Positions 1-64,000 of a stretch of DNA of 64,000 bases are shown in pieces. Under the pieces are notes generated by a model that made no database searches, was not told the DNA's origin, and saw only the letters and a list, made by a program, of their open reading frames with translations. Made by a program: the position numbers and the translations under genes. The stretch spans positions 330,233-394,232 of the forward strand of contig MKVM01000001.1 of assembly GCA_001898835.1 (NCBI GenBank), given 5' to 3'. Numbering within the stretch: position 1 is the stretch's first letter; every line of letters starts with the position of its first letter. The stretch is from Micrococcales bacterium 72-143 (GTDB taxonomy: Bacteria > Actinomycetota > Actinomycetes > Actinomycetales > Microbacteriaceae).

Positions 1-944
1 ATCATCTCCGCCCCGAACACCTCGTCGAGCGGCACCCCCGAGGCGACGACGCGCACCTGCTCGTCGTAGAGCCGGTCCACGAACGCCACGAAGCGCAGGG
101 CGTCCGCCTGGTCGACGAGGGTGCGCACCCCGCGGAGTCCGACCCCCGCGAGCCCCTCCACCATGCCGACGTAGCGGGAGGGGTGCACGCGCGAGAGATG
201 CGCGAGGAGGGTGTCGAAGCCGTCGGAGGTCGTGGAGCCGCCGAGCGCCGCGAGGGCCGCATCGATGCTGTCGTCCTCGGTGACCGTCGCGTGACCCTCG
301 ACCTCGCGACGGCGGTAGTCGAGCCCGTCGATGCGGATGATGTCGAAGCGATCGGCGAGGGCCTGGATCTCGCGCAGGAAGTCCACCGCCGCGAAGCGCC
401 CCTCGCCGAGCGCGTTGGGGGGTGTGTTCGACGTCGCCGCGATCCGCGTTCCCGTGCCCGCGAGCTCGCCGAGAAGCCGGGTCATCATCATGGTGTCGCC
501 CGGGTCGTCGAGCTCGAACTCGTCGATCGCGACGAGCGTCGCCCCGCGCAGCAGCGCGACCGCGTTCGCGTAGCCGAGCGCGCCGACGAGCGCCGTGTAC
601 TCGATGAAGGTGCCGAAGTACTTGCGTCCCGGAGCGAGGTGCCAGAGGGCCGCCAGCAGGTGCGTCTTGCCGACGCCGAAACCGCCGTCGAGGTAGATCC
701 CCGGCTTCGCCTCGGGTGCCCGCTTCCGGCCGAACAGTCCCCGCGCGCCGCCCACGCCGCGCATGGCGTCCGCGAACGCCCGCACCTTGTCGACGGCGGC
801 CGCCTGCGAGGGGAAGTCGGGATCCGGCCGGTAGCTCTCGAGCGTCGCCTGCGCGAACTGGCGGGGCGGCACCAACGACGACGCCATCTCGGCCCCCGTC
901 ATCTCGGGTGCGCGGTCGAGGAGCGACGCGGGGGGCAGCGACAT
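1..944 (-). CDS. zapE: Cell division protein ZapE / AFG1-family ATPase (partial)
   Basis: The reverse-strand frame opens at ATG 944 and runs off the window start without a stop, so the C-terminus is missing and 314 codons are visible. A Walker A motif GGFGVGKTH lies at about residues 87-95 and a Walker B motif [10 protein letters not shown] at about 141-150, followed by the MMMTRLL and ATSNTPP segments typical of AFG1/ZapE ATPases. In proteobacteria ZapE destabilises FtsZ polymers under stress; AFG1 relatives act in protein quality control. The role in actinobacteria is inferred. A TAAGGT box ends 5 nt before the ATG. It diverges from sseA. The family call is firm and the precise function less so. 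Confidence 0.85.
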
Positions 945-949
945 GCGGG

Positions 950-955
950 ACCTTA
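950..955 (-). promoter_or_regulatory. Putative -10 of zapE (leaderless)
   Basis: TAAGGT on the minus strand, 5 nt before ATG 944. The spacing places the transcript start at or next to the start codon. No clear -35 is visible. Confidence 0.35.
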
Positions 956-1077
956 GGCTGGACACGGGGTCGGAGGGGCGCCGGGGGTCTGTGTCGAACT
1001 CTTACGGGACCCCTGCGCATCAGGAAGACGGATGCCTACCCTGGACCCCAAGAGCCTACCCGCAAGGAGATATCCCC

Positions 1078-1977
1078 ATGGCCGTCGAGACCGACCCGAA
1101 CCCCGCCTTCAGCGCCTTCGCGCACCCGGAGCGCCTCGTGAGCACCGAGTGGCTCGCGGAGCACCTCGGCGAGCCCGGCCTCGTCGTGGTCGAGTCCGAC
1201 GAGGACGTGCTCCTCTACGAGACGGGCCACATCGAGGGTGCCGTGAAGATCGACTGGCACACCGACCTCAACGACCCCGTGCTGCGCGACTACCTCGACG
1301 GCGCCGGCTTCGCGAAGCTGCTCGGCGGCAAGGGCATCTCGCGCGACGACACGGTCGTCATCTACGGTGACAAGAACAACTGGTGGGCCGCGTACGCGCT
1401 CTGGGTGTTCACCCTCTTCGGCCACGAGGATGTGCGCCTCCTCGACGGGGGTCGCGCCAAGTGGGAGGCCGAGGGCCGCGCCTACACGACCGAGGTACCG
1501 GTCCGCGAGGTCGTCGACTACCCCGTCGTCGAGCGCGACGACACCGCCGTCCGCGCCTTCAAGGAGGACGTGCTCGCGCACCTCGGCAACCCCCTCATCG
1601 ACGTCCGCTCGCCCGAGGAGTACGTCGGCGATCGCACGACCGCGCCCGCCTACCCGGAGGAGGGCACGCTGCGCGCCGGCCACATCCCGAGCGCCCAGAA
1701 CGTGCCGTGGGCGAAGGCGGTGGCCGAGGACGGCTCCTTCAAGACGAAGGACGAGCTCGACGCCATCTACCGCGAGGGCGCCGGCCTGAACGACGGTGAT
1801 AGCGTGATCGCCTACTGCCGGATCGGCGAGCGCTCGAGCCACACCTGGTTCGTGCTCACCCACCTTCTCGGCTTCGAGGGAGTGCGCAACTATGACGGGT
1901 CGTGGACCGAGTGGGGCAGCGCCGTGCGCGTCCCCATCGTCAAGGGTGCCGAGCCCGGCGCCGTCCCGGCCCGCTGA
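1078..1977 (+). CDS. sseA: Sulfurtransferase (thiosulfate/3-mercaptopyruvate type, tandem rhodanese)
   Basis: A 299-residue protein with two rhodanese domains, the usual length for SseA/CysA2 proteins. The C-terminal domain has the active-site loop [11 protein letters not shown] with catalytic Cys247, the loop type of thiosulfate sulfurtransferases. The enzyme moves sulfane sulfur from thiosulfate or mercaptopyruvate to a thiol acceptor. The start is ATG 1078, preceded by an AAGGAG ribosome site at about 1063; an upstream in-frame extension has no such support. It is followed with no gap by sufE (TGA then GTG), so sulfur mobilisation and cysteine desulfurase activation are likely translated together. 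Confidence 0.9.
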
Positions 1978-2442
1978 GTGCACGCCGTCGCCGGCGGTGA
2001 CGGCGTGAGCGGCGAACTGCCCGCGAAGCTCGCCGAGATCCGCGACGACTTCCTCGCGCTGTCTCAGCAGGATCGCCTGCAGCTGCTGCTCGAGTTCTCG
2101 CACGAGCTGCCCGAGCTGCCGGAGCGCTTCGCCGACCACCCCGACCTGCTCGAGCGCGTCGAGGAGTGCCAGTCGCCGGTGTACATCTTCGTGGAGATCG
2201 ACGACGACGGGATCGTGCACCTGCACGCGACCGCTCCGCGCGAGGCACCCACGACGCGAGGCTTCGCATCGATCCTCGTGCAGGGGCTCGCGGGCCTCAC
2301 GGTCGCGGAGGTGCTCGCCGTTCCCTCCGACTACCCCCTGACCATCGGTCTCACCGAGGCCGTCAGCCCGCTGCGCATCCGCGGGATGTCGGGGCTGCTG
2401 GGACGCACGCAGCGGCAGGTGCGCGAGAAGACCGCCGCGTGA
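1978..2442 (+). CDS. sufE: SufE-family cysteine desulfuration protein
   Basis: A 154-residue protein with the SufE core and the sulfur-accepting Cys64 in VEECQSPV. SufE proteins take persulfide sulfur from a SufS-type cysteine desulfurase and stimulate it. The GTG start at 1978 abuts the sseA stop; a second GTG at 2005 is an alternative. The last codons overlap the next gene by 4 nt (GTGA), a translational-coupling arrangement. The C-terminal LLGRTQRQVREKTAA tail is typical of actinobacterial members. Pairing with sseA suggests a sulfur-relay module outside the suf operon. Confidence 0.88.
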   Translation: MHAVAGGDGVSGELPAKLAEIRDDFLALSQQDRLQLLLEFSHELPELPERFADHPDLLERVEECQSPVYIFVEIDDDGIVHLHATAPREAPTTRGFASILVQGLAGLTVAEVLAVPSDYPLTIGLTEAVSPLRIRGMSGLLGRTQRQVREKTAA

Positions 2443-3167
2443 TCCTGCGCCCGGTGCACCCCGAGCACGGCGAGCCGATCGCGGTCGGTGAGCCGGAGAC
2501 ACGGGAGCGGCTGCGGGCGCTGTATCGACGCGATCCGGAGGCGCCGGGCATCCGGGTCAACCTCGTCGCGAGCGTCGACGGAAGCGCGCGAGGCGACGAC
2601 GGCACCTCCGAGTCGCTCTCGAGCCGGGCGGATCGCGCGGTGCTCGGGGCCATCCGCGCGGAGAGCGACGTCGTGCTCGTCGGCGCGGCGAGCATGCGCG
2701 CCGAGGGCTACCTCCTGCCGCGCACCGCGCGCCTCGCCGCGCTCACGGCGTCCGGCGACTTCCGGGGCGCCCAGCCCGGCGAGGTCGCCGACCCCGAGCG
2801 GCTCCTCGTGCTCGGCCCGGAGTCGGCACGCGCCCGCACGATCGAGACGCTCGCCGCGCCGCACCGGTTCATCCCCCTTCCCCCGGATGCGCGTGGCCAG
2901 GTCGGACTCGACGACGCGATCGTCGCACTCCGCGATGCCGGCGCACCGCACGTCGTGTGCGAGGGTGGCCCCTCTCTCGCCGCCGCCCTGTTGGCGGCCG
3001 GACTCGTGGGCGAGCTGTGCCTGTCGACGAGCCCGCGCCTCACGGGCGGCGCGCTGCCGGTGCTCGGCGGCGCCGCGCATCCGGCGATCGACCTCGCGCT
3101 CGCGAGCCTGCTCGTCGACGACGCCGGCGGCGTCTACGCCCGCTGGCTGGTGCCGTCCGCACGCTGA
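2439..3167 (+). CDS. RibD C-terminal-domain reductase (pyrimidine/dihydrofolate reductase-like)
   Basis: A 242-residue protein starting at GTG 2439, overlapping sufE by 4 nt. It has the RibD C-terminal/DHFR-like fold: VNLVASVDGSARG near the N-terminus, VVLVGAASMRAEGYL for NADPH binding, and the HVVCEGGPSLAAALL glycine motif. Family members reduce aminouracil ribityl intermediates or act as uncharacterised NADPH reductases. There is no deaminase domain, so it is not a full RibD and the substrate cannot be assigned. The 3' end overlaps the convergent hydrolase gene by 34 bp. Confidence 0.8.
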   Translation: MILRPVHPEHGEPIAVGEPETRERLRALYRRDPEAPGIRVNLVASVDGSARGDDGTSESLSSRADRAVLGAIRAESDVVLVGAASMRAEGYLLPRTARLAALTASGDFRGAQPGEVADPERLLVLGPESARARTIETLAAPHRFIPLPPDARGQVGLDDAIVALRDAGAPHVVCEGGPSLAAALLAAGLVGELCLSTSPRLTGGALPVLGGAAHPAIDLALASLLVDDAGGVYARWLVPSAR

Positions 3168-4342
3168 GCGTCGAGCGCGGCCAGCCAGTTCACGATCGCG
3201 TCCTCCCAGCGGGTGCGGTCGTAGTTCCACAGCTTCGTGTGCCGCGCGACGGTGAACTCCTCGAAGGTGACGATGTCGGGTCGAGCCGCCGCGAGGGCGA
3301 TCGACGCCGTCGCCGGCACGAAGCCGTCGTCGACGCTGTGCAGCAGCAGGATGGGACGGTCGAGCTCGGCGGCGCGCGTCACGAAGTCGAGACGCGCGAG
3401 GTCGAGCGGCTCGGCGAGGCCCGTGACGACGCGCCCCCACCGCGAGCGGATGAGCGTGTACACGCCCCAGCGGACGACGCCCGGCAGGCGCCGCATCCGC
3501 GCCTGGAAGTCGAGGGTCGCGATCCAGTCGACGACGGGCGAGTCCAGCACGACGCCCGTCACGAGGGCGGCGCGCGGCGACCGGGTGAGCGCCTGCAGCA
3601 CGGTCGCCCCGCCCATCGACCAGCCCATCAGGACGATCTCCCGGGCTCCGCGCGCGATCGCGTACGCCATCGCCGCGTCCACGTCGATCCACTCGCGCTC
3701 GCCGAGCGCGTAGCGGTAGTCGGGGCTGTGCGGCGCCTCGCCGTCGTTGCGGTACGACACGAGCAGCGAGTGGTAGCCCGCAGCGCGGAACGGGGCGACG
3801 GCGCGCAGGGTCTCGGCGCGACGCACGGCCCGACCGTGCACGAGGATCACCCAGCGCTCCGACTCCTCGTCCGCGGCCGGAACCAGCCACGCGGGCGCCG
3901 GGCCGAGCGGCGTCGTCACCGTCACGTTCTCGTACGGGAGCCCGAGCGCGCGCGGCGTCAGCCAGAACCATCCCGAGAAGCGCCCGCGGCGAGCATCCGC
4001 CAGGTCGCCGAAGTCCACCCCGAGCAGCTCGCGCGTCACGCCGCCGCGGTCGACCTCCACGATCTCGCCGACCCGGGCGTGCCCGGTGTCGCCGGAGAAC
4101 CAGAAGCTGTACTCCCCGGGCAGCAGCGAGTCGGGCGTCGCCGAGAGGCGGATGCGGCGCGCCTGCCGATCGACGCCGAGCACGCGGATGTCGTCGTCCC
4201 GACGCGAGGGCGGGATCACGACCGTGCGCGCGACGAAAGCGCTCAGCACGGCGATGCCGGCAGCGACCACCGCGCCCACGCCGAGGACGCCCCAGAGGGC
4301 GGTGAACAGCGGGGAGCGTCCCCGGCTCCGTCGACGCGGCAC
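3134..4342 (-). CDS. Membrane-anchored alpha/beta hydrolase
   Basis: A 402-residue protein with a basic N-terminus and one membrane segment at about residues 12-38, placing the enzyme outside the cytoplasm. The nucleophile elbow is GWSMGG (Ser242), the oxyanion region is VILVHGRA, and the Asp/His candidates sit in LLLHSVDDGFVP and VARHTKLW. This is the BAAT/prolyl-oligopeptidase-like alpha/beta hydrolase type; the substrate is unknown. The start is GTG 4342, preceded by CGGAGG. It is convergent with the reductase gene (34-bp overlap) and divergent from DUF3000. Confidence 0.82.
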   Translation of the reverse strand: MPRRRSRGRSPLFTALWGVLGVGAVVAAGIAVLSAFVARTVVIPPSRRDDDIRVLGVDRQARRIRLSATPDSLLPGEYSFWFSGDTGHARVGEIVEVDRGGVTRELLGVDFGDLADARRGRFSGWFWLTPRALGLPYENVTVTTPLGPAPAWLVPAADEESERWVILVHGRAVRRAETLRAVAPFRAAGYHSLLVSYRNDGEAPHSPDYRYALGEREWIDVDAAMAYAIARGAREIVLMGWSMGGATVLQALTRSPRAALVTGVVLDSPVVDWIATLDFQARMRRLPGVVRWGVYTLIRSRWGRVVTGLAEPLDLARLDFVTRAAELDRPILLLHSVDDGFVPATASIALAAARPDIVTFEEFTVARHTKLWNYDRTRWEDAIVNWLAALDAQRADGTSQRA

Positions 4343-4397
4343 GACGACCTCCGATCCGGCGACGGCGTGGCACCGCCTCGCCCCTGTTCCAGAATCC

Positions 4398-4403
4398 TAG
4401 GCT
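4398..4403 (+). promoter_or_regulatory. Putative -10 of the DUF3000 gene (leaderless)
   Basis: TAGGCT ends 6 nt before GTG 4410 and no ribosome site lies between. This supports that GTG as a leaderless start. Confidence 0.45.
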
Positions 4404-4409
4404 TCCCTC

Positions 4410-5006
4410 GTGACCACCCCCGAGTCCGACCCCGGCGCACCCGTCGAGTTCGCACGCGCCGTGGCGTCGATGCGGGCGGCCGAGCCGCGCCCCGAGATGG
4501 AGGTCGTGGAGATCCCCGCCCCCGCGGGGCTCGCCCCCCACGCGTTCGCCCTCGCCGCCGACGTCCGCCCGACGGTGCACGGCATCGACTCGGTGCTCGG
4601 CACCGGCCGCTTCGTGCTGCTCTACGATCCCGAGGAGCCGGACGCATGGGGCGGCCCGTTCCGCGTCGTCGCCTACGCGCAGGCGCCGCTCGAGACCGAG
4701 ATCGGCGTCGACCCCTTCATCGCCGACGTCGCCTGGTCGTGGCTCGTCGACGCCCTCGATGCCCGAGGCGCCGACTACAGCGCCCCCTCGGGCACCGCCA
4801 CCAAGGTGCTCTCCACCGGGTTCGGCGAGCTCGCCGGCCAGGGCGACGCCGCCCAGCTGGAGCTGCGCGCATCCTGGTCGCCCGAGGGTCCCGAGGTGGG
4901 CCACCAGGTCGAGGCGTGGTGCGACCTGCTGTGCATGCTCGCGGGCCTGCCGCCGTCGTCGGATGCCGTGTCGCTGCTCCCCCATCGGCGGTCCCCGCGT
5001 GACTGA
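4410..5006 (+). CDS. DUF3000 domain-containing protein
   Basis: A 198-residue conserved actinobacterial protein of unknown function. Recognisable features are an N-terminal PVEFARAVASMRAAEPRPE segment, a central TGRFVLLYDPEEPDAWGGPFR block, and an alpha/beta C-terminus ending in PHRRSPRD. It overlaps rnd by 8 nt, a pairing I know as common in actinobacteria, so a role near RNA processing is possible but unproven. No catalytic motif or membrane segment is visible. Confidence 0.85.
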   Translation: MTTPESDPGAPVEFARAVASMRAAEPRPEMEVVEIPAPAGLAPHAFALAADVRPTVHGIDSVLGTGRFVLLYDPEEPDAWGGPFRVVAYAQAPLETEIGVDPFIADVAWSWLVDALDARGADYSAPSGTATKVLSTGFGELAGQGDAAQLELRASWSPEGPEVGHQVEAWCDLLCMLAGLPPSSDAVSLLPHRRSPRD

Positions 5007-6228
5007 GGTCTCCGCGAACCCCACGGCCGACGCCGAGCACCCCGAGGTCCACGTCATCGACACCCGTGAGGAGTACCTCCAGGCGGTGGAGGCCCTCGCG
5101 GGCGGCAGCGGCCCCTTCGCGGTCGACGCCGAGCGCGCGTCCGGCTTCCGCTACTCGCAGCGGGCGTACCTCATCCAGGTGTTCCGGCGCGGAGCGGGCG
5201 CCTTCCTCTTCGACCCGCCGGCCATCGGCTCCTTCGCGGAGCTGCAGACGATCATGCGCCCGGAGGAATGGATCCTGCACGCCGCGAGCCAGGACCTCGC
5301 GTGCCTGCGCGAGGTGGGGCTCGACCCCGAGGTCATCTTCGACACCGAGCTCGGGGCGCGGCTCGCGGGGCTTCCGCGCGTCGGGCTGGCGACCGTCGTC
5401 GAGGAGCTCCTCGGCATCCACCTCGCCAAGGCGCACTCCGCCGCCGACTGGTCCACGCGTCCGCTGCCGCAGGGGTGGCTCGTGTACGCGGCCCTCGACG
5501 TCGAGCTGCTTCCCGACCTCCGGGACCGCATCGGCGCGCTCCTCGACGAGGCGGGCAAGGCGGAGATCGCACGCCAGGAGTTCGCGGCCGTGCTCGAGAA
5601 GACGACCCCCGTCCGGCAGGAGCCCTGGCGCCGGCTGTCCGGGATGCACTCGCTGCGCTCGCCCCGCCAGCTCGCGATCGCGCGAGCGCTCTGGACGGCC
5701 CGCGACGAGCTCGCCCAGCAGCTCGACACCGCACCGGGGCGACTCGTGCCCGACCTCTCGCTCGTCGCGGTCGCGAAGGCGCAGCCCGCGAGCAAGCGCG
5801 ACCTCGCAGCGCTCAAGGACTTCACCGGCCGCGCGAGCCGCCGCGAGCTCGACCGCTGGTGGGCCGCCGTCGAAGCCGGTACCGCCGATCCCGAACCGCC
5901 GAGCATGCGCGGCACGGGCGACGGCGTGCCCGCCCCGCGGGTGTGGGCCGAGAAGAACCCGGAGGCCGATCGTCGCCTCAAGCTGGCTCGCGCCGCGCTG
6001 ACCGTGCGCGCCGAGGAGCTCGCCATCCCGGTGGAGAACATGCTGACGCCCGAGACCCTGCGCCGGGTCGCGTGGGCGCCCCCCGCCGACACGACGCCCG
6101 AGACGGTCGCCACCGCGCTCGCCGATCAGGGTGCACGACCCTGGCAGCTCGAGCAGCTCGCGGCTCTCATCGCCGACGCGTTTGTCGAGGCGCGCCAAGC
6201 GCCGGGGCCCGCCCCCGCGGACGCGTAG
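4999..6228 (+). CDS. rnd: Ribonuclease D / HRDC-domain 3'-5' exonuclease
   Basis: A 409-residue protein from GTG 4999, overlapping DUF3000. DEDDy exonuclease motifs are visible: VDAERASG (Asp43, Glu45), HAASQDL (Asp99), and the Tyr163-x3-Asp167 pair in LVYAALDVELL. An HRDC-type helical domain follows at about residues 210-295, and a C-terminal helical region completes the actinobacterial RNase D layout. RNase D trims 3' ends of tRNA precursors and structured RNAs. The gene ends 112 bp before the beta-oxidation pair. Confidence 0.9.
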   Translation: MTEVSANPTADAEHPEVHVIDTREEYLQAVEALAGGSGPFAVDAERASGFRYSQRAYLIQVFRRGAGAFLFDPPAIGSFAELQTIMRPEEWILHAASQDLACLREVGLDPEVIFDTELGARLAGLPRVGLATVVEELLGIHLAKAHSAADWSTRPLPQGWLVYAALDVELLPDLRDRIGALLDEAGKAEIARQEFAAVLEKTTPVRQEPWRRLSGMHSLRSPRQLAIARALWTARDELAQQLDTAPGRLVPDLSLVAVAKAQPASKRDLAALKDFTGRASRRELDRWWAAVEAGTADPEPPSMRGTGDGVPAPRVWAEKNPEADRRLKLARAALTVRAEELAIPVENMLTPETLRRVAWAPPADTTPETVATALADQGARPWQLEQLAALIADAFVEARQAPGPAPADA

Positions 6229-6271
6229 TAGCTTCCGTCGAACGATTCGAGCGCGCCCCGTGGCCGCTGCC

Positions 6272-6277
6272 TAGGAT
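6272..6277 (+). promoter_or_regulatory. Putative -10 of the thiolase operon
   Basis: TAGGAT lies 63 nt before GTG 6341, leaving a real 5' leader that contains a TGGAGG ribosome site. No convincing -35 is seen. Confidence 0.35.
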
Positions 6278-6340
6278 CGTGAACGACACCCGGATGCGCG
6301 CCCGCGCGCCCGCATCCGTCCCCTGATCTGTGGAGGCATC

Positions 6341-7552
6341 GTGGCCCATTCGTCCCCGGCTCACCGCTCGGACGTCGTGTTCGTCGACGGGGTGCGCACC
6401 CCGTTCGGACGCGCCGGCGAGAAGGGCCAGTACTGGAACACCCGCGCCGACGACCTCATCGTCAAGGCGATGATCGGGCTCCTCGAGCGCAACCCGAACC
6501 TGCCGAAGGATCGCGTCGACGACGTCGCCATCGCGGCGACCACCCAGCAGGGCGACCAGGGCCTCACGCTCGGCCGTACCGCCGCCATCCTCGCGGGCCT
6601 GCCGCTCTCCGTTCCCGGGTACGCCGTCGACCGGATGTGCGCGGGCGCCATGACGACCGTGACGACGATCGCGGGTGCGATCGCCTTCGGCGCCTACGAC
6701 ATCGGCATCGCGGGCGGCGTCGAGCACATGGGTCGCCACCCGATGGGCTTCAACGCCGACCCCAACCCGCGCTTCCTGGCGGAGAAGCTCGTCTCCCCCG
6801 ACTCGCTCAACATGGGCAACACGGCCGAGCGGCTGCACGACCGCTTCCCGCAGCTCACCAAGGAGCGCAGCGACCGCTTCGCGCTCGGCAGCCAGCAGAA
6901 GGTCGCCGCGGCCTACGCGGCCGGCAAGATCCAACCGGACCTCGTCCCCGTCGCGATCAAGTCGGACGCCGGCTGGGGCCTCGCCACCCAGGACGAGGGC
7001 ATGCGCCCCGAGACGACGATGGAGGGCCTCGCCGGCCTCAAGACCCCGTTCCGTCCCCACGGTCGCGTGACGGCGGGCAACGCCTCCCCCCTCACCGACG
7101 GCGCGACCGTCTCACTCATCGCGAGCGCGGATGCCGCGAAGGAGTTCGGCCTGCCGGTCAAGATGCGCATGGTCTCGTTCGCCTTCGCGGGCGTCGAGCC
7201 CGAGGTCATGGGCATCGGGCCGATCCCCTCCACCGAGAAGGCGCTCCGCAAGGCGGGCCTCTCGATCACCGACATCGGCCTGTTCGAGCTCAACGAGGCG
7301 TTCGCCGTGCAGGTGCTCTCGTTCCTCGACCACTTCGGCATCGACGACGACGACCCGCGCGTGAACCCCTGGGGCGGTGCCATCGCGATCGGGCATCCGC
7401 TGGCCTCCTCGGGCGTACGGCTCATGATCCAGCTCGCCCGGCAGTTCGAGGAGCACCCCGAGGTGCGCTACGGCCTCACGGCCATGTGCGTCGGCCTCGG
7501 CCAGGGCGGATCCGTCATCTGGGAGAACCCCCACTACCAGGGAGCGAAGTGA
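6341..7552 (+). CDS. Thiolase family acyltransferase (acetyl-CoA C-acyltransferase)
   Basis: A 403-residue thiolase. The nucleophile Cys100 is in DRMCAGAMTT, His352 in AIGHPLASSG, and the acid/base Cys383 in MCVGLGQGG. It cleaves 3-ketoacyl-CoA with CoA, the last step of fatty acid beta-oxidation; its partner gene makes degradation more likely than synthesis. The start is GTG 6341 behind TGGAGG. Two nucleotides separate its stop from the next start codon, so the two form one operon, as in fadA-fadB pairs. Confidence 0.92.
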   Translation: MAHSSPAHRSDVVFVDGVRTPFGRAGEKGQYWNTRADDLIVKAMIGLLERNPNLPKDRVDDVAIAATTQQGDQGLTLGRTAAILAGLPLSVPGYAVDRMCAGAMTTVTTIAGAIAFGAYDIGIAGGVEHMGRHPMGFNADPNPRFLAEKLVSPDSLNMGNTAERLHDRFPQLTKERSDRFALGSQQKVAAAYAAGKIQPDLVPVAIKSDAGWGLATQDEGMRPETTMEGLAGLKTPFRPHGRVTAGNASPLTDGATVSLIASADAAKEFGLPVKMRMVSFAFAGVEPEVMGIGPIPSTEKALRKAGLSITDIGLFELNEAFAVQVLSFLDHFGIDDDDPRVNPWGGAIAIGHPLASSGVRLMIQLARQFEEHPEVRYGLTAMCVGLGQGGSVIWENPHYQGAK

Positions 7553-7554
7553 CC

Positions 7555-9723
7555 ATGGCGAAGAACACCAGCCGGCTGCCCGACTACAGCGCGACCGATT
7601 TCGGCAAGCTCGCGGCCCTCGACCCGGATGAGGTGGTCACGCACTCCTTCGTGCGCGACGTCGTCCTCCCGAGCGGCAAGCGGCTCGCCCTGCTGACGCT
7701 CGACAACGGACGCGACCACACGCGGCCGAACACCCTCGGGCCGGCGACGCTCACCGAGCTCGGGGAGCGTCTCGACGAGCTCACCGCCCGCGCCGCCGCG
7801 AAGGAGATCGACGCGGTCGCCGTGACCGGCAAGCAGTTCATCCTCGCGGCGGGCGCCGACCTGTCGAAGGTCGGCGAGATCCAGGACTACGAGACCGGTC
7901 TGCTGATGGCGCAGCTGGGCCACAAGACCCTCGGCAAGCTGGGCGAGCTCGGCGTGCCGTCGTTCGTGTTCGTCAACGGCCTCGCGCTCGGCGGCGGCGT
8001 GGAGATCGCGCTCAACGCCGACTACCGCACGGTCGACTCCTCGGTGCCGGCCTTCGCCCTCCCCGAGGTGTTCCTCGGGATCATCCCGGGCTGGGGCGGC
8101 GCGTGGCTGCTGCCCAACCTCATCGGCATCGAGAACGCGCTCGAGGTCGTCATCTCCAACCCGCTCAAGAACAACCGGATGCTCAAGGGCCCCCAGGTCT
8201 TCGAGCTCGGCATCGCGGATGCCATGTTCTCGCCCGCCAACTTCCTCGAGGACTCGCTGAAGTGGGCGGACGGCGTGTTGACCGGCGCCGTCAAGGTCAA
8301 GCGCCCCAACGAGCCCGGCAAGCTCGAGCGGCTCGCGAAGTGGGACATCGCGATCGGCATCGCCGAGAAGACCCTCAAGAGCCGCATCGGCGAGGTCGCG
8401 AAGAGCCCCTACGCGGCGCTCGAGCTGCTCAGGGCGGCGAAGAACACCGACAAGAAGACGGGGTTCCTCGCCGAGGACAAGGCGCTCGCCGAGCTGATCT
8501 CCGGCGACCAGTTCCGCGCATCCATCTACGCCTTCAACCTCGTGCAGAAGCGTGCGAAGCGGCCCGCGGGCGCGCCCGACAAGGAGCTCGCGCAGAAGGT
8601 CACCAAGGTCGGCGTCATCGGCGCGGGACTCATGGCGAGCCAGTTCGCGCTGCTCTTCGTGCGGCGGCTTCAGGTTCCGGTGGTCATCACCGACCTCGAC
8701 CAGGCGCGCGTCGACAAGGGGATCTCGTACATCCACGGCGAGATCGACGAGCTGCTCGCGAAGGGCCGCATCGACTCCGACGAGGCGAACCGTCTCAAGG
8801 CGCTCGTGACGGGCACGACCGACAAGGCCGACTTCGCGGCCTGCGACTGGGTCATCGAGGCGGTCTTCGAGGAGCTCGGCATCAAGCAGGACGTCTTCGC
8901 CGAGGTGGAGCAGTACCTCTCGCCCGAGGCGATCCTCGCCACCAACACCTCGTCGCTCTCCGTCGAGCAGATCGGCGCCAAGCTGAAGAACCCGGAGCGC
9001 CTCGTGGGCTTCCACTTCTTCAACCCGGTGGCCGTCATGCCGCTCATCGAGGTGGTGCGCACCTCGAAGACCACGGATGCCGCGCTCGCCACCGCCATGG
9101 CGACCGCCGCCAAGCTGCGCAAGAACGCGGTCATCACGAGCGACTCCCCCGGATTCGTGGTGAACCGCGTGCTCGCGAAGGTGCTCGGCGAGGCCATGCA
9201 CGCCGTCGAGCAGGGTGCGTCGTTCGAGGACGTGGTCGAGGCGGCGCGGCCGTTCGGGCTCCCGATGGATCCGTTCGTGCTGCTCGACCTCGTGGGCCTC
9301 AAGGTCGGCGCGCACGTGCTCGACACGCATCACGCGGCCTTCCCCGAGCGCTTCTTCGACAGCCCCGCCCTCCACGAGCTCGCCGAGTACGGCGCGATCT
9401 TCGAGAAGGATGCGAAGGGCAAGATCAAGGGCTACGACAAGAAGGCCCTCGAGATCGTCGCGAAGCACCGCCCCGCGGATGCCGTGGCGCTCAGCCCCGT
9501 CCAGCTGCGTGAGCGCCTCGAGGTCGGTCTCGCCGACGAGATCCACCGCATGCTCGAGGAGCACGTGGTCGCCGCCCCCGAGGACATCGACCTGTGCATG
9601 ATCCTCGGCGCGGGCTGGCCGTTCCAGATGGGCGGGGCGACGCCCTACCTCGACCGGGTCGGCGCGAGCGAGAAGGCCTTCGGCGACACCTTCCACCACC
9701 CGCCCATCCGCGGGGTGCGGTAG
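7555..9723 (+). CDS. Multifunctional enoyl-CoA hydratase / 3-hydroxyacyl-CoA dehydrogenase
   Basis: A 722-residue fusion (FadB/FadJ type). Residues 1 to about 220 are a crotonase domain with NGLALGGGVE (Glu150) and ALPEVFLGIIPGWGG (Glu171), the two catalytic glutamates. From about 350 there is an NAD-binding domain, VGVIGAGLM at 352-360, with the catalytic His in VGFHFFNPVAVMPLIE, then two C-terminal dehydrogenase helical domains. It hydrates enoyl-CoA and oxidises 3-hydroxyacyl-CoA. ATG 7555 is preferred; an in-frame GTG at 7549 is possible. A large hairpin follows the stop. Confidence 0.92.
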   Translation: MAKNTSRLPDYSATDFGKLAALDPDEVVTHSFVRDVVLPSGKRLALLTLDNGRDHTRPNTLGPATLTELGERLDELTARAAAKEIDAVAVTGKQFILAAGADLSKVGEIQDYETGLLMAQLGHKTLGKLGELGVPSFVFVNGLALGGGVEIALNADYRTVDSSVPAFALPEVFLGIIPGWGGAWLLPNLIGIENALEVVISNPLKNNRMLKGPQVFELGIADAMFSPANFLEDSLKWADGVLTGAVKVKRPNEPGKLERLAKWDIAIGIAEKTLKSRIGEVAKSPYAALELLRAAKNTDKKTGFLAEDKALAELISGDQFRASIYAFNLVQKRAKRPAGAPDKELAQKVTKVGVIGAGLMASQFALLFVRRLQVPVVITDLDQARVDKGISYIHGEIDELLAKGRIDSDEANRLKALVTGTTDKADFAACDWVIEAVFEELGIKQDVFAEVEQYLSPEAILATNTSSLSVEQIGAKLKNPERLVGFHFFNPVAVMPLIEVVRTSKTTDAALATAMATAAKLRKNAVITSDSPGFVVNRVLAKVLGEAMHAVEQGASFEDVVEAARPFGLPMDPFVLLDLVGLKVGAHVLDTHHAAFPERFFDSPALHELAEYGAIFEKDAKGKIKGYDKKALEIVAKHRPADAVALSPVQLRERLEVGLADEIHRMLEEHVVAAPEDIDLCMILGAGWPFQMGGATPYLDRVGASEKAFGDTFHHPPIRGVR

Positions 9724-9735
9724 TCCGGCATCCTT

Positions 9736-9802
9736 CTGAGGTAGGCCCGGCTCACGCCGCCCGGAAATAGGGATTCCTCCCGATCCGGGCGGCGTACCTC
9801 AG
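9736..9802. repeat. Nested inverted repeat between the beta-oxidation operon and the LuxR locus
   Basis: Two pairs of arms share one axis. The outer arms are CTGAGGTA (9736-9743) and TACCTCAG (9795-9802), perfect over 8 bp. The inner arms are CGCCGCCCGGA (9755-9765) and TCCGGGCGGCG (9784-9794), perfect over 11 bp. The left side has an 11-nt bulge and the right side none. There is no T-run. It may be a terminator, a regulator-binding site, or both; it ends 16 nt before the small ORF. Confidence 0.6.
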
Positions 9803-9818
9803 TTCCGATGCTGGAGGC

Positions 9819-10004
9819 ATGGAACTCACGAGCGACTACCGCATCTGGATCTCCGAGTCACGTGACGCCGAGCTCGACCTCGCTGCGGAGCGCGCACGAG
9901 TGGCCGTCGAGCGCGCGGCCGAGGCCGGCGGCGGCGCGGGCGGGAACCTCCTGTCCCGTCTGCGCCGCCACCCGCTCCGCAACCCGCGGGCGGTGACCCG
10001 CTGA
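9819..10004 (+). CDS. Small hypothetical protein (61 aa)
   Basis: The frame from ATG 9819 encodes 61 residues: an acidic N-terminal half (YRIWISESRDAELDLAAERAR), an Ala/Gly hinge, and a basic tail (RLRRHPLRNPRAVTR). Third-position G/C bias fits a real gene. GGAGG sits only 1 nt before the ATG, which is too close to work well, so a leaderless or coupled start is possible; the overlapping frame from 9808 is less protein-like. I do not recognise the family. Its position just upstream of the LuxR-type regulator suggests co-transcription. Confidence 0.5.
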   Translation: MELTSDYRIWISESRDAELDLAAERARVAVERAAEAGGGAGGNLLSRLRRHPLRNPRAVTR

Positions 10005-10054
10005 ACGACCGCGCACGGTCCGGGCGCCGCGTCGGTGCCAGGTGGCACGATGAG

Positions 10055-12955
10055 GTGGTGCGCATCCAGACCGTCTCGCCCATGGTCGGCCGCACCGCCG
10101 AGCTGCGAGAGCTGCGTGCCGCGTCCGACGAGGCGCGGCACGGCTCCCCCCGCGTCGTCGTGCTCGGCGGGGAGGCCGGCATCGGCAAGACGCGCCTCGT
10201 CGACGAGTTCGTGGCGCAGCTGGACGAGCGGACGGTCGTGGTGCGCGGTCAGTGCGTCGAGTTCGGCACGGTCGGCATCCCCTACGCGCCCCTCGTCGGC
10301 GTCCTGAGGGACCTCGTCGATGCGGTCGGCTCGGACGCCGTGTTCGCGGCGGCCGGCGGCGGCGCGCCGACGCTCCGCACGCTCGTCGAGGCGCATGCGC
10401 CGATCGAACGCGACGAGCGGCTCGGCGTCGAGCGGCTCGACGAGGTCGTGACGACGATCCTCGAGCAGCTGTCCGCCGATCGGGAGCTCGTGGTCGTCAT
10501 CGAAGACGTCCACTGGGCCGATCCCGCGACGCTCGACGTCCTCCGGTTCCTCGCCCGCATGCTGCGCTCGGGGCGGCTCCTGATCGTGCTCAGCTACCGC
10601 AGCGACGACATCACCCGCGGTCATCCGCTCCGAGCCGTGCTCGGCGAGTTCGAGCGCAATCGTCGCGTCTCACGGGTGCTGCTGGCCCGGCTCGACGCCG
10701 CCGAGGTGCGCGCCCAGCTCGAGGGGCTGCTCGGGGGCGTCCCCACGGCAGAGCAGAGCCGCACGGTGTTCGACAGGAGCGAGGGGGTCCCGTTCTTCGT
10801 CGAGGAGCTCGTCGGATGCGGCGGCGAGCTCGCGACGGGCGTGCCCGTGACCCTGCGGGAGCTGCTGCTCGCACGGTACGAAGCTCTCGGCCCGAGCGCT
10901 CGGCGCATCGTCCGGGTGCTCGCCGCGGGCGGCGGGCGCACCGACCACGAGATCCTCGCGGCGGTCGTGGTCGCCGAGGCCGCGGAGCTCGACGCCGCCC
11001 TTCGCGAGGCGGTCGAGGCGGGCGTGGTCGTCACGACGGCCCGGGGCTACGACTTCCGCCACGCGCTCGTGCGGGAGGCCGTGGCCGACGAGCTGCTGCC
11101 CGGTGAGCGGGCGGAGGTGCACGGCCGGTACGCGGCCGCCCTCGCCGCTCAACCCGTCGCCCCCGCCGCGCGGGCCGCGCGGGCGGTGCTCGTCTCCGCG
11201 CACTGGCTCGAGGCCCATGACCTCGAGCACGCCTTCCGCACCTCGCTCGAGGGCATGCGGCTCAGCCGGGCGGCCTTCGCCTACGCGAGCGCGGCGCAGC
11301 TGGGCGAGCGGGCGCTGTCGCTCTGGGACCGGGTCCCGGATGCCGCAGCGGTCGCCGAGGTCTCGCACGTCGAGCTGCTCGGCCTCGTCGCCCGCTCCTG
11401 GCGCGCCGCCGGCGAGCCGCAGCGCGCGATCGCGACGATCGATCTCGCGATCGCGGAAGCGCGCGACGCCGATCGCGTCGAGCGGGCACGGCTGCTCCGC
11501 GACCGCGGGCTCATGCTCGGCACCCAGGGCCACGCCGACTCGCTCACGATGTACGAGGAGGCGCTCGAGCTGCTGGGCGACGCGGAGGAGCCGCGCCTCC
11601 GCGCCGGGCTGCTCGCCGAGGCGGCGAGCAAGTACATGGTCTCGGGACGCAACGAGCGGGCGCTCGAGGCCGCGACGGAGGCCATCGCCCTGGCGCCGGC
11701 GGACGCCTCGCGCATCCGCTCGGTCGCAGCGAACGTCCGCGCGGGCACGCTCACCCACCTCGGGCGCATCGCCGAGGGCGCGGCCGACTACGCGCTCGCG
11801 CTGCGTGAGGCGGGCGACGATCGCGACGCGCTGCTGCGTTACCACGTGAACTACTCGGACACGCTCCACCTCCTCGGCCGGTACCGGGCGTCGATGGAGG
11901 TGGCGCTCGCCGGCATCCGGATCGCCGACGCCTCGGGCGTCGCGCGCACCTCCGGCGCGATCCTCGCGCTCAACACCGTCGACCCGCTGTTCGCGCTCGG
12001 CGAGTGGGACCGGGCCGACGCCCTCATCGAGGACTCGCTCGAGCTGGAGCCGCCCGTCGTCTTCCGGGTGTACCTGCGGCGCGCCCGCATCCGCTCGGTG
12101 CTCTGGCGCGGCGATGCCGAGCGCGCGCGGTCGCTGTTCGAGCAATGGGAGCCGTCGATGCGGCAGATCGCCGACTTCGAGGACCAGGTGGCCGCGGGGC
12201 TCGCGCTCGACATCGCGGAGGTCGAGCTGGCGCTCGGCGATCTCGACGCCGCGTGGGCGTGGGCGGGGAGGCTCGTCGAGCGCGAGCGGCTCGCGTCGGC
12301 GCCGTGGGAGCTGCCGATCGCGCCCGTCGTCGCACGCATCATCGCGCGGCGGCGCGAGGCGGCGGGCGATCCGGGACTTCAGGCGGACCTCGTCACGCGG
12401 CTGCGTGCCGTGATCGAACGCGACGCGTGGCCGACGCGCCCGCTGTGGGCGGCCTTCACGGAGGCGGAGCTCGGCGGCGCCACTGGTGCCGGTGACGACG
12501 TCGAGCTGTGGCGCGCCGCCCTCCGGGAGGCCGAGGCCCCGGAGACCGCGGTTCTCACGCGGCTCCAGCTCCGCCGTGGGCTGGCCCGGGCCCAGCTCCT
12601 GCAGGGCGACCGTGTGGGTGCCGCGGATTCGCTCGACGTCCTCCGGGCGGACGCCGCGCAGCTGGGAGCGGGGCTGCTGGTCACGGAGTCGGACCGACTC
12701 GTCGCGTCCGCCGGGCTCTCCGGCCCGACCCGAACCACGGATCCCGAGGAGCTCACCGCCCGCGAACGCCAGGTGCTGGAGCTCATCGCGGAGGGGCTCA
12801 GCAACGGTCAGATCGCCGAACGCCTCTACATCAGCCGCAAGACGGTGTCGGTGCACGTCTCGGCGATCCTGCGCAAGCTGGGTGCGGCCTCCCGGACGGA
12901 GGCCGCACGCCTGCTGCTCAGTGCATCGCCGGAGCGGCCAGCTCCTCGTCGGTGA
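10055..12955 (+). CDS. Large ATP-binding LuxR-family (LAL) transcriptional regulator
   Basis: A 966-residue protein in the MalT/LAL layout. An N-terminal P-loop ATPase has Walker A GGEAGIGKTR (39-48) and Walker B VVVIEDVHWADP; a long helical, TPR-like middle region rich in Ala/Glu follows, with a C-terminal LuxR helix-turn-helix starting at LTARERQVLELIAEG and continuing through NGQIAERLYISRKTVSVH. Such proteins activate transcription on binding an inducer and ATP. GTG 10055, GTG 10058 and ATG 10082 are all possible starts. It overlaps the convergent efflux gene by 38 bp. Its target is unknown; the nested repeat upstream is a candidate site. Confidence 0.88.
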   Translation: MVRIQTVSPMVGRTAELRELRAASDEARHGSPRVVVLGGEAGIGKTRLVDEFVAQLDERTVVVRGQCVEFGTVGIPYAPLVGVLRDLVDAVGSDAVFAAAGGGAPTLRTLVEAHAPIERDERLGVERLDEVVTTILEQLSADRELVVVIEDVHWADPATLDVLRFLARMLRSGRLLIVLSYRSDDITRGHPLRAVLGEFERNRRVSRVLLARLDAAEVRAQLEGLLGGVPTAEQSRTVFDRSEGVPFFVEELVGCGGELATGVPVTLRELLLARYEALGPSARRIVRVLAAGGGRTDHEILAAVVVAEAAELDAALREAVEAGVVVTTARGYDFRHALVREAVADELLPGERAEVHGRYAAALAAQPVAPAARAARAVLVSAHWLEAHDLEHAFRTSLEGMRLSRAAFAYASAAQLGERALSLWDRVPDAAAVAEVSHVELLGLVARSWRAAGEPQRAIATIDLAIAEARDADRVERARLLRDRGLMLGTQGHADSLTMYEEALELLGDAEEPRLRAGLLAEAASKYMVSGRNERALEAATEAIALAPADASRIRSVAANVRAGTLTHLGRIAEGAADYALALREAGDDRDALLRYHVNYSDTLHLLGRYRASMEVALAGIRIADASGVARTSGAILALNTVDPLFALGEWDRADALIEDSLELEPPVVFRVYLRRARIRSVLWRGDAERARSLFEQWEPSMRQIADFEDQVAAGLALDIAEVELALGDLDAAWAWAGRLVERERLASAPWELPIAPVVARIIARRREAAGDPGLQADLVTRLRAVIERDAWPTRPLWAAFTEAELGGATGAGDDVELWRAALREAEAPETAVLTRLQLRRGLARAQLLQGDRVGAADSLDVLRADAAQLGAGLLVTESDRLVASAGLSGPTRTTDPEELTARERQVLELIAEGLSNGQIAERLYISRKTVSVHVSAILRKLGAASRTEAARLLLSASPERPAPRR

Positions 12956-14414
12956 GCTCGGGGCGCACCGGCTTCCGCACGAAGAACGCGGCCACGATGG
13001 CCAGCGGCGAGAGGATGGCCCCGCCGAGGAAGGCCCAGTGCACGCCCGCGATGAGCTGCTCTGGCGTCGCCGCTTCAGGGTTCACCGCGCCGGCGGCCGA
13101 GGTGCCGATCGCCAGCAGCGCGATGAAGGCGGCGGTGCCCGCCGCGCCCGCGACCTGCTGGACGGTGCCGATCGTCGCCGATCCGTGCGAGTAGAGGTGG
13201 GGCGGCAGCGCGCTCGTCGCCGTCGTGAAGATCGGCGTGAAGAGCAGCCCGAGCCCGAGGCTCAGCACGATGTGGGTCACGAGCACGAACCAGAGCTGCG
13301 TCTCGGGCCCGAAGAAGGTCATCGCCCAGATGGCGGAGCTCATAACGATCGAGCCCGGGATCACGAGCGGTGCAGGCCCGAAGCGGTCGTAGAGGCGGCC
13401 GACGATCGGGCCGAGCAGCCCCATGAGCAGTCCACCCGGCAGGAGCGTCAACCCGATCGCGAGCGCCTCGACCCCGAGCCCGCGCTCGAGGTAGATCGGG
13501 AAGAGGATCACGACGCCGAACAGCACGGCCATCAGGATCACGAAGAACAGGATCGACACCGTGAAGCTGCGCGAGCGGAAGGTGCGCAGGTCGAGCAGCG
13601 CGGCATCCCGACGCTGCAGTCGCAGCTGCCGCCAGATGAACAGCCCGAGCGAGACCCCGCCGATGACGAGCGGGATCCACGACGGGACCATCGCCTTGCC
13701 CTCCGCGGCCAGGCCGAGGTTGCTCAGTCCGAACACGATGCCGCTGAAGCCGAAGGCCGACAGCACGACCGACGGAACGTCGAGCGGCACCTTGCGGGGC
13801 TCCGAGACGTTCGGGACACGCGCGATGCCGATGGCGAGCATGACGAGCGCGATCGGGAGCATGACCCAGAACAGCCCACGCCACGCGGTGAACTGCAGGA
13901 TGAGGCCGGAGACGGCCGGTCCGATCGCCGGCGCCACCGACATGACGATCGAGATGCGGCCCATGATGCGGCCGCGGTCGGAGAGCGGGACGAGCGTCAG
14001 GACCGTCGTCATGAGCAGCGGCATCATGATGCCGGTTCCCATGGCCTGGACGACGCGCCCGGCGACGAGCGGGCCGAAGCCGGGTGCCGTCGCGGCGATG
14101 AGCGTTCCCGTCGAGAACAGCGACATCGCCGTGATGAACACGGGGCGGGTGTTGAGGCGCTCGAGCAGGAAGCCCGTCACGGGGATGACGACGGCGAGGG
14201 TGAGCGCGAAGGCGGTCGTGAGCCACTGGCCTTCGCTCGGCGTGATCCGGAGGTCCTCCATGATCTCGGGCACGGCGACACTCATCGTGGTCTCGTTGAG
14301 GAAGACCACGAAGACGGCGGCGAGCAGGAGCACGATGGCGACGCGGTTGCGTCGGGCGATCGCGGGATCGAGGGCTCCGCTCGTGGCGGGCGACTCGACG
14401 GCGTGATTCGTCAC
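12918..14414 (-). CDS. MFS multidrug efflux transporter, DHA2 (14-TM) family
   Basis: A 498-residue polytopic protein of EmrB/QacA type. The 14 hydrophobic segments begin at about residue 28 (VAIVLLLAAVFVVFLNETT). Motif C of drug/H+ antiporters is represented by SVAPAIGPAVSGLI and motif A by AGRVVQAMGTG near the second loop. It is expected to export drugs or dyes by proton antiport. The upstream region has a TGTG-centred inverted repeat (14460-14478) resembling a TetR operator, although no TetR gene adjoins. The 3' end overlaps the LuxR regulator gene. Confidence 0.88.
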   Translation of the reverse strand: MTNHAVESPATSGALDPAIARRNRVAIVLLLAAVFVVFLNETTMSVAVPEIMEDLRITPSEGQWLTTAFALTLAVVIPVTGFLLERLNTRPVFITAMSLFSTGTLIAATAPGFGPLVAGRVVQAMGTGIMMPLLMTTVLTLVPLSDRGRIMGRISIVMSVAPAIGPAVSGLILQFTAWRGLFWVMLPIALVMLAIGIARVPNVSEPRKVPLDVPSVVLSAFGFSGIVFGLSNLGLAAEGKAMVPSWIPLVIGGVSLGLFIWRQLRLQRRDAALLDLRTFRSRSFTVSILFFVILMAVLFGVVILFPIYLERGLGVEALAIGLTLLPGGLLMGLLGPIVGRLYDRFGPAPLVIPGSIVMSSAIWAMTFFGPETQLWFVLVTHIVLSLGLGLLFTPIFTTATSALPPHLYSHGSATIGTVQQVAGAAGTAAFIALLAIGTSAAGAVNPEAATPEQLIAGVHWAFLGGAILSPLAIVAAFFVRKPVRPELTDEELAAPAMH

Positions 14415-14459
14415 GGTTCCTCCGGTGGGTGGTGGGCGATGGCCCGGGATGTCACTGCT

Positions 14460-14478
14460 ATGTGAACAGCGTCCACAT
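14460..14478. promoter_or_regulatory. Candidate TetR-type operator upstream of the efflux gene
   Basis: ATGTG at 14460-14464 and CACAT at 14474-14478 flank a 9-nt spacer. The minus-strand core TGTGGACGCTGTTCACA pairs at 6 of 8 symmetric positions. It lies 46-64 bp before the MFS start, a typical operator position for efflux pumps. Confidence 0.45.
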
Positions 14479-14517
14479 TAGCGCACGCCACCGACATCGC
14501 GTCGGGGCACGAGGGGG

Positions 14518-16461
14518 CTAACGGCCGTGCTCGACGTCGTATTCCCGGCGCACCTCATCCGGCAGCGGGCGGGCGACCGGGATGCGGGTGCCGAGCACCT
14601 GCGCGACGATGTCGCGCGCGATGCGCTGATCGGTGAGCCCGGCGTCCTCGAGGATCTGGTCGCGCGAGGCGTGCTCGAGGAACTCGTCCGGCAGGCCGAG
14701 CTCGTCGACCGCGGTGTCCACCCCGGCGGCGCGGAGGTCCTGGCGGATGCGCGTCCCCACCCCGCCCACGCGGATCCCGTCCTCGATCGAGACCACCAGC
14801 CGGTGCGCGCGCGCGAGCTCGACGACGCTGCCCGGCACCGGGATGACCCAGCGGGGGTCGATCACGGTGGCGCCGATCCCCTGCGCCGCGAGTCGGTCCG
14901 CCACGCGCATCGCGAGGGCCGCCATGGGCCCCACGGCCACGAGCAGCACGTCCCGGTGCGGCGCCTCGCGGAGCACATCGACGCCGTCCTCCGTGCGGCG
15001 CACCGCATCGAACTCGTTGCCGACCGATCCCTTCGAGAAGCGCAGCACCGTCGGTCCGTCGTCGACCGAGACGGCCTCCGCGAGCTCCTCGCGCAGCCGC
15101 GTCGCGTCGCGGGGCGCCGCGATCCGGATGCCCGGCACGACCTGGAGGATCGCGAGGTCCCACATGCCGTGATGGCTCGGGCCGTCCGGCCCGGTGACGC
15201 CCGCCCGGTCGAGCACGAAGGTGACGCCCGCGCGGTGGAGCGCGACGTCCATGAGCACCTGATCGAAGGCACGGTTGATGAAGGTCGCGTAGAGGGCGAC
15301 GACCGGATGCAGCCCCCCGAAGGCGAGTCCCGCGGCGCTCGTCGCCGCGTGCTGCTCGGCGATGCCCACGTCGAAGACGCGCTCCGGGAAGCGCTCCGCG
15401 AAGCGGTGCAGGCCGGTCGGGCGCAGCATCGCCGCGGTGATGCCCACGAGTCGCGGGTTCCGCTCGGCCAGTTCGAGGATCTCGTCGGCGAACACCGAGG
15501 TCCACGAGGGCTTGCTGGGGTGCTCGAGCGGCTCGCCGGTCTCGGGGTCGATCTGGCCGACCGCGTGGAACTGGTCCGCGACGTCGGCGAGGGCGGGCTC
15601 GTATCCGCGGCCCTTCTGCGTGATGACGTGCACGATGACCGGGGCGTCGTAGGCCTTCGCCTGGCTCAGCGCCTCCTCGAGCGAGCCCAGGTCGTGTCCG
15701 TCGACGGGACCCAGGTACTTGATATCGAGGTTCGAGTAGAGCGCCTCGTTGTTGGAGAACCGGGCGAGGAAGCCGTGGATGGCGCCGCGGGTGCCGCGAT
15801 AGAAGGCGCGCCCCGGCTTGCCGAGCCGGTCGAAGAACCGGCGGCTGCTGAAGTAGAGCGAGCGGTAGGCGCGGCGCGTGCGCACGGTATTGAGGAATCG
15901 CGCCATGCCGCCGATGGTCGGCGCGTAGGAGCGGCCGTTGTCGTTCACGATCATGACGAGCCGACGCGAGTTGTCGTCGGAGATGTTGTTGAGCGCCTCC
16001 CACGTCATGCCGCCGGTGAGGGCGCCGTCGCCGACGACCGCGACGACGTAGCGGTCGGACTGGCCCGTCATCGCGAAGGCGCGGGAGATGCCGTCCGCCC
16101 AGCTCAGCGAACTGGAGGCGTGCGAACTCTCCACGATGTCGTGCTCGGACTCGGCCCGCTGCGGGTAGCCCGCGAGGCCGCCCCGCTCGCGGAGTCCGGA
16201 GAAGTCCTGGCGGCCGGTGAGCAGCTTGTGCACGTAGCTCTGATGGCCGGTGTCGAACACCATGGCGTCGTGCGGCGAGTCGAAGACGCGGTGCATCGCG
16301 ATGGAGAGCTCGACGACGCCCAGGTTCGGTCCGAGGTGCCCGCCGGTCTTGGAGACCTCCCGCACGAGGAACTCGCGGACCTCCCCCGCGAGCTGGGTGA
16401 GCTGTTCGCGGGTGAGCCCGTCGAGGTCGCGGGGACCCTGGATCGACTCGAGAAGACTCAC
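14518..16461 (-). CDS. dxs: 1-deoxy-D-xylulose-5-phosphate synthase
   Basis: A 647-residue enzyme condensing pyruvate and glyceraldehyde 3-phosphate with thiamine diphosphate, the first step of the MEP isoprenoid pathway. The N-terminus carries the expected RDLDGLTREQLTQLA and TGGHLGPNLGVVELSIA blocks. The thiamine motif is GDGALTGGMTWEALNN with a downstream NDN, and the transketolase pyrimidine domain has FDVGIAEQHAAT. Length is normal. The start is GTG 16461, with TAGGGT 7 nt before it inside the 21-bp gap after acnA, so dxs probably has its own leaderless promoter. Confidence 0.96.
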   Translation of the reverse strand: MSLLESIQGPRDLDGLTREQLTQLAGEVREFLVREVSKTGGHLGPNLGVVELSIAMHRVFDSPHDAMVFDTGHQSYVHKLLTGRQDFSGLRERGGLAGYPQRAESEHDIVESSHASSSLSWADGISRAFAMTGQSDRYVVAVVGDGALTGGMTWEALNNISDDNSRRLVMIVNDNGRSYAPTIGGMARFLNTVRTRRAYRSLYFSSRRFFDRLGKPGRAFYRGTRGAIHGFLARFSNNEALYSNLDIKYLGPVDGHDLGSLEEALSQAKAYDAPVIVHVITQKGRGYEPALADVADQFHAVGQIDPETGEPLEHPSKPSWTSVFADEILELAERNPRLVGITAAMLRPTGLHRFAERFPERVFDVGIAEQHAATSAAGLAFGGLHPVVALYATFINRAFDQVLMDVALHRAGVTFVLDRAGVTGPDGPSHHGMWDLAILQVVPGIRIAAPRDATRLREELAEAVSVDDGPTVLRFSKGSVGNEFDAVRRTEDGVDVLREAPHRDVLLVAVGPMAALAMRVADRLAAQGIGATVIDPRWVIPVPGSVVELARAHRLVVSIEDGIRVGGVGTRIRQDLRAAGVDTAVDELGLPDEFLEHASRDQILEDAGLTDQRIARDIVAQVLGTRIPVARPLPDEVRREYDVEHGR

Positions 16462-16468
16462 GGGTTCG

Positions 16469-16474
16469 ACCCTA
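16469..16474 (-). promoter_or_regulatory. Putative -10 of dxs (leaderless)
   Basis: TAGGGT on the minus strand, 7 nt before GTG 16461 and within the acnA-dxs gap. It implies dxs can be expressed without acnA read-through. Confidence 0.4.
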
Positions 16475-16482
16475 CGCCGAGA

Positions 16483-19317
<2,835 letters not shown>

Positions 19318-19389
19318 GATCGTCTCCTCTGGCGAATGTCCGGATGCGCTGCCTCAGCCATCCTGACGGCCGACGCAGGCGCGTACCAG

Positions 19390-19403
19390 CAAGGCAAGCC
19401 TAA
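19390..19403. promoter_or_regulatory. Iron-box-like inverted repeat upstream of acnA
   Basis: CAAGGCAAGCCTAA matches 12 of 14 positions of the palindromic core TTAGGCAAGCCTAA seen in DtxR/IdeR sites. It lies 73-86 bp before the acnA start. Aconitase needs a 4Fe-4S cluster, so iron control is biologically sensible, but the match is partial. Confidence 0.35.
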
Positions 19404-19434
19404 GCCTGTCCGCCTCGGCGCACCCGAGTCGATT

Positions 19435-19452
19435 TATCTTGATATCAAGATA
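19435..19452. promoter_or_regulatory. 18-bp perfect palindrome upstream of acnA
   Basis: TATCTTGATATCAAGATA is perfectly self-complementary and strikingly AT-rich in a 70 percent GC context. It lies between the stop of the DUF3159 gene (19455) and acnA, 118 bp before the acnA start. The form resembles MarR-family operators; the regulator is not identified. Confidence 0.65.
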
Positions 19453-19454
19453 TC

Positions 19455-20192
19455 TTACGCGCTCTCGGACGCCTCCGCGTCCACCGCGCCGGTCCACGCG
19501 CTGCGGATGAGCAGCCAGGTCACCCAGAGCACGATCGCGTACGGCGGGATGCCGAGCAGCAGCTTCATCGTCGCGAGCCCGGCGGCATCGTCCGCGAGGT
19601 AGAGGGGCACCTCGACCGCGAGACGGACGGCCGGCAGAACGGCCCACAGGACGGTCGCGATGAGCGCGACCCGCGCCTTCGCGGGGTCGGCCCGCCACAC
19701 CGTGTCGCCCGTCAGGAGCCCCGCCATCACGCCGATGAGCGGCCGCCGCACGGCGATGCTCAGCAGCATCGCCACGAGCAGCACGACGTTGATGATGAGC
19801 CCCGGGAGGAAGTTGTCGGACGCGCGCCCGCTGAGCAGCGCGAGCCCCGCCGACACGCCGACGCCGAGCGCGCCCACGACCGCCGTCATCACCGGCTGGC
19901 GCATCACGACACGCGCCGCGATGAAGACGACCGCGAGGCCCAGCGGCGCGAGCACCGACGGGACGAGCTGCTGCGTGATCGTGAACACGACGAGGAACAG
20001 CAGCGGCGGCAGGATCGACTCCACGAGGCCGCGGATGCCGCCGACGGCCGCGAGCAGCGCGCGACCGCTCGGCGCCTCCCCCGGTCGCACATGACCGAGA
20101 CCCGAGCGGCGGGCCGCCGCCGCCATCGCGTCGGAGAAGGACGGGGCCGGCTGGTCCGGGGTCCGGTCGTCGGCCTCGCCGCCGGCCGGCAT
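19455..20192 (-). CDS. DUF3159 family membrane protein
   Basis: A 245-residue protein with a charged N-terminal 45 residues and about six hydrophobic segments from LVESILPPLLFLVVFTIT onward. This is the DUF3159 family of actinobacterial membrane proteins. Its start overlaps the DUF3710 stop by one base (TGATG), and dut-DUF3710-DUF3159 is a conserved order. A transport or channel role is sometimes guessed but nothing here proves it. Confidence 0.85.
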   Translation of the reverse strand: MPAGGEADDRTPDQPAPSFSDAMAAAARRSGLGHVRPGEAPSGRALLAAVGGIRGLVESILPPLLFLVVFTITQQLVPSVLAPLGLAVVFIAARVVMRQPVMTAVVGALGVGVSAGLALLSGRASDNFLPGLIINVVLLVAMLLSIAVRRPLIGVMAGLLTGDTVWRADPAKARVALIATVLWAVLPAVRLAVEVPLYLADDAAGLATMKLLLGIPPYAIVLWVTWLLIRSAWTGAVDAEASESA

Positions 20193-20803
20193 CAGGCCTG
20201 CTCGCCCGGCTGGACGTTCGCGGGCACGTGCAGCGGGATGAGGTCACGTGGGGGCATCGGCGTCGTGCCGCGCACCACCACGATGCTGCGGAACAGGTCC
20301 TCGACCTGCGCCGCGGCATCCGCGTCCACCGCCGCCTTGCCGCTGATGACGCCGCGGAGGAACCAGCGGGGGCCGTCCACGCCGACGAACCGCGCGATCC
20401 GCACCCCAGGCGCGTTGCCGGCCGGAGCGGGAATCTCGGCGCGCAGCTCGGGCCCGAACGGGCCGTCGACGGTCTGCGTCGTGCCGCCCTGGCGGGCGAT
20501 CTGCTCGACGATCTGCTCGCGGATCTCGTGCCAGAGCCCGCTCGTGCGGGGCGCGGCGAAGGGCTGCACCTGCAGCGTCGATTCGGCGTAGTCGAGGGCC
20601 ACGGCGACGACGCGCTTGCTGCCCTCCTCGATCTCGAGGCGCAGCGCCAGCTCGGGACGCGGCAGGATCTTGACACCGCCGAGGTCGACGTACGGACGGA
20701 CGGCGTTCGCCTCCGCGACATCGAGCGGGCCGTTCTCCGCGCGGTCCTCCGGTGCGGACTTCGGCTGGTCGGCGGATGCGTCGTCGATCGGGTCGTCGCT
20801 CAT
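20192..20803 (-). CDS. DUF3710 domain-containing protein
   Basis: A 203-residue soluble protein. The acidic N-terminus is followed by VRPYVDLGGVKILPRPELALRL and an alternating beta/alpha body that includes DGPRWFLRGVISG. It belongs to the actinobacterial DUF3710 family, function unknown. It overlaps dut upstream by 4 nt (ATGA) and the DUF3159 gene by 1 nt, so the three are translationally coupled. Confidence 0.85.
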   Translation of the reverse strand: MSDDPIDDASADQPKSAPEDRAENGPLDVAEANAVRPYVDLGGVKILPRPELALRLEIEEGSKRVVAVALDYAESTLQVQPFAAPRTSGLWHEIREQIVEQIARQGGTTQTVDGPFGPELRAEIPAPAGNAPGVRIARFVGVDGPRWFLRGVISGKAAVDADAAAQVEDLFRSIVVVRGTTPMPPRDLIPLHVPANVQPGEQA

Positions 20804-21252
20804 GGGGTTCCTCCTCGGGTCGAGTAGCCCGTCGAGCCGAAGCCTCCCTCGCCGCGGTCGGAGCCGGGCAGGCGTTCGACCGGGATGAAGCGCGCCCGGC
20901 TGACGGGCATGACGATGAGCTGAGCGATGCGGTCGCCGGCGGAGACGGCGTAGCTCTCGCGGGCATCGGTGTTCAGCAGCGTGACCCGGATCTCGCCCCG
21001 GTATCCCGCGTCGACGGTGCCGGGGCTGTTCACGATCGTGATGCCGTGCTTGGCCGCGAGCCCGCTGCGCGGGACGACGAAGGCGACATAGCCGTCGGGG
21101 AGGGCGATGGCCACCCCCGTGCCCACGACGGCCCGCTCGCCGGGGGCGAGCACGACGTCCTCGCTCGACACGAGGTCGGCTCCGGCGTCGCCGGGATGGG
21201 CGTAGGCGGGAACGGTGTCGCCGCGGAACAGCACCTCGACGGACTCGGTCAC
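20800..21252 (-). CDS. dut: dUTP diphosphatase
   Basis: A 150-residue trimeric-type dUTPase that removes dUTP and supplies dUMP for dTMP synthesis. Motifs in order are AHPGDAGADL, PRSGLAAKHG, NSPGTVDAGYRGE, DRIAQLI and the C-terminal RGEGGFGSTG arm, so it is complete. I chose GTG 21252 rather than ATG 21270: a TATCGT box lies exactly 6 nt before the GTG, and the ATG would start upstream of that promoter. It heads dut-DUF3710-DUF3159. Confidence 0.94.
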   Translation of the reverse strand: MTESVEVLFRGDTVPAYAHPGDAGADLVSSEDVVLAPGERAVVGTGVAIALPDGYVAFVVPRSGLAAKHGITIVNSPGTVDAGYRGEIRVTLLNTDARESYAVSAGDRIAQLIVMPVSRARFIPVERLPGSDRGEGGFGSTGYSTRGGTP

Positions 21253-21258
21253 CCCACG

Positions 21259-21264
21259 ACGATA
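21259..21264 (-). promoter_or_regulatory. Putative -10 of dut (leaderless)
   Basis: TATCGT on the minus strand, 6 nt before GTG 21252. It decides between the two candidate dut starts. Confidence 0.45.
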
Positions 21265-21285
21265 GTCCATGGTCGAATAGGCGTG

Positions 21286-21720
21286 ATGTCCTACCGCGAA
21301 CGACTCTGGCCCGCCCCGTGGATCTTCCTCGCGACCGCGCTCGTGATCCCGGCCTCGCTGCTCGTGTTCCTGCCGATCTCGGTGATCGCCGGGATCGTCG
21401 TGGCGATCGCGCTCTACGGGGCGATCGTGGCCGTGCTGATCCTCACCACCCCGACGGTCGAGGTGCGCGACGGCGAGCTACGCGCGGGCCGCGCCCGCCT
21501 GCCGCTCTCCGTGGTGGGCGGGGTCACCGCGGCGCACGGCGCGGACGCGGTGCGCGAACGCGGCACGGGACTGCACGCGGACGCGTGGCTGCTCATCCGC
21601 GGCTGGATCCCCGACGTCGTGCGGGTCGAGCTCGACGACCCCGCGGACCCGACCCCCTACTGGCTGCTGTCGAGCCGGAGGCCGGATGCGCTCGCGCAGG
21701 CGATCGACGCGGGCCGGTGA
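21286..21720 (+). CDS. DUF3093 domain-containing membrane protein
   Basis: A 144-residue protein: short N-terminus (MSYRERLWPAPW), two adjacent membrane helices at about residues 11-60, then a small cytoplasmic domain ending in DPTPYWLLSSRRPDALAQAI. This matches the actinobacterial DUF3093 family, unknown function, often divergent from dut as here. The starts of dut and this gene are 33 bp apart. The 3' end faces the DUF4193 gene with a 4-bp gap. Confidence 0.85.
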   Translation: MSYRERLWPAPWIFLATALVIPASLLVFLPISVIAGIVVAIALYGAIVAVLILTTPTVEVRDGELRAGRARLPLSVVGGVTAAHGADAVRERGTGLHADAWLLIRGWIPDVVRVELDDPADPTPYWLLSSRRPDALAQAIDAGR

Positions 21721-21724
21721 GGGC

Positions 21725-22015
21725 TCAGGCAGCGCACTCGATGCAGATCGGCCCGAGGTCGGTCTTGTGGTCGAACTGCGACTGGTGCTTCACGAGGAAG
21801 CAGTTGACGCACGTGAACTCGTCCTCCTGCGGCGGCAGCACGACGACGTCGAGGTCGAGATCGGAGAGGTCCTGGCCCGCGAGCTCGAAACCCGGGTTGT
21901 CGGCGTCGTCGACGTCGACCACGCCCGACAGCTTGTCGGGCACACGCTCCTGGAGGGCCTGGATCGACTCGGTGTCGTCGTCGGTCTTCCGAGGGGCGTC
22001 GTAATCGGTAGCCAT
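21725..22015 (-). CDS. DUF4193 domain-containing protein (zinc-ribbon-like)
   Basis: A 96-residue protein beginning MATDYDAPRKTDDDTESIQ. The middle is very acidic (DLSDLDLDVVVLPPQEDEF) and the C-terminus has two paired cysteines, CVNC and CIEC, that could bind zinc. This is the actinobacterial DUF4193 family, function unknown; the acidic body plus ribbon suggests a protein or polymerase-binding role, which is inference. An in-frame ATG two codons upstream (22021) is an alternative start. Confidence 0.85.
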   Translation of the reverse strand: MATDYDAPRKTDDDTESIQALQERVPDKLSGVVDVDDADNPGFELAGQDLSDLDLDVVVLPPQEDEFTCVNCFLVKHQSQFDHKTDLGPICIECAA

Positions 22016-22222
22016 TCCCATCCATTTCCATCGGGCGCGTGCGGGTGAAGCGGCGTCAGTCTGCATCATCGGATGCGGAAGCGCAAACCCTCCCAGCCGG
22101 CTCCCAGACACACCGGGAACCGCGGCGGATGCAACTCGCGGCACGCCCGCGTTATTCCCGGGTTCCGGGCCCTCGCCATGACATCCTGGCGTCGAATCCT
22201 GACGGCTGGAGGTCGGTTCAGC

Positions 22223-23260
22223 ATGCAAGAGCTCAAGGTCATCGGAGTCGAGAACGGCTCGCTCCTGGTCGCCTCGGACGACGGGGAGCAGTACCGCGTC
22301 GAGGTCGACGAGACCGTGCAGTCGCGCCTGCGCGCCTCGATGCCCGATCCCGGGCCCCTGCGGCGCCTCGCGCCGCGCGAGATCCAGGCGCAGATCCGCG
22401 CCGGGATGACCGCGGAGGACGTCGCCCGCGTGACCGGCGCGTCGCTCGAGTACATCAAGCGCTTCGAGGGGCCCGTGCTCGCCGAGCGCGAGTACGTCAT
22501 CGAGTCGGCCCTCAACGTGCCCGTGCACATGGCTGTCGAGACCGACCCCCTCGCATCCGGGGCCACCTTCGGCTCGGTCATCCGGGAGCGCCTCGCGGAT
22601 GCCGGCGCCACGGGCGAGCGCTGGGCGAGCTGGAAGGAGCAGGGCGGCGGCTGGATCGTCAAGCTCACGTTCAGCGCCGCCGAGATCGAGCGCGACGCGC
22701 GATGGGGATTCGACCCGAAGAAGCAGTCGCTGCAGCCCCTCAACCAGGAGGCCGTGCAGCTGTCCCAGCAGGGCGAGCTGCCGCCGAGCCTCATCCCCCG
22801 CCTCCGCGCCGTGCCGCTCGACGAGCGCGACGACGCGCGGTTCGACTCCGGCGCCTTCGCCGTCGAGTCGGACGGCGAGGAGACCGTCGTGACCTCTGTC
22901 GAGTTCACGCAGATCGAGTTCGGCGGGCGCCCCGCACCCGCTGAGGAGCCGAGCGGCACCCACCACACGGCCGATCTGCTCGAGGCGCTTCGCCGCCGCC
23001 GCGGCGAACGCGAGCCGCTCGACCTCGACGAGGGCGAGCAGGGGCTCGCCGCGCACCCCTCGACCGGGGTGGTCAAGCTCGTCGACGTGCCGCTCGACGG
23101 CGTCCCCGACGAGCCGGTCCCCGCCAACTTCACGAATGCGCCCACCGCGAAGGCGTCCGGGTCCTCGGGCGCCACCGGACCCCTCGGGAAGCGCCGTGGT
23201 CGCGCCTCGATGCCGAGCTGGGACGAGATCGTCTTCGGCGCCCGCGGCGACGAGGACTGA
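22223..23260 (+). CDS. sepH: Septation protein SepH
   Basis: A 345-residue protein. The N-terminal DUF3071 domain starts MQELKVIGVENGSLLVASDDG, followed by a helix-turn-helix-like segment (LAPREIQAQIRAGMTAEDVA, then VTGASLEYIKRFEGP). A variable charged C-terminal region ends in KRRGRASMPSWDEIVFG. SepH in Streptomyces and mycobacteria binds FtsZ and promotes its assembly; that role is inferred here. The start is ATG 22223 with CTGGAGG before it; an upstream in-frame extension lacks family similarity. It is convergent with the phosphatase-like gene, 4 bp apart. Confidence 0.92.
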   Translation: MQELKVIGVENGSLLVASDDGEQYRVEVDETVQSRLRASMPDPGPLRRLAPREIQAQIRAGMTAEDVARVTGASLEYIKRFEGPVLAEREYVIESALNVPVHMAVETDPLASGATFGSVIRERLADAGATGERWASWKEQGGGWIVKLTFSAAEIERDARWGFDPKKQSLQPLNQEAVQLSQQGELPPSLIPRLRAVPLDERDDARFDSGAFAVESDGEETVVTSVEFTQIEFGGRPAPAEEPSGTHHTADLLEALRRRRGEREPLDLDEGEQGLAAHPSTGVVKLVDVPLDGVPDEPVPANFTNAPTAKASGSSGATGPLGKRRGRASMPSWDEIVFGARGDED

Positions 23261-23264
23261 ACGG

Positions 23265-24374
23265 CTACCCGAACGCCCCGAAGCGCAGGAGTGGGACGGC
23301 CGTCTCGGCCGGTGTGAGCGAGCCGTGCTGGCCGACCATGCCGCGAGCCCGGTCGTCGGCATCCGCGTAGTACGCGTGGTCGCCGCGCGCGGCGACCAGC
23401 ACCTCCCCGATGCGCGGCAGCACCTCGGGGTCCACCTCGCCGAACCAGCCCGCCGTCACCGCCTCCTCGCGCGTCGCGACCCAGGCCAGGCGGCCCTCCG
23501 AGGTGCGCCAGGTGTCGGCCACCGCCATCGCATCCGCTCCGGGCTCGAGGTGCAGCTGCAGGCAGCGCGGCTCCCCCGCGACGTGCCGCACCCCCTCGAG
23601 AAGGGCGGCGGATGCGATCCGGTGCGCGTGAGCGGGCACATCCACCATCCCGTGGTCGGCGGTGACCAGCATGCCGTGACGCCTCCCGAGCAGGGCGCTC
23701 ACCGCGGCGAGCTCGGCATCGACCGCCTCGAGGGTCGCGAGCCACTCGGCCGACGCCACGCCCTTGGCGTGGCCGGTCATGTCGAGCTCGGGCACGTAGT
23801 AGTAGACGAGTGCCGGTCCCGGCGACGCGAGGGCGGAGGCGAGCCGCGCCGCGCGCTCCCCCGCGTCGGCCGCGCCCACGAACTCGGCACCGCGCAGCAC
23901 CGCGCGCGTGAACCCCGAGTCGCGGTATCTCGGATGCGCGATCGCGACGCTCGGCACGCCCGCGGATGCGGCACGCTCGAAGAGCGTCGGCATCCGCTGC
24001 CAGCTCGCCGGGTCGAGGCCGTCCCAGCCGCTCAGCTGGTTGACGACCCGATCGCGTGCGGGGTCCAGCACGCGGTAGCCGACGAGCCCGTGCCGACCGG
24101 CCAGCTCGCCGGTCGTCAGGGTCGCGAGGGCGGCGGCCGTCGTGGTGGGAAACCCGGCACCGATCGCGGCGTCGTCCGCGAGGCGCCGGGCGAGCGTCCG
24201 CGCGTGACCCGCGTGCGCGGCGAGCTGCGCATGCCCGAGGCCGTCGATCACCGCGACGACGGCCTTCTCGACGGGCGGCAACCCCATCCGGCCGCGCCTC
24301 CCGGACAGTGCGTCGAGGGAATTCGGCACGACATCCGCGAGGCTCAGCCTGTGCGTTTTCGCCGCCGGTAGCAT
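23265..24374 (-). CDS. Alkaline phosphatase-fold enzyme (nucleotide pyrophosphatase/phosphodiesterase family)
   Basis: A 369-residue protein of the type I phosphodiesterase/nucleotide pyrophosphatase superfamily. Metal-site and nucleophile segments are AVIDGLGH, the Thr nucleophile in GAGFPTTTAAALATLTTG, YYYVPELDMTGHAKG, TADHGMVDVP and a late RGDHAYYAD. No signal peptide is visible, so it is probably cytoplasmic. The substrate is unknown. ATG 24374 is supported by a TAAGAT box 7 nt upstream. The start codon lies 12 bp from that of parC on the other strand. Confidence 0.86.
   Translation of the reverse strand: MLPAAKTHRLSLADVVPNSLDALSGRRGRMGLPPVEKAVVAVIDGLGHAQLAAHAGHARTLARRLADDAAIGAGFPTTTAAALATLTTGELAGRHGLVGYRVLDPARDRVVNQLSGWDGLDPASWQRMPTLFERAASAGVPSVAIAHPRYRDSGFTRAVLRGAEFVGAADAGERAARLASALASPGPALVYYYVPELDMTGHAKGVASAEWLATLEAVDAELAAVSALLGRRHGMLVTADHGMVDVPAHAHRIASAALLEGVRHVAGEPRCLQLHLEPGADAMAVADTWRTSEGRLAWVATREEAVTAGWFGEVDPEVLPRIGEVLVAARGDHAYYADADDRARGMVGQHGSLTPAETAVPLLRFGAFG
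24369..24374 (+). promoter_or_regulatory. Putative -10 of parC, overlapping the neighbour's start codon
   Basis: TAGCAT on the plus strand, 12 nt before ATG 24387. It coincides with the start codon of the divergent gene, so the two promoters overlap physically. Confidence 0.35.
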
Positions 24375-24381
24375 GGCGACG

Positions 24382-24387
24382 ATCTTA
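24382..24387 (-). promoter_or_regulatory. Putative -10 of the phosphatase-like gene (leaderless)
   Basis: TAAGAT on the minus strand, 7 nt before ATG 24374, reaching the first base of the parC start codon. Confidence 0.4.
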
Positions 24388-26870
24388 TGACTCCGCCCGA
24401 TGACCCCACCCAGCCTGCAGCCGGCGGCAGTGCCTCCGCCCTCGCCTTCGGCGAGCGAATCGAGGACGTCGACGTCTCGACCGAGATGCAGGGTTCCTTC
24501 CTCGAGTACGCCTACTCGGTCATCTACTCGCGCGCACTTCCCGACGCCCGCGACGGGCTGAAGCCCGTGCAGCGACGCATCCTCTTCCAGATGAACGAGA
24601 TGGGCCTGCGACCCGACCGCGGCCACGTGAAGTCGGCACGTGTCGTCGGCGACGTCATGGGCCGCCTGCACCCGCACGGCGACACGGCGATCTACGACGC
24701 CCTCGTGCGCCTCGCCCAGGACTTCACGATGCGCGTTCCGCTCGTCGACGGACACGGCAACTTCGGCTCGCTCGACGACGGCCCAGCCGCCCCTCGCTAC
24801 ACGGAGGCGCGCATGCAGGCGGCGGCGCTCGCGCTCGTCGAGTCGCTCGACGAGGACGTCGTCGACTTCGTACCCAACTACGACAACCAGCTCACCCAGC
24901 CCGAGGTGCTGCCGGCTGCCTACCCGAACCTCCTCGTCAACGGGGCGAGCGGCATCGCGGTCGGCATGGCGACCAACATGGCACCGCACAACCTCATCGA
25001 GGTCGTCGGCGCGGCGCGGCACCTCCTCGAGAACCCCGAGGCGACCCTCGAGGAGCTCATGGCGTACGTCCCGGGGCCCGACCTGCCGACGGGCGGCACC
25101 ATCGTCGGCCTCGACGGCATCCGCGACGCCTACGCGACAGGCCGCGGCTCGTTCAAGACCCGGGCCAAGGTCAGCGTGGAGCAGATCTCCGCGCGCCGCA
25201 CGGGCCTCGTCGTGACCGAGCTGCCCTACCTCGTCGGACCCGAGAAGGTGATCGAGAAGATCAAGGACGGGGTGAACGCCAAGAAGATCACGGGCATCGC
25301 CGACGTCACCGACCTCACCGACCGCAAGAACGGCCTCCGACTCGTCATCGGCATCAAGACCGGCTTCTCCCCCGAGGCCGTGCTCGAGCAGCTCTACCGG
25401 CTCACCCCACTCGAGGACGGCTTCTCCATCAACAACGTCGCACTCGTCGACGGCCGCCCGCAGACCCTCGGGCTGCGCGAGCTGCTGCGGGTCTACCTCG
25501 ACCACCGCATCCAGGTGGTCACCCGCCGCTCCCGCTACCGACTCGCGCGTCGGCAGGAGCGCCTGCACCTCGTCGAGGGGCTGCTCATCGCGATCCTCGA
25601 CATCGACGAGGTCATCCAGGTGATCCGCGGCAGCGACGACACCGCCCAGGCACGCACCCGGCTCATGGAGGTCTTCGACCTCTCCACCCTGCAGACCGAC
25701 TACATCCTCGAGCTCCAGCTGCGGCGGCTCACCAGGTTCAGCCGCATCGAGCTCGAGACCGAGCGCGACCGGCTGCGCGCCGAGATCGCCGAGCTGGAGG
25801 CGCTGCTCGCCGACCCGGCGCGCATCCGCACCCAGGTCGGCATCGAGCTCGACGAGACGGCCGAGCGCTTCGGCACCCCGCGCCGCACCCTGCTGACCGA
25901 GGCGGGAGCGCAGGTCTCGGCCTCCGCCGCGCGGAAGGCCGCGGCGGGCGTCTCGCTCGAGATCGCGGACGCCCCGACGCTCGTCGTGCTCTCGACCACG
26001 GGCCGCGCGGTCCGCGTCGACCTCCCGGAGGGCGTCGACGGCCCCGTGCCCGCCGCCCGCCGTTCCAAGCACGACGCGATCCTCTCCACGGTGCGGGGCA
26101 CCACCCGTGGCGAGCTCGGCGCGATCACCTCACGGGGGCGGCTCATCCGCTTCACCCCCGTCGACCTGCCCTCGGTGCCCGCGAACTCGGTGCAGCTCGC
26201 GGCGGGCGCACGGATCGCGGACTACCTCGGCCTCGTGGACAAGAAGGAGCGCGTGCTCGGGCTGGTCTCGCTCAGCTCCGAGGAGCCCATCGCGCTCGGC
26301 ACCCGCCAGGGCGTCGTCAAGCGCGTCGCCCCGGGCGGCTACCCCAACCGGCCCGATTTCGAGATCATCGCGCTCAAGCCGGGCGACGAGGTCGTGGGGG
26401 TGGGACAGGGCTCGGACGCCGACGAGCTGGTGTTCGTGGCGTCCGACGCGCAGCTGCTGCACTTCTCCGCGGCGCAGGTGCGCCCCCAGGGCGCTGCCGC
26501 CGGCGGCATGGCGGGCATCAACCTCGCATCCGGGGCGACGGTCCTCTTCTTCGGCGCCGTCGACCCCGCGGATGCCGTGGTCGTGACGATCTCGACGCCC
26601 ACCGAGACGCTGCCCGGGGCCGATCCCGGCCGCGGGAAGGTGTCGCACTTCTCGGAGTTCCCGGGCAAGGGTCGCGCGACGGGCGGGGTGCGCTCGCACG
26701 CCTTCCTCAAGGGCGAGAGCGCGCTCGCGATCGCCTGGGCGGGCCCGGCACCGGCACTCGCCGTGTCGGCGGACGGCGCCGCACGCACGCTCCCCGACGC
26801 CGGGGCCAAGCGGGATGCGTCCGGCACCCCGCTCGACGCTGTGGTCGCGTCGATCGGTCGGCCCCTGTAG
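24387..26870 (+). CDS. parC: DNA topoisomerase IV subunit A
   Basis: An 827-residue type IIA topoisomerase A subunit. The catalytic Tyr138 is in [10 protein letters not shown]; the quinolone-determining segment [16 protein letters not shown] has Thr100 and Asp104 at the positions of E. coli GyrA Ser83 and Asp87. The breakage-reunion core and coiled-coil (residues 30 to about 500) are complete. The C-terminal beta-pinwheel shows no QRRGGKG-like GyrA box, and parE is beside it, so ParC is preferred over GyrA. It decatenates daughter chromosomes with ParE. The two subunit genes are convergent (9-bp gap), an unusual arrangement compared with a gyrB-gyrA operon. Confidence 0.9.
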
Positions 26871-26879
26871 CGGCTCGCC

Positions 26880-28952
26880 CTACACGTCGACGCGCGAGCG
26901 GTCGAGTCCCTGGCCCGCGATGATGAAGTCCTTGCGGGGGGCCACGTCGTTGCCCATGAGCAGCTCGAACACGCGGTTCGCCGCATCCGCGTCCTCGACG
27001 CGCACGCGGCGGAGCGTGCGATGCGCGCGGCTCATCGTCGTCTCGGCGAGCTGGTCGGCGTCCATCTCGCCGAGGCCCTTGTACCGCTGGATCGGGTCCT
27101 GGTAGCGCCGGCCCTGCTTCTTGAGGGTCGCGAGCACGCTCTGCAGCTCCTGCTCCGAGTAGGTGTAGATGATGTCGTTGGGCTTCGACCCGGGGTTGAT
27201 CGCGACGACGCGGTGCAGCGGCGGAACCGCCGCGAACACCCGGCCGTCTTCGATCATCGGCCGCATGTACCGGAAGAACAACGTGAGCAGCAGGGTGCGG
27301 ATGTGCGCCCCGTCGACATCCGCGTCGCTCATGATGATGACCTTGCCGTAGCGCGCCGCATCGAGGTCGAAGCTGCGGCCCGACCCGGCGCCGACCACCT
27401 GGATGATCGACGCGCACTCGGCGTTGCCGAGCATGTCCGCCACGGATGCCTTCTGGACGTTGAGGATCTTGCCCCGGATGGGCAGGAGCGCCTGGTGCTC
27501 CGAGTCTCGCGCGAGCTTCGCGGTTCCGAGAGCGGAGTCGCCCTCCACGATGAAGAGCTCGGTGTCGGCGACGTCGTTCGAGCGGCAGTCGACGAGCTTC
27601 GCCGGAAGCGACGAGCTCTCGAGGGCGTTCTTGCGGCGCTGCGTCTCCTTGTGGGCGCGCGCCGAGATGCGCGACTTCATCTCGGCGACGATCTTGTCGA
27701 GCACGAGCGCCGACTGCGCCTTGTCGTCGCGCTTCGTGCTCGCGTAACGCGCCTGCAGGCCCTTCACGACCGCGTTCGACACGATCGCGCGCACGGCGGG
27801 GGTGCCGAGCACCTCCTTGGTCTGCCCCTCGAACTGCGGCTCGGGGAGGCGCACCGTGAGCACCGCGGTGAGGCCCGCGAGCACGTCGTCCTTCTCGAGC
27901 TTGTCGCTGCCCGCCTTGAGCCGCCGGGCATTCTTCTCGACCTCCGCGCGGAGGAACTTGAGCAGGCCCTGCTCGAAGCCGGCCAGATGGGTGCCGCCCT
28001 TGGGCGTCGCGATGATGTTCACGAAGCTTCTCACGACCGTGTCGTAGCCGGTGCCCCAGCGCAGCGCGACGTCGACCTCGCACTCCCGCTGCAGTTCGGT
28101 GGGCACCATGTGCCCGTTCTCCTGCAGCACGGGCACCGTCTCGGCGTAGCCGCCGACCCCCTGGATGCGCCAGACGTCGGTGACCGCCGCATCCGGTGCG
28201 AGGTGCTCGACGAACTCGCTGATGCCCCCGTCGAAGCGGAAGCTCTCGATGCTCGGCTGCTCGCCGCGGTCGTCGCGGATCTCGATGCCGAGCCCCGGCA
28301 CGAGGAACGCGGTCTGACGGGCGCGCCCGAAGAGCTCCTCGGTCTGGAAGCCGGCGCCCTTGGTGAAGATCTGACGGTCGGCCCAGTACCGGATGCGGGT
28401 GCCGGTGACACCCTTCGCGACCTTGCCGATGACCCGCAGCTCGCTGCCGGACACGAACGGGGTGAACGACGCGTCGGGGGTCGGCTCGCCGGCATCCGCG
28501 AAGGTCCCGGGCTCGCCGCGGTGGAACGACATCGCCCAGGTCTTGCCGTCGCGGTCGACCTCGACGTCGAGGCGCTCCGAGAGGGCGTTGACGACGGAGG
28601 CGCCGACGCCGTGGAGACCGCCGGACGCCGCATAGGAGCCGCTGCCGAACTTGCCGCCCGCGTGCAGCTTCGTGAAGACGACCTCGACGCCCGTGAGCCC
28701 TGTCTTCGGCTCGATGTCGACCGGGATGCCGCGGGCGTGGTCGCGCACCTCGACGGACTCGTCGGCGTGCAGGATGACCTCGATCTGCGAGCCATGGCCG
28801 GCGAGCGCCTCGTCGACGGAGTTGTCGATGATCTCCCACAGGCAGTGCATGAGGCCGCGCGAGTCGGTCGAGCCGATGTACATGCCGGGGCGCTTGCGCA
28901 CCGCCTCCAGACCCTCGAGGACGGAGAGATGGCGGGCGGAGTAGTCGGTCAC
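26880..28952 (-). CDS. parE: DNA topoisomerase IV subunit B
   Basis: A 690-residue ATPase/Toprim subunit. The N-terminal GHKL region shows LEAVRKRPGMYIGSTD, EIIDNSVDEALAG and GGLHGVGASVVNALS; the Toprim domain has VEGDSALG, PIRGKILN and DADVDGAHIRTLLL. Length fits ParE rather than long GyrB forms. The start is GTG 28952, with TAGGCT 6 nt upstream. It works with ParC, encoded convergently next door. Confidence 0.92.
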   Translation of the reverse strand: MTDYSARHLSVLEGLEAVRKRPGMYIGSTDSRGLMHCLWEIIDNSVDEALAGHGSQIEVILHADESVEVRDHARGIPVDIEPKTGLTGVEVVFTKLHAGGKFGSGSYAASGGLHGVGASVVNALSERLDVEVDRDGKTWAMSFHRGEPGTFADAGEPTPDASFTPFVSGSELRVIGKVAKGVTGTRIRYWADRQIFTKGAGFQTEELFGRARQTAFLVPGLGIEIRDDRGEQPSIESFRFDGGISEFVEHLAPDAAVTDVWRIQGVGGYAETVPVLQENGHMVPTELQRECEVDVALRWGTGYDTVVRSFVNIIATPKGGTHLAGFEQGLLKFLRAEVEKNARRLKAGSDKLEKDDVLAGLTAVLTVRLPEPQFEGQTKEVLGTPAVRAIVSNAVVKGLQARYASTKRDDKAQSALVLDKIVAEMKSRISARAHKETQRRKNALESSSLPAKLVDCRSNDVADTELFIVEGDSALGTAKLARDSEHQALLPIRGKILNVQKASVADMLGNAECASIIQVVGAGSGRSFDLDAARYGKVIIMSDADVDGAHIRTLLLTLFFRYMRPMIEDGRVFAAVPPLHRVVAINPGSKPNDIIYTYSEQELQSVLATLKKQGRRYQDPIQRYKGLGEMDADQLAETTMSRAHRTLRRVRVEDADAANRVFELLMGNDVAPRKDFIIAGQGLDRSRVDV

Positions 28953-28958
28953 CGGACG

Positions 28959-28964
28959 AGCCTA
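28959..28964 (-). promoter_or_regulatory. Putative -10 of parE (leaderless)
   Basis: TAGGCT on the minus strand, 6 nt before GTG 28952. Confidence 0.45.
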
Positions 28965-29005
28965 ACCAGGGCCGCCCACGCGGGGCGGGAGGCGCACCCG
29001 GGTGC

Positions 29006-30298
29006 TCAGCCCCCGAACTGCTGAACCCAGTACACGCGGCCCGTGCTCGAGGTCGAGGAGCAGGCGCCCATCATCGTGAACGCGCCGTTCAGGATGTTGG
29101 CGCGGTGCCCGGACGAGTTCATCCAGCCGGCGACGACCGCCGAGGCGCTTCCGTACCCGTACGCTACGTTCTCGCCCCAGGTGGAGAACCCGCCGCCGAA
29201 GCTGCTGTGGTACAGGTCGCCGTTGCGCGAGGCGAGCTCGGCCGCGAACGAGCAGGACCGGGACGCCAGGGTGCCGTTCCAGGAGAGGCCGCCCAGCCCG
29301 TTGGCCGAGCGGTTGGCGTTCGTCTCGCTCAGCACGCCGCGCTGCTCGCTCGCGCCCGTGACGCTGCCACCGCCCCCGCCGGTGCTGCCACCTCCGCCGC
29401 GCGAGCCACCGCGCGCCCGCCTGGCCGCCTCGGCCGCCGCAGCCTGCTCGGCGGCGACACGTGCCGCCTCGGCGTCGTGCGCGGCGATCACGGCGGATGC
29501 CGAGCTCGCGTAGGCCGCGAGGAGTCCGGGAAGCTCGGCGGCATCCGCACCGTCGAGGGCCGCCACGGCGGTCGCGGCCGCGGCACGCGTCTCCTCGGAG
29601 GCGAGCGCGTGGCTCGCGAGCAGCGCCTCGTGCACCGCGGCGATGGACGCCGCGGTCTCGCCGAGCCGCGCGTCGAGCGCGGCCGACGCGGTGTCGACCC
29701 GCGCCGCGCGCGCCAGGAGCTCGACGCGGGACGCCTCTGCGGCATCCGCATCCTCGCCCAGGGCGAGGGCGAGCGCGCGCAAGAGCTCTGTCTCGGCCGT
29801 GGGGTCGACCGCGTCGGGCAACTCCATCGGGACCGCATCGGGAACGACGGAGCCGGAGCCGGGCTCGTCGACGCCGACGACGTCGGCGAGCACCGACCCC
29901 AACTCGGCGTGCGCCGCGGTGAGCGACGCGAGCGCTTCGGCACCGCCCAGGAGGTCCTGGTGTGCGAGCACCTGGCTCGCGACCGCGTCCCGCGCGGCGA
30001 TGCCATCGGTAACGGAGCTCGCGAGCGTCGCGACCGCCCCCTGCTGCGCGCGCACCGCATCCACGGTCACCAGCCGAGCGGCCCGAGCCTCGGCGACCGC
30101 CTCGTCGTGAGCGACCTTGTTCGCCCACGCGACCCCGCCGGTCACGCCGCCGCCGATCACGAGGGCGCCGATCGCCGCGATCGCGACCCAGGCGCGACGC
30201 GGGATGCGGCGCCGCGCGACGCCCTCGTCACCCGCGGGCTCGGGCACGACCTCGTGCTCCGCCGCGACGTCGAGCACCTCCGTCGACTCATCCCCCAT
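29006..30298 (-). CDS. Membrane-anchored CAP/SCP-domain protein
   Basis: A 430-residue protein. A charged cytoplasmic N-terminus (1-35) is followed by one membrane helix (about 36-59), a 250-residue Ala/Glu/Leu-rich helical stalk, a Gly-rich hinge (SRGGGGSTGGGGG), and a C-terminal CAP domain of about 110 residues. CAP features are LSETNANRSANGLGGLSWN, His in LYHSS, WGENVAYG and the GWMNSSGHRANIL signature. CAP proteins are extracytoplasmic and of diverse function. TAGGGT lies 6 nt before ATG 30298. The N-terminal architecture is mirrored by the protein at 46304-47266. Confidence 0.85.
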   Translation of the reverse strand: MGDESTEVLDVAAEHEVVPEPAGDEGVARRRIPRRAWVAIAAIGALVIGGGVTGGVAWANKVAHDEAVAEARAARLVTVDAVRAQQGAVATLASSVTDGIAARDAVASQVLAHQDLLGGAEALASLTAAHAELGSVLADVVGVDEPGSGSVVPDAVPMELPDAVDPTAETELLRALALALGEDADAAEASRVELLARAARVDTASAALDARLGETAASIAAVHEALLASHALASEETRAAAATAVAALDGADAAELPGLLAAYASSASAVIAAHDAEAARVAAEQAAAAEAARRARGGSRGGGGSTGGGGGSVTGASEQRGVLSETNANRSANGLGGLSWNGTLASRSCSFAAELASRNGDLYHSSFGGGFSTWGENVAYGYGSASAVVAGWMNSSGHRANILNGAFTMMGACSSTSSTGRVYWVQQFGG

Positions 30299-30304
30299 GC
30301 GAGA

Positions 30305-30310
30305 ACCCTA
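30305..30310 (-). promoter_or_regulatory. Putative -10 of the CAP-protein gene (leaderless)
   Basis: TAGGGT on the minus strand, 6 nt before ATG 30298. Confidence 0.45.
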
Positions 30311-30316
30311 GGACTC

Positions 30317-30350
30317 CCCCGCGACGCGGGGCGAGACCCTCATCTGAGGG
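30317..30350. promoter_or_regulatory. Two adjacent palindromes in a divergent promoter region
   Basis: CCCCGCG-a-CGCGGGG (30317-30331) and CCCTCA-tc-TGAGGG (30337-30350) lie 5 bp apart between the CAP gene and the zinc-ribbon peptide gene. Both are perfect. They could be operators for either gene; no regulator is adjacent. Confidence 0.4.
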
Positions 30351-30470
30351 ATCACCGCGCACCGCTCGTACGCCACGGGCGAAATACCCCGCCGCCAACC
30401 GGAATCTTCAGGAACCTCGTGATTACATGGGTGAACGCACCACACCGCGACCCGAGGGAAGGAGCAGGAC

Positions 30471-30692
30471 ATGTCTCAGATCACGACCGATGGCACCGTC
30501 GAGCTGGAGCGTCCCGCCCTCACCGCACTGGAGCGCTGCGACATGTGCGGCGCGCAGGCCTACGTGCGCGTCACCCTGGCCACGGGCGAACTGCTGTTCT
30601 GCGCCCACCACGGCGCCGAGTACAAGCCGAAGCTCATCGAGACGGCGCTCGAGTGGCACGACGAGAGCGATCGCCTCGTCGGGGATCGCTGA
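30471..30692 (+). CDS. Small zinc-ribbon-like conserved protein (DUF7455 type)
   Basis: A 73-residue protein with CDMCG (Cys23, Cys26) and LLFCAHH (Cys44, His46, His47), a plausible single zinc site. Homologues I recall are short actinobacterial proteins often found near sigma-factor or topoisomerase genes; function is unknown. ATG 30471 has a GAAGGAG site before it. The stop TGA is directly followed by the GTG of the ATP-grasp gene, so both are probably one transcript. Confidence 0.8.
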   Translation: MSQITTDGTVELERPALTALERCDMCGAQAYVRVTLATGELLFCAHHGAEYKPKLIETALEWHDESDRLVGDR

Positions 30693-31715
30693 GTGGCTGA
30701 AGCCCCCGGCGGTCTCGGCCGCCGATTGCGGTACCTCGCGGGCCGCGCCGCCCGCCTCAACCCGGCGAACGTCTGGCGTATCGCGGGCGCGGCACGTCCC
30801 CTGACGAAGAAGCCGCGGCTCCTCATCGTGGCCGACATGCTCTGGTGCTCGGTGCGCTACGAGTTCGGCTTCCAGGACTACCTCGACTGGGACGTCGTCA
30901 TGCTCACGGGCGCCGAACGCCGCACGTACATCACGCATCCGAAGTCCAACCACCTGGCGATGACGCTCAACGACCCCGAGCTGCGCCGCGTGTTCGCCGA
31001 CAAGCTGCGCTTCAACGCCCGGTTCGGCGAGTTCATCGGCCGCGACTGGCTCGACCTGCGCGAGGCCGACGCCTCCGCGGTGCGGGCCTTCCTCGACTCG
31101 CACGGCCGCGCCATGCTCAAGGTGCCCGACAGCCTCTCCGGGTACGGCATCGAGAAGGTCGAGGCGGATGCGGTGGCCGATGCGGAGGCGTTCCGTCAGG
31201 CCGCGATCGAGCGGCGGCAGTTCCTGCTGGAGGGCTACATCGTCCAGCACCCCGATATGGCGGCGCTGTGCCCGACGAGCGTCAACTCGCTGCGCGTCAT
31301 CACCTACTTCGACGGCACCGCCCTGCACGTGCTCGCGAGCGTTCTCAAGATCGGCAACGGCGGCGACATCGACAACTTCTCGAACGGCGGCATGTACACG
31401 ATGCTCGACGAGACGGGCACCGCCCGGTTCGCCGCCTTCGACGAGAGCGGCACGAGCTACGCCGTGCACCCGCTCACCGGCACCTCGATCGTGGGCTTCC
31501 CGGTTCCCCTGTACGAGCAGGTCGTCCCGATGCTCGACCGTGCCGCGCGTGTCATCCCCGAGGTGCCCTACGTCGGGTGGGATGTCGCGATCACGCCCGA
31601 CGGGCCCGTGATCATCGAGGGCAACCCCAACTCGGGTGTGTATCAGTCGAAGCCCTCCGTGTCGGGCATCCGGGAGGGGCTCCTCCCCCGCTACCGCGCC
31701 GCGATCGGCTTCTGA
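30693..31715 (+). CDS. ATP-grasp protein (sugar-transfer-associated ATP-grasp family)
   Basis: A 340-residue protein. Residues from about 130 form an ATP-grasp fold: AMLKVPDSLSGYGIEKV (Lys and glycine loop over ATP), LLEGYIVQHPDMAAL (hinge), NSLRVITYFDG, and IIEGNPNSGVYQ carrying the metal-binding Glu/Asn. It resembles the family annotated as sugar-transfer-associated ATP-grasp; such enzymes ligate a carboxylate to an amine or thiol with ATP. The substrate is unknown. It starts at GTG directly after the previous stop and overlaps the convergent gatD by 25 bp, beside murT, so a cell-envelope role is possible. Confidence 0.78.
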   Translation: MAEAPGGLGRRLRYLAGRAARLNPANVWRIAGAARPLTKKPRLLIVADMLWCSVRYEFGFQDYLDWDVVMLTGAERRTYITHPKSNHLAMTLNDPELRRVFADKLRFNARFGEFIGRDWLDLREADASAVRAFLDSHGRAMLKVPDSLSGYGIEKVEADAVADAEAFRQAAIERRQFLLEGYIVQHPDMAALCPTSVNSLRVITYFDGTALHVLASVLKIGNGGDIDNFSNGGMYTMLDETGTARFAAFDESGTSYAVHPLTGTSIVGFPVPLYEQVVPMLDRAARVIPEVPYVGWDVAITPDGPVIIEGNPNSGVYQSKPSVSGIREGLLPRYRAAIGF

Positions 31716-32461
31716 AGCCGCTCGCCGGGATGCCAGCGCCGCTCGTCGCGGAACTCGGCGAGTCGCGCGTCGTAGGCCGCGATCGCATACTCCTCGTGGG
31801 CCAGCGCCGGTTCCGTATCGGGGTCGAGGCGCGCCAGGAGCGACCGTGTGAAGTGCGGGTTGGTGACGAGCAGCGGGCCGATGAGCGAGGTGCCGATGAG
31901 GCTGCCGACGCGCACTCCCTCGACGGGGGTCGTCGTGTTCCGTCCGATACCGCGCTCCGCCGTGAGGAACCCCGCCAGGCCGGGCGCCGCATCCACCATC
32001 GAGAACTGCGACTTGTAGCCGACGATCGGGTGCTCCGGCCCGAGCTCGGGCACGGGGCCCATGACCTTGCCGCTGTATCGCCCCATCATCGCGAGCGTCG
32101 CCTCGAGCTCGAGGATGCCGAGACCGGCCGCGTCGTAGCCCATGTCGTCGTTGCGGATGCGGGCGCCGAGCACCTCGAGGGCGTTGTGGGTGAAGAGGGT
32201 GACCGCGTCGGACGCGATCCGCGCCTCGAGCGCCGCGCGGTGCGGGCTCAGCCGGTCGATCGCCTTGAGCTGGGCGCGCTCGGTGAGCGGGCCCAGGTAG
32301 AGCAGGTCGACGTGCTCGTCGAGGAACGCGGGGCGCTCGTTGAGACCCGTGCGGATGACGCGCGCGTCCGGACGGCACTGCGCGAGGTAGGTGATGTTGG
32401 CGTTGTCGCCGTGGAGGTTCGCGACCTCCGGGAAGAGCATCTCGATCGTCAGGGTGCTCAC
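31691..32461 (-). CDS. gatD: GatD-like protein with a degenerate glutaminase site
   Basis: A 256-residue homologue of GatD, the glutamine amidotransferase partner of MurT. Recognisable blocks are STLTIEMLFPEVANLHGDNA, AGLGILELEATL, EHPIVGY and GTSLIGPLLVTNPHFTRSLL. In Staphylococcus aureus GatD the nucleophile Cys94 lies in TICGGYQFLG and His189 in GTYLHGPILPKN. The equivalent segments here read LFTHNALEVLG (Cys to His92) and GTSLIGPLL (His to Ile194). The glycine-rich oxyanion loop and the NHGGR glutamine-binding segment are also gone (LGPLTERAQ, YKSQFSMV). The protein is full length, in frame and coupled to murT by GTGA. It probably cannot hydrolyse glutamine. Family call high, function open. 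Confidence 0.82.
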   Translation of the reverse strand: MSTLTIEMLFPEVANLHGDNANITYLAQCRPDARVIRTGLNERPAFLDEHVDLLYLGPLTERAQLKAIDRLSPHRAALEARIASDAVTLFTHNALEVLGARIRNDDMGYDAAGLGILELEATLAMMGRYSGKVMGPVPELGPEHPIVGYKSQFSMVDAAPGLAGFLTAERGIGRNTTTPVEGVRVGSLIGTSLIGPLLVTNPHFTRSLLARLDPDTEPALAHEEYAIAAYDARLAEFRDERRWHPGERLQKPIAAR

Positions 32462-33837
32462 GCGTCCGCCTCCGCCCGTCGGGCGAGCCGCGCGCGCAGG
32501 CGCGCCTGCGTCGCATTGCCTGTCGTGAGCGCGTTGTGCACGCTGTGCAGGTTGAATACGGCGTCGGCGTGCGCCACGTCGACGAGCTCGGCGGGCTCCG
32601 TCTCGGAGGCGGCGGTGCGGATGCGGTCGGGGTCGACCCCCGCGATCGCGAGCCGCAGCGCCTGGTCGTAGCGACGGTTGCCTCCGACGACGAGCTGCTC
32701 GACGGTTTCGTCCGCGAGGTACTCGTAGTCGGCGTCGTAGATCCAGGCCGTGTTCTCGACCTCGTTCTCGCGCTCGCTCCACTCGTCGATCGTGAGAACG
32801 ACCGACTTGCGCCCCGGGAAGGAGCGGAGGTACTCGAAGGCGCGCGAGCACGCGACGCCCACGAGCCCCTTGGTGAGCAGCCGCACGAGCAGCACCTCGC
32901 CGATCCGCTCGGAGGCGAAGCGCGTCGTCGGGGGGACGAGCGTGTCGAACGCGCTCACGATGCGATCCCGCGCGACCCCGAGCACGTCGAGCGCCGCGGC
33001 GACCGCGACCTCGTTGTAGACATTGACGATGTTGTCGTTGACGAGGCGGGCCTCGCGCGCATCCCCGTCGAGGCCGAGCACCAGGCGCGACGCAGCCGCG
33101 TCGATGTCCCGCGCGCGGTACGCCGCATCTGGTGAGCGGAAGCCGCACGCGGGGCAGTGCGCCCGCCCGATGTGGTTGAAGCGCCAGTAGTCCCAGGCGA
33201 GCAGCTGATCGCAGACCGGGCAGGTCATCGCGTCGAGCGCGGCGCCGGTCGGCGTCTCCGTGTCGCCGGGCAGGCGTTCGACCGCGAAGTGCACGCGCGG
33301 ATTCGACTCGCCGCCGAGCGAGGAGGCGATCAGGTCGTCGGCGTTGAGCACGAGCATCGTGTCGGCGGCGAGCTCGGAGCTGAGGATCCAGGCGATGTAC
33401 TCCGGATGCGCGTTGCGCTTGATGGAGTCGCGCGTCAGGTTCGTGCACACCAGCACGTCGGGGTGCAGCCCGGGCAGCACGAGCCGCCCGGAACGCTCGT
33501 CGAGTTCGAGGACGCCGACGTCCGCACGGGGCCGCCCGCGCCAGTCGACGGCGGCGATGAGCGCCCACGCGATGCCCGCGGCGAGGTTCGACCCGCTGCG
33601 GTTGCTCGCGACGCGCATGCCCTCACCGAGGAGCGCCTCGGCGAGCAGGTTCGACACCGTCGTCTTGCCGTTCGTGCCGGTCACCGCGACGACGCGCGCC
33701 GGATGCCGCACCGCGCCGATGATGCCCGGGTGGATGCGGCGCGCGACGATGCCCGGCACGTGCGTGCCCTGCCGCCCGAGCACACGCAGCAGGGCCGCCG
33801 TGAGCTTGGCCGCCCAGACGGCCAGCAGCACGCGCAT
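32458..33837 (-). CDS. murT: MurT-type Mur ligase (lipid II D-Glu alpha-carboxyl ligase)
   Basis: A 459-residue Mur-ligase-family protein. The P-loop is GTNGKTT (54-60). The MurT-specific Cys4 zinc ribbon sits in the middle domain (Cys206, Cys209, Cys228, Cys231). The C-terminal DUF1727 domain has NTAWIYDADYEYL, retaining the Asp (368) that corresponds to the key Asp of S. aureus MurT. MurT activates the alpha-carboxyl of D-Glu in lipid II, and GatD supplies ammonia. Here the ligase looks intact while GatD does not. It starts 13 bp after the sigA stop and overlaps gatD by 4 nt. Confidence 0.92.
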   Translation of the reverse strand: MRVLLAVWAAKLTAALLRVLGRQGTHVPGIVARRIHPGIIGAVRHPARVVAVTGTNGKTTVSNLLAEALLGEGMRVASNRSGSNLAAGIAWALIAAVDWRGRPRADVGVLELDERSGRLVLPGLHPDVLVCTNLTRDSIKRNAHPEYIAWILSSELAADTMLVLNADDLIASSLGGESNPRVHFAVERLPGDTETPTGAALDAMTCPVCDQLLAWDYWRFNHIGRAHCPACGFRSPDAAYRARDIDAAASRLVLGLDGDAREARLVNDNIVNVYNEVAVAAALDVLGVARDRIVSAFDTLVPPTTRFASERIGEVLLVRLLTKGLVGVACSRAFEYLRSFPGRKSVVLTIDEWSERENEVENTAWIYDADYEYLADETVEQLVVGGNRRYDQALRLAIAGVDPDRIRTAASETEPAELVDVAHADAVFNLHSVHNALTTGNATQARLRARLARRAEADA

Positions 33838-33850
33838 CCGATCGGCCGGC

Positions 33851-35341
33851 TTACTCGAGGTAGTCCCGCAGCGACTGCGAGCGGCTCGGGTGGCGCAGCT
33901 TCGCCATCGTCTTCGACTCGATCTGGCGGATGCGCTCGCGCGTCACGCCGAAGGTGTCGCCGATCTGGTCGAGCGTCTTCGGCATCCCGTCGCCGAGCCC
34001 GAAGCGCATGCGGATCACGCCCGCCTCGCGCTCGGAGAGCGAGTCGAGCAGCGACTCGAGCTGCTTCTGCAGCATCGTGAAGCCCACCGCGTCCGCCGGC
34101 ACGACCGCCTCGGTGTCCTCGATGAGGTCGCCGAACTCGCTGTCGCCGTCCTCGCCGAGCGGCGTGTGCAGCGAGATCGGCTCGCGGCCGTACTTCTGCA
34201 CCTCGATGACCTTCTCGGGGGTCATGTCGAGCTCGCGGCTCAGCTCCTCCGGGGTGGGCTCTCGGCCCAGGTCCTGAAGCATCTGCCGCTGCACGCGGGC
34301 GAGCTTGTTGATGACCTCGACCATGTGCACGGGGATGCGGATGGTGCGCGCCTGGTCGGCCATCGCGCGCGTGATCGCCTGGCGGATCCACCACGTCGCG
34401 TAGGTCGAGAACTTGAAGCCCTTGGTGTAGTCGAACTTCTCGACGGCGCGGATGAGGCCGAGGTTGCCCTCCTGGATGAGGTCGAGGAACTGCATGCCGC
34501 GACCCGTGTAGCGCTTCGCGAGGGAGACCACGAGACGCAGGTTGGCACCCAGCAGGTGGTTCTTCGCGCGCTGCCCGTCGCGGGCGACCCAGGACAGCTC
34601 GCGGCCGAGCTGGCTGCGCTTCTCCTGGTCGGTCATCTGGGAGAGCTTCTCCTCGGCGAAGAGGCCCGCCTCGATGCGCATCGCGAGCTCGACCTCCTGC
34701 TCGGCGTTGAGGAGGGCGACCTTTCCGATCTGCTTGAGGTAGTCCTTGACCGGGTCGGCGGTGGCGCCCGTGATCGCGGCCGAGTAGACCGGCACCTCGT
34801 CGTCGTCGTCCGTCATGGACAGGCGCAGCGCGCCGGTCGGCAGCGGCTCGTCGCTGCCCGTCGACTCCTCGTCCTCGGTTTCCTCCGAGTCCTCCTCGCC
34901 GGCGTCCTCCTTGGCCTCGGGCGTCTCGGCGTCCTCGCCGTCGGCGGAGTCCTCGGATGCCGCCTCGCCGTCGGTCTCCTCCTCGATCTCTCCGTCGATC
35001 TCGATCTCGGCGTCCTCGTCGAGCTCGTCGTCGCCGTCGAGCCCCGCGTCCTTCGCCTTCGCGGGCGAGGCCTTGCCGCCGGTGGTCTTGGCGGGCGCCT
35101 TGGCCGCCGGCTTCGGGGCAGCCTTCGCCGCGGCCTTCACGGGCGCCTTGGCGGCGGCTCCGGTGGCGGCCTTCGCCGTCTTGGCAGCGGGCTTCGCTGC
35201 GGGAGCGGTCGCCTTGGCGGCCGGCTTGCTCGCGGCCGGCTTGCTCGCGGTCTTCGCGGCAGCGGTCTTCGTCGCCGTCTTCTCGGACGTGCGGTCGTCT
35301 TTGACCGTGTCCTTCGTCGACGTGGAGCGGGGGGTGGCCAT
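33851..35341 (-). CDS. sigA: RNA polymerase primary sigma factor SigA
   Basis: A 496-residue sigma-70 group 1 factor. Residues 1-100 are Lys/Ala/Pro-rich and 100-165 strongly acidic, as in actinobacterial HrdB/SigA. Region 1.2 is [21 protein letters not shown]; regions 2.1-2.4 run through [32 protein letters not shown] and [10 protein letters not shown]; region 3 has [14 protein letters not shown]; region 4.2 is [20 protein letters not shown]. It starts at ATG 35341 behind GAAAGGGG. murT-gatD follow 13 bp downstream. It recognises the main promoters of the cell. Confidence 0.96.
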
Positions 35342-35472
35342 GCTGACCCCTTTCGCGGGTGGGAGGGTGCGTCTGGGCAGTACGTAGACCCGTGTCAAGT
35401 CCCCCGCGCATCCGGACGGGTTCTCACCTGTCCGAGCTGCACGACGCGGGGATTCGACCGGGTCTCGGTTGT

Positions 35473-36813
35473 CTATTCTCGCACACGCGGAGGACGCCTC
35501 CCGCCGCGCGCACCGAAGAGTGCAACCCAGAGGGGGGCGATGATTATTCCCTCCTCCTCGCTCAGCCGCCTGCGTGTGTGCCTGCGCGTCCACAGCACGC
35601 CGACGGTGCCGGCGATCGCGACCAGGTACACGGCGAGGAAGGCGATCCGGAACCCGTCGAGGCTGTACAGCTGCGAGGGCGCCCCGCCCGCGACGCGCAC
35701 CTCGTCGACGAGGTCGAGCACGACACCGACGAGCAGCATCGAGACGAAACCTCCCACGAAGCCGCCCGAGTTGGCGACGCCCGTCGCCGACCCGTGCGCG
35801 TGGCTGGGGTTGTGGCTGCGCGCGAGGTCCAGGCCGATGAGCGACGCCGGCCCGCAGACGCCCACCGCGAAGAAGAACACCGCCACCAGCCAGACCGGCG
35901 GGACCGGCTGCCACAGCAGCACGGCGGCCCAGATCGCGAACACCGACCAGGTGATCCCGAGGGCGAGGTCGCTGCGCCGCAGGGGGTGCCGGGCCACGAG
36001 CAGCCCGACGACCGGTCCGGAGACGAGCGTGCCGACCACCATGAGGGCGAACACCCCGGATGCCGTGCCCGGGTCGTACCCGAGCCCCGCCGTGAGGAAG
36101 GGGTAGCCCCACAGGATGCCGAGCATGGTGGGGACGGTCCCGCCGAGGAGGTGCGCCCAGAAGCCGAGCTGGGTGCCGGTGCGCCGCAGGCTCGCCCGCA
36201 GCCCGAGCTCGGCGGGGTCGATCGTGCGGAGCTCGCCCGTCGTCAACTGCCCGACCCCGCGCCGCACCAGGATCCCCGCGACGAGCGCCGCGATGACGCC
36301 CACGCCGCCCGCCACCAGGAACGCCGGCGTCCAGCCCTGCAGATGCAGGAGCAGCGCGAACGGGAACACGGATGCGATCTGGCCGAGCTGCCCCGTCATC
36401 CCGACCCATTGCGAGAGCTGCGGGAGGATCGGCCCCTGGAACCACCCCGGGAGCAGCCGGATGACGCTCACGAAGGTCGCGGCGTCACCGATCCCGACGA
36501 GCACACGGGCGGCGAGCGCCATCCCGACCCCGTCGGCGATCGCGAGAGCGCCCTGCCCGAGCGCCATCACCACGGCCCCCGCGACGATGAGCACGGGGGC
36601 GCCGAAGCGGTCGGCGAGCACGCCGACCGGAACCTGAAGCGCGGCGTACACGACGATCTGCACGACGGCGACCGTCGAGATGACGGCTGCGTTGACGGCG
36701 AAGCGGTCCGTCGCATCCACGCCCGCGATCCCGAAGGAGGTCCGCTGCATGACCGCGACGAGGTACGCGAACGCGGCTCCCGCGAACACGAGCCAGGATC
36801 GCGCGGAGTTCAC
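35473..36813 (-). CDS. MFS transporter (12 TM)
   Basis: A 446-residue major facilitator protein with 12 hydrophobic segments, the first at about residues 7-25. Motif A appears as [13 protein letters not shown] and a later [19 protein letters not shown] loop is present. The type resembles NarK/OPA-like actinobacterial MFS proteins; the substrate is unknown. The start is GTG 36813, with TAGCCT 6 nt before it. It lies between the PAC2 gene and sigA on the same strand, with 131 bp before sigA for the sigA promoter. Confidence 0.85.
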
Positions 36814-36819
36814 CCTCTC

Positions 36820-36825
36820 AGGCTA
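36820..36825 (-). promoter_or_regulatory. Putative -10 of the 12-TM MFS gene (leaderless)
   Basis: TAGCCT on the minus strand, 6 nt before GTG 36813. The spacer GAGAGG could alternatively act as a ribosome site. Confidence 0.35.
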
Positions 36826-36837
36826 CGCGGGGCGCGT

Positions 36838-37749
36838 TCAGGCGCGCGGCTCGTCGCGGCGCGACGCGAGGAAGCGCTCGAGCTCCGCGGCGATCGTGTC
36901 GGCGCTCGGGAGCTCGCCGTCCTCGTCGACGAGCGGCGACGGGAGCGGGTTCTCCTGCATGTAGCTGTCGTGCCGCTCCTCGAGGGTGTGCACGAGCCGC
37001 TCGAGCTCGGTGTTGCCGGCCACCTGCTCCTCGACCTTCTGCGTGAACTCGCGGCCCTCCTCGCGCAGCTCGTCGGTCGGGAAGATGAGGCCCGTCGCGG
37101 CGCTGATGCTCTCGAGCGCGGCGACCGCGGCGACCGGGTACTCGGTGTCGGCGAGGTAGTGCGGCACGAGCAGCACGAAGCCGGAGGTCAGGTGGCCCGC
37201 CTCCTGGAGCCGGTACTCGAGCAGATGCAGCACGTTGCCGGGCACCTGCGTGCGCGGGCGCCAGATCGAGTAGCTGTCGGTCAGCTCCGTGCGGTTTCCG
37301 CTCACCGTGACGCCGATCGGACGCGTGTGCGGGGTCGGCATCGGGATGGCGTTGATCCACGTGGTGTCGGCGACGCCGAAGCGCTCGACGAGCTCCACGA
37401 CGGCACGGGTGAACGCCTCCCAACGGAAGTCCGGCTCGTAGCCGGTGAGGAGCAGGAAGGGGCGGTGCAGCTCGTCCTCCACGAGCGAGAGCACGAGCCG
37501 CGCCGGTTCGTAGGAGGAGAGGTGGTCTTCGTCGAAGTACATGACCGGACGGCGCGCCCGGTAGTCGAGCAGGGCATCGTTGTCGAAGACGACGAGATCC
37601 TGCACGACGGGCAGCCCCCGCAGCAGCTCGGTGATCTGGCCGACCGCCGTGCCCGAGTCGGTGAACCCCGTGAGACCCGCCACGAGGTGCAGTCCCGTCG
37701 GCACGTCGGAGACGTCCCCGACGACCTCGTACAGCGGGTTCGGATCCAT
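36838..37749 (-). CDS. PAC2 family protein
   Basis: A 303-residue protein of the PAC2 (proteasome assembly chaperone 2-like) family: GLHLVAGLTGFTDSGTAVGQ at the N-terminus, RPVMYFDEDHLSSYEPARLVL, LLLTGYEPDFRWEAF, and GVTVSGNRTELTDSY. Actinobacterial members are near-universal, of uncertain function, and sometimes linked to proteasome or ATP-grasp proteins. I chose ATG 37749 because TAGACT ends 7 nt before it; upstream in-frame codons lack similarity. It diverges from pepA. Confidence 0.86.
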   Translation of the reverse strand: MDPNPLYEVVGDVSDVPTGLHLVAGLTGFTDSGTAVGQITELLRGLPVVQDLVVFDNDALLDYRARRPVMYFDEDHLSSYEPARLVLSLVEDELHRPFLLLTGYEPDFRWEAFTRAVVELVERFGVADTTWINAIPMPTPHTRPIGVTVSGNRTELTDSYSIWRPRTQVPGNVLHLLEYRLQEAGHLTSGFVLLVPHYLADTEYPVAAVAALESISAATGLIFPTDELREEGREFTQKVEEQVAGNTELERLVHTLEERHDSYMQENPLPSPLVDEDGELPSADTIAAELERFLASRRDEPRA

Positions 37750-37756
37750 GGGTTCG

Positions 37757-37762
37757 AGTCTA
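37757..37762 (-). promoter_or_regulatory. Putative -10 of the PAC2 gene (leaderless)
   Basis: TAGACT on the minus strand, 7 nt before ATG 37749. It rules out the longer in-frame start at 37863. Confidence 0.45.
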
Positions 37763-37841
37763 GGAGCCGCCTCGCGGACGGTGCCGGGCCACACCGCGAC
37801 CCGCGTCATGCTCAGAGCGAACAGGGCTCCGGTGAGCGGAC

Positions 37842-37847
37842 TAGCCT
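37842..37847 (+). promoter_or_regulatory. Putative -10 of pepA (leaderless)
   Basis: TAGCCT, 6 nt before ATG 37854. Confidence 0.45.
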
Positions 37848-37853
37848 GACCGC

Positions 37854-39341
37854 ATGGCCGCACCCGAGCTCTCCGTCACCTCCGCCCCGCTCACCGAGCT
37901 CGAGACCTCCCTCCTGGTCATCGGCGTCACGAAGGGTGCCGACGGCCCCGTGCTCGCCATCGACACCCCCGCCGGGGTCGCCGAACTGCTCGCCCCGCTC
38001 GGCGTCACCGGCGCCGCCGACGAGTTCCGCCGCGGTCCGCTGCTGCCGGGCGGGCGCGCGCCGATCGCCTTCGTCGGCCTCGGCTCGGATGCCGGCCCCG
38101 CCGCGCTGCGCTCGGCCGCCGGGGTCGCGGGGCGGTTCGCGAGCGGACTCGAGTCGATCGTGCTCGCCCTGCCCGTCGACGACGAGGAGACCGCGGAGCT
38201 CGTGCTCGAGGCGGCCGCGAGCGGGGCGTACGCGTACCTCGCCTACCGCACAGGCGACACGGCGTCCAAGCGGCCGGTGCGCAGCATCGCGTTGCGGGTC
38301 CCCGCCTCGTTCGACGGTGCACGCGTCGTCACGGCCGCGACGGCCACCGCCCGCGCCACCCACCTCGTGCGTGACCTCGTCAACGAGCCGGCCTCCGACC
38401 TCTATCCCGCCACCTTCGTCGACCGCGTCCGCGCGTACGCCGAGGGGTTGCCCGTGGAGCTCGAGGTGCTCGAGCCCGAGGAGCTCGAGGCGCAGGGCTT
38501 CGGCGGCATCCTCGGCATCGGCGCGGGCTCGAGCCGGGGGCCGCGCCTCGTCGTGGTGCGCTACGCGCCCGAGGGTGCGACCACGCACCTCGCGATCGTC
38601 GGCAAGGGCATCACCTACGACTCGGGCGGTCTGTCGCTCAAGCCGCCGACCTCGATGGCGACGATGAAGTACGACATGACGGGTGCGGCGACCGCCCTCG
38701 CGGCCGTACTGGACGCCGCACGGCGCGGCGCACCCGTGCGCGTCACCGCCTGGCTCTGCCTCGCCGAGAACATGCCGTCCGGAACGGCCGTCCGGCCGGG
38801 CGACGTGCTGCGCACCTGGAACGGAACGACGATCGAGGTCACCAACACGGATGCCGAGGGTCGCGTCGTGCTCGCCGACGGGCTCGCCGCGGCCGCCGTC
38901 GAGCGTCCCGACCTCCTCGTCGACGTCGCGACGCTCACCGGCGCGGCCCGCGTCGCGATGGGCGAGCGGACGACGGCCGTGATGGGCGATCAGGCGGCCG
39001 TCGACCGCGTGCTCGCCGCCGCGGAGGAGGCGGGCGAGTCGATGTGGCCGATGCCACTGCCGCCCGAGCTCCGCTCCGTGCTCGACTCGGACGTCGCCGA
39101 CCTCGCGAACGCCAAGCCGGGCCACACCGCGGGGGGCATGCTCGTCGCCGGGCACTTCCTGCGCACCTTCGTCGGCGAGGCCGGCGGGGAGGGCCCAGGC
39201 GCCCGGATCGGCTGGGCGCACCTCGACATCGCGGGGCCCGCGTACAACACCGGAAGCCCCTACGGCGGCGTCGGCAAGGGCCCCACCGCGGTGGCCGTGC
39301 GCACCCTCATCGCCCTGACGGCGCACCTCGCCGGGGCGTAG
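37854..39341 (+). CDS. pepA: Leucyl aminopeptidase (M17)
   Basis: A 495-residue M17 cytosol aminopeptidase. The C-terminal catalytic domain has VGKGITYDSGGLSLKP (metal-binding Lys and Asp), MKYDMTGAATAL, and the family signature NTDAEGRV with metal-binding Asp and Glu plus the catalytic Arg. The N-terminal domain (1 to about 165) is the usual variable alpha/beta module. It removes N-terminal residues from peptides using two divalent metal ions. It starts at ATG 37854 with a leaderless-type promoter and is divergent from the PAC2 gene. Confidence 0.94.
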   Translation: MAAPELSVTSAPLTELETSLLVIGVTKGADGPVLAIDTPAGVAELLAPLGVTGAADEFRRGPLLPGGRAPIAFVGLGSDAGPAALRSAAGVAGRFASGLESIVLALPVDDEETAELVLEAAASGAYAYLAYRTGDTASKRPVRSIALRVPASFDGARVVTAATATARATHLVRDLVNEPASDLYPATFVDRVRAYAEGLPVELEVLEPEELEAQGFGGILGIGAGSSRGPRLVVVRYAPEGATTHLAIVGKGITYDSGGLSLKPPTSMATMKYDMTGAATALAAVLDAARRGAPVRVTAWLCLAENMPSGTAVRPGDVLRTWNGTTIEVTNTDAEGRVVLADGLAAAAVERPDLLVDVATLTGAARVAMGERTTAVMGDQAAVDRVLAAAEEAGESMWPMPLPPELRSVLDSDVADLANAKPGHTAGGMLVAGHFLRTFVGEAGGEGPGARIGWAHLDIAGPAYNTGSPYGGVGKGPTAVAVRTLIALTAHLAGA

Positions 39342-39353
39342 TAGGGTCGACAC

Positions 39354-39371
39354 GGCAAGGAACGCCTTGCC
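39354..39371 (+). terminator. Stem-loop between pepA and lpdA
   Basis: GGCAAGG-aacg-CCTTGCC, a perfect 7-bp stem 12 bp after the pepA stop, followed by a pyrimidine stretch. It can end the pepA transcript. A TAGGGT box at 39342-39347 would instead place it at the very start of an lpdA leader; both readings are possible. Confidence 0.45.
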
Positions 39372-39439
39372 CTTTCCCGCTCCGCGACACCACCGATCTC
39401 GCGGGCATCCGACACGTGAAGCGCAAGGGAGTTTCTCCA

Positions 39440-40810
39440 GTGTCCGAGCAGACCTTCGACCTCGTCGTCCTGGGAGCGGGAAGCGGTGGCTACGCCGCCG
39501 CCCTGCGCTACGCCCAGCTCGGCAAGTCCGTCGCCCTCATCGAGAAGGACAAGGTGGGCGGCACCTGCCTGCACGTCGGCTGCATCCCGACGAAGGCCCT
39601 CCTCCACTCGGCCGAGGTCGCAGATGTCTCGCGCGAGGCCGCCAAGTACGGCGTCACGACGCAGTTCGGCGGCATCGACATCGCCGCCGTGACCGCGTAC
39701 CGGGAGGGCATCGTCGCCGGCAAGTGGAAGGGCCTCCAGGGTCTCATCAAGGGTCGCGGCATCACCACGATCGAGGGCACGGGCCGGCTCGTCTCCCCCA
39801 CCACCGTCCAGGTCGGCGACCAGCTCATCACGGGCACCAACGTCATCCTCGCCACGGGCTCCTACTCGCGCACCCTCCCCGGTCTCGAGATCGGCGGACG
39901 CGTCATCACCTCCGAGCAGGCGCTCGCCCTCGACTTCGTGCCGAAGAAGGTCGCCGTGCTCGGCGGCGGCGTCATCGGCGTCGAGTTCTCGAGCGTCTGG
40001 AAGAGCTGGGGCGCCGACGTCACGATCATCGAGGCGCTCCCCCACCTCGTCCCCAACGAGGACGAGGCCATCTCGAAGCACTTCGAGCGCGCGTTCCGCC
40101 GCCGCGGCATCGACTTCAAGCTCGGCGTGCGCTTCTCGGGCGTCACGCAGAACGAGTCGGGCGTCGTCGTGACGCTGGAGAACGGGGAGACCGTCGAGGC
40201 CGACATCCTGCTCGTCGCCGTCGGGCGCGGGCCGCTCACCGCCAACCTCGGCTACGAGGAGGTCGGCGTGCAGCTCGACCGCGGCTTCGTCGTCGTAGAC
40301 GAGAAGCTGCAGACCACGGTTCCCGGCGTCTACGCCGTCGGCGACATCGTGCCCGGCCTGCAGCTCGCGCACCGCGGGTTCCAGCAGGGCATCTACGTCG
40401 CCGAGGTGCTCGCGGGCCTCGACCCCATCAAGGTCGAGGACGTCAACATCCCGAAGGTCACCTACTCCGACCCGGAGGTCGCGTCGGTGGGGCTCACCCA
40501 GGCCAAGGCCGAGGAGCAGTACGGCGCCGAGAACATCACGGCCGTCGAGTACAATCTCGCGGGCAACGGCAAGAGCCACATCATCGGCACCTCCGGCGTC
40601 ATCAAGGCGATCCGGGTCAACGACGGCCCGGTCGTCGGCGTGCACATGATCGGCGCGCGCGTGGGCGAGCTCATCGGCGAGGCGCAGCTCGTCGTCGACT
40701 GGGACGCCTACCCCGAGGACGTCGCCCCCTACATCCACGCCCACCCGACTCAGAACGAGGCGCTCGGCGAGGCCTTCCTGGCCCTCGCGGGGAAGCCCCT
40801 CCACGGCTGA
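39440..40810 (+). CDS. lpdA: Dihydrolipoyl dehydrogenase
   Basis: A 456-residue flavoprotein disulfide reductase. The FAD motif is GAGSGGYAA, the redox disulfide GGTCLHVGCIPTK (Cys43, Cys48), the NAD motif LGGGVIGVEF, and the C-terminal active pair HAHPTQNE (His435, Glu440). It reoxidises dihydrolipoyl groups of the E2 subunits of pyruvate and 2-oxoglutarate dehydrogenases. The start is GTG 39440 with AAGGGAG before it. sucB follows after 48 bp, and lipB-lipA are 3 kb on. Confidence 0.96.
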   Translation: MSEQTFDLVVLGAGSGGYAAALRYAQLGKSVALIEKDKVGGTCLHVGCIPTKALLHSAEVADVSREAAKYGVTTQFGGIDIAAVTAYREGIVAGKWKGLQGLIKGRGITTIEGTGRLVSPTTVQVGDQLITGTNVILATGSYSRTLPGLEIGGRVITSEQALALDFVPKKVAVLGGGVIGVEFSSVWKSWGADVTIIEALPHLVPNEDEAISKHFERAFRRRGIDFKLGVRFSGVTQNESGVVVTLENGETVEADILLVAVGRGPLTANLGYEEVGVQLDRGFVVVDEKLQTTVPGVYAVGDIVPGLQLAHRGFQQGIYVAEVLAGLDPIKVEDVNIPKVTYSDPEVASVGLTQAKAEEQYGAENITAVEYNLAGNGKSHIIGTSGVIKAIRVNDGPVVGVHMIGARVGELIGEAQLVVDWDAYPEDVAPYIHAHPTQNEALGEAFLALAGKPLHG

Positions 40811-40858
40811 GCCCGGCGGCTAAGCTAGAACGACACGGCTGAATAAGGAGCATCACCG

Positions 40859-42436
40859 ATGAGCGAATCCGTCAGCCTTCCGGCACTCGGCGAGAGTGTC
40901 ACGGAAGGTACGGTGACCCGCTGGCTGAAGAAGGTCGGCGACCGCGTGGAGGTCGACGAGCCTCTGCTCGAGGTCTCGACCGACAAGGTCGACACCGAGA
41001 TCCCCTCCCCCGTCGCGGGAGTGATCGAGGAGATCCTCGTCGCCGAGGACGAGACCGTCGAGGTCGGTGCGCCGCTCGTGCGCATCGGCGACGGTTCCGG
41101 CGGAGGCGAGGCTGCACCGGCCGCACCCGCAGCGGAGGAGGCTCCCGCCGCCCCGGCACCGGCTGAGGCGCCGGCCGCGGAGTCCCCCGCACCGGTTGCG
41201 GAAGCACCGGCGGCAGAGGCACCGGCCGCTCCGGCACCGGAGGCGCCCGCGGCAGAGGCGCCGGCCGCCGCGACCCCGGTCGCGGAGGCTCCCGCCGCCG
41301 CGCCCGTCACCGAGACCCCGATCGACGCGCCTTCCGCGTCCACGGAGGCTCCGGCCGCTCCCGCGACCCAGCCCGCCGCCGAGAGCGCGGAACCGGTCGA
41401 GGCCCCCGCGCCCGCAGGGTCCCCCGCACCGGCAGCGGCCGACGCGCCCGCCGCGCAGGCCGAGCAGCCTGTTGCGGAGGCTCCCGCCGCGAGCCCGGCC
41501 ACGACCTCCCACGCGGGGTACGTGACGCCGATCGTGCGCAAGCTCGCGACCGAGAAGGGCGTGGAGCTCCAGGGTGTGACCGGCACCGGCGTCGGAGGCC
41601 GCATCCGCAAGCAGGACGTGCTCGCCGCCGTCGCGACGGGTGCCACGGCCCCCGCCGCCGAGGCTCCGGCCGCGCCTGCCGCCGAGTCCGCCGCGGCGGC
41701 CCCGAGCGCCGAGGTCTCGCCGCTGCGCGGCACCACGGTCCCGATGACGCGCCTCCGCAAGGTCGTCGCCGAGCGGGCCGTCGTCTCGATGAACTCGACG
41801 GCGCAGCTCACCACCGTCGTCGAGGCGGATGTGACGAAGGTCGCCCAGCTCCGCGACGAGGTCAAGGCCGCGTTCCAGGAGAAGACCGGCACGAAGCTCT
41901 CCTTCATGCCGTTCTTCGCCCTCGCGACCGCCGAGGCCCTGCGCGCCTTCCCGATCATCAATGCGACGGTCGACGGCGACAACATCGTCTACCCGGAGAC
42001 CGAGAACCTCTCGATCGCGGTCGACACCGAGCGCGGGCTGCTGACGCCGGTGATCCGCGATGCGGGCGAGCTCGACATCGCGGGACTCGCGAAGGAGATC
42101 GCCGACCTGGCCGAGCGCACGCGTGACAACAAGCTGAAGCCCGACGAGCTCGCCGGGGGTACCTTCACGCTGACCAACACCGGTTCGCGTGGGGCGCTCT
42201 TCGACACGCCCGTCGTCTTCCTGCCGCAGGTCGCGATCCTCGGCACCGGCGTCGTCACCAAGAAGCCGGTCGTCGTGAGCGAGGGAGGCACCGACGCGAT
42301 CGCCATCCGCTCGACCGTCTACCTCGCGCTGTCGTACGACCACCGCATCGTGGACGGTGCGGATGCCGCACGCTTCCTGGGCGCCGTGAAGGCGCGCCTC
42401 GAGGCGGGCGACTTCCGGAGCTCGCTCGGCATCTAG
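40859..42436 (+). CDS. sucB: 2-oxoglutarate dehydrogenase-type E2 (dihydrolipoyllysine acyltransferase)
   Basis: A 525-residue E2. One lipoyl domain (1 to about 80) has the lipoyl-lysine in STDKVDTEIPS (Lys43). A very long Ala/Pro/Glu linker of about 125 residues follows, then the E1/E3-binding domain (YVTPIVRKLATEKGV, then GVGGRIRKQDVLAAV), a second Ala/Pro linker, and the catalytic domain with SYDHRIVDG (His495, Asp499). Actinobacterial E2 of this type can serve pyruvate and 2-oxoglutarate complexes, so the acyl specificity is not fixed by sequence. AAGGAG precedes ATG 40859. It overlaps the convergent pseudokinase gene by 4 bp. Confidence 0.92.
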   Translation: MSESVSLPALGESVTEGTVTRWLKKVGDRVEVDEPLLEVSTDKVDTEIPSPVAGVIEEILVAEDETVEVGAPLVRIGDGSGGGEAAPAAPAAEEAPAAPAPAEAPAAESPAPVAEAPAAEAPAAPAPEAPAAEAPAAATPVAEAPAAAPVTETPIDAPSASTEAPAAPATQPAAESAEPVEAPAPAGSPAPAAADAPAAQAEQPVAEAPAASPATTSHAGYVTPIVRKLATEKGVELQGVTGTGVGGRIRKQDVLAAVATGATAPAAEAPAAPAAESAAAAPSAEVSPLRGTTVPMTRLRKVVAERAVVSMNSTAQLTTVVEADVTKVAQLRDEVKAAFQEKTGTKLSFMPFFALATAEALRAFPIINATVDGDNIVYPETENLSIAVDTERGLLTPVIRDAGELDIAGLAKEIADLAERTRDNKLKPDELAGGTFTLTNTGSRGALFDTPVVFLPQVAILGTGVVTKKPVVVSEGGTDAIAIRSTVYLALSYDHRIVDGADAARFLGAVKARLEAGDFRSSLGI

Positions 42437-43797
42437 TCGCTCGCGATCCAGTCGCGGATCCGCCACCCGGCCTCGCCCCTCACGATGAGGAGCGAGGCCG
42501 GAGCCGTCTCCGGCCCCAGTCGTACGAGAGCGCTGTCGCCCAGCCTCTCCACGAGCTGCGGAGAGACGGGGTCGACGGCGGGAAGCGCCGCCTCGCCTCC
42601 CCCGCGCAGAGCCTCGACCCCGCGCCGGTCGTCGGCGAGTGCCGCCGAGCCCGCCTGATCGACCTCCTCCAGGCAGAGGAGGGACAGCTCGGCCAGGCAC
42701 TCCTCCCGTCGCGCGAGAAGCGCGACGACCGCCGCCAACGGGTCGTCCCCCGAGATGGCGCCGGTCCGGACGCCGGATGCCGAAGCCGCACCCGGTGCCT
42801 CGGAGGTCGGCGTGCCGGTCGGTGCGGCGGTCGCTGCGCTCGCGCCGTCCGGCACATGGGGAGCCGGCGGGGGCGGGAGCACCGCCAGCAGGAGCGCGGC
42901 GACGGCGAGCGCGGCTCCGCCTCCGACCGCCGTGCGTCGCCGCGCGGCCGAGAGGGCGTCGAGTCGCGCCCGCGCCGTGCCGACGAGCGCCCGTACGCGT
43001 TCGAGCGGTCGAGGCACCCTCCGGCCCGCGTCCGGCGCGCTCACCTCGCGCGTGACAGGCACGATGCGCTGCGCTCCGCGCACGGGTGGGCTCGCAGCGG
43101 CCGACGGCTCTGGCATCGCGACGGGCACCGCCGCCGCGAGGTCGCGGAGTCCGCGCGCCAAGGCGTCCAGCACCTCGGGCGCGGGCACCGCGGCGATGGC
43201 GACCGTCAGCTCGCGCGCCGCGGGCATGCGCGCGCCCGCCACGCGTGCCAGCACGTGCACGGCGAGCTCCCGGATCGCGGCCCGATCGCGCGCGACCCCG
43301 GCGACGCGCTCCCGGGCCACCTCGGGTGCGTGCGCCGCGAACAGCTCCGCCTGGAGGAATCCGCCGAGCACCGGCCCCTCCTCACCGATGGTGATGTCGG
43401 AGGCCGCCACCCGTCCGTGCGCAACCCCGACGTCGTGCAGCCTCGCGAGTGTCTCGACGAGGGGCAGCAGCACTCCGACCGCCTCCCCCGCCTGCCAGCT
43501 CTCGCGCTCGGCCAGCAGCCGGGCGAGCCCGGTGCCCGGCGCCCGGGCGAGGAGCGTCGCGGCGCCCATGTCGTCCTCCACGACGTCGATCACGGGCGTC
43601 ACCCCCGGCCCGCGGCCGCGATCGAGCGCGGCGAGCTCCCGCCGCCGCGCCCGCGCGCCGAGCCCGTCGAGGGCCCGCGCGAGCACCGCCGGGCGCGGCT
43701 CGTCGCCGTCGAGGCGCACCAGCAGGGTCTCCAGATGCGCGTCGCGCTCGAGAAGGCGCACCACCCGGATGCCCGGCCGCTCACGAAAGCTCGTCAC
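42433..43797 (-). CDS. Membrane-bound pseudokinase-like protein
   Basis: A 454-residue protein that I read as a degenerate Ser/Thr-kinase fold. Residues from about 25 to 210 follow kinase order, with LARLHDVGVAHGRVAASDITI at the catalytic-loop position and GPVLGGFLQ where the DFG motif should be. The HRD aspartate and the DFG motif are absent, so no phosphotransfer is expected. A proline/arginine-rich linker leads to one membrane helix (about 298-317), then an outside C-terminal domain of about 130 residues, possibly NTF2-like. The start is GTG 43797 with CAAGG before it. Actinobacteria use kinase-like scaffolds in envelope synthesis; the role here is inferred. Confidence 0.6.
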   Translation of the reverse strand: MTSFRERPGIRVVRLLERDAHLETLLVRLDGDEPRPAVLARALDGLGARARRRELAALDRGRGPGVTPVIDVVEDDMGAATLLARAPGTGLARLLAERESWQAGEAVGVLLPLVETLARLHDVGVAHGRVAASDITIGEEGPVLGGFLQAELFAAHAPEVARERVAGVARDRAAIRELAVHVLARVAGARMPAARELTVAIAAVPAPEVLDALARGLRDLAAAVPVAMPEPSAAASPPVRGAQRIVPVTREVSAPDAGRRVPRPLERVRALVGTARARLDALSAARRRTAVGGGAALAVAALLLAVLPPPPAPHVPDGASAATAAPTGTPTSEAPGAASASGVRTGAISGDDPLAAVVALLARREECLAELSLLCLEEVDQAGSAALADDRRGVEALRGGGEAALPAVDPVSPQLVERLGDSALVRLGPETAPASLLIVRGEAGWRIRDWIASD

Positions 43798-43908
43798 CTT
43801 GCGATCGTGCCCGGCGCCGGCCGTGGGTCGGCGCCGGGCACGTCTCGCTTCGTGACAAGCCGCCCGCCGCGATCCTGTGGAGGGGACAACGCGGCCCGAG
43901 GCGCCGTC

Positions 43909-43914
43909 TAGGCT
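43909..43914 (+). promoter_or_regulatory. Putative -10 of lipB (leaderless)
   Basis: TAGGCT, 6 nt before GTG 43921. The spacer GGAGGG is also purine-rich and could act as a ribosome site. Confidence 0.4.
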
Positions 43915-43920
43915 GGAGGG

Positions 43921-44580
43921 GTGGTCGACTACGTCGACGCGGGACTAAGCGCCAATTCCGTGTCGTATTCGACGGCCCTCGAACGCCAGCGTGCCCTGCA
44001 CGCCGACGTCGTGAGCGGCCGGGCGCCCGATACCGTGCTCCTCCTGGAGCATCCCTCCGTCTACACCGCCGGCAAGCGGACGGAGCCGCACGAGAGGCCC
44101 CCGGGCGGCACCCCCGTCGTCGACGTGGATCGCGGCGGCAAGATCACCTGGCACGGCCCCGGGCAGCTCGTCGGCTATCCGATCGTGCGGCTCGCCGACC
44201 CGATCGACGTCGTCGCCTACGTGCGGCGGCTCGAGGGCATGATGATCGGCGTGCTCGCCGACCACGGCATCGTCGGCACGCGCGTCGAGGGCCGCAGCGG
44301 CGTATGGATCGAACGGCCCGGACGCCCCGCCGACAAGATCGCCGCGATCGGCATCCGCGTCGCCGACGGCGTCACGATGCACGGCTTCGCGCTCAACTGC
44401 AGCAACGACCTCGAGCCCTACCGCGCGATCATCGCGTGCGGCATCCGGGACGCGGGGGTCACGACCATGAGCCGGGAGCTGGGCCGTGAGGTGACCCCCG
44501 CAGACGTGGTGCCGGACGTCGTGCGCCGCTTCGAGGACGCCCTCGAGGGAAGCCTCGTCCGGGCGGAGGTCCCCGCGTGA
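43921..44580 (+). CDS. lipB: Lipoyl(octanoyl) transferase
   Basis: A 219-residue transferase moving octanoyl from acyl carrier protein to lipoyl domains. It shows [18 protein letters not shown], Lys139 in [11 protein letters not shown] and the thioester Cys173 in [10 protein letters not shown], the two catalytic residues. The start is GTG 43921. It overlaps lipA by 4 nt (GTGA), the standard lipB-lipA pair, serving the nearby E2 protein. Confidence 0.95.
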
Positions 44581-45566
44581 GCGCCGAGCCGGCGGGGCGC
44601 AAGCTGCTGCGCCTCGAGGTGCGCAACGCCCAGACGCCCATCGAGCGCAAGCCCGAGTGGATCAAGACGCGCGCCAAGATGGGTCCCGAGTACACGGCGC
44701 TGCACTCGCTCGTGAAGTCCGAGGAGCTGCACACCGTGTGCCAGGAGGCCGGCTGCCCCAACATCTACGAGTGCTGGGAGGACCGCGAGGCGACGTTCCT
44801 CATCGGCGGCAGCCAGTGCACCCGGCGCTGCGACTTCTGCCAGATCGACACCGGCAAGCCCGCCGACTACGACACCGACGAGCCCCGGCGCGTCGCCGAG
44901 TCGGTGCAGCGGATGGGGCTGCGCTACGCGACCGTCACCGGCGTCGCCCGCGACGACCTGCCCGACGAGGGCGCCTGGCTGCACGCGGAGACGGTGCGCG
45001 CCATCCACGCCGCCAACCCGGGCACCGGTGTCGAGATCCTCGCGACCGACTTCTCCGGCAACCCCGCCCTGCTCGGCGAGGTGTTCGAGAGCCGCCCGGA
45101 GGTGTTCGCCCACAACGTGGAGACGGTGCCGCGCATCTTCAAGCGCATCCGTCCGGCGTTCCGCTACGAGCGCTCGCTCGGGGTGCTCACCGCAGCACGC
45201 GAGGCCGGACTCATCACGAAGTCGAACCTCATCCTCGGGATGGGCGAGGAACGCGGCGAGATCAGCCAGGCGCTGCGCGACCTCCACGCCGCCGGGTGCG
45301 ACATCATCACCGTGACCCAGTACCTGCGGCCGTCGCCGCGTCACCTGCCGGTGGCGCGCTGGGTGCGCCCGGAGGAGTTCGTGGAGCTCAAGCAGGAGGC
45401 CGAGGAGCTCGGCTTCCTGGGCGTGCTCGCCGGGCCGCTCGTGCGCTCGAGCTACCGCGCGGGCCGCCTCTGGGCGCGATCCATGGCGGCGAAGGGGCGG
45501 GACATCCCCGAGGGCCTCCTGCATCTCGCCGAGAGCGAAACGGGCTTCGCACAAGCGGTGTCCTAG
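44577..45566 (+). CDS. lipA: Lipoyl synthase
   Basis: A 329-residue radical SAM enzyme that inserts two sulfurs into the octanoyl group. The auxiliary cluster ligands are Cys55, Cys60 and Cys66 ([12 protein letters not shown]); the radical-SAM ligands are Cys81, Cys85 and Cys88 (CTRRCDFC). The C-terminal VRSSYRAG supplies the conserved serine ligand. The GTG start overlaps lipB. Length is normal. Confidence 0.96.
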
Positions 45567-45573
45567 CGGCATC

Positions 45574-45579
45574 TAGGCT
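45574..45579 (+). promoter_or_regulatory. Putative -10 of the DUF4191 gene (leaderless)
   Basis: TAGGCT, 7 nt before ATG 45587, in the 20-bp gap after lipA. Confidence 0.45.
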
Positions 45580-45586
45580 GGAGCGC

Positions 45587-46288
45587 ATGGCACGCAGCAC
45601 CGCAGAGAAGGAACCCGGCCGCATCAAGCAGATGTGGCAGGTCTTCCAGATGACCCGCCGCTCCGACCCCGGCATCACCTGGTACCTGATCCTGGCCTTC
45701 ATCGTGCCCATCGCGGTGTCGATCGTGCTGTCGGTCGTGTTCTTCGCCGACAGCATCATCGCCATCATCCTGACGGTCGTCACGGGCGTGCTCGCGGGGT
45801 TGCTGCTCGTGCTCGTCGTGCTGGGGCGCCGCGCCGAACGCGCCGCCTACACCCAGATCGCCGGCCAGCCGGGCGCCGTCGGCGCCGTGCTCAAGAACGG
45901 CCTGCGCCGCTCGTGGATCGGCAGCGAGGAGCCCGTCGCGTTCAGCGCGAAGACCCGCGACGCCGTCTACCGCGCGGTCGGCCGGCCGGGCGTGGTGCTC
46001 ATCGGCGAGGGGCCGCGCTCGCGCACCCAGCCGATGCTCGAGAAGGAGCGCGGCGCCGTCGGGCGGCTGCTCCCCAACGTGCCCGTCCACCTGTTCTACG
46101 TGGGGCCCGATGCGGACTCGGTGGCGCTGCACAAGATCGCGTCGCGCCTCAACCGGCTGCCGCGCAAGCTCACCAAGGCCGAGGTGCTGCAGGTCGACAA
46201 GCGGCTCACCTCGGTCGCCAAGGTCAAGGGCTTCAAGATCCCCGGCGGCATCGACCCGCAGCGGATGCGCGCCCCGCGTCCGCGCTGA
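45587..46288 (+). CDS. DUF4191 membrane protein
   Basis: A 233-residue protein: a basic start, two adjacent membrane helices at about residues 31-82 (WYLILAFIVPIAVSIVLSVV first), then a cytoplasmic domain with RRAERAAYTQIAGQPGAVG and a basic C-terminus. This matches the DUF4191 family found downstream of lipA in actinobacteria; function is unknown. A TAGGCT box 7 nt upstream allows expression independent of lipA. Confidence 0.85.
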   Translation: MARSTAEKEPGRIKQMWQVFQMTRRSDPGITWYLILAFIVPIAVSIVLSVVFFADSIIAIILTVVTGVLAGLLLVLVVLGRRAERAAYTQIAGQPGAVGAVLKNGLRRSWIGSEEPVAFSAKTRDAVYRAVGRPGVVLIGEGPRSRTQPMLEKERGAVGRLLPNVPVHLFYVGPDADSVALHKIASRLNRLPRKLTKAEVLQVDKRLTSVAKVKGFKIPGGIDPQRMRAPRPR

Positions 46289-46303
46289 TCGCGGCCGTCC
46301 GCG

Positions 46304-47266
46304 TCATCCGACGCGCTCGAGCAGCCAGACGGCCATGTTCGAGCCGCTTCCCCCGATACAGGTCTGGTAGTACCCGGCGTAGCCTCCGGGCACCACGGAT
46401 GCTTCGCTGCCGTACACGAGGCCGCTGACGACCTCGGCGACCCGGTACGTGCCGTAGCCGGGGAACTGCACCATCGCGCCCGCACCGATCCGCCCCCACG
46501 CGCTGCCCCCGCATGACCAGTGCTCCGCCGCATAGAACGAGGCACCGAGGTAGCCCGCGATGCCCGGGACGTTGACGGAGCCACGGCAGGCGTCGATCTC
46601 GGCCTGGCCCCCGGAGGTCCAGATGCCCTCCACGTGCGCGACGCCCGAGACCGGTGCGCGACCTCCCCCGGCTGCGACGCGTGTGCGGGCCGCGGCGGCA
46701 GCGGCGGCCCGAGCCGCCTCCTGTTCGGCGGCGATGCGGGCCTGCTCCGCCTCCCAGGCGGCGACGGCGTCCGTGACCGCGGCGACGCGCTCCCCGAGCG
46801 CGTGAACCTGCCCGCTCACCGCGACGGCCACCTCGTCGAGGGCGCCGCTCGGCTGGGAGCCCGGGGGCCACACGAGCACGGCGCGCGACTCGAGCAGCGC
46901 GGCGTCCGCGCGCTCGAGCTCGGAGGCGAGGGCGGTGCGCGTGGTCTCCTCGAGCACGTGGCCGTCCGAGGCGACGAGCGCGGCACGTGCCGAGTGGGCG
47001 GTCGCGTCCAGCTCGTCCAGCCGCTCGACCAGCGGCGGGAGCGACGCGGTGGGGGCGAGGGAGGCGCGTGCACCCGACGCGGGCTCGGCCGAGACCTCGG
47101 CGACGGGGGTGAGCACGACGACCGCGACGACGACAGCGGCGGCCAGCACGAGCTGCCGCACCACCGCATCCCCCGTGGTGACGGTCCGGCGCGATGTGGA
47201 GTGCGCAGCGGCCGCGACGAGCGCGCCCCGTCGACCGTGGTGCCCGATGCTCGTCATACCCGCCAC
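46304..47266 (-). CDS. Membrane-anchored secreted protein with a sortase-like C-terminal domain
   Basis: A 320-residue protein: N-terminal extension, one hydrophobic anchor or signal segment at about 37-56, a helical stalk, an Ala-rich AAAAAAARTRVAAGGG hinge, and a C-terminal domain of about 110 residues. That domain contains AAEHWSCGG, PGYGTYRVAEVV, GYYQTCIGG and a terminal LLERVG. The His, QTC cysteine and late Arg fall in the order of the sortase triad, and the GTYRV strand also fits a sortase-like barrel. This is my inference, and no known name is assigned. The stalk design resembles the CAP protein at 29006-30298. Confidence 0.55.
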   Translation of the reverse strand: MAGMTSIGHHGRRGALVAAAAHSTSRRTVTTGDAVVRQLVLAAAVVVAVVVLTPVAEVSAEPASGARASLAPTASLPPLVERLDELDATAHSARAALVASDGHVLEETTRTALASELERADAALLESRAVLVWPPGSQPSGALDEVAVAVSGQVHALGERVAAVTDAVAAWEAEQARIAAEQEAARAAAAAAARTRVAAGGGRAPVSGVAHVEGIWTSGGQAEIDACRGSVNVPGIAGYLGASFYAAEHWSCGGSAWGRIGAGAMVQFPGYGTYRVAEVVSGLVYGSEASVVPGGYAGYYQTCIGGSGSNMAVWLLERVG

Positions 47267-47378
47267 CTCGCGATCCGGAATCCGGTGCGGAGACGTCGGG
47301 TGCGCCTCGATCGACCCTCAGTTTCCTCCTCCCTGTCCCCTGAAGCAAGGGGACGGGGTACAGAGGGTGGTCTCCGGC

Positions 47379-47801
47379 CTAGATGCGGACGAGGACGGTT
47401 CCCGCGGCCTTGTCGTGCAGGCCGCGCTGGTCGCGATCCCAGATGAGGGCGGGGATCGCGAGACAGAGCAGCACCGTCCGCGCCGCCGGGCGCCAGAATC
47501 CGAGGTAGCCGCCCGCCATCGGCACCACCCGCAGCCGCACGACGAGGTGGCCCAGGCTGCCGTTCGCGACGACGAGGAAGAGGTACTGGAGCGCGGCGAA
47601 GATCCCCAGTGTGATGAACGGATCGGTGCCGAGATGCGTCGGGAAGAACGCCCACGACAGGAGCGACGCGACCGCCCAATCGATCACGATCGCGATCGCG
47701 CGCCGACCGAGCCGGCCCACCGAGCGCGGACCGTGCTCCGGAAGCCCCAGACGCTCCCCCGGCCAGCGGTTGGCGGCCGGGTCGGCGGGGGCGGAGGTCA
47801 C
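47379..47801 (-). CDS. RDD family membrane protein
   Basis: A 140-residue protein with the RDD layout: GRRAIAIVIDWAVASLLSW (the Arg/Asp membrane motif), a second hydrophobic segment, GSLGHLVVRLRVVPMAGG, and a final RDQRGLHDKAAGTVLVRI. RDD proteins are small and of uncertain function. The chosen start is GTG 47801, with TAGAGT 7 nt upstream; longer in-frame starts would cross this promoter. It diverges from glnA, a common actinobacterial order. Confidence 0.85.
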   Translation of the reverse strand: MTSAPADPAANRWPGERLGLPEHGPRSVGRLGRRAIAIVIDWAVASLLSWAFFPTHLGTDPFITLGIFAALQYLFLVVANGSLGHLVVRLRVVPMAGGYLGFWRPAARTVLLCLAIPALIWDRDQRGLHDKAAGTVLVRI

Positions 47802-47808
47802 GTGACCC

Positions 47809-47814
47809 ACTCTA
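47809..47814 (-). promoter_or_regulatory. Putative -10 of the RDD gene (leaderless)
   Basis: TAGAGT on the minus strand, 7 nt before GTG 47801. Confidence 0.4.
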
Positions 47815-47825
47815 GGGAGATGCGC

Positions 47826-47863
47826 GTAACATGCCCGAAACAAACCGGTCACGGTCGGGAAAT
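47826..47863 (+). promoter_or_regulatory. GlnR box upstream of glnA
   Basis: GTAAC-n6-GAAAC-n6-GTCAC-n6-GAAAT, with all spacers exactly 6 nt, reproduces the actinobacterial GlnR consensus of two a/b site pairs. It lies 73-110 bp before the glnA start. It predicts nitrogen-limitation control of glnA by GlnR; the glnR gene is outside this window. Confidence 0.85.
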
Positions 47864-47935
47864 GCCGTCCCCCTAGCCTCAGAGCGGCTGCACCCGCAGC
47901 CTCCACCCCGTTCCACGCCCTTGGAGTAACTCCCT

Positions 47936-49372
47936 ATGTCCAAGCCCCTGTTCAGCGACTCCTCCGAGGTGCTGAAGTTCATCAAGGACACGGATGTCAA
48001 GTTCCTCGACATCCGCTTCACCGACCTCCCCGGAGTGCAGCAGCACTTCAACATCCCGGCCTCGACCGTGGATGAGGACTTCTTCACGGTCGGCCAGCTC
48101 TTCGACGGCTCGTCGATCCGCGGCTTCCAGTCGATCCACGAGTCCGACCTGCAGCTCATCCCGGACATCTCGACCGCCTACGTCGACCCCTTCCGCACCG
48201 AGCGCACCCTCGTGATCGTCTTCGACATCTACAACCCGCGCAACGGCGAGATCTACGGCCGCGACCCGCGCCAGGTGGCCAAGAAGGCCGAGAAGTACCT
48301 CGCCTCCACCGGCATCGCCGACACCGCCTACTTCGCCCCCGAGGCCGAGTTCTACATCTTCGACGACGTGCGCTACGAGGTGAAGCAGAACAAGTCCTAC
48401 TACGAGGTCGACTCCTCGGAGGCCGCGTGGAACTCGGGCAAGGAGGAGGAGGGCGGCAACCTCGCCAACAAGACCCCCTACAAGGGCGGCTACTTCCCCG
48501 TGACCCCGGTCGACCAGCACGCCGACCTGCGCGACGACATCGTGCTCAAGCTCATCGAGGTGGGGCTCGAGGTCGAGCGCAGCCACCACGAGGTCGGCAC
48601 CGCCGGTCAGGGCGAGATCAACTACAAGTTCGACACCATGGTGCATGCTGGTGACGACATCCTGAAGTTCAAGTACATCGTCAAGAACACCGCGCTCGAG
48701 TGGGGCAAGACGGCGACCTTCATGCCGAAGCCGCTCATGGGCGACAACGGCTCGGGCATGCACACGCACCAGTCGCTGTGGAACGACGGCAAGCCGCTGT
48801 TCTACGACGAGCAGGGCTACGGCGGGCTCTCGGACGTCGCCCGCTGGTACATCGGCGGCATCCTCAAGCACGCGGCCTCGCTCGCCGCGTTCACGAACCC
48901 GACGGTGAACTCGTACCACCGCCTCATCCCGGGCTTCGAGGCCCCGGTCAACCTGGTCTACTCGGCCGGCAACCGCTCCGCCTCGATCCGCATCCCGATC
49001 ACGGGCACCAACCCGAAGGCCAAGCGCATCGAGTACCGCGCGCCCGACGCCTCCGGCAACCCGTACCTCGCCTTCGCGGCGCAGCTCATGGCGGGCATCG
49101 ACGGCATCAAGAACAAGATCGAGCCGCACGAGCCCGTCGACAAGGACCTCTACGAGCTCCCGCCCGAGGAGGCCAAGGGCATCCCGCAGCTGCCCGGATC
49201 GCTCGGCGAGGCGCTCGACGCGCTCGAGGCGGACCACGACTACCTGCTCGAGGGGGGCGTCTTCACGGCGGACCTCATCGGCGCGTGGCTCGACTACAAG
49301 CGCGAGAAGGAGCTCCTGCCCTTCGCGCAGCGTCCGCACCCCTTCGAGTACGAGCTGTACTTCGGGGTCTGA
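47936..49372 (+). CDS. glnA: Type I glutamine synthetase
   Basis: A 478-residue GS-I beta enzyme making glutamine from glutamate, ammonia and ATP. It shows [10 protein letters not shown], the [11 protein letters not shown] metal site, the [22 protein letters not shown]/metal motif, [10 protein letters not shown], and the adenylylation site [11 protein letters not shown] (Tyr406). GlnE, encoded 8 kb away, would modify that Tyr. The start is ATG 47936 with TTGGAG before it. A GlnR box controls it. The last codons (CELYFGV-like tail) are the integration site of the downstream island; the reading frame is kept intact. Confidence 0.97.
49351..49372 (+). repeat. Left attachment-like repeat (3' end of glnA)
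   Basis: A 22-bp repeat whose last 15 bases are TACTTCGGGGTCTGA, recurring at 52451-52472 with 20 of 22 identical positions. It encodes the last residues of GlnA (ELYFGV and stop). I read it as attL of the island. Confidence 0.7.
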
Positions 49373-49417
49373 TCACCGTGCTTCGGCGTTCCGGCCCGCG
49401 CTCGCCGGTGTTTGCTG

Positions 49418-49686
49418 CTAAGTAGACGGCAACCCCGGAACTGAAGACCGGCCCTTGGAGCCTCGGGGTCCGAGCCTACTTCTCAAGTATTTGAGGAGGC
49501 GGCCCCGAGGCTCCATTGCGTTCCCGGGCGCCTCATCGAGGCTGCACAGCTCACCCACGCGATCGGCATCGACGACCTTCACCGACGGAGCGATGTAGAA
49601 CCCGTGGGCGATCCGCGAATCGGAGTGCCACAGCCGCGCGGACGCGATCCCTGGACTTGGGTGACTCAAGTTTGCTGGCTCGAACC
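49418..49686 (-). pseudogene. Tyrosine recombinase (integrase) C-terminal remnant
   Basis: On the minus strand the frame ending at the TAG at 49418-49420 reads RLWHSDSRIAHGFYIAPS followed by VKVVDADRVGELCSLDE. This fits the integrase C-terminus, where LGHSDSRIT-type sequence precedes the catalytic Tyr: His codon at 49625-49627, Tyr codon at 49595-49597. The upstream part with the H-x-x-R box is not recognisable, so the gene is truncated. Its position next to attL is normal for an island integrase. Confidence 0.5.
49457..49514. terminator. Nested inverted repeat at the left end of the island
   Basis: Perfect 12-bp arms GGAGCCTCGGGG (49457-49468) and CCCCGAGGCTCC (49503-49514) enclose a second hairpin around CTCAA-gtat-TTGAG that extends by a further 3 pairs with one G-U. 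It lies 85 bp after the glnA stop and may terminate glnA transcripts now that the native terminator is 3 kb away. It could also be a recombination-related structure. Confidence 0.5.
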
Positions 49687-49840
49687 AGAGATGATGGAAG
49701 CCGCATCGGAACGAGGAAGCATGTTGGACCAGGGCGTCGGGAGAGACCGAAGAAGATGTGTGCCGATCCGCGCTCCCCGAAAGGGGCTGAGCAACCGTCA
49801 CACCCCTCGCATAGACTTCCGCTGATCGAGTGGAGGCACA

Positions 49841-51085
49841 GTGGCACGGCGTCGCGGGTTCTTGGCTGAGATGCAGCATCAGGCGCGTCTGTCTCAGCAA
49901 CGGCAGGCCGCCGCACAGCGTCAGCAGGCTGCGCTCGTGCGTCAGGCGGAGACTGCGCGGCGGGCGTCTGAGAGGGCTGCCGCGGCCGCGACGCGGGCGG
50001 ATGCAGCGGAGCGTAGGCGTCTGGAGAAGGAAGCCGCCGACGCGCATGTTGCTGCACAGTTGGCCGAGGTCGACCAGCTGAACGCGGAACTCGAGGACCA
50101 GTACGCGGAGCTCGACGACCTCCTGGCCGCGACTCTCGATGTGGACGACTTCGTGGACCTGGAGTCGCTTCGCGAGACCGCAGTCCACCCGCCGTTCCCG
50201 AGAGTGGACCTTCGAGTGCCGACCTCGGCAACAGTGATCCCGGACCCGCCGCTTCCGGTGAAGCAGGCACCGGAGCCGGTGACGAGCATGTTCGGGCGCA
50301 AGCAGAAGGAAGCTGCCGCGCTCGCCGCGGTTGAGCAGCAGTACGCGAACGACTACTGGGCGTGGAAGGCCGCGAGCGACTCTCTCCCGGAACGTCGCGC
50401 CGCGGCGCAGCAGCAGCACGAGGCAGCGGAGCAGAACCGCCTTTCGCAGCTGGCAGCCGCGGAAGCGCAATATTCGGCGGAGTGCGCCGCACGCGAGGCT
50501 GAGGTCGCCGAGAAGAACAATGCGCTCGATGCCCTGATCGCCGGCCTCGGGTACGGGACAGTCGACGCGGTTCAGGAGTACGTCGGTATCGTCCTAGCGA
50601 ACTCGGTGTACCCGGAGTGGTTCCCGGTGACGCACGATGCTGAGTTCGACCCGGCAACGGCAGAGCTCACCCTCCGCGTGGATCTGCCGGCGCCGGATCA
50701 GGTGCCCGCGATCAAGGCGTACAAGTACACGAAGGCCAGCGACGAGATCACCCCGGTCCCGGCAACGCAGAAGGACATCAAGGACCGCTACGCCGCGATC
50801 GTGCATAACGTGGCGCTCCGCTCCCTGCATGAGGTGTTCGAGGCCGATCGTCGGGGTCTGATCAAGTCGATCGCCGTCGAGATCGGCCTCGATTCCACGA
50901 ACCCGGCGACGGGCCAGCCGACGAGGATCTCGCTCGCGGCGGTGGCGACTACCCGCGAGCAGTTCGGCGAACTGGACCTGGCCAACGTCGTCCCCGCCGC
51001 CACGCTGACGCACCTCGGTGCTGTGGTCTCGAAGAATCCGCACGGTCTGGTCGGGATCGACCCCGCCGGCGTGCGACGGCTCTGA
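49841..51085 (+). CDS. Coiled-coil hypothetical protein, first gene of the island operon
   Basis: A 414-residue protein from GTG 49841, with GTGGAGG before it. Residues 1 to about 95 are an almost uninterrupted Gln/Ala/Glu/Arg coiled coil, followed by an acidic stretch. A second coiled coil occupies about 150-230. The C-terminal 180 residues form a mixed alpha/beta domain with ELTLRVDLPAPDQVPAIKAY, IVHNVALRSLHEVFEADRRG and SKNPHGLVGIDPAGVRRL. I do not recognise a named family. The stop and the next start overlap as TGATG, so it is translated with the DUF4041/T5orf172 protein, and a joint function is likely. Confidence 0.8.
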   Translation: MARRRGFLAEMQHQARLSQQRQAAAQRQQAALVRQAETARRASERAAAAATRADAAERRRLEKEAADAHVAAQLAEVDQLNAELEDQYAELDDLLAATLDVDDFVDLESLRETAVHPPFPRVDLRVPTSATVIPDPPLPVKQAPEPVTSMFGRKQKEAAALAAVEQQYANDYWAWKAASDSLPERRAAAQQQHEAAEQNRLSQLAAAEAQYSAECAAREAEVAEKNNALDALIAGLGYGTVDAVQEYVGIVLANSVYPEWFPVTHDAEFDPATAELTLRVDLPAPDQVPAIKAYKYTKASDEITPVPATQKDIKDRYAAIVHNVALRSLHEVFEADRRGLIKSIAVEIGLDSTNPATGQPTRISLAAVATTREQFGELDLANVVPAATLTHLGAVVSKNPHGLVGIDPAGVRRL

Positions 51086-52431
51086 TGCCGGACGGTCTGA
51101 GGTTCAACCCGCCGCCCGGTTGGCCGGCCCCTCCGCCCGGATGGGTACCACCCGCTGGATGGACTCCGGATCCAACTTGGCCTGCGCCGCCCGAAGCGTG
51201 GGTGCTGTGGCTGCCCACAGATGCCACCGTCGAGCCCGCAGCACTACCCGGCGATACCGCGCCTCCTGGACAGACCGCCGAGCCAGCACCACCCCCTGCA
51301 GTTCCGACCGGCGATTCAGCACGCGTCGGATATCTCGAGGTGGAGAACGCGTCGCTGCGAGCCCAGCTCGCGTCCCTCCAATCGGGCGACTACGTCGAGC
51401 TCAGCGACGCCCGGGTTCTGCAAGAGGTCGGCATCTACCGGTATCACCACCCATTGGAGAGCGCAGCTGCGTACAAAGACCGTCTCACGAACCTGGAGTC
51501 GCGGATCGCAGAGCTGGTGAAGTCGGGTCGCGCGATCGTCAAGTCCGAGCGGTTCACGCTCAACAACTCCCTCGCACAGGGTCGCAAGATGACCGACGAC
51601 CTCGGCAAACTTATGCTGCGCGCCTACAACTCCGAAGCCGACAACGCCCTCCGCACCCTTAGGGCCGGCAACGTCCTGACCGCGAAGAAGCGACTCGAAG
51701 CGTCTCGTACAGCCATCGCGAAGCTCGGCGCGCTCATGGAGATGCGCGTCAGCGACGAGTTCCACTCGCTCCGCGAGGAGGAGATCGAGCTTGCCGCCGA
51801 CTGGCTCATGAAGAAGCAGGAGGAGCGCGAAGCCGAACGCGAAGAACGCGCCCGCCTTCGCGAGGAAAACCGCGTCCAGCAGGAGCTGCTCGAAGAACGC
51901 GCCCGCCTCGACAAAGAGCGCGCCCATCTGGTCAACACCATCGCGGCCCTCGGAGCGCGTGGTGAGACCGACCCGGCGCTCTCGGAGCGACTTGCTCAGG
52001 TCGACGGAGCAATCAAGCACAACGAGTTCCGAGCCGCGAACATCCGCACCGGGTACGTCTACGTCATCTCCAACGAAGGCGCGTTCGGCCCCAACGTCGT
52101 CAAGATCGGCCTCACCCGCCGACTCGAACCACGCGAGCGCATCATCGAGCTCAGCGGAGCTTCCGTGCCGTTCCGATTCGACACCCACACCCTGTTCTTC
52201 TCCGAAGACGCCGTCACCCTCGAAACCGAACTTCACCGCCATTTCGCCGACCGCGCGCTCAACCAGGCGAACCCGCGCAAGGAGTTCTTCTTCGCCACCC
52301 CCGCCGAGGTTCGCGATGTGCTCGTGGCCAAGGTCGGCAGCATGCTCGAATTCACTGAGACCGCCGACGCCACCGAGTACCGCCAGTCCGTCGGCAGCTG
52401 GCCGCAGAACGACACGCCATCGCTTTCGTGA
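51085..52431 (+). CDS. DUF4041 / T5orf172 (GIY-YIG superfamily) protein, second gene of the island operon
   Basis: A 448-residue protein. The N-terminus is a Pro/Trp repeat (PPPGWPAPPPGWVPPAGW). At about 110-270 there is a DUF4041-type helical domain (ARVLQEVGIYRYHHPLESA, SEADNALRTLRAGN), then a coiled coil. A C-terminal T5orf172 domain runs from TGYVYVISNEGAFG through VVKIGLTRRLEPRERI, a conserved Glu in TLETELHRHF, and NPRKEFFFATPAEVR. In GIY-YIG nucleases the paired Tyr strands, Arg and late Glu form the active site. DUF4041 plus T5orf172 proteins recur in phages and defence islands. It is predicted to be a nuclease; its role in phage defence is inferred from context. Confidence 0.82.
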   Translation: MPDGLRFNPPPGWPAPPPGWVPPAGWTPDPTWPAPPEAWVLWLPTDATVEPAALPGDTAPPGQTAEPAPPPAVPTGDSARVGYLEVENASLRAQLASLQSGDYVELSDARVLQEVGIYRYHHPLESAAAYKDRLTNLESRIAELVKSGRAIVKSERFTLNNSLAQGRKMTDDLGKLMLRAYNSEADNALRTLRAGNVLTAKKRLEASRTAIAKLGALMEMRVSDEFHSLREEEIELAADWLMKKQEEREAEREERARLREENRVQQELLEERARLDKERAHLVNTIAALGARGETDPALSERLAQVDGAIKHNEFRAANIRTGYVYVISNEGAFGPNVVKIGLTRRLEPRERIIELSGASVPFRFDTHTLFFSEDAVTLETELHRHFADRALNQANPRKEFFFATPAEVRDVLVAKVGSMLEFTETADATEYRQSVGSWPQNDTPSLS

Positions 52432-52450
52432 AGCGGGTCAAGAAGGGATG

Positions 52451-52472
52451 CGAACTCTACTTCGGGGTCTGA
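52451..52472 (+). repeat. Right attachment-like repeat (copy of the glnA 3' end)
   Basis: A direct repeat of 49351-49372 with two mismatches. In frame it encodes ELYFGV and a TGA stop, recreating the GlnA tail without a gene. It lies 19 bp after the last island gene. I read it as attR. Confidence 0.7.
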
Positions 52473-52495
52473 CCGCCTGCATCACCGCAGCACAG

Positions 52496-52537
52496 CGCCG
52501 GATGGGCCGTCTCCCTCGGGAGGCGGCCCATCCGGCG
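52496..52537 (+). terminator. Strong hairpin, the probable native glnA terminator
   Basis: CGCCGGATGGGCC (52496-52508) pairs perfectly with GGCCCATCCGGCG (52525-52537), with a further G/CTCC-ctcg-GGAG inner stem. It starts 24 nt after the TGA of the duplicated glnA tail, where the glnA terminator would be expected before island insertion. It also lies just past the ugd stop and may serve both directions. Confidence 0.75.
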
Positions 52538-52555
52538 TCGAGGCGGTCGCCTTCC

Positions 52556-53971
52556 TCACACGAGCAGCTCGACCGCAGGGACGCCGAGCGGTGCGGCCAC
52601 GGGCCGTGTCACCCCGGTACCGAGCCCGATGACCGTCCACCCGGCCGCGGACCAGCGCGCCGCGTCGAGCTTGTTGCGGGCGTCGATGATCGTGCGGGTG
52701 CGCACCGTCTCGCCGAGCGCGACGGGGTCGGCGTCCAGGAACTCGTGCCACTCGGTCAGCAGCAGCACGACATGGGCGTCGACGAGGGCGTCGCGGATGC
52801 CGTCCGCGAACGACAGCGTCGGGAAGGTCCGGTGGGCGGTCTCCCCCGCAGCCGGATCGAACACCGTGACCTGGGCGCCCCGCAGGTGCAGCGCGGCAGC
52901 CACGTTGAGGGCAGGCGAGTCCCGCACGTCATCGGTGAGCGGCTTGAAGGCGGCCCCCAGCACGCCGATGCGGGCGTTCAGCACGGAGCCGCCGCATGCG
53001 CTCAGCGCCATCTCGACCACCCGCTGACGCTGCGCCATGTTGATCTCGTCGACCTGCTGCATGAGGCCGACCACCTCGAGGGCGCCGAGCTCGCCCGCAC
53101 GGTGCATGAGTGCGCGGATGTCCTTCGGAAGGCAGCCGCCGCCGAAGCCGAGGCCGGCGTCGAGGAAGCGGCGACCGATCCGGCCGTCGAGGCCGATCGC
53201 GTCGGCGAGGGTGCTGACGTCGGCATCCGCCGCCGTGCAGAGCTCGGCGATCGCGTTGATGAACGAGATCTTCGTGGCCAGGAACGCGTTGGCGCTCACC
53301 TTCACGAGCTCCGCGGTCTCGAGCCCGACCGTCAGGAACGGTGTGCCCTCCGCGATCGGAGCGGCGTACACCTCCCTCATCGCCGACGCCGCGCCCGGCG
53401 ACGCCCCGCCGATCACGACGCGGTCGGGGTGCAGGGTGTCCTCCACGGCCTTCCCCTCGCGGAGGAACTCCGGGTTCCAGATGAGCTCGGCCGCGACCCC
53501 CTCGGGGGCGAGCGCGCCGAGCAGCTCGCGGAGGCGCGCGGCCGTGCCCACCGGCACGGTCGACTTGCCGACGACGACGCCGTCGTGGCTGAGCGCCCGC
53601 GCCACCCCCGCCACCGCGGACTCCACGAAGCGCAGATCCGCGGCGTGGCTGCCGGTCTGCTGCGGGGTGCCGACGCACACGAAATGGATGTCGCTCACCG
53701 CGACGGCCTCGGTCAGGTCGGTCGTGAACCGGAGACGCCCGGTCGCGAGGTGCCGCGCGATCAGCTCCTCGAGCCCCGGCTCGTAGAACGGCACCCTCCC
53801 CGCCGACAAGGCCTCGACCTTCGCAGGGTCGGTGTCGACACCCACCACGTCGAAGCCCAGCTCCGCCATCGCGGCGGCATGCGTGGCACCGAGATACCCC
53901 GTGCCGATCACGCTCATGCGCGGCCGCGGCGCGGGCGATCCGGCCGCCTCGTCCCTCATCATCCCGAACAT
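52556..53971 (-). CDS. UDP-glucose/GDP-mannose dehydrogenase family protein
   Basis: A 471-residue NAD-dependent sugar-nucleotide dehydrogenase. The N-terminal Rossmann motif is VIGTGYLGATHAAAM; FLREGKAVEDTLHPDRVV, the substrate loop VKVSANAFLATKISFIN and the catalytic Cys280 in GFGGGCLPKD are all present. It oxidises UDP-glucose (or GDP-mannose) to the uronate in two steps. It is the last gene of the GT2-GH26-dehydrogenase operon, 33 bp after the GH26 gene, so it likely supplies uronic acid for the polysaccharide. The start is ATG 53971; ATG codons 4, 5 and 19 are alternatives. Confidence 0.9.
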   Translation of the reverse strand: MFGMMRDEAAGSPAPRPRMSVIGTGYLGATHAAAMAELGFDVVGVDTDPAKVEALSAGRVPFYEPGLEELIARHLATGRLRFTTDLTEAVAVSDIHFVCVGTPQQTGSHAADLRFVESAVAGVARALSHDGVVVGKSTVPVGTAARLRELLGALAPEGVAAELIWNPEFLREGKAVEDTLHPDRVVIGGASPGAASAMREVYAAPIAEGTPFLTVGLETAELVKVSANAFLATKISFINAIAELCTAADADVSTLADAIGLDGRIGRRFLDAGLGFGGGCLPKDIRALMHRAGELGALEVVGLMQQVDEINMAQRQRVVEMALSACGGSVLNARIGVLGAAFKPLTDDVRDSPALNVAAALHLRGAQVTVFDPAAGETAHRTFPTLSFADGIRDALVDAHVVLLLTEWHEFLDADPVALGETVRTRTIIDARNKLDAARWSAAGWTVIGLGTGVTRPVAAPLGVPAVELLV

Positions 53972-54004
53972 CCGTCGCTCCTCCCGTTTCCGTGTGTCAT
54001 GTGC

Positions 54005-55417
54005 TCAGCCGATCGGCTGCGTCCTCACGCCGTCGCCGAGCGCCGCCAGCCCGTCGCGGAACGCCGCGAGCGAGTCCGCGCGCGAGTCGATGCGCCAGTC
54101 GTTGGTGGCCCGCTCGCCCTGCACGTAGGTCGTGACGGCGAGGCTGAACCAGGCGAATCCGACGATGTCGTCGTTCTCCGGTCTCGTGAGCGCCTGGAAG
54201 AAGCTCGCGACCCACTCGGGCTTGTGCCCCTCGGTCTCGGATGCCCCGACCTCGGCCAGCACGATCGGCTTGTCGGCGACGCCGCGCAGCTGGGTCAGCG
54301 TCGCGCCGAAGGTGGCATCGTAGGTGTAGGAGCTCCCATCCGCGTAGGGCGGCCGCAGGTAACCCGACATGCCGATCCAGTCGACGTAGTCGTCGCCCGG
54401 GTAGAGGCGCTCGAGGAACTCGCTCCCCCGGTTCGCCTTGGGCAGGTTGTCGACGCGGTTCGGTGCCCACACCCAGATGACGAGCTCGTTCGCTCCCTCC
54501 TCCTGGAAGATGTCGTGCACGTGCTGCCACATCTTCACGAAGTCGCCGGGGCTGTTGCCGTTGATCGACGCTCCCGAGCCGTCCGTCTCGGACCACGGGT
54601 ACCAGACGCCGTTCATCTCGTGGTCGAGGCGGATGGCGAGCGGCAGCCCGGTGGCGACGACCTGCTGCGCGTAACGGTGCAGGTACTCGTCGAAGGCGCC
54701 GCCGATGATCCGCGGGAGCGAGTAGTCGGGCTCGTTCACGACGTCGTTCTGCGCCGCGATGGGACGCGACTCCCAGGTGAGCAGAGGCAGCATCCCGCGT
54801 GCCCAGGCCCGCGTGACCGCGTCGGAGCGGAACTCCTCGTCCCAGCCGCCGAAGTAGCCCACCATGCTCGGCAGCGCCCCGACCTTCGCGGAGGTCGCGT
54901 CGAGGGTCGCCCAGTTGTGCGGCGCCTGCTCGGTGTACATCCCGTAGTACGCGGCGCTCGGGGCCACGAGCTCCGACTTGGGCGGCGCGGTCACGGCCGT
55001 GGGCTGCGGCGCAGCCGACCCGGCGGGCGGCGGCACAGTCTTCACGGGCACGCCGTGGCGGTTGCTCGGGGCGTTCTTCACGAGCGCCAGCTCCTTGAGC
55101 GCGGCCTGGAGAGCGCCGTCGTTCTCGGCGAGGGCCCGCTCGGCGTCGGCTTTGCCTTCGGCGAGCGAGCCGAGCTGCGCCTCGAGCGCGTCGATGCGCG
55201 CCAGGAGCTGCTCCCGCTCGTGCGCCTCGGCCGTCACCCGCTGCACCTCCTCCGCCGCGCGGATCGTCTGCTGCACGGGCGAGATCTCGGGAGAGGTCCA
55301 CACGACGACACTGACCGCCGCGAGGGCGAGCACGAGCACGGATGCGGCGACGGCGGTCAGCCGGGAACGGGTGCGTGACACGGCCCACCAGGAGCGGGCG
55401 GCGGTGGCGCTAGACAA
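54005..55417 (-). CDS. Membrane-anchored GH26-family glycoside hydrolase
   Basis: A 470-residue protein. A membrane anchor (22-40) is followed by a coiled-coil stretch (50-115), a proline-rich linker, and a TIM-barrel domain from about 155. The acid/base Glu267 is in RLDHEMNGVW and the nucleophile Glu389 in PIVLAEVGAS, both typical of GH26 beta-mannanase-like enzymes. It acts outside the membrane. Position between the polymerising glycosyltransferase and the dehydrogenase suggests trimming or release of the nascent polysaccharide. It overlaps the glycosyltransferase gene by 8 bp. Confidence 0.85.
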   Translation of the reverse strand: MSSATAARSWWAVSRTRSRLTAVAASVLVLALAAVSVVVWTSPEISPVQQTIRAAEEVQRVTAEAHEREQLLARIDALEAQLGSLAEGKADAERALAENDGALQAALKELALVKNAPSNRHGVPVKTVPPPAGSAAPQPTAVTAPPKSELVAPSAAYYGMYTEQAPHNWATLDATSAKVGALPSMVGYFGGWDEEFRSDAVTRAWARGMLPLLTWESRPIAAQNDVVNEPDYSLPRIIGGAFDEYLHRYAQQVVATGLPLAIRLDHEMNGVWYPWSETDGSGASINGNSPGDFVKMWQHVHDIFQEEGANELVIWVWAPNRVDNLPKANRGSEFLERLYPGDDYVDWIGMSGYLRPPYADGSSYTYDATFGATLTQLRGVADKPIVLAEVGASETEGHKPEWVASFFQALTRPENDDIVGFAWFSLAVTTYVQGERATNDWRIDSRADSLAAFRDGLAALGDGVRTQPIG

Positions 55418-56894
55418 GGAGCATCGCCTCCAAAGCGAAGATCGAGAACCCGATGAGGTACGGGATCGCGGCCAGGGGGTTGAGTCGCCGCCGCGGCGGG
55501 CGCTGCGGTGCGGCAGGCTCGCTGGGGCTCAGCCCGGTGATCGACGCGACGCCGAGCGGGGTCGCGGCCGCGCGGGCGAGCACGGCGGTGGTCCGGTTCG
55601 GATGCGGGGCAACGGACTCCGACCCGGATGGCGCGGCCACGGGATCCCCGCCCGCGTACGCGCCCGCGCGGGTTCCCCATCCGCTCGCGTGCGCCATGCG
55701 GAAGAAGCCGAGCAGCCGGATCGGCATGAGGAAGAACGTCGACACGATGATGAAGGCCGGGAGCCGCAGGAAGTCGCTCGGCTTCTCCGAGAGGTGCCGG
55801 AGCTGCCGGATGGCCATGCTCAGCACCGAGGAGACCACCATGAGCGCGAGCACGAAGACCACCCCCGACTGGAGGCCGTACTCCTCGAGGAAGCCTGCGT
55901 AGAAGTTGTAGCCCTGACCGGTGAGCGCGCGATACGCCCAGCCGGCGATGACCCCCCACAGCAGGAACGGCAGCAGGATGTCCATGACGAAGAAGATCGC
56001 CAGCACGGGTGCGTGTCCGAGCATCCAGGGCAGCATCCGCAGGGTGTTGTACTGGCTGCCGCGGGCCCAGCGCAGCTGCTGCTTGAAGAGCTTCTTCACC
56101 TGGAGCGGCGCATCCGTGTAGACGAGGCTCGTGTACTGGTAGACGGTGCGGTACCCGGCCTTGAGCGTCAGGTTGGTGAGCGTTCGGTCGTCCGAGACCT
56201 CGAGGAACGCGCCGAGGAAGCGCTGGGTCATGAAGTCGTGCATGACGCGCGTCAGGATCGTCCGCCGGAACGCGATCGTGCGCCCCGGAAGGCAGCCGAC
56301 CTGCCCGAGCACGCTCTGCGCCGGCATCGAGTAAAGCGCCCGAGAGTTCTCGAGCCAGTCGGCCCAGCGGGTGATCCAGCTGCGTGCGGGCTCGAGGATG
56401 CGCTGGCGGGTCGTCACGCCGCCGATGCTGGGATCGGCGAACGGCTTGACGAGCTCGGCGAGGGTTCCCTCCGTCCAGACCGTGTCCGAGTCCACGAGCA
56501 CGGTGATGTCGCCAGTCGAGAGCTCGGTGCCGATCTTCACGGCGTTGCGCTTGCCGGGGATCGGCGTGTGCACCCAGCGCACGAGCGGCGCGAACTCCTC
56601 GCACACCTCCACCAGCCCGGGGTTGGGCGCGCCGTTGATGACGACGATGATCTCGTCGGGATGCTGCTCGGCCATCCGCCCGATGACGTCGCGGAACAGC
56701 TCGAGGGGCTCGTCGACGACGGGTACGACGACGCTCGTGGTGCCCCGGTAGTCGCCCGTGAAGGGGCGGTAGCGGGAGGACAGCACGACCTTGAGCACCC
56801 ACAGCCCCCAGATCAGGGCGGAGTAGACCGCGAACAGGTAGAGCTCCGGGTGGCCCTCCGTCATGTGCCGCAGCTGCAGCAGGAAGATGAACAT
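55410..56894 (-). CDS. Processive family 2 glycosyltransferase (hyaluronan/cellulose-synthase-like)
   Basis: A 494-residue membrane protein. One N-terminal membrane helix (about 18-38) precedes a GT-A domain with VDSDTVW (Asp135, Asp137), the base motif SDDRTLT (Asp235-236) and the processive QxxRW motif QQLRW (272-276). Four further hydrophobic segments and a long C-terminal Pro/Arg tail with a final helix follow. Such enzymes make a beta-linked polymer from a nucleotide sugar while exporting it. The leader RNA can fold over the start region. It is first gene of the operon with GH26 and the UDP-sugar dehydrogenase. Confidence 0.88.
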   Translation of the reverse strand: MFIFLLQLRHMTEGHPELYLFAVYSALIWGLWVLKVVLSSRYRPFTGDYRGTTSVVVPVVDEPLELFRDVIGRMAEQHPDEIIVVINGAPNPGLVEVCEEFAPLVRWVHTPIPGKRNAVKIGTELSTGDITVLVDSDTVWTEGTLAELVKPFADPSIGGVTTRQRILEPARSWITRWADWLENSRALYSMPAQSVLGQVGCLPGRTIAFRRTILTRVMHDFMTQRFLGAFLEVSDDRTLTNLTLKAGYRTVYQYTSLVYTDAPLQVKKLFKQQLRWARGSQYNTLRMLPWMLGHAPVLAIFFVMDILLPFLLWGVIAGWAYRALTGQGYNFYAGFLEEYGLQSGVVFVLALMVVSSVLSMAIRQLRHLSEKPSDFLRLPAFIIVSTFFLMPIRLLGFFRMAHASGWGTRAGAYAGGDPVAAPSGSESVAPHPNRTTAVLARAAATPLGVASITGLSPSEPAAPQRPPRRRLNPLAAIPYLIGFSIFALEAMLLV

Positions 56895-56954
56895 CGCGGA
56901 TCCCCTCTCGTCGTCCGTCCGGCGGGCCCACGGGGGCCTTTCGGTGGATCCGCG
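56895..56954 (-). promoter_or_regulatory. Stem-loop enclosing the ribosome site of the glycosyltransferase gene
   Basis: CGCGGATCC (56895-56903) and GGATCCGCG (56946-56954) are perfect 9-bp arms. The inner arm lies directly before ATG 56894 and next to GAGAGGGG, so folding would hold the translation start region. The 42-nt loop is GC-rich with a GGCCCCC/GGGCC inner pairing. Confidence 0.5.
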
Positions 56955-57312
56955 ACGCTGGGGACCATGTCCTGTCAGTTCGTGGCTCGATTCTGCGCAC
57001 GATCTGTCTACCCCCGCAAGAGGGCGCCTCGGGATGCACCGCGTGGAGCTCTCATAGACGACGTCGGCTCAGCTGGACGTGTCGGCCGAATGGCCGACAG
57101 CGCGCGCGAGCGAGTCCTCCGCCCTCGGCGGACTCGGAGCTCCGCGGAGAAATCCCCGGTCGCGAGGCTTCTCCGCCACCGGCCGACGCGACCGCGGCTC
57201 GGTTCATGCGGGAGCGGACGGCGTCCCGTCTCCCGGCACGCGTTCCGCGATCGGGGTACAGGCGATCGGGGCGCGATCTCTCATCTTCGGATTCGCGCGC
57301 CTCGGCGTGTCG
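56955..57312. other. Non-coding gap between glnE and the polysaccharide operon
   Basis: About 360 bp with no supportable gene. It holds three hairpins: GTCGGCC-gaat-GGCCGAC (57081-57098), TCCGCC-ctc-GGCGGA (57118-57132) and CTCCGCGGAG (57140-57149). The first may terminate glnE transcripts; the rest should contain the operon promoter, of which I see no clear elements. Confidence 0.5.
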
Positions 57313-60213
57313 TCAGAGCCGCGCGCCGTAGAAGAGCCGCTCGAAGACCTGACGGGCGATGCGCGTCGTGCGCAGATAGTCCTCGTCGAGACGGGTCGCG
57401 GAGTGCGGCGGGTACTCCATGAGCCGCGCGACGCCCTCCAGTGCGCGTCGGTCCGCGGGGAGCACGTCGGCCGTCTTGGCCGTCCACAGGGTCATCGCCG
57501 AGCGAGCGCGCGACGCGATGAGCCAGGCGGCGCGCAGGCGGTCGGCGTCCGGCTCCGCGACGAGACCCGCAGCCACCGCGGCGTCGAGCGCGTGGAGAGT
57601 GGAGGGCGTTCGCAACTCCGGCACCGCGTGGGCGTGCTCCAGCTGCAGCAACTGCACGAGCCACTCCACATCCGACAGCGAGCCGCGCCCCAGCTTGAGG
57701 TGGCGTGCGGGATCGGCACCCTGCGGCAGCCGCTCGGCCTCCACGCGTGCCTTGATGCGCTTGACCTCGCGGATGGCGTCGGCCGTGATGGCGGGCGGGT
57801 ACCGCACCTCGTCGGCCATGCTCGCGAAGTCGGCGAGCAGTGCTGCATCGCCGACGACGCCCCGCGCGCGAAGCAGCGCCTGGGCCTCCCAGGTGAGCGA
57901 CCAGCGCTCGTAGTAGGCGCGGTAGCTGTCCAGCGAGCGGACGATCGCGCCGTTCTTGCCCTCCGGCCGCAGCCCGAGGTCGAGGTCGAGCGGCAGGCGC
58001 AGGTCCTCGGTGAGCCGCTTGATCTCATGCACGATCTGCTCGGCGCGCTTCTGCGCGACCTCCGGCTCGCACCCGGCGGGCCGGTACACGTACATGATGT
58101 CGGCGTCGCTCCCGAAGCCGAGCTCCGCGCCCCCGTACCTGCCCATCGCAACGATGCCGAACTCGACCTCGTCGCCCCAGCGGTGCGCGAGCCGGAGGGC
58201 GCCCGTGAGGATCGCCGTCGTGACGTCGGACAGGGCCGTGCCGAGCTCCTCGACCCGGATCAGCCCGACGATCGCGGCGAGCGACAGACGCAGCACCTCG
58301 CGCCTCCGCGCGGTGCGCAGCGCCTTCGCCGCCGCGTCGACGTCGGCCGCGTGGCGGGCGATCGTGGCGTCCGTCTCCTCGAGCAGCTCGGCGAGCGGGC
58401 GCGGACGCAGCTCCGCGTCGTTCTCGAGCCACGCGGTCGCCTCCGGGAAGCGCTCGAACAAACCGCCGACGAAGCGCGAGCTCGCGAGCACGTGGGTGAG
58501 CCGTTGCGCCGCACCGGAGGAGTCGCGCAGCATCCGGAGGAACCAGTAGGCCTCGCCGAGATCGTCGGACAGCCTCCGGAACGCCAGCAGGCCGTAGTCG
58601 GGGTCCGCGCCCTCGGCGAACCACTGCAGCATGACGGGCAGCAGCGTGCGCTGGATCGCCGCGCGCCGCGAGACGCCCCCGGTGAGGGCCGCGATGTGGT
58701 GCAGGGCGCCCCGCGGGTCCTGGAAGCCGATGGCCGCGAGGCGCGCCTCGGCCTGCTCGCTCGTGAGCGCGTAGCCGTCCTCCGGGAGGGAGGCGACGGC
58801 CGACAGCAGGGGGCGGTAGAAGAGCCGCTCGTGGAGGCTGCGCACCTCCTGCTGCACCTCGCGCCACGCCGCGATGAGCCCGTCGGCGGTGGTGGCGAGC
58901 CGGGTGCCCCGCGCGAGCGCGCGCTGATCGGATTCCCCGCGCGGCATGAGATGCGTGCGACGGAGGCGCGAGAGCTGCAGCCGATGCTCGACGAGCCGCA
59001 GGAAACGGTAGTCGCGGCCGAACTCGGCCGCCTCGGTCCGGCCGATGTAGCCGCGATCGGCGAGAGCGCCGAGCGCGTCGAGAGTCGCCCGCTGCCGGAT
59101 GTCGGGATCCGCCTGCCCGTGGACGAGCTGCAGCAGCTGGATCGTGAACTCGACGTCACGGAGTCCGCCCGGCCCGAGCTTCAACTGCACGTCGACCTCG
59201 TCACGCGGAATGTGCTGCATGACCCGCTCGCGCATCCGCTGCACCGACTCGACGAAGCCCTCGCGTGAGGACGCCGCCCACACCTTGGGTGCGACCCCCG
59301 CGACGAACCGCTCCCCCAGCTCGAGGTCTCCCGCCATCGCACGCGCCTTGAGGAGCGCCTGGAACTCCCAGCTCTTCGCCCAGCGGTCGTAGTAGGCGAG
59401 GTGCGACTCGAGAGAGCGCACGAGGGCGCCGTCCTTCCCCTCCGGGCGCAGGTTCGCATCCACCTCCCACAGGGGCGGCTCCACGGCGAGCTCGTGGATG
59501 GCGTGCATCGTGTCGATCGCGAGGCGCGTGCCGATCTCGATCGCCCGCGCGTCGGGGATCCCGTCGCCGCCCCCCACGAAGATGACGTCGACGTCGCTCA
59601 CGTAGTTGAGCTCACGGGCCCCCGACTTGCCCATGCCGATGATCGCCAGACGGGTCGCGGCGACCTCCTCCGCGGGGAAGCGCGCGCCCGCCCGTGCGAC
59701 GACGAGCGCCGCGTCGAGCGCCGCCGCCGCCAGGTCGGCGAGTGCCGCAGCCACCCGCGGCACCACCTCGATCGGCTCGGGCTGGTCGAGGTCCCACGCC
59801 GCCAGGCGGGTGAGCTCGCGCCGGTACGCCACCCGCAGCGCATTGCGGGCGTCCTCGCCGCCGACGCCCTCGACCGCGGCGACGAGCGCCGCACGATAGT
59901 GCACGACCGTCGGCGGCTCCGCGAGCGGCTCGGCGAGCACCGCGAGCTCCTCGGGGTGACGCACGAGGAACGCGGCGAGCCCCTCGGACGCGCCGAGCAC
60001 CTCGATCAGCCGGCGGGCCGCATCCTCGTCGACGAGCGAACGATCGACGCGGCGCGCGTCCTTCTCCCGCAACGCGAGGAGATGGCGAAGCGCCTGGTCC
60101 GGGTCGGCGGCGAACGAGAACAGCGGGACCACCGCGTCCGGCACGCCCGAGAGGACCGCTGCGGTTCCCCCCAGGTCGGCGAAACCGAGCCGCGCGAGCT
60201 CGGTGAGGGTCAC
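57313..60213 (-). CDS. glnE: Bifunctional glutamine synthetase adenylyltransferase/deadenylyltransferase
   Basis: A 966-residue protein with two nucleotidyltransferase domains: GMGKSGARELNYVSDVDVIFV in the N-terminal half (deadenylylation) and AMGRYGGAELGFGSDADIMYV in the C-terminal half (adenylylation), each followed by its helical domain. It attaches AMP to the Tyr of GlnA and removes it according to nitrogen status. GTG 60213 with GAGGAG before it is the chosen start, 11 bp after the glnA2 stop, so the two are one operon. Confidence 0.95.
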   Translation of the reverse strand: MTLTELARLGFADLGGTAAVLSGVPDAVVPLFSFAADPDQALRHLLALREKDARRVDRSLVDEDAARRLIEVLGASEGLAAFLVRHPEELAVLAEPLAEPPTVVHYRAALVAAVEGVGGEDARNALRVAYRRELTRLAAWDLDQPEPIEVVPRVAAALADLAAAALDAALVVARAGARFPAEEVAATRLAIIGMGKSGARELNYVSDVDVIFVGGGDGIPDARAIEIGTRLAIDTMHAIHELAVEPPLWEVDANLRPEGKDGALVRSLESHLAYYDRWAKSWEFQALLKARAMAGDLELGERFVAGVAPKVWAASSREGFVESVQRMRERVMQHIPRDEVDVQLKLGPGGLRDVEFTIQLLQLVHGQADPDIRQRATLDALGALADRGYIGRTEAAEFGRDYRFLRLVEHRLQLSRLRRTHLMPRGESDQRALARGTRLATTADGLIAAWREVQQEVRSLHERLFYRPLLSAVASLPEDGYALTSEQAEARLAAIGFQDPRGALHHIAALTGGVSRRAAIQRTLLPVMLQWFAEGADPDYGLLAFRRLSDDLGEAYWFLRMLRDSSGAAQRLTHVLASSRFVGGLFERFPEATAWLENDAELRPRPLAELLEETDATIARHAADVDAAAKALRTARRREVLRLSLAAIVGLIRVEELGTALSDVTTAILTGALRLAHRWGDEVEFGIVAMGRYGGAELGFGSDADIMYVYRPAGCEPEVAQKRAEQIVHEIKRLTEDLRLPLDLDLGLRPEGKNGAIVRSLDSYRAYYERWSLTWEAQALLRARGVVGDAALLADFASMADEVRYPPAITADAIREVKRIKARVEAERLPQGADPARHLKLGRGSLSDVEWLVQLLQLEHAHAVPELRTPSTLHALDAAVAAGLVAEPDADRLRAAWLIASRARSAMTLWTAKTADVLPADRRALEGVARLMEYPPHSATRLDEDYLRTTRIARQVFERLFYGARL

Positions 60214-60224
60214 CGCACTCCTCG

Positions 60225-61562
60225 TCAGAGCGCCTCCAGGTTCGCTTCCAACTCGAACGGCGTCACCTGGGCGCGGTAGCCCGCCCACTCGCGTCGCTTG
60301 TTGAGCAGCACGTAGTTGAACACCTGCTCGCCGAGGGTCTCGGCGACGAGCTCCGACTCCTCCATGATGAGCAGCGCGCGGTCGAGGCTCGAGGGGAGCG
60401 CCTGGTACCCGAGGGCGCGGCGTTCCGCGCTCGACATGTTGAAGACGTCGGAGTCCGCCTCGGGCGGCAGCTCGTAGCCCTCCTCGATGCCCTTGAGACC
60501 GGCGGCCAGCATGAGCGAGAACGCGAGGTAGGGGTTGGCGGCCGAGTCGATGCCGCGGTACTCGACGCGTGCGCTCTGCCCCTTGCCGGGCTTGTAGAGC
60601 GGCACGCGCACGAGCGCCGACCGGTTGTTGTGCCCCCAGGTGACGTAGCTGGGCGCCTCGTCGCCGCCCCAGAGCCGCTTGTAGGAGTTCACGAACTGGT
60701 TGGTGACGGCCGTGATCTCGGGGGCGTGGGTCAGGAGCCCCGCGACGAACTGGCGTCCGATCTGCGACAGCTGGTACTCGCCGCCCGCGTCGAAGAACGC
60801 GTTCGAGTCGCCCTCGAAGAGCGACACGTGCGTGTGCATGCCGGAACCGGGATGCTCGGAGAACGGCTTCGGCATGAACGTCGCGTAGACGCCCTGCTCG
60901 ATCGCCACCTCCTTGATGACGGTGCGGAAGGTCATGATGTTGTCGGCCGTCGTGAGGGCGTCGGCGTAGCGGAGGTCGATCTCGTTCTGGCCGGGACCCG
61001 CCTCGTGGTGGCTGAACTCGACCGAGATGCCGAGGTCCTCGAGCATCCGCACGCTGCGGCGCCGGAAGTCGTGCGCCGTACCGCCCGGCACGTTGTCGAA
61101 GTAGCCGGCGGAGTCGACGGGCACCGGGCGCCCGTTCTTCAGCCTGCTCGACTTCAGCAGGTAGAACTCGATCTCGGGGTGCGTGTAGAAGGTGAACCCG
61201 CGGTCGGCCGCGGCGGCGAGAGCTCGCTTGAGCACGTTGCGCGGGTCGGCGACCGCGGGCTGGCCGTCGGGCGTCGTGATGTCGCAGAACATGCGGGCCG
61301 TGGGGTCGACCTCGCCGCGCCACGGCAGGATCTGGAAGGTCGTGGGGTCGGGATGCGCGAGCACGTCCGCCTCGAAGGCGCGCGTGAGCCCCTCGATCGC
61401 GGAGCCGTCGATGCCGACGCCCTCCGTGAACGCACCCTCCACCTCGGCGGGAGCCAGCGCGACCGACTTGAGCGTGCCCACGACATCGGTGAACCACAGG
61501 CGCACGAACTTCACACCGCGCTCCTCGATCGTGCGCAGAACGAAGTCTCGCTGCTTGTCCAT
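60225..61562 (-). CDS. glnA2: Glutamine synthetase GlnA2-type
   Basis: A 445-residue GS of the short class found beside glnE in actinobacteria. It has GVGIDGSAIEGL, the THPEIEFYLL metal site, SHHEAGPGQNEIDLRY, PKPFSEHPGSGMHTHVSLF and the C-terminal HVTPFEL-like AQVTPFELEANLEAL. A Tyr-Glu-Leu-Pro-Pro-Glu occurs here too, but the surrounding region differs from GlnA, so adenylylation cannot be judged. ATG 61562 has AGGAAGGG before it. A TAGCCT box lies at about 61599-61604. Confidence 0.93.
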   Translation of the reverse strand: MDKQRDFVLRTIEERGVKFVRLWFTDVVGTLKSVALAPAEVEGAFTEGVGIDGSAIEGLTRAFEADVLAHPDPTTFQILPWRGEVDPTARMFCDITTPDGQPAVADPRNVLKRALAAAADRGFTFYTHPEIEFYLLKSSRLKNGRPVPVDSAGYFDNVPGGTAHDFRRRSVRMLEDLGISVEFSHHEAGPGQNEIDLRYADALTTADNIMTFRTVIKEVAIEQGVYATFMPKPFSEHPGSGMHTHVSLFEGDSNAFFDAGGEYQLSQIGRQFVAGLLTHAPEITAVTNQFVNSYKRLWGGDEAPSYVTWGHNNRSALVRVPLYKPGKGQSARVEYRGIDSAANPYLAFSLMLAAGLKGIEEGYELPPEADSDVFNMSSAERRALGYQALPSSLDRALLIMEESELVAETLGEQVFNYVLLNKRREWAGYRAQVTPFELEANLEAL

Positions 61563-61680
61563 CCGCGTCCCTTCCTCGGCGCACCGCGCGCACCTCCTAG
61601 GCTATCGCCCCACCCCGTCCGCGACGGGCACGCGCGCCAACCGGACGGCCGCTCGGCGAGCTCGGATGCGGAGGCACGCG

Positions 61681-61699
61681 CCGAGCGCGGCGCGCTCGG
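61681..61699. promoter_or_regulatory. 19-bp inverted repeat at the gdhA promoter
   Basis: CCGAGCGCG-g-CGCGCTCGG, arms perfect over 9 bp, ending one base before the putative -10. Binding here would block the -35 region, so it is a candidate operator. Confidence 0.45.
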
Positions 61700-61700
61700 A

Positions 61701-61706
61701 TACGAT
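61701..61706 (+). promoter_or_regulatory. Putative -10 of gdhA
   Basis: TACGAT, 181 nt before GTG 61888. The -35 region is occupied by the inverted repeat and has no good match. Confidence 0.35.
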
Positions 61707-61728
61707 GCGGGGGCGGCTGAGTTCGTGA

Positions 61729-63231
<1,503 letters not shown>

Positions 63232-63232
63232 G

Positions 63233-63919
63233 ATGCCGCGCGTCCCGCTGCTGCTGGGGGCGTTCGCGCCCTTCCTCGCGGTCTCGGGATTCCACCTCGC
63301 GGTGAAGCTCGCGGGGCTCGTCGAGCTCGACCGCGCCACGAAGGGACTCACGATCCCCGCGCTGCTGCTCGGCGTCGTCGTGGTGCTCGCGGTGGGGCGG
63401 TCGACCGTCCGCCCCGCCGTGCTGGCGCTCCTCGTGACGGCGCTCGCGCTGTCCTGGCTCGGCGACATGACCCTCGCGTTCTTCGAGGTCGGCCTGGCGT
63501 TCTTCCTCGCCGCGCACCTGGCCTACGTCGCGATGTTCCACGTCGCGTTCCGCCGCAGGCCGTCGTGGTGGGCGATCGGGCTCGTGCCGTGGTTCGCGGG
63601 GCTGCTGCTCGCGCTCTGGCCGTACCTCGGCGAGCGTGTGGTCATCGTGGCCGCCTACGGGGTCGTGCTCGCCTACATGGCGGCATCCGCCACGCGTGGG
63701 AACTCGCTCACCACGATCGGCGGGGCGCTGTTCGTCGCGAGCGACTCGCTGCTCGCGTTCCGGCTGTTCACCCCGCTCTTCCAGACGCCGCCCGAGGACA
63801 CGCTCATCATGGGCCTGTATCTGGCGGCGCAGCTCTGCATCGCCCTCGGGGTGCTGCGCACGGCCGTGCCGCGGGCCCCGCGCGCCCCGCATCCGAGCGA
63901 GACGCCTTCAGCCGCCTAG
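63233..63919 (+). CDS. Lysoplasmalogenase-like YhhN family membrane protein
   Basis: A 228-residue protein with about seven or eight hydrophobic segments. YhhN/TMEM86 features are KGLTIPALLL near residues 37-46, ALSWLGDMTLAF, GLAFFLAAHLAYVAMF and ASDSLLAFRLF. Family members hydrolyse the vinyl-ether of lysoplasmalogen in animals; the bacterial substrate is uncertain. The start is ATG 63233, 1 bp after gdhA. Its TAG stop doubles as part of the panB -10. Confidence 0.84.
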   Translation: MPRVPLLLGAFAPFLAVSGFHLAVKLAGLVELDRATKGLTIPALLLGVVVVLAVGRSTVRPAVLALLVTALALSWLGDMTLAFFEVGLAFFLAAHLAYVAMFHVAFRRRPSWWAIGLVPWFAGLLLALWPYLGERVVIVAAYGVVLAYMAASATRGNSLTTIGGALFVASDSLLAFRLFTPLFQTPPEDTLIMGLYLAAQLCIALGVLRTAVPRAPRAPHPSETPSAA

Positions 63920-63922
63920 ACT
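63917..63922 (+). promoter_or_regulatory. Putative -10 of panB (leaderless)
   Basis: TAGACT, 6 nt before ATG 63929, beginning with the stop codon of the upstream gene. Confidence 0.45.
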
Positions 63923-63928
63923 GGCGTG

Positions 63929-64000
63929 ATGGCAGACGAGGTCGTCAAGAAGGTACGCACCCGGCATTTCCAGAACGCCAAGGCCAACGGCATCAAGATC
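63929..64000 (+). CDS. panB: 3-methyl-2-oxobutanoate hydroxymethyltransferase, N-terminal fragment
   Basis: Only 24 codons are inside the window: MADEVVKKVRTRHFQNAKAN then GIKI. The VRTRHFQNAKANG segment is the normal N-terminal start of PanB, which makes ketopantoate for pantothenate synthesis. The short length limits confidence. The leaderless -10 supports the ATG. Confidence 0.6.
   Translation, partial: MADEVVKKVRTRHFQNAKANGIKI

Follow-up and report, generated by a model that had tools for sequence, protein, structure and literature searches.

A MurT/GatD pair without glutaminase residues behind sigA in Microbacteriaceae: a candidate ligase for peptidoglycan bridge residues

Results

Gene content of the locus

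The window, the whole stretch of 64,000 nucleotides analysed here, derives from a Homoserinibacter-type member of the Microbacteriaceae, a family of soil and water bacteria. Two adjacent genes on its minus strand were the focus of our analysis: murT (32458..33837), encoding a Mur-ligase subunit of 459 amino acids, and gatD (31691..32461), encoding a GatD homologue of 256 amino acids without glutaminase residues. This form of the pair is referred to below as the star type. The upstream border of the island is a primary sigma factor gene, sigA (33851..35341, minus strand, start at MATPRST), and the downstream border is a parE/gyrB-type topoisomerase subunit gene (26880..28952, minus strand), both named by eye. 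The C-terminal 300 amino acids of the sigA product were 100% identical to those of Homoserinibacter gongjuensis. On the plus strand, a gene for an ATPgrasp_ST protein (PF14397; 30693..31715; 146 bits, cut-off 31.4) was convergent with gatD, with an overlap of 25 bp between the 3' ends.

Loss of the glutaminase site in GatD

The gatD frame was uninterrupted over 256 codons, from a GTG start at 32461 to a stop at 31691, and overlapped the 3' end of murT by 4 nt, in agreement with the first-pass annotation of a full-length, in-frame GatD coupled to murT. The same annotation had claimed that the glutaminase site was lost, and this was borne out by alignment to S. aureus GatD, the best solved relative (E 3.6e-9). 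S. aureus Cys94 corresponded to His92 of the window protein (codon 32186-32188) and His189 to Ile194 (codon 31880-31882), the ammonia-gate Tyr was replaced by His17 (codon 32411-32413), and the oxyanion/glutamine segment was Pro58/Thr60. Scores were below the cut-offs for Pfam GATase_3 (PF07685; 18.2, cut-off 27) and for the NCBIfam equivalogs NF045636 (19.3, cut-off 400) and NF052463 (31.2, cut-off 450). The protein was thereby without the nucleophile Cys, the catalytic His and the curated model score that mark the GatD of lipid II isoglutaminyl synthase. A single-sequence structure prediction gave a mean pLDDT of 33.6, too low for the model to be informative.

In 17 further star loci, the Cys position was occupied by His (16) or Gln (1) and the His position by Ile or Leu, and the star GatD proteins of the 13 relatives aligned were 55-75% identical to the window copy. 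A sequencing fault as the source of the Cys loss was rejected, since all 18 star loci and all 83 loci of a second kind (type b, described below) were without Cys. A second intact GatD in the genome, which the first-pass annotation had named as evidence against a repurposed complex, was not seen among the matches listed, where probe P0004 gave one match; one MurT was found. Four other GATase_3 matches in the window genome were PdxT-, PurQ-, HisH- and PuuD-like by eye.

Kept and changed residues in MurT

The window MurT contained the features that define a MurT ligase subunit, a Mur ligase middle domain, a MurT C-terminal domain (PF08353, 64.2, cut-off 25; PF08245, 31.9, cut-off 24) and a P-loop with Lys58 (GTNGKT), while its NCBIfam equivalog scores were low (NF045635, 137, cut-off 800; NF052464, 174.6, cut-off 800). 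All four zinc-ribbon Cys (206, 209, 228 and 231) were present. The P-loop and zinc ribbon were thus as first annotated, but the catalytic Asp, also described as kept, was not: D349 of S. aureus MurT, the putative catalytic triad Asp in 'GRDTSW', corresponded to Asn362 in 'VENTAW' (32752-32754). Asp368 of 'WIYD' was retained. According to PMC6113224, the D349N change in S. aureus MurT abolished the reaction in vitro. A further change was found at the start of the DNAAD motif, where S. aureus Asn341-Asp342 were replaced by Asp351-Glu352 (32782-32787); in the same paper this region lies between triad and ATP site, and it is mentioned alongside the MurE amino-acid pocket.

Star, b and canonical pairs

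Two Cys-less kinds of MurT/GatD were observed in the Microbacteriaceae, the star type (18 loci) and type b (83 loci). Eleven duplicates or fragments (L057, L331, L332, L341, L349, L352, L366, L369, L373, L374 and L375) were dropped before these locus counts, and further duplicates may remain between genome sets. Within the two MurT clades, none of the GatD rows contained the Cys (star 0/17, b 0/53), and outside the family both Cys and His were kept in all 38 pairs fetched from the order's other families. Canonical and b labels were assigned by the Cys column, with the remaining residue columns independent of it: the gate Tyr was present in all 64 canonical loci and in none of the 18 star or 83 b loci. 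The column of S. aureus Asn341 held Asp in all 18 star loci; in type b it held Asp in 54 loci and Gly in 29. The column of Asp342 held Glu in all 18 star loci and in 42 of 83 b loci. The P-loop and other Mur-ligase residues were invariant in both the b and star MurT, and D349 was retained in all 83 MurT-b. Zinc-ribbon loss was rejected as a mark of type b, with 60 of 64 canonical MurT showing gaps at the first ribbon Cys pair; the second pair was Cys in 12-13 of the 64 canonical MurT of the order.

The star and b MurT clades stayed apart in the best tree and in 200 of 200 bootstraps. A single origin of the Cys loss was not formally rejected, because its p-AU was 0.083. The median GatD/MurT distance ratio was 0.98 for star (146 pairs) versus 1.04 for canonical (186 pairs), which argues that the star GatD is not decaying, and the two genes were side by side in all 18 star loci. 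GatD-b evolved faster than MurT-b (ratio 1.36). One star genome (G032) also showed a second, weaker GatD match.

The sigA-parE slot and its CofE-like occupant

The gene sigA was found upstream of the pair in 81 of 83 b loci, 14 of 18 star loci (which had short flanks) and none of 64 canonical loci, 61 of which had at least 300 bp of upstream sequence. Gene order was common to the star and b 14-kb regions. In other Microbacteriaceae the same slot held a CofE-like (F420-ligase-like) protein, which resembles the F420-0:gamma-glutamyl ligase CofE in exceeding the Pfam cut-off (PF01996; 47 and 28.9 bits in the two proteins tested, cut-off 25). It differs from CofE in its fixed position behind sigA and in scores far under the NCBIfam CofE equivalog cut-offs.

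Among 150 genomes of the family, 10 carried the star type, 93 carried type b (defined by score as A1 matches minus the others, with part of the GatDs read) and none carried both (p 3.7e-5, ignoring shared ancestry). Likewise, 21 had a strong CofE-like match, 120 had any MurT and none had both (p 6e-19, ignoring shared ancestry), while 9 had neither gene; here the absence of MurT means no match at PF08353 E 1e-3, A1 E 1e-30 (1e-20 in named-genome searches) and A2 E 1e-20. Switches between MurT and CofE were seen within seven genera (g1, g7, g9, g13, g58, g76 and g84). One type b genome (G147) carried a weak CofE-like match outside the slot.

Neighbouring genes

Of the 18 star pairs, 9 had the ATPgrasp_ST gene beside them and 9 did not; of 11 CofE-like genes, 9 adjoined it, and it was absent beside both Homoserinibacter CofE-like genes. 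Racemase-like genes were observed near 22 of 83 b pairs, none of 64 canonical pairs and no star pair. Most loci extend only 1-2 kb past the pair, so that these racemase and ATP-grasp numbers are minimum values. In Microbacterium RU33B, ectB (diaminobutyrate transaminase; 594.8 bits, cut-off 552.2) lay immediately ahead of murT-b, the one genome in which it was found beside a type b pair.

Comparison with recorded peptidoglycan types

Microbacterium, which we take to have B-type peptidoglycan, yielded no detectable MurT in 39 of 41 named genomes, and type b was found in both named Clavibacter genomes searched. Leucobacter chironomi is recorded as B-type in PMC4511665, and its sole detected pair (L347) had a GatD with both Cys and His. 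For Homoserinimonas, PMC7033078 lists type B2-beta with D-Orn; a metagenome-assembled genome of Homoserinimonas had a CofE-like gene and no MurT detected. Recorded types and slot modules showed no clean sorting.

Because L. chironomi is canonical, Microbacterium is mostly without MurT and both modules are missing from 9 of the 150 genomes, Cys loss tracks the Microbacteriaceae and the sigA locus and not B-type as such. The first-pass annotation had proposed mapping Cys/His loss against peptidoglycan type; among the MurT-linked GatD proteins read from the order, the loss was confined to Microbacteriaceae, but it did not follow B-type, which is in part the outcome that annotation had counted against its own reading. 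Its proposal of an amino-acid ligase gained partial support from the locus, the neighbours, the CofE-like exchange and the Cys-less clades, while evidence stood against the further suggestion that this could be the missing B-type ligase: a Cys-less pair is not present in every B-type organism, and the complex is not the universal B-type ligase.

Discussion

On balance, we favor a role for the Cys-less complex in joining a free amine, probably the first residue of a B-type cross-bridge, to D-Glu, with GatD as a scaffold, a reading built from sequence comparison. The window would carry one of three interchangeable ligase modules of the sigA-parE slot. Its MurT would use ATP to activate a carboxyl group, which homology suggests to be the D-Glu alpha-carboxyl of a peptidoglycan precursor, and would join this group to a free amine and not to glutamine-derived ammonia. 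With its Cys, His and channel-gate Tyr lost and the triad Asp of MurT replaced, GatD would make no ammonia and would act as a conserved structural subunit. In type b, a D-diamino acid may be set directly on D-Glu, as in Clavibacter, a possibility raised by the racemase genes near the pair and by the diaminobutyrate transaminase gene in one genome. For the star type, a two-residue bridge is suggested by the ATP-grasp neighbour common to star and CofE-like loci, and the ATPgrasp_ST protein is a candidate ligase for the second residue. The retention of D349 in MurT-b is unexplained by a bridge-ligase role.

The activity proposed here is that of the MurC to MurF enzymes, which use ATP to couple free amino acids to carboxyl groups of peptidoglycan but have no GatD as partner. 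MurT lacks the N-terminal, UDP-binding domain found in MurE and MurF (PMC6113224).

It is unlikely, in our estimate, that the pair is an amidotransferase that still amidates D-Glu using free cytoplasmic ammonia. A precedent exists in carbamoyl phosphate synthetase I, an amidotransferase with a dead glutaminase site that uses free ammonia, and the invariant P-loop and other Mur-ligase residues are compatible with it. According to PMC3266927, S. aureus MurT paired with a Cys-to-Gly GatD (C94G) can still use ammonia to amidate lipid II at pH 8.5, and requires GatD to do so; therefore, a Cys-less GatD can scaffold the use of a free amine. C94G is a laboratory mutant, and the Cys-less state is natural in two conserved Microbacteriaceae clades. 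Against ammonia use, the same source reports no activity of C94G at pH 7.5. An amidated carboxyl would also be blocked for B-type cross-linking, and ammonia use leaves unexplained the CofE-like exchange, the racemase and ectB neighbours and the DNAAD change in both clades.

A bridge role is also preferred over amine-to-carboxyl ligation elsewhere, on another cell-wall or a soluble substrate, to which we give a rather small chance. To our knowledge, neither F420_ligase-like proteins nor ATPgrasp_ST have a role in peptidoglycan, which would fit such a substrate, but the above-cut-off PF08353 and PF08245 matches tie the subunit to MurT, whose canonical target is the D-Glu of lipid II (PMC6085368), and cell-wall D-diamino acids fit the racemase and ectB neighbours. 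A decaying relic, in which GatD and perhaps MurT have no specific activity, could account for the many lost catalytic residues and the fast GatD-b, but is very improbable given star GatD proteins that are well conserved, as constrained as their MurT and always adjacent to it, and an exclusive exchange with another ligase that argues for function.

More tentatively, and with rather less confidence than in the ligase role, we propose that sigA-parE could be a swappable B-type bridge island. MurT-b/GatD-b, star MurT/GatD and the CofE-like protein would be alternative first-residue ligases, three enzymes from two families, acting on the alpha-carboxyl of D-Glu; the convergent ATP-grasp would add the second residue where a bridge has two, and racemases and the transaminase would supply the D-diamino acid. 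GatD would have been turned, probably twice, into an amine-binding scaffold, and the module would allow the peptidoglycan subtype to be predicted from sequence.

B-type peptidoglycan traces back to a 1972 classification by Schleifer and Kandler (cited in PMC4156110). In the portions seen of the open-access literature, with most subscription journals outside it, we found no description of a GatD without Cys or of an enzyme that attaches the bridge residue to D-Glu. If the proposed role is correct, one locus gathers candidate genes for the components of the bridge, the slot is a natural experiment in enzyme replacement, a glutaminase has lost catalysis but kept its place in the complex, and Microbacteriaceae genes named GatD or F420 ligase are often misnamed.

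Compared with the MurT/GatD lipid II isoglutaminyl synthase of S. aureus and S. pneumoniae, the window pair is alike in its gene pairing, P-loop, Mur ligase middle and MurT_C domains, in the zinc ribbon (star type) and in GatD similarity across most of its length. It is unlike that enzyme in its triad (Cys/His/Asp changed to His/Ile/Asn), lost gate Tyr, changed DNAAD region, missed NCBIfam cut-offs and location behind sigA.

Residues of the window MurT and GatD proteins

The window murT and gatD genes (31691-33837, minus strand, 4-nt overlap) encode proteins of 459 and 256 amino acids. GatD aligned with Staphylococcus aureus GatD over residues 4-211 (E 3.6e-9), placing S. aureus Cys94 on His92 and His189 on Ile194, and the two active-site losses proposed by the first-pass annotation were thereby borne out. 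The P-loop and zinc ribbon of MurT were retained, as had been claimed, but not the catalytic Asp, since the triad residue D349 of S. aureus MurT is Asn362 in the window. Using curated models, the window MurT fell in its Pfam family, while neither protein was classed as an isoglutaminyl synthase. We also looked for a second, intact GatD in the window genome and saw none; one MurT and one GatD match were found, the other GATase_3 matches resembling PdxT, PurQ, HisH and PuuD by eye, and no gene for a CofE-like (F420-ligase-like) protein was found in the genome search. The assembly yielded no 16S rRNA gene, which may be missing from it.

Distribution of GatD proteins lacking the nucleophile

A search with the window GatD (GatD*) gave matches in 186 of 299 Microbacteriaceae genomes. 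Among the matches listed, 17 had at least 56% identity, including the window's genome, and the remainder had 24-36%. We read the MurT-linked GatD at 92 loci of this family (L022 and L057, both counted, are one and the same gene) and at 38 loci of other families. Cys and His were both retained in all 38 of the latter, while within Microbacteriaceae the Cys was present in 18, absent in 57 assigned to a second Cys-less kind (type b) or to outlying "odd" pairs, and 17 were of the window type (star). After named genomes were added and 11 loci removed, the final set held 64 canonical, 83 type b, 18 star and 3 odd pairs, with canonical and b labels assigned from the Cys column and the odd pairs (G005, G053, G123) set apart from b.

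Canonical GatD proteins were invariant (64/64 each) at the His, the ammonia-channel Tyr, two oxyanion-loop Gly and the Tyr before LHG; the Tyr plugging the channel is described as Tyr30 in S. pneumoniae (PMC6085368). All of these were altered in star GatD, including both Gly. In type b the gate Tyr was retained in 0 of 83, one oxyanion-loop Gly and the Tyr before LHG were also altered, and the His was often retained (46/83). No replacement Cys was conserved across the 83 b loci; C29, present in 16 of 18 star GatD, lies apart from the nucleophile position. The MurT D349 position was Asp in all canonical (64/64) and b (83/83) proteins and Asn (17/18) or Met (1/18) in star. S. aureus MurT Asn341 was replaced by Asp in 18/18 star and 54/83 b, and Asp342, the first DNAAD residue, by Glu in 18/18 and 42/83, respectively.

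S. aureus MurT with GatD C94G is reported to amidate with ammonia at pH 8.5, not 7.5, and to require GatD in doing so (PMC3266927), so a GatD without its Cys can still act as a functional scaffold in the use of a free amine. In the star and b complexes GatD would serve as such a scaffold and MurT would use the free amine, and because the channel gate is lost and the pocket region altered in both clades, we infer that an amino acid is likelier than ammonia.

The MurT tree placed every b row except three odd in one 53-row clade with no Cys-bearing rows, and star in a separate single clade of 17. In a careful 47-row tree no bootstrap joined the two, but a single origin was not formally rejected (p-AU 0.083). 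The Cys was likely, if not provably, lost independently in each. The Cys4 ribbon, present in star MurT, absent in b and partly absent in most canonical MurT of the order, fits a separate source for star MurT. Median GatD/MurT distance ratios were 0.98 (star), 1.36 (b) and 1.04 (canonical), so GatD* is under as much constraint as its MurT partner (MurT*).

Named genomes and wall types

The survey of named genomes covered 98 of 118 named loci. Type b was observed in 36 of the 98, all 36 Cys-less when GatD was read, from Clavibacter, Leifsonia, Herbiconiux, Labedella, Curtobacterium, Frigoribacterium, Cryobacterium, Agromyces, Rathayibacter, Mycetocola, Naasia, Glaciibacter, 2 of 41 Microbacterium and four whose names are less clear. 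Among the 36, Leifsonia aquatica and Leifsonia sp. TF02-11 carried a canonical pair as well (L372, L373 with L353, L351). Eight had only a canonical pair (five Leucobacter, Amnibacterium, Agrococcus jejuensis, Aurantimicrobium) and one, Schumannella soli, was star. The record Planococcus sp. APC 4015 (L304, L359) has a Microbacteriaceae 16S pattern and a type b MurT, and is probably mislabelled.

No MurT was detected in 53 of the 98, comprising 39 of the 41 Microbacterium (L209-L326), two Homoserinibacter, Microcella, two Salinibacterium, Klugiella, Gulosibacter, Agrococcus sp., Frigoribacterium CG_9.8, a Homoserinimonas MAG and four from other families. The Microbacterium result contrasts with the description of murT-gatD as universally present in Actinobacteria (PMC6085368).

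Recorded walls include B2-beta with Dab in Rhodoluna (PMC4156110), B2-beta with D-Lys in Frigoribacterium, B2-gamma with DAB in Cryobacterium, B2-beta with D-Orn in Homoserinimonas and B with Lys and Orn in Salinibacterium (all PMC7033078), and B-type in Leucobacter chironomi (PMC4511665). A D-diamino acid for type b fits the wall types of Clavibacter, Rhodoluna, Frigoribacterium and Cryobacterium; Homoserinimonas does not fit the scheme neatly. Microbacterium has B-type walls in which Gly is the first residue on D-Glu, and the Gly half of the scheme draws on this general background.

The sigA-parE interval and neighboring genes

Star and b share the gene order PAC2-like, transporter, sigA, murT, gatD, parE (14-kb regions, names by eye), and the window sigA fragment is 100% identical to Homoserinibacter gongjuensis sigA, which points to Homoserinibacter as the window's genus. 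The sigA C-terminus was upstream of MurT in 81/83 b (median gap 11 bp), 14/18 star and 0/64 canonical pairs. From sigA onwards we examined 20 named genomes (13 without MurT, 2 b, 5 canonical). A CofE-like protein occupied the post-sigA place in 11 of the 13 without MurT, Klugiella and Agrococcus sp. having none there, and was absent from that place in both b and all five canonical genomes. The two checked against Pfam were both PF01996.

Across 150 family genomes, a strong CofE-like match (at least 366 bits) was found in 21, and MurT was detected in none of these. A MurT of some kind was present in 120, and 9 had neither. Three weak matches (128-153 bits) were left out of the count, one in the type b genome G147 and one each next to the odd MurT of G053 and G123. 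MurT and CofE-like alternate within seven genera, including the window's, and star and b within four (g38, g43, g49, g67). In G053 and G123 (L055, L056) a very divergent third Cys-less MurT/GatD kind adjoins the weak CofE-like gene (~153 bits), and besides G147 only these two genomes have both.

Racemase-like genes adjoined at least 22/83 b, 1/3 odd, 0/18 star and 0/64 canonical pairs, and ATPgrasp_ST at least 9/18 star and 1/83 b, most loci reaching 1-2 kb past the pair. Of the 11 CofE-like loci, nine had the ATPgrasp_ST gene, as in the window, and six had racemase-like genes. Two CofE-type loci (L396:1859-3551, L401:2805-4546) carry racemase-like gene pairs, one mainly the N-terminal barrel domain and the other mainly the C-terminal domain, which may together form a split heterodimeric racemase acting on a diamino acid. 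A predicted secreted protein (29006-30298, minus strand; CAP/SCP-like by eye) lies between parE and the ATP-grasp gene and was present in only 1 of 10 other star regions. In Microbacterium RU33B, ectB, murT-b, gatD-b and a racemase-like gene are consecutive.
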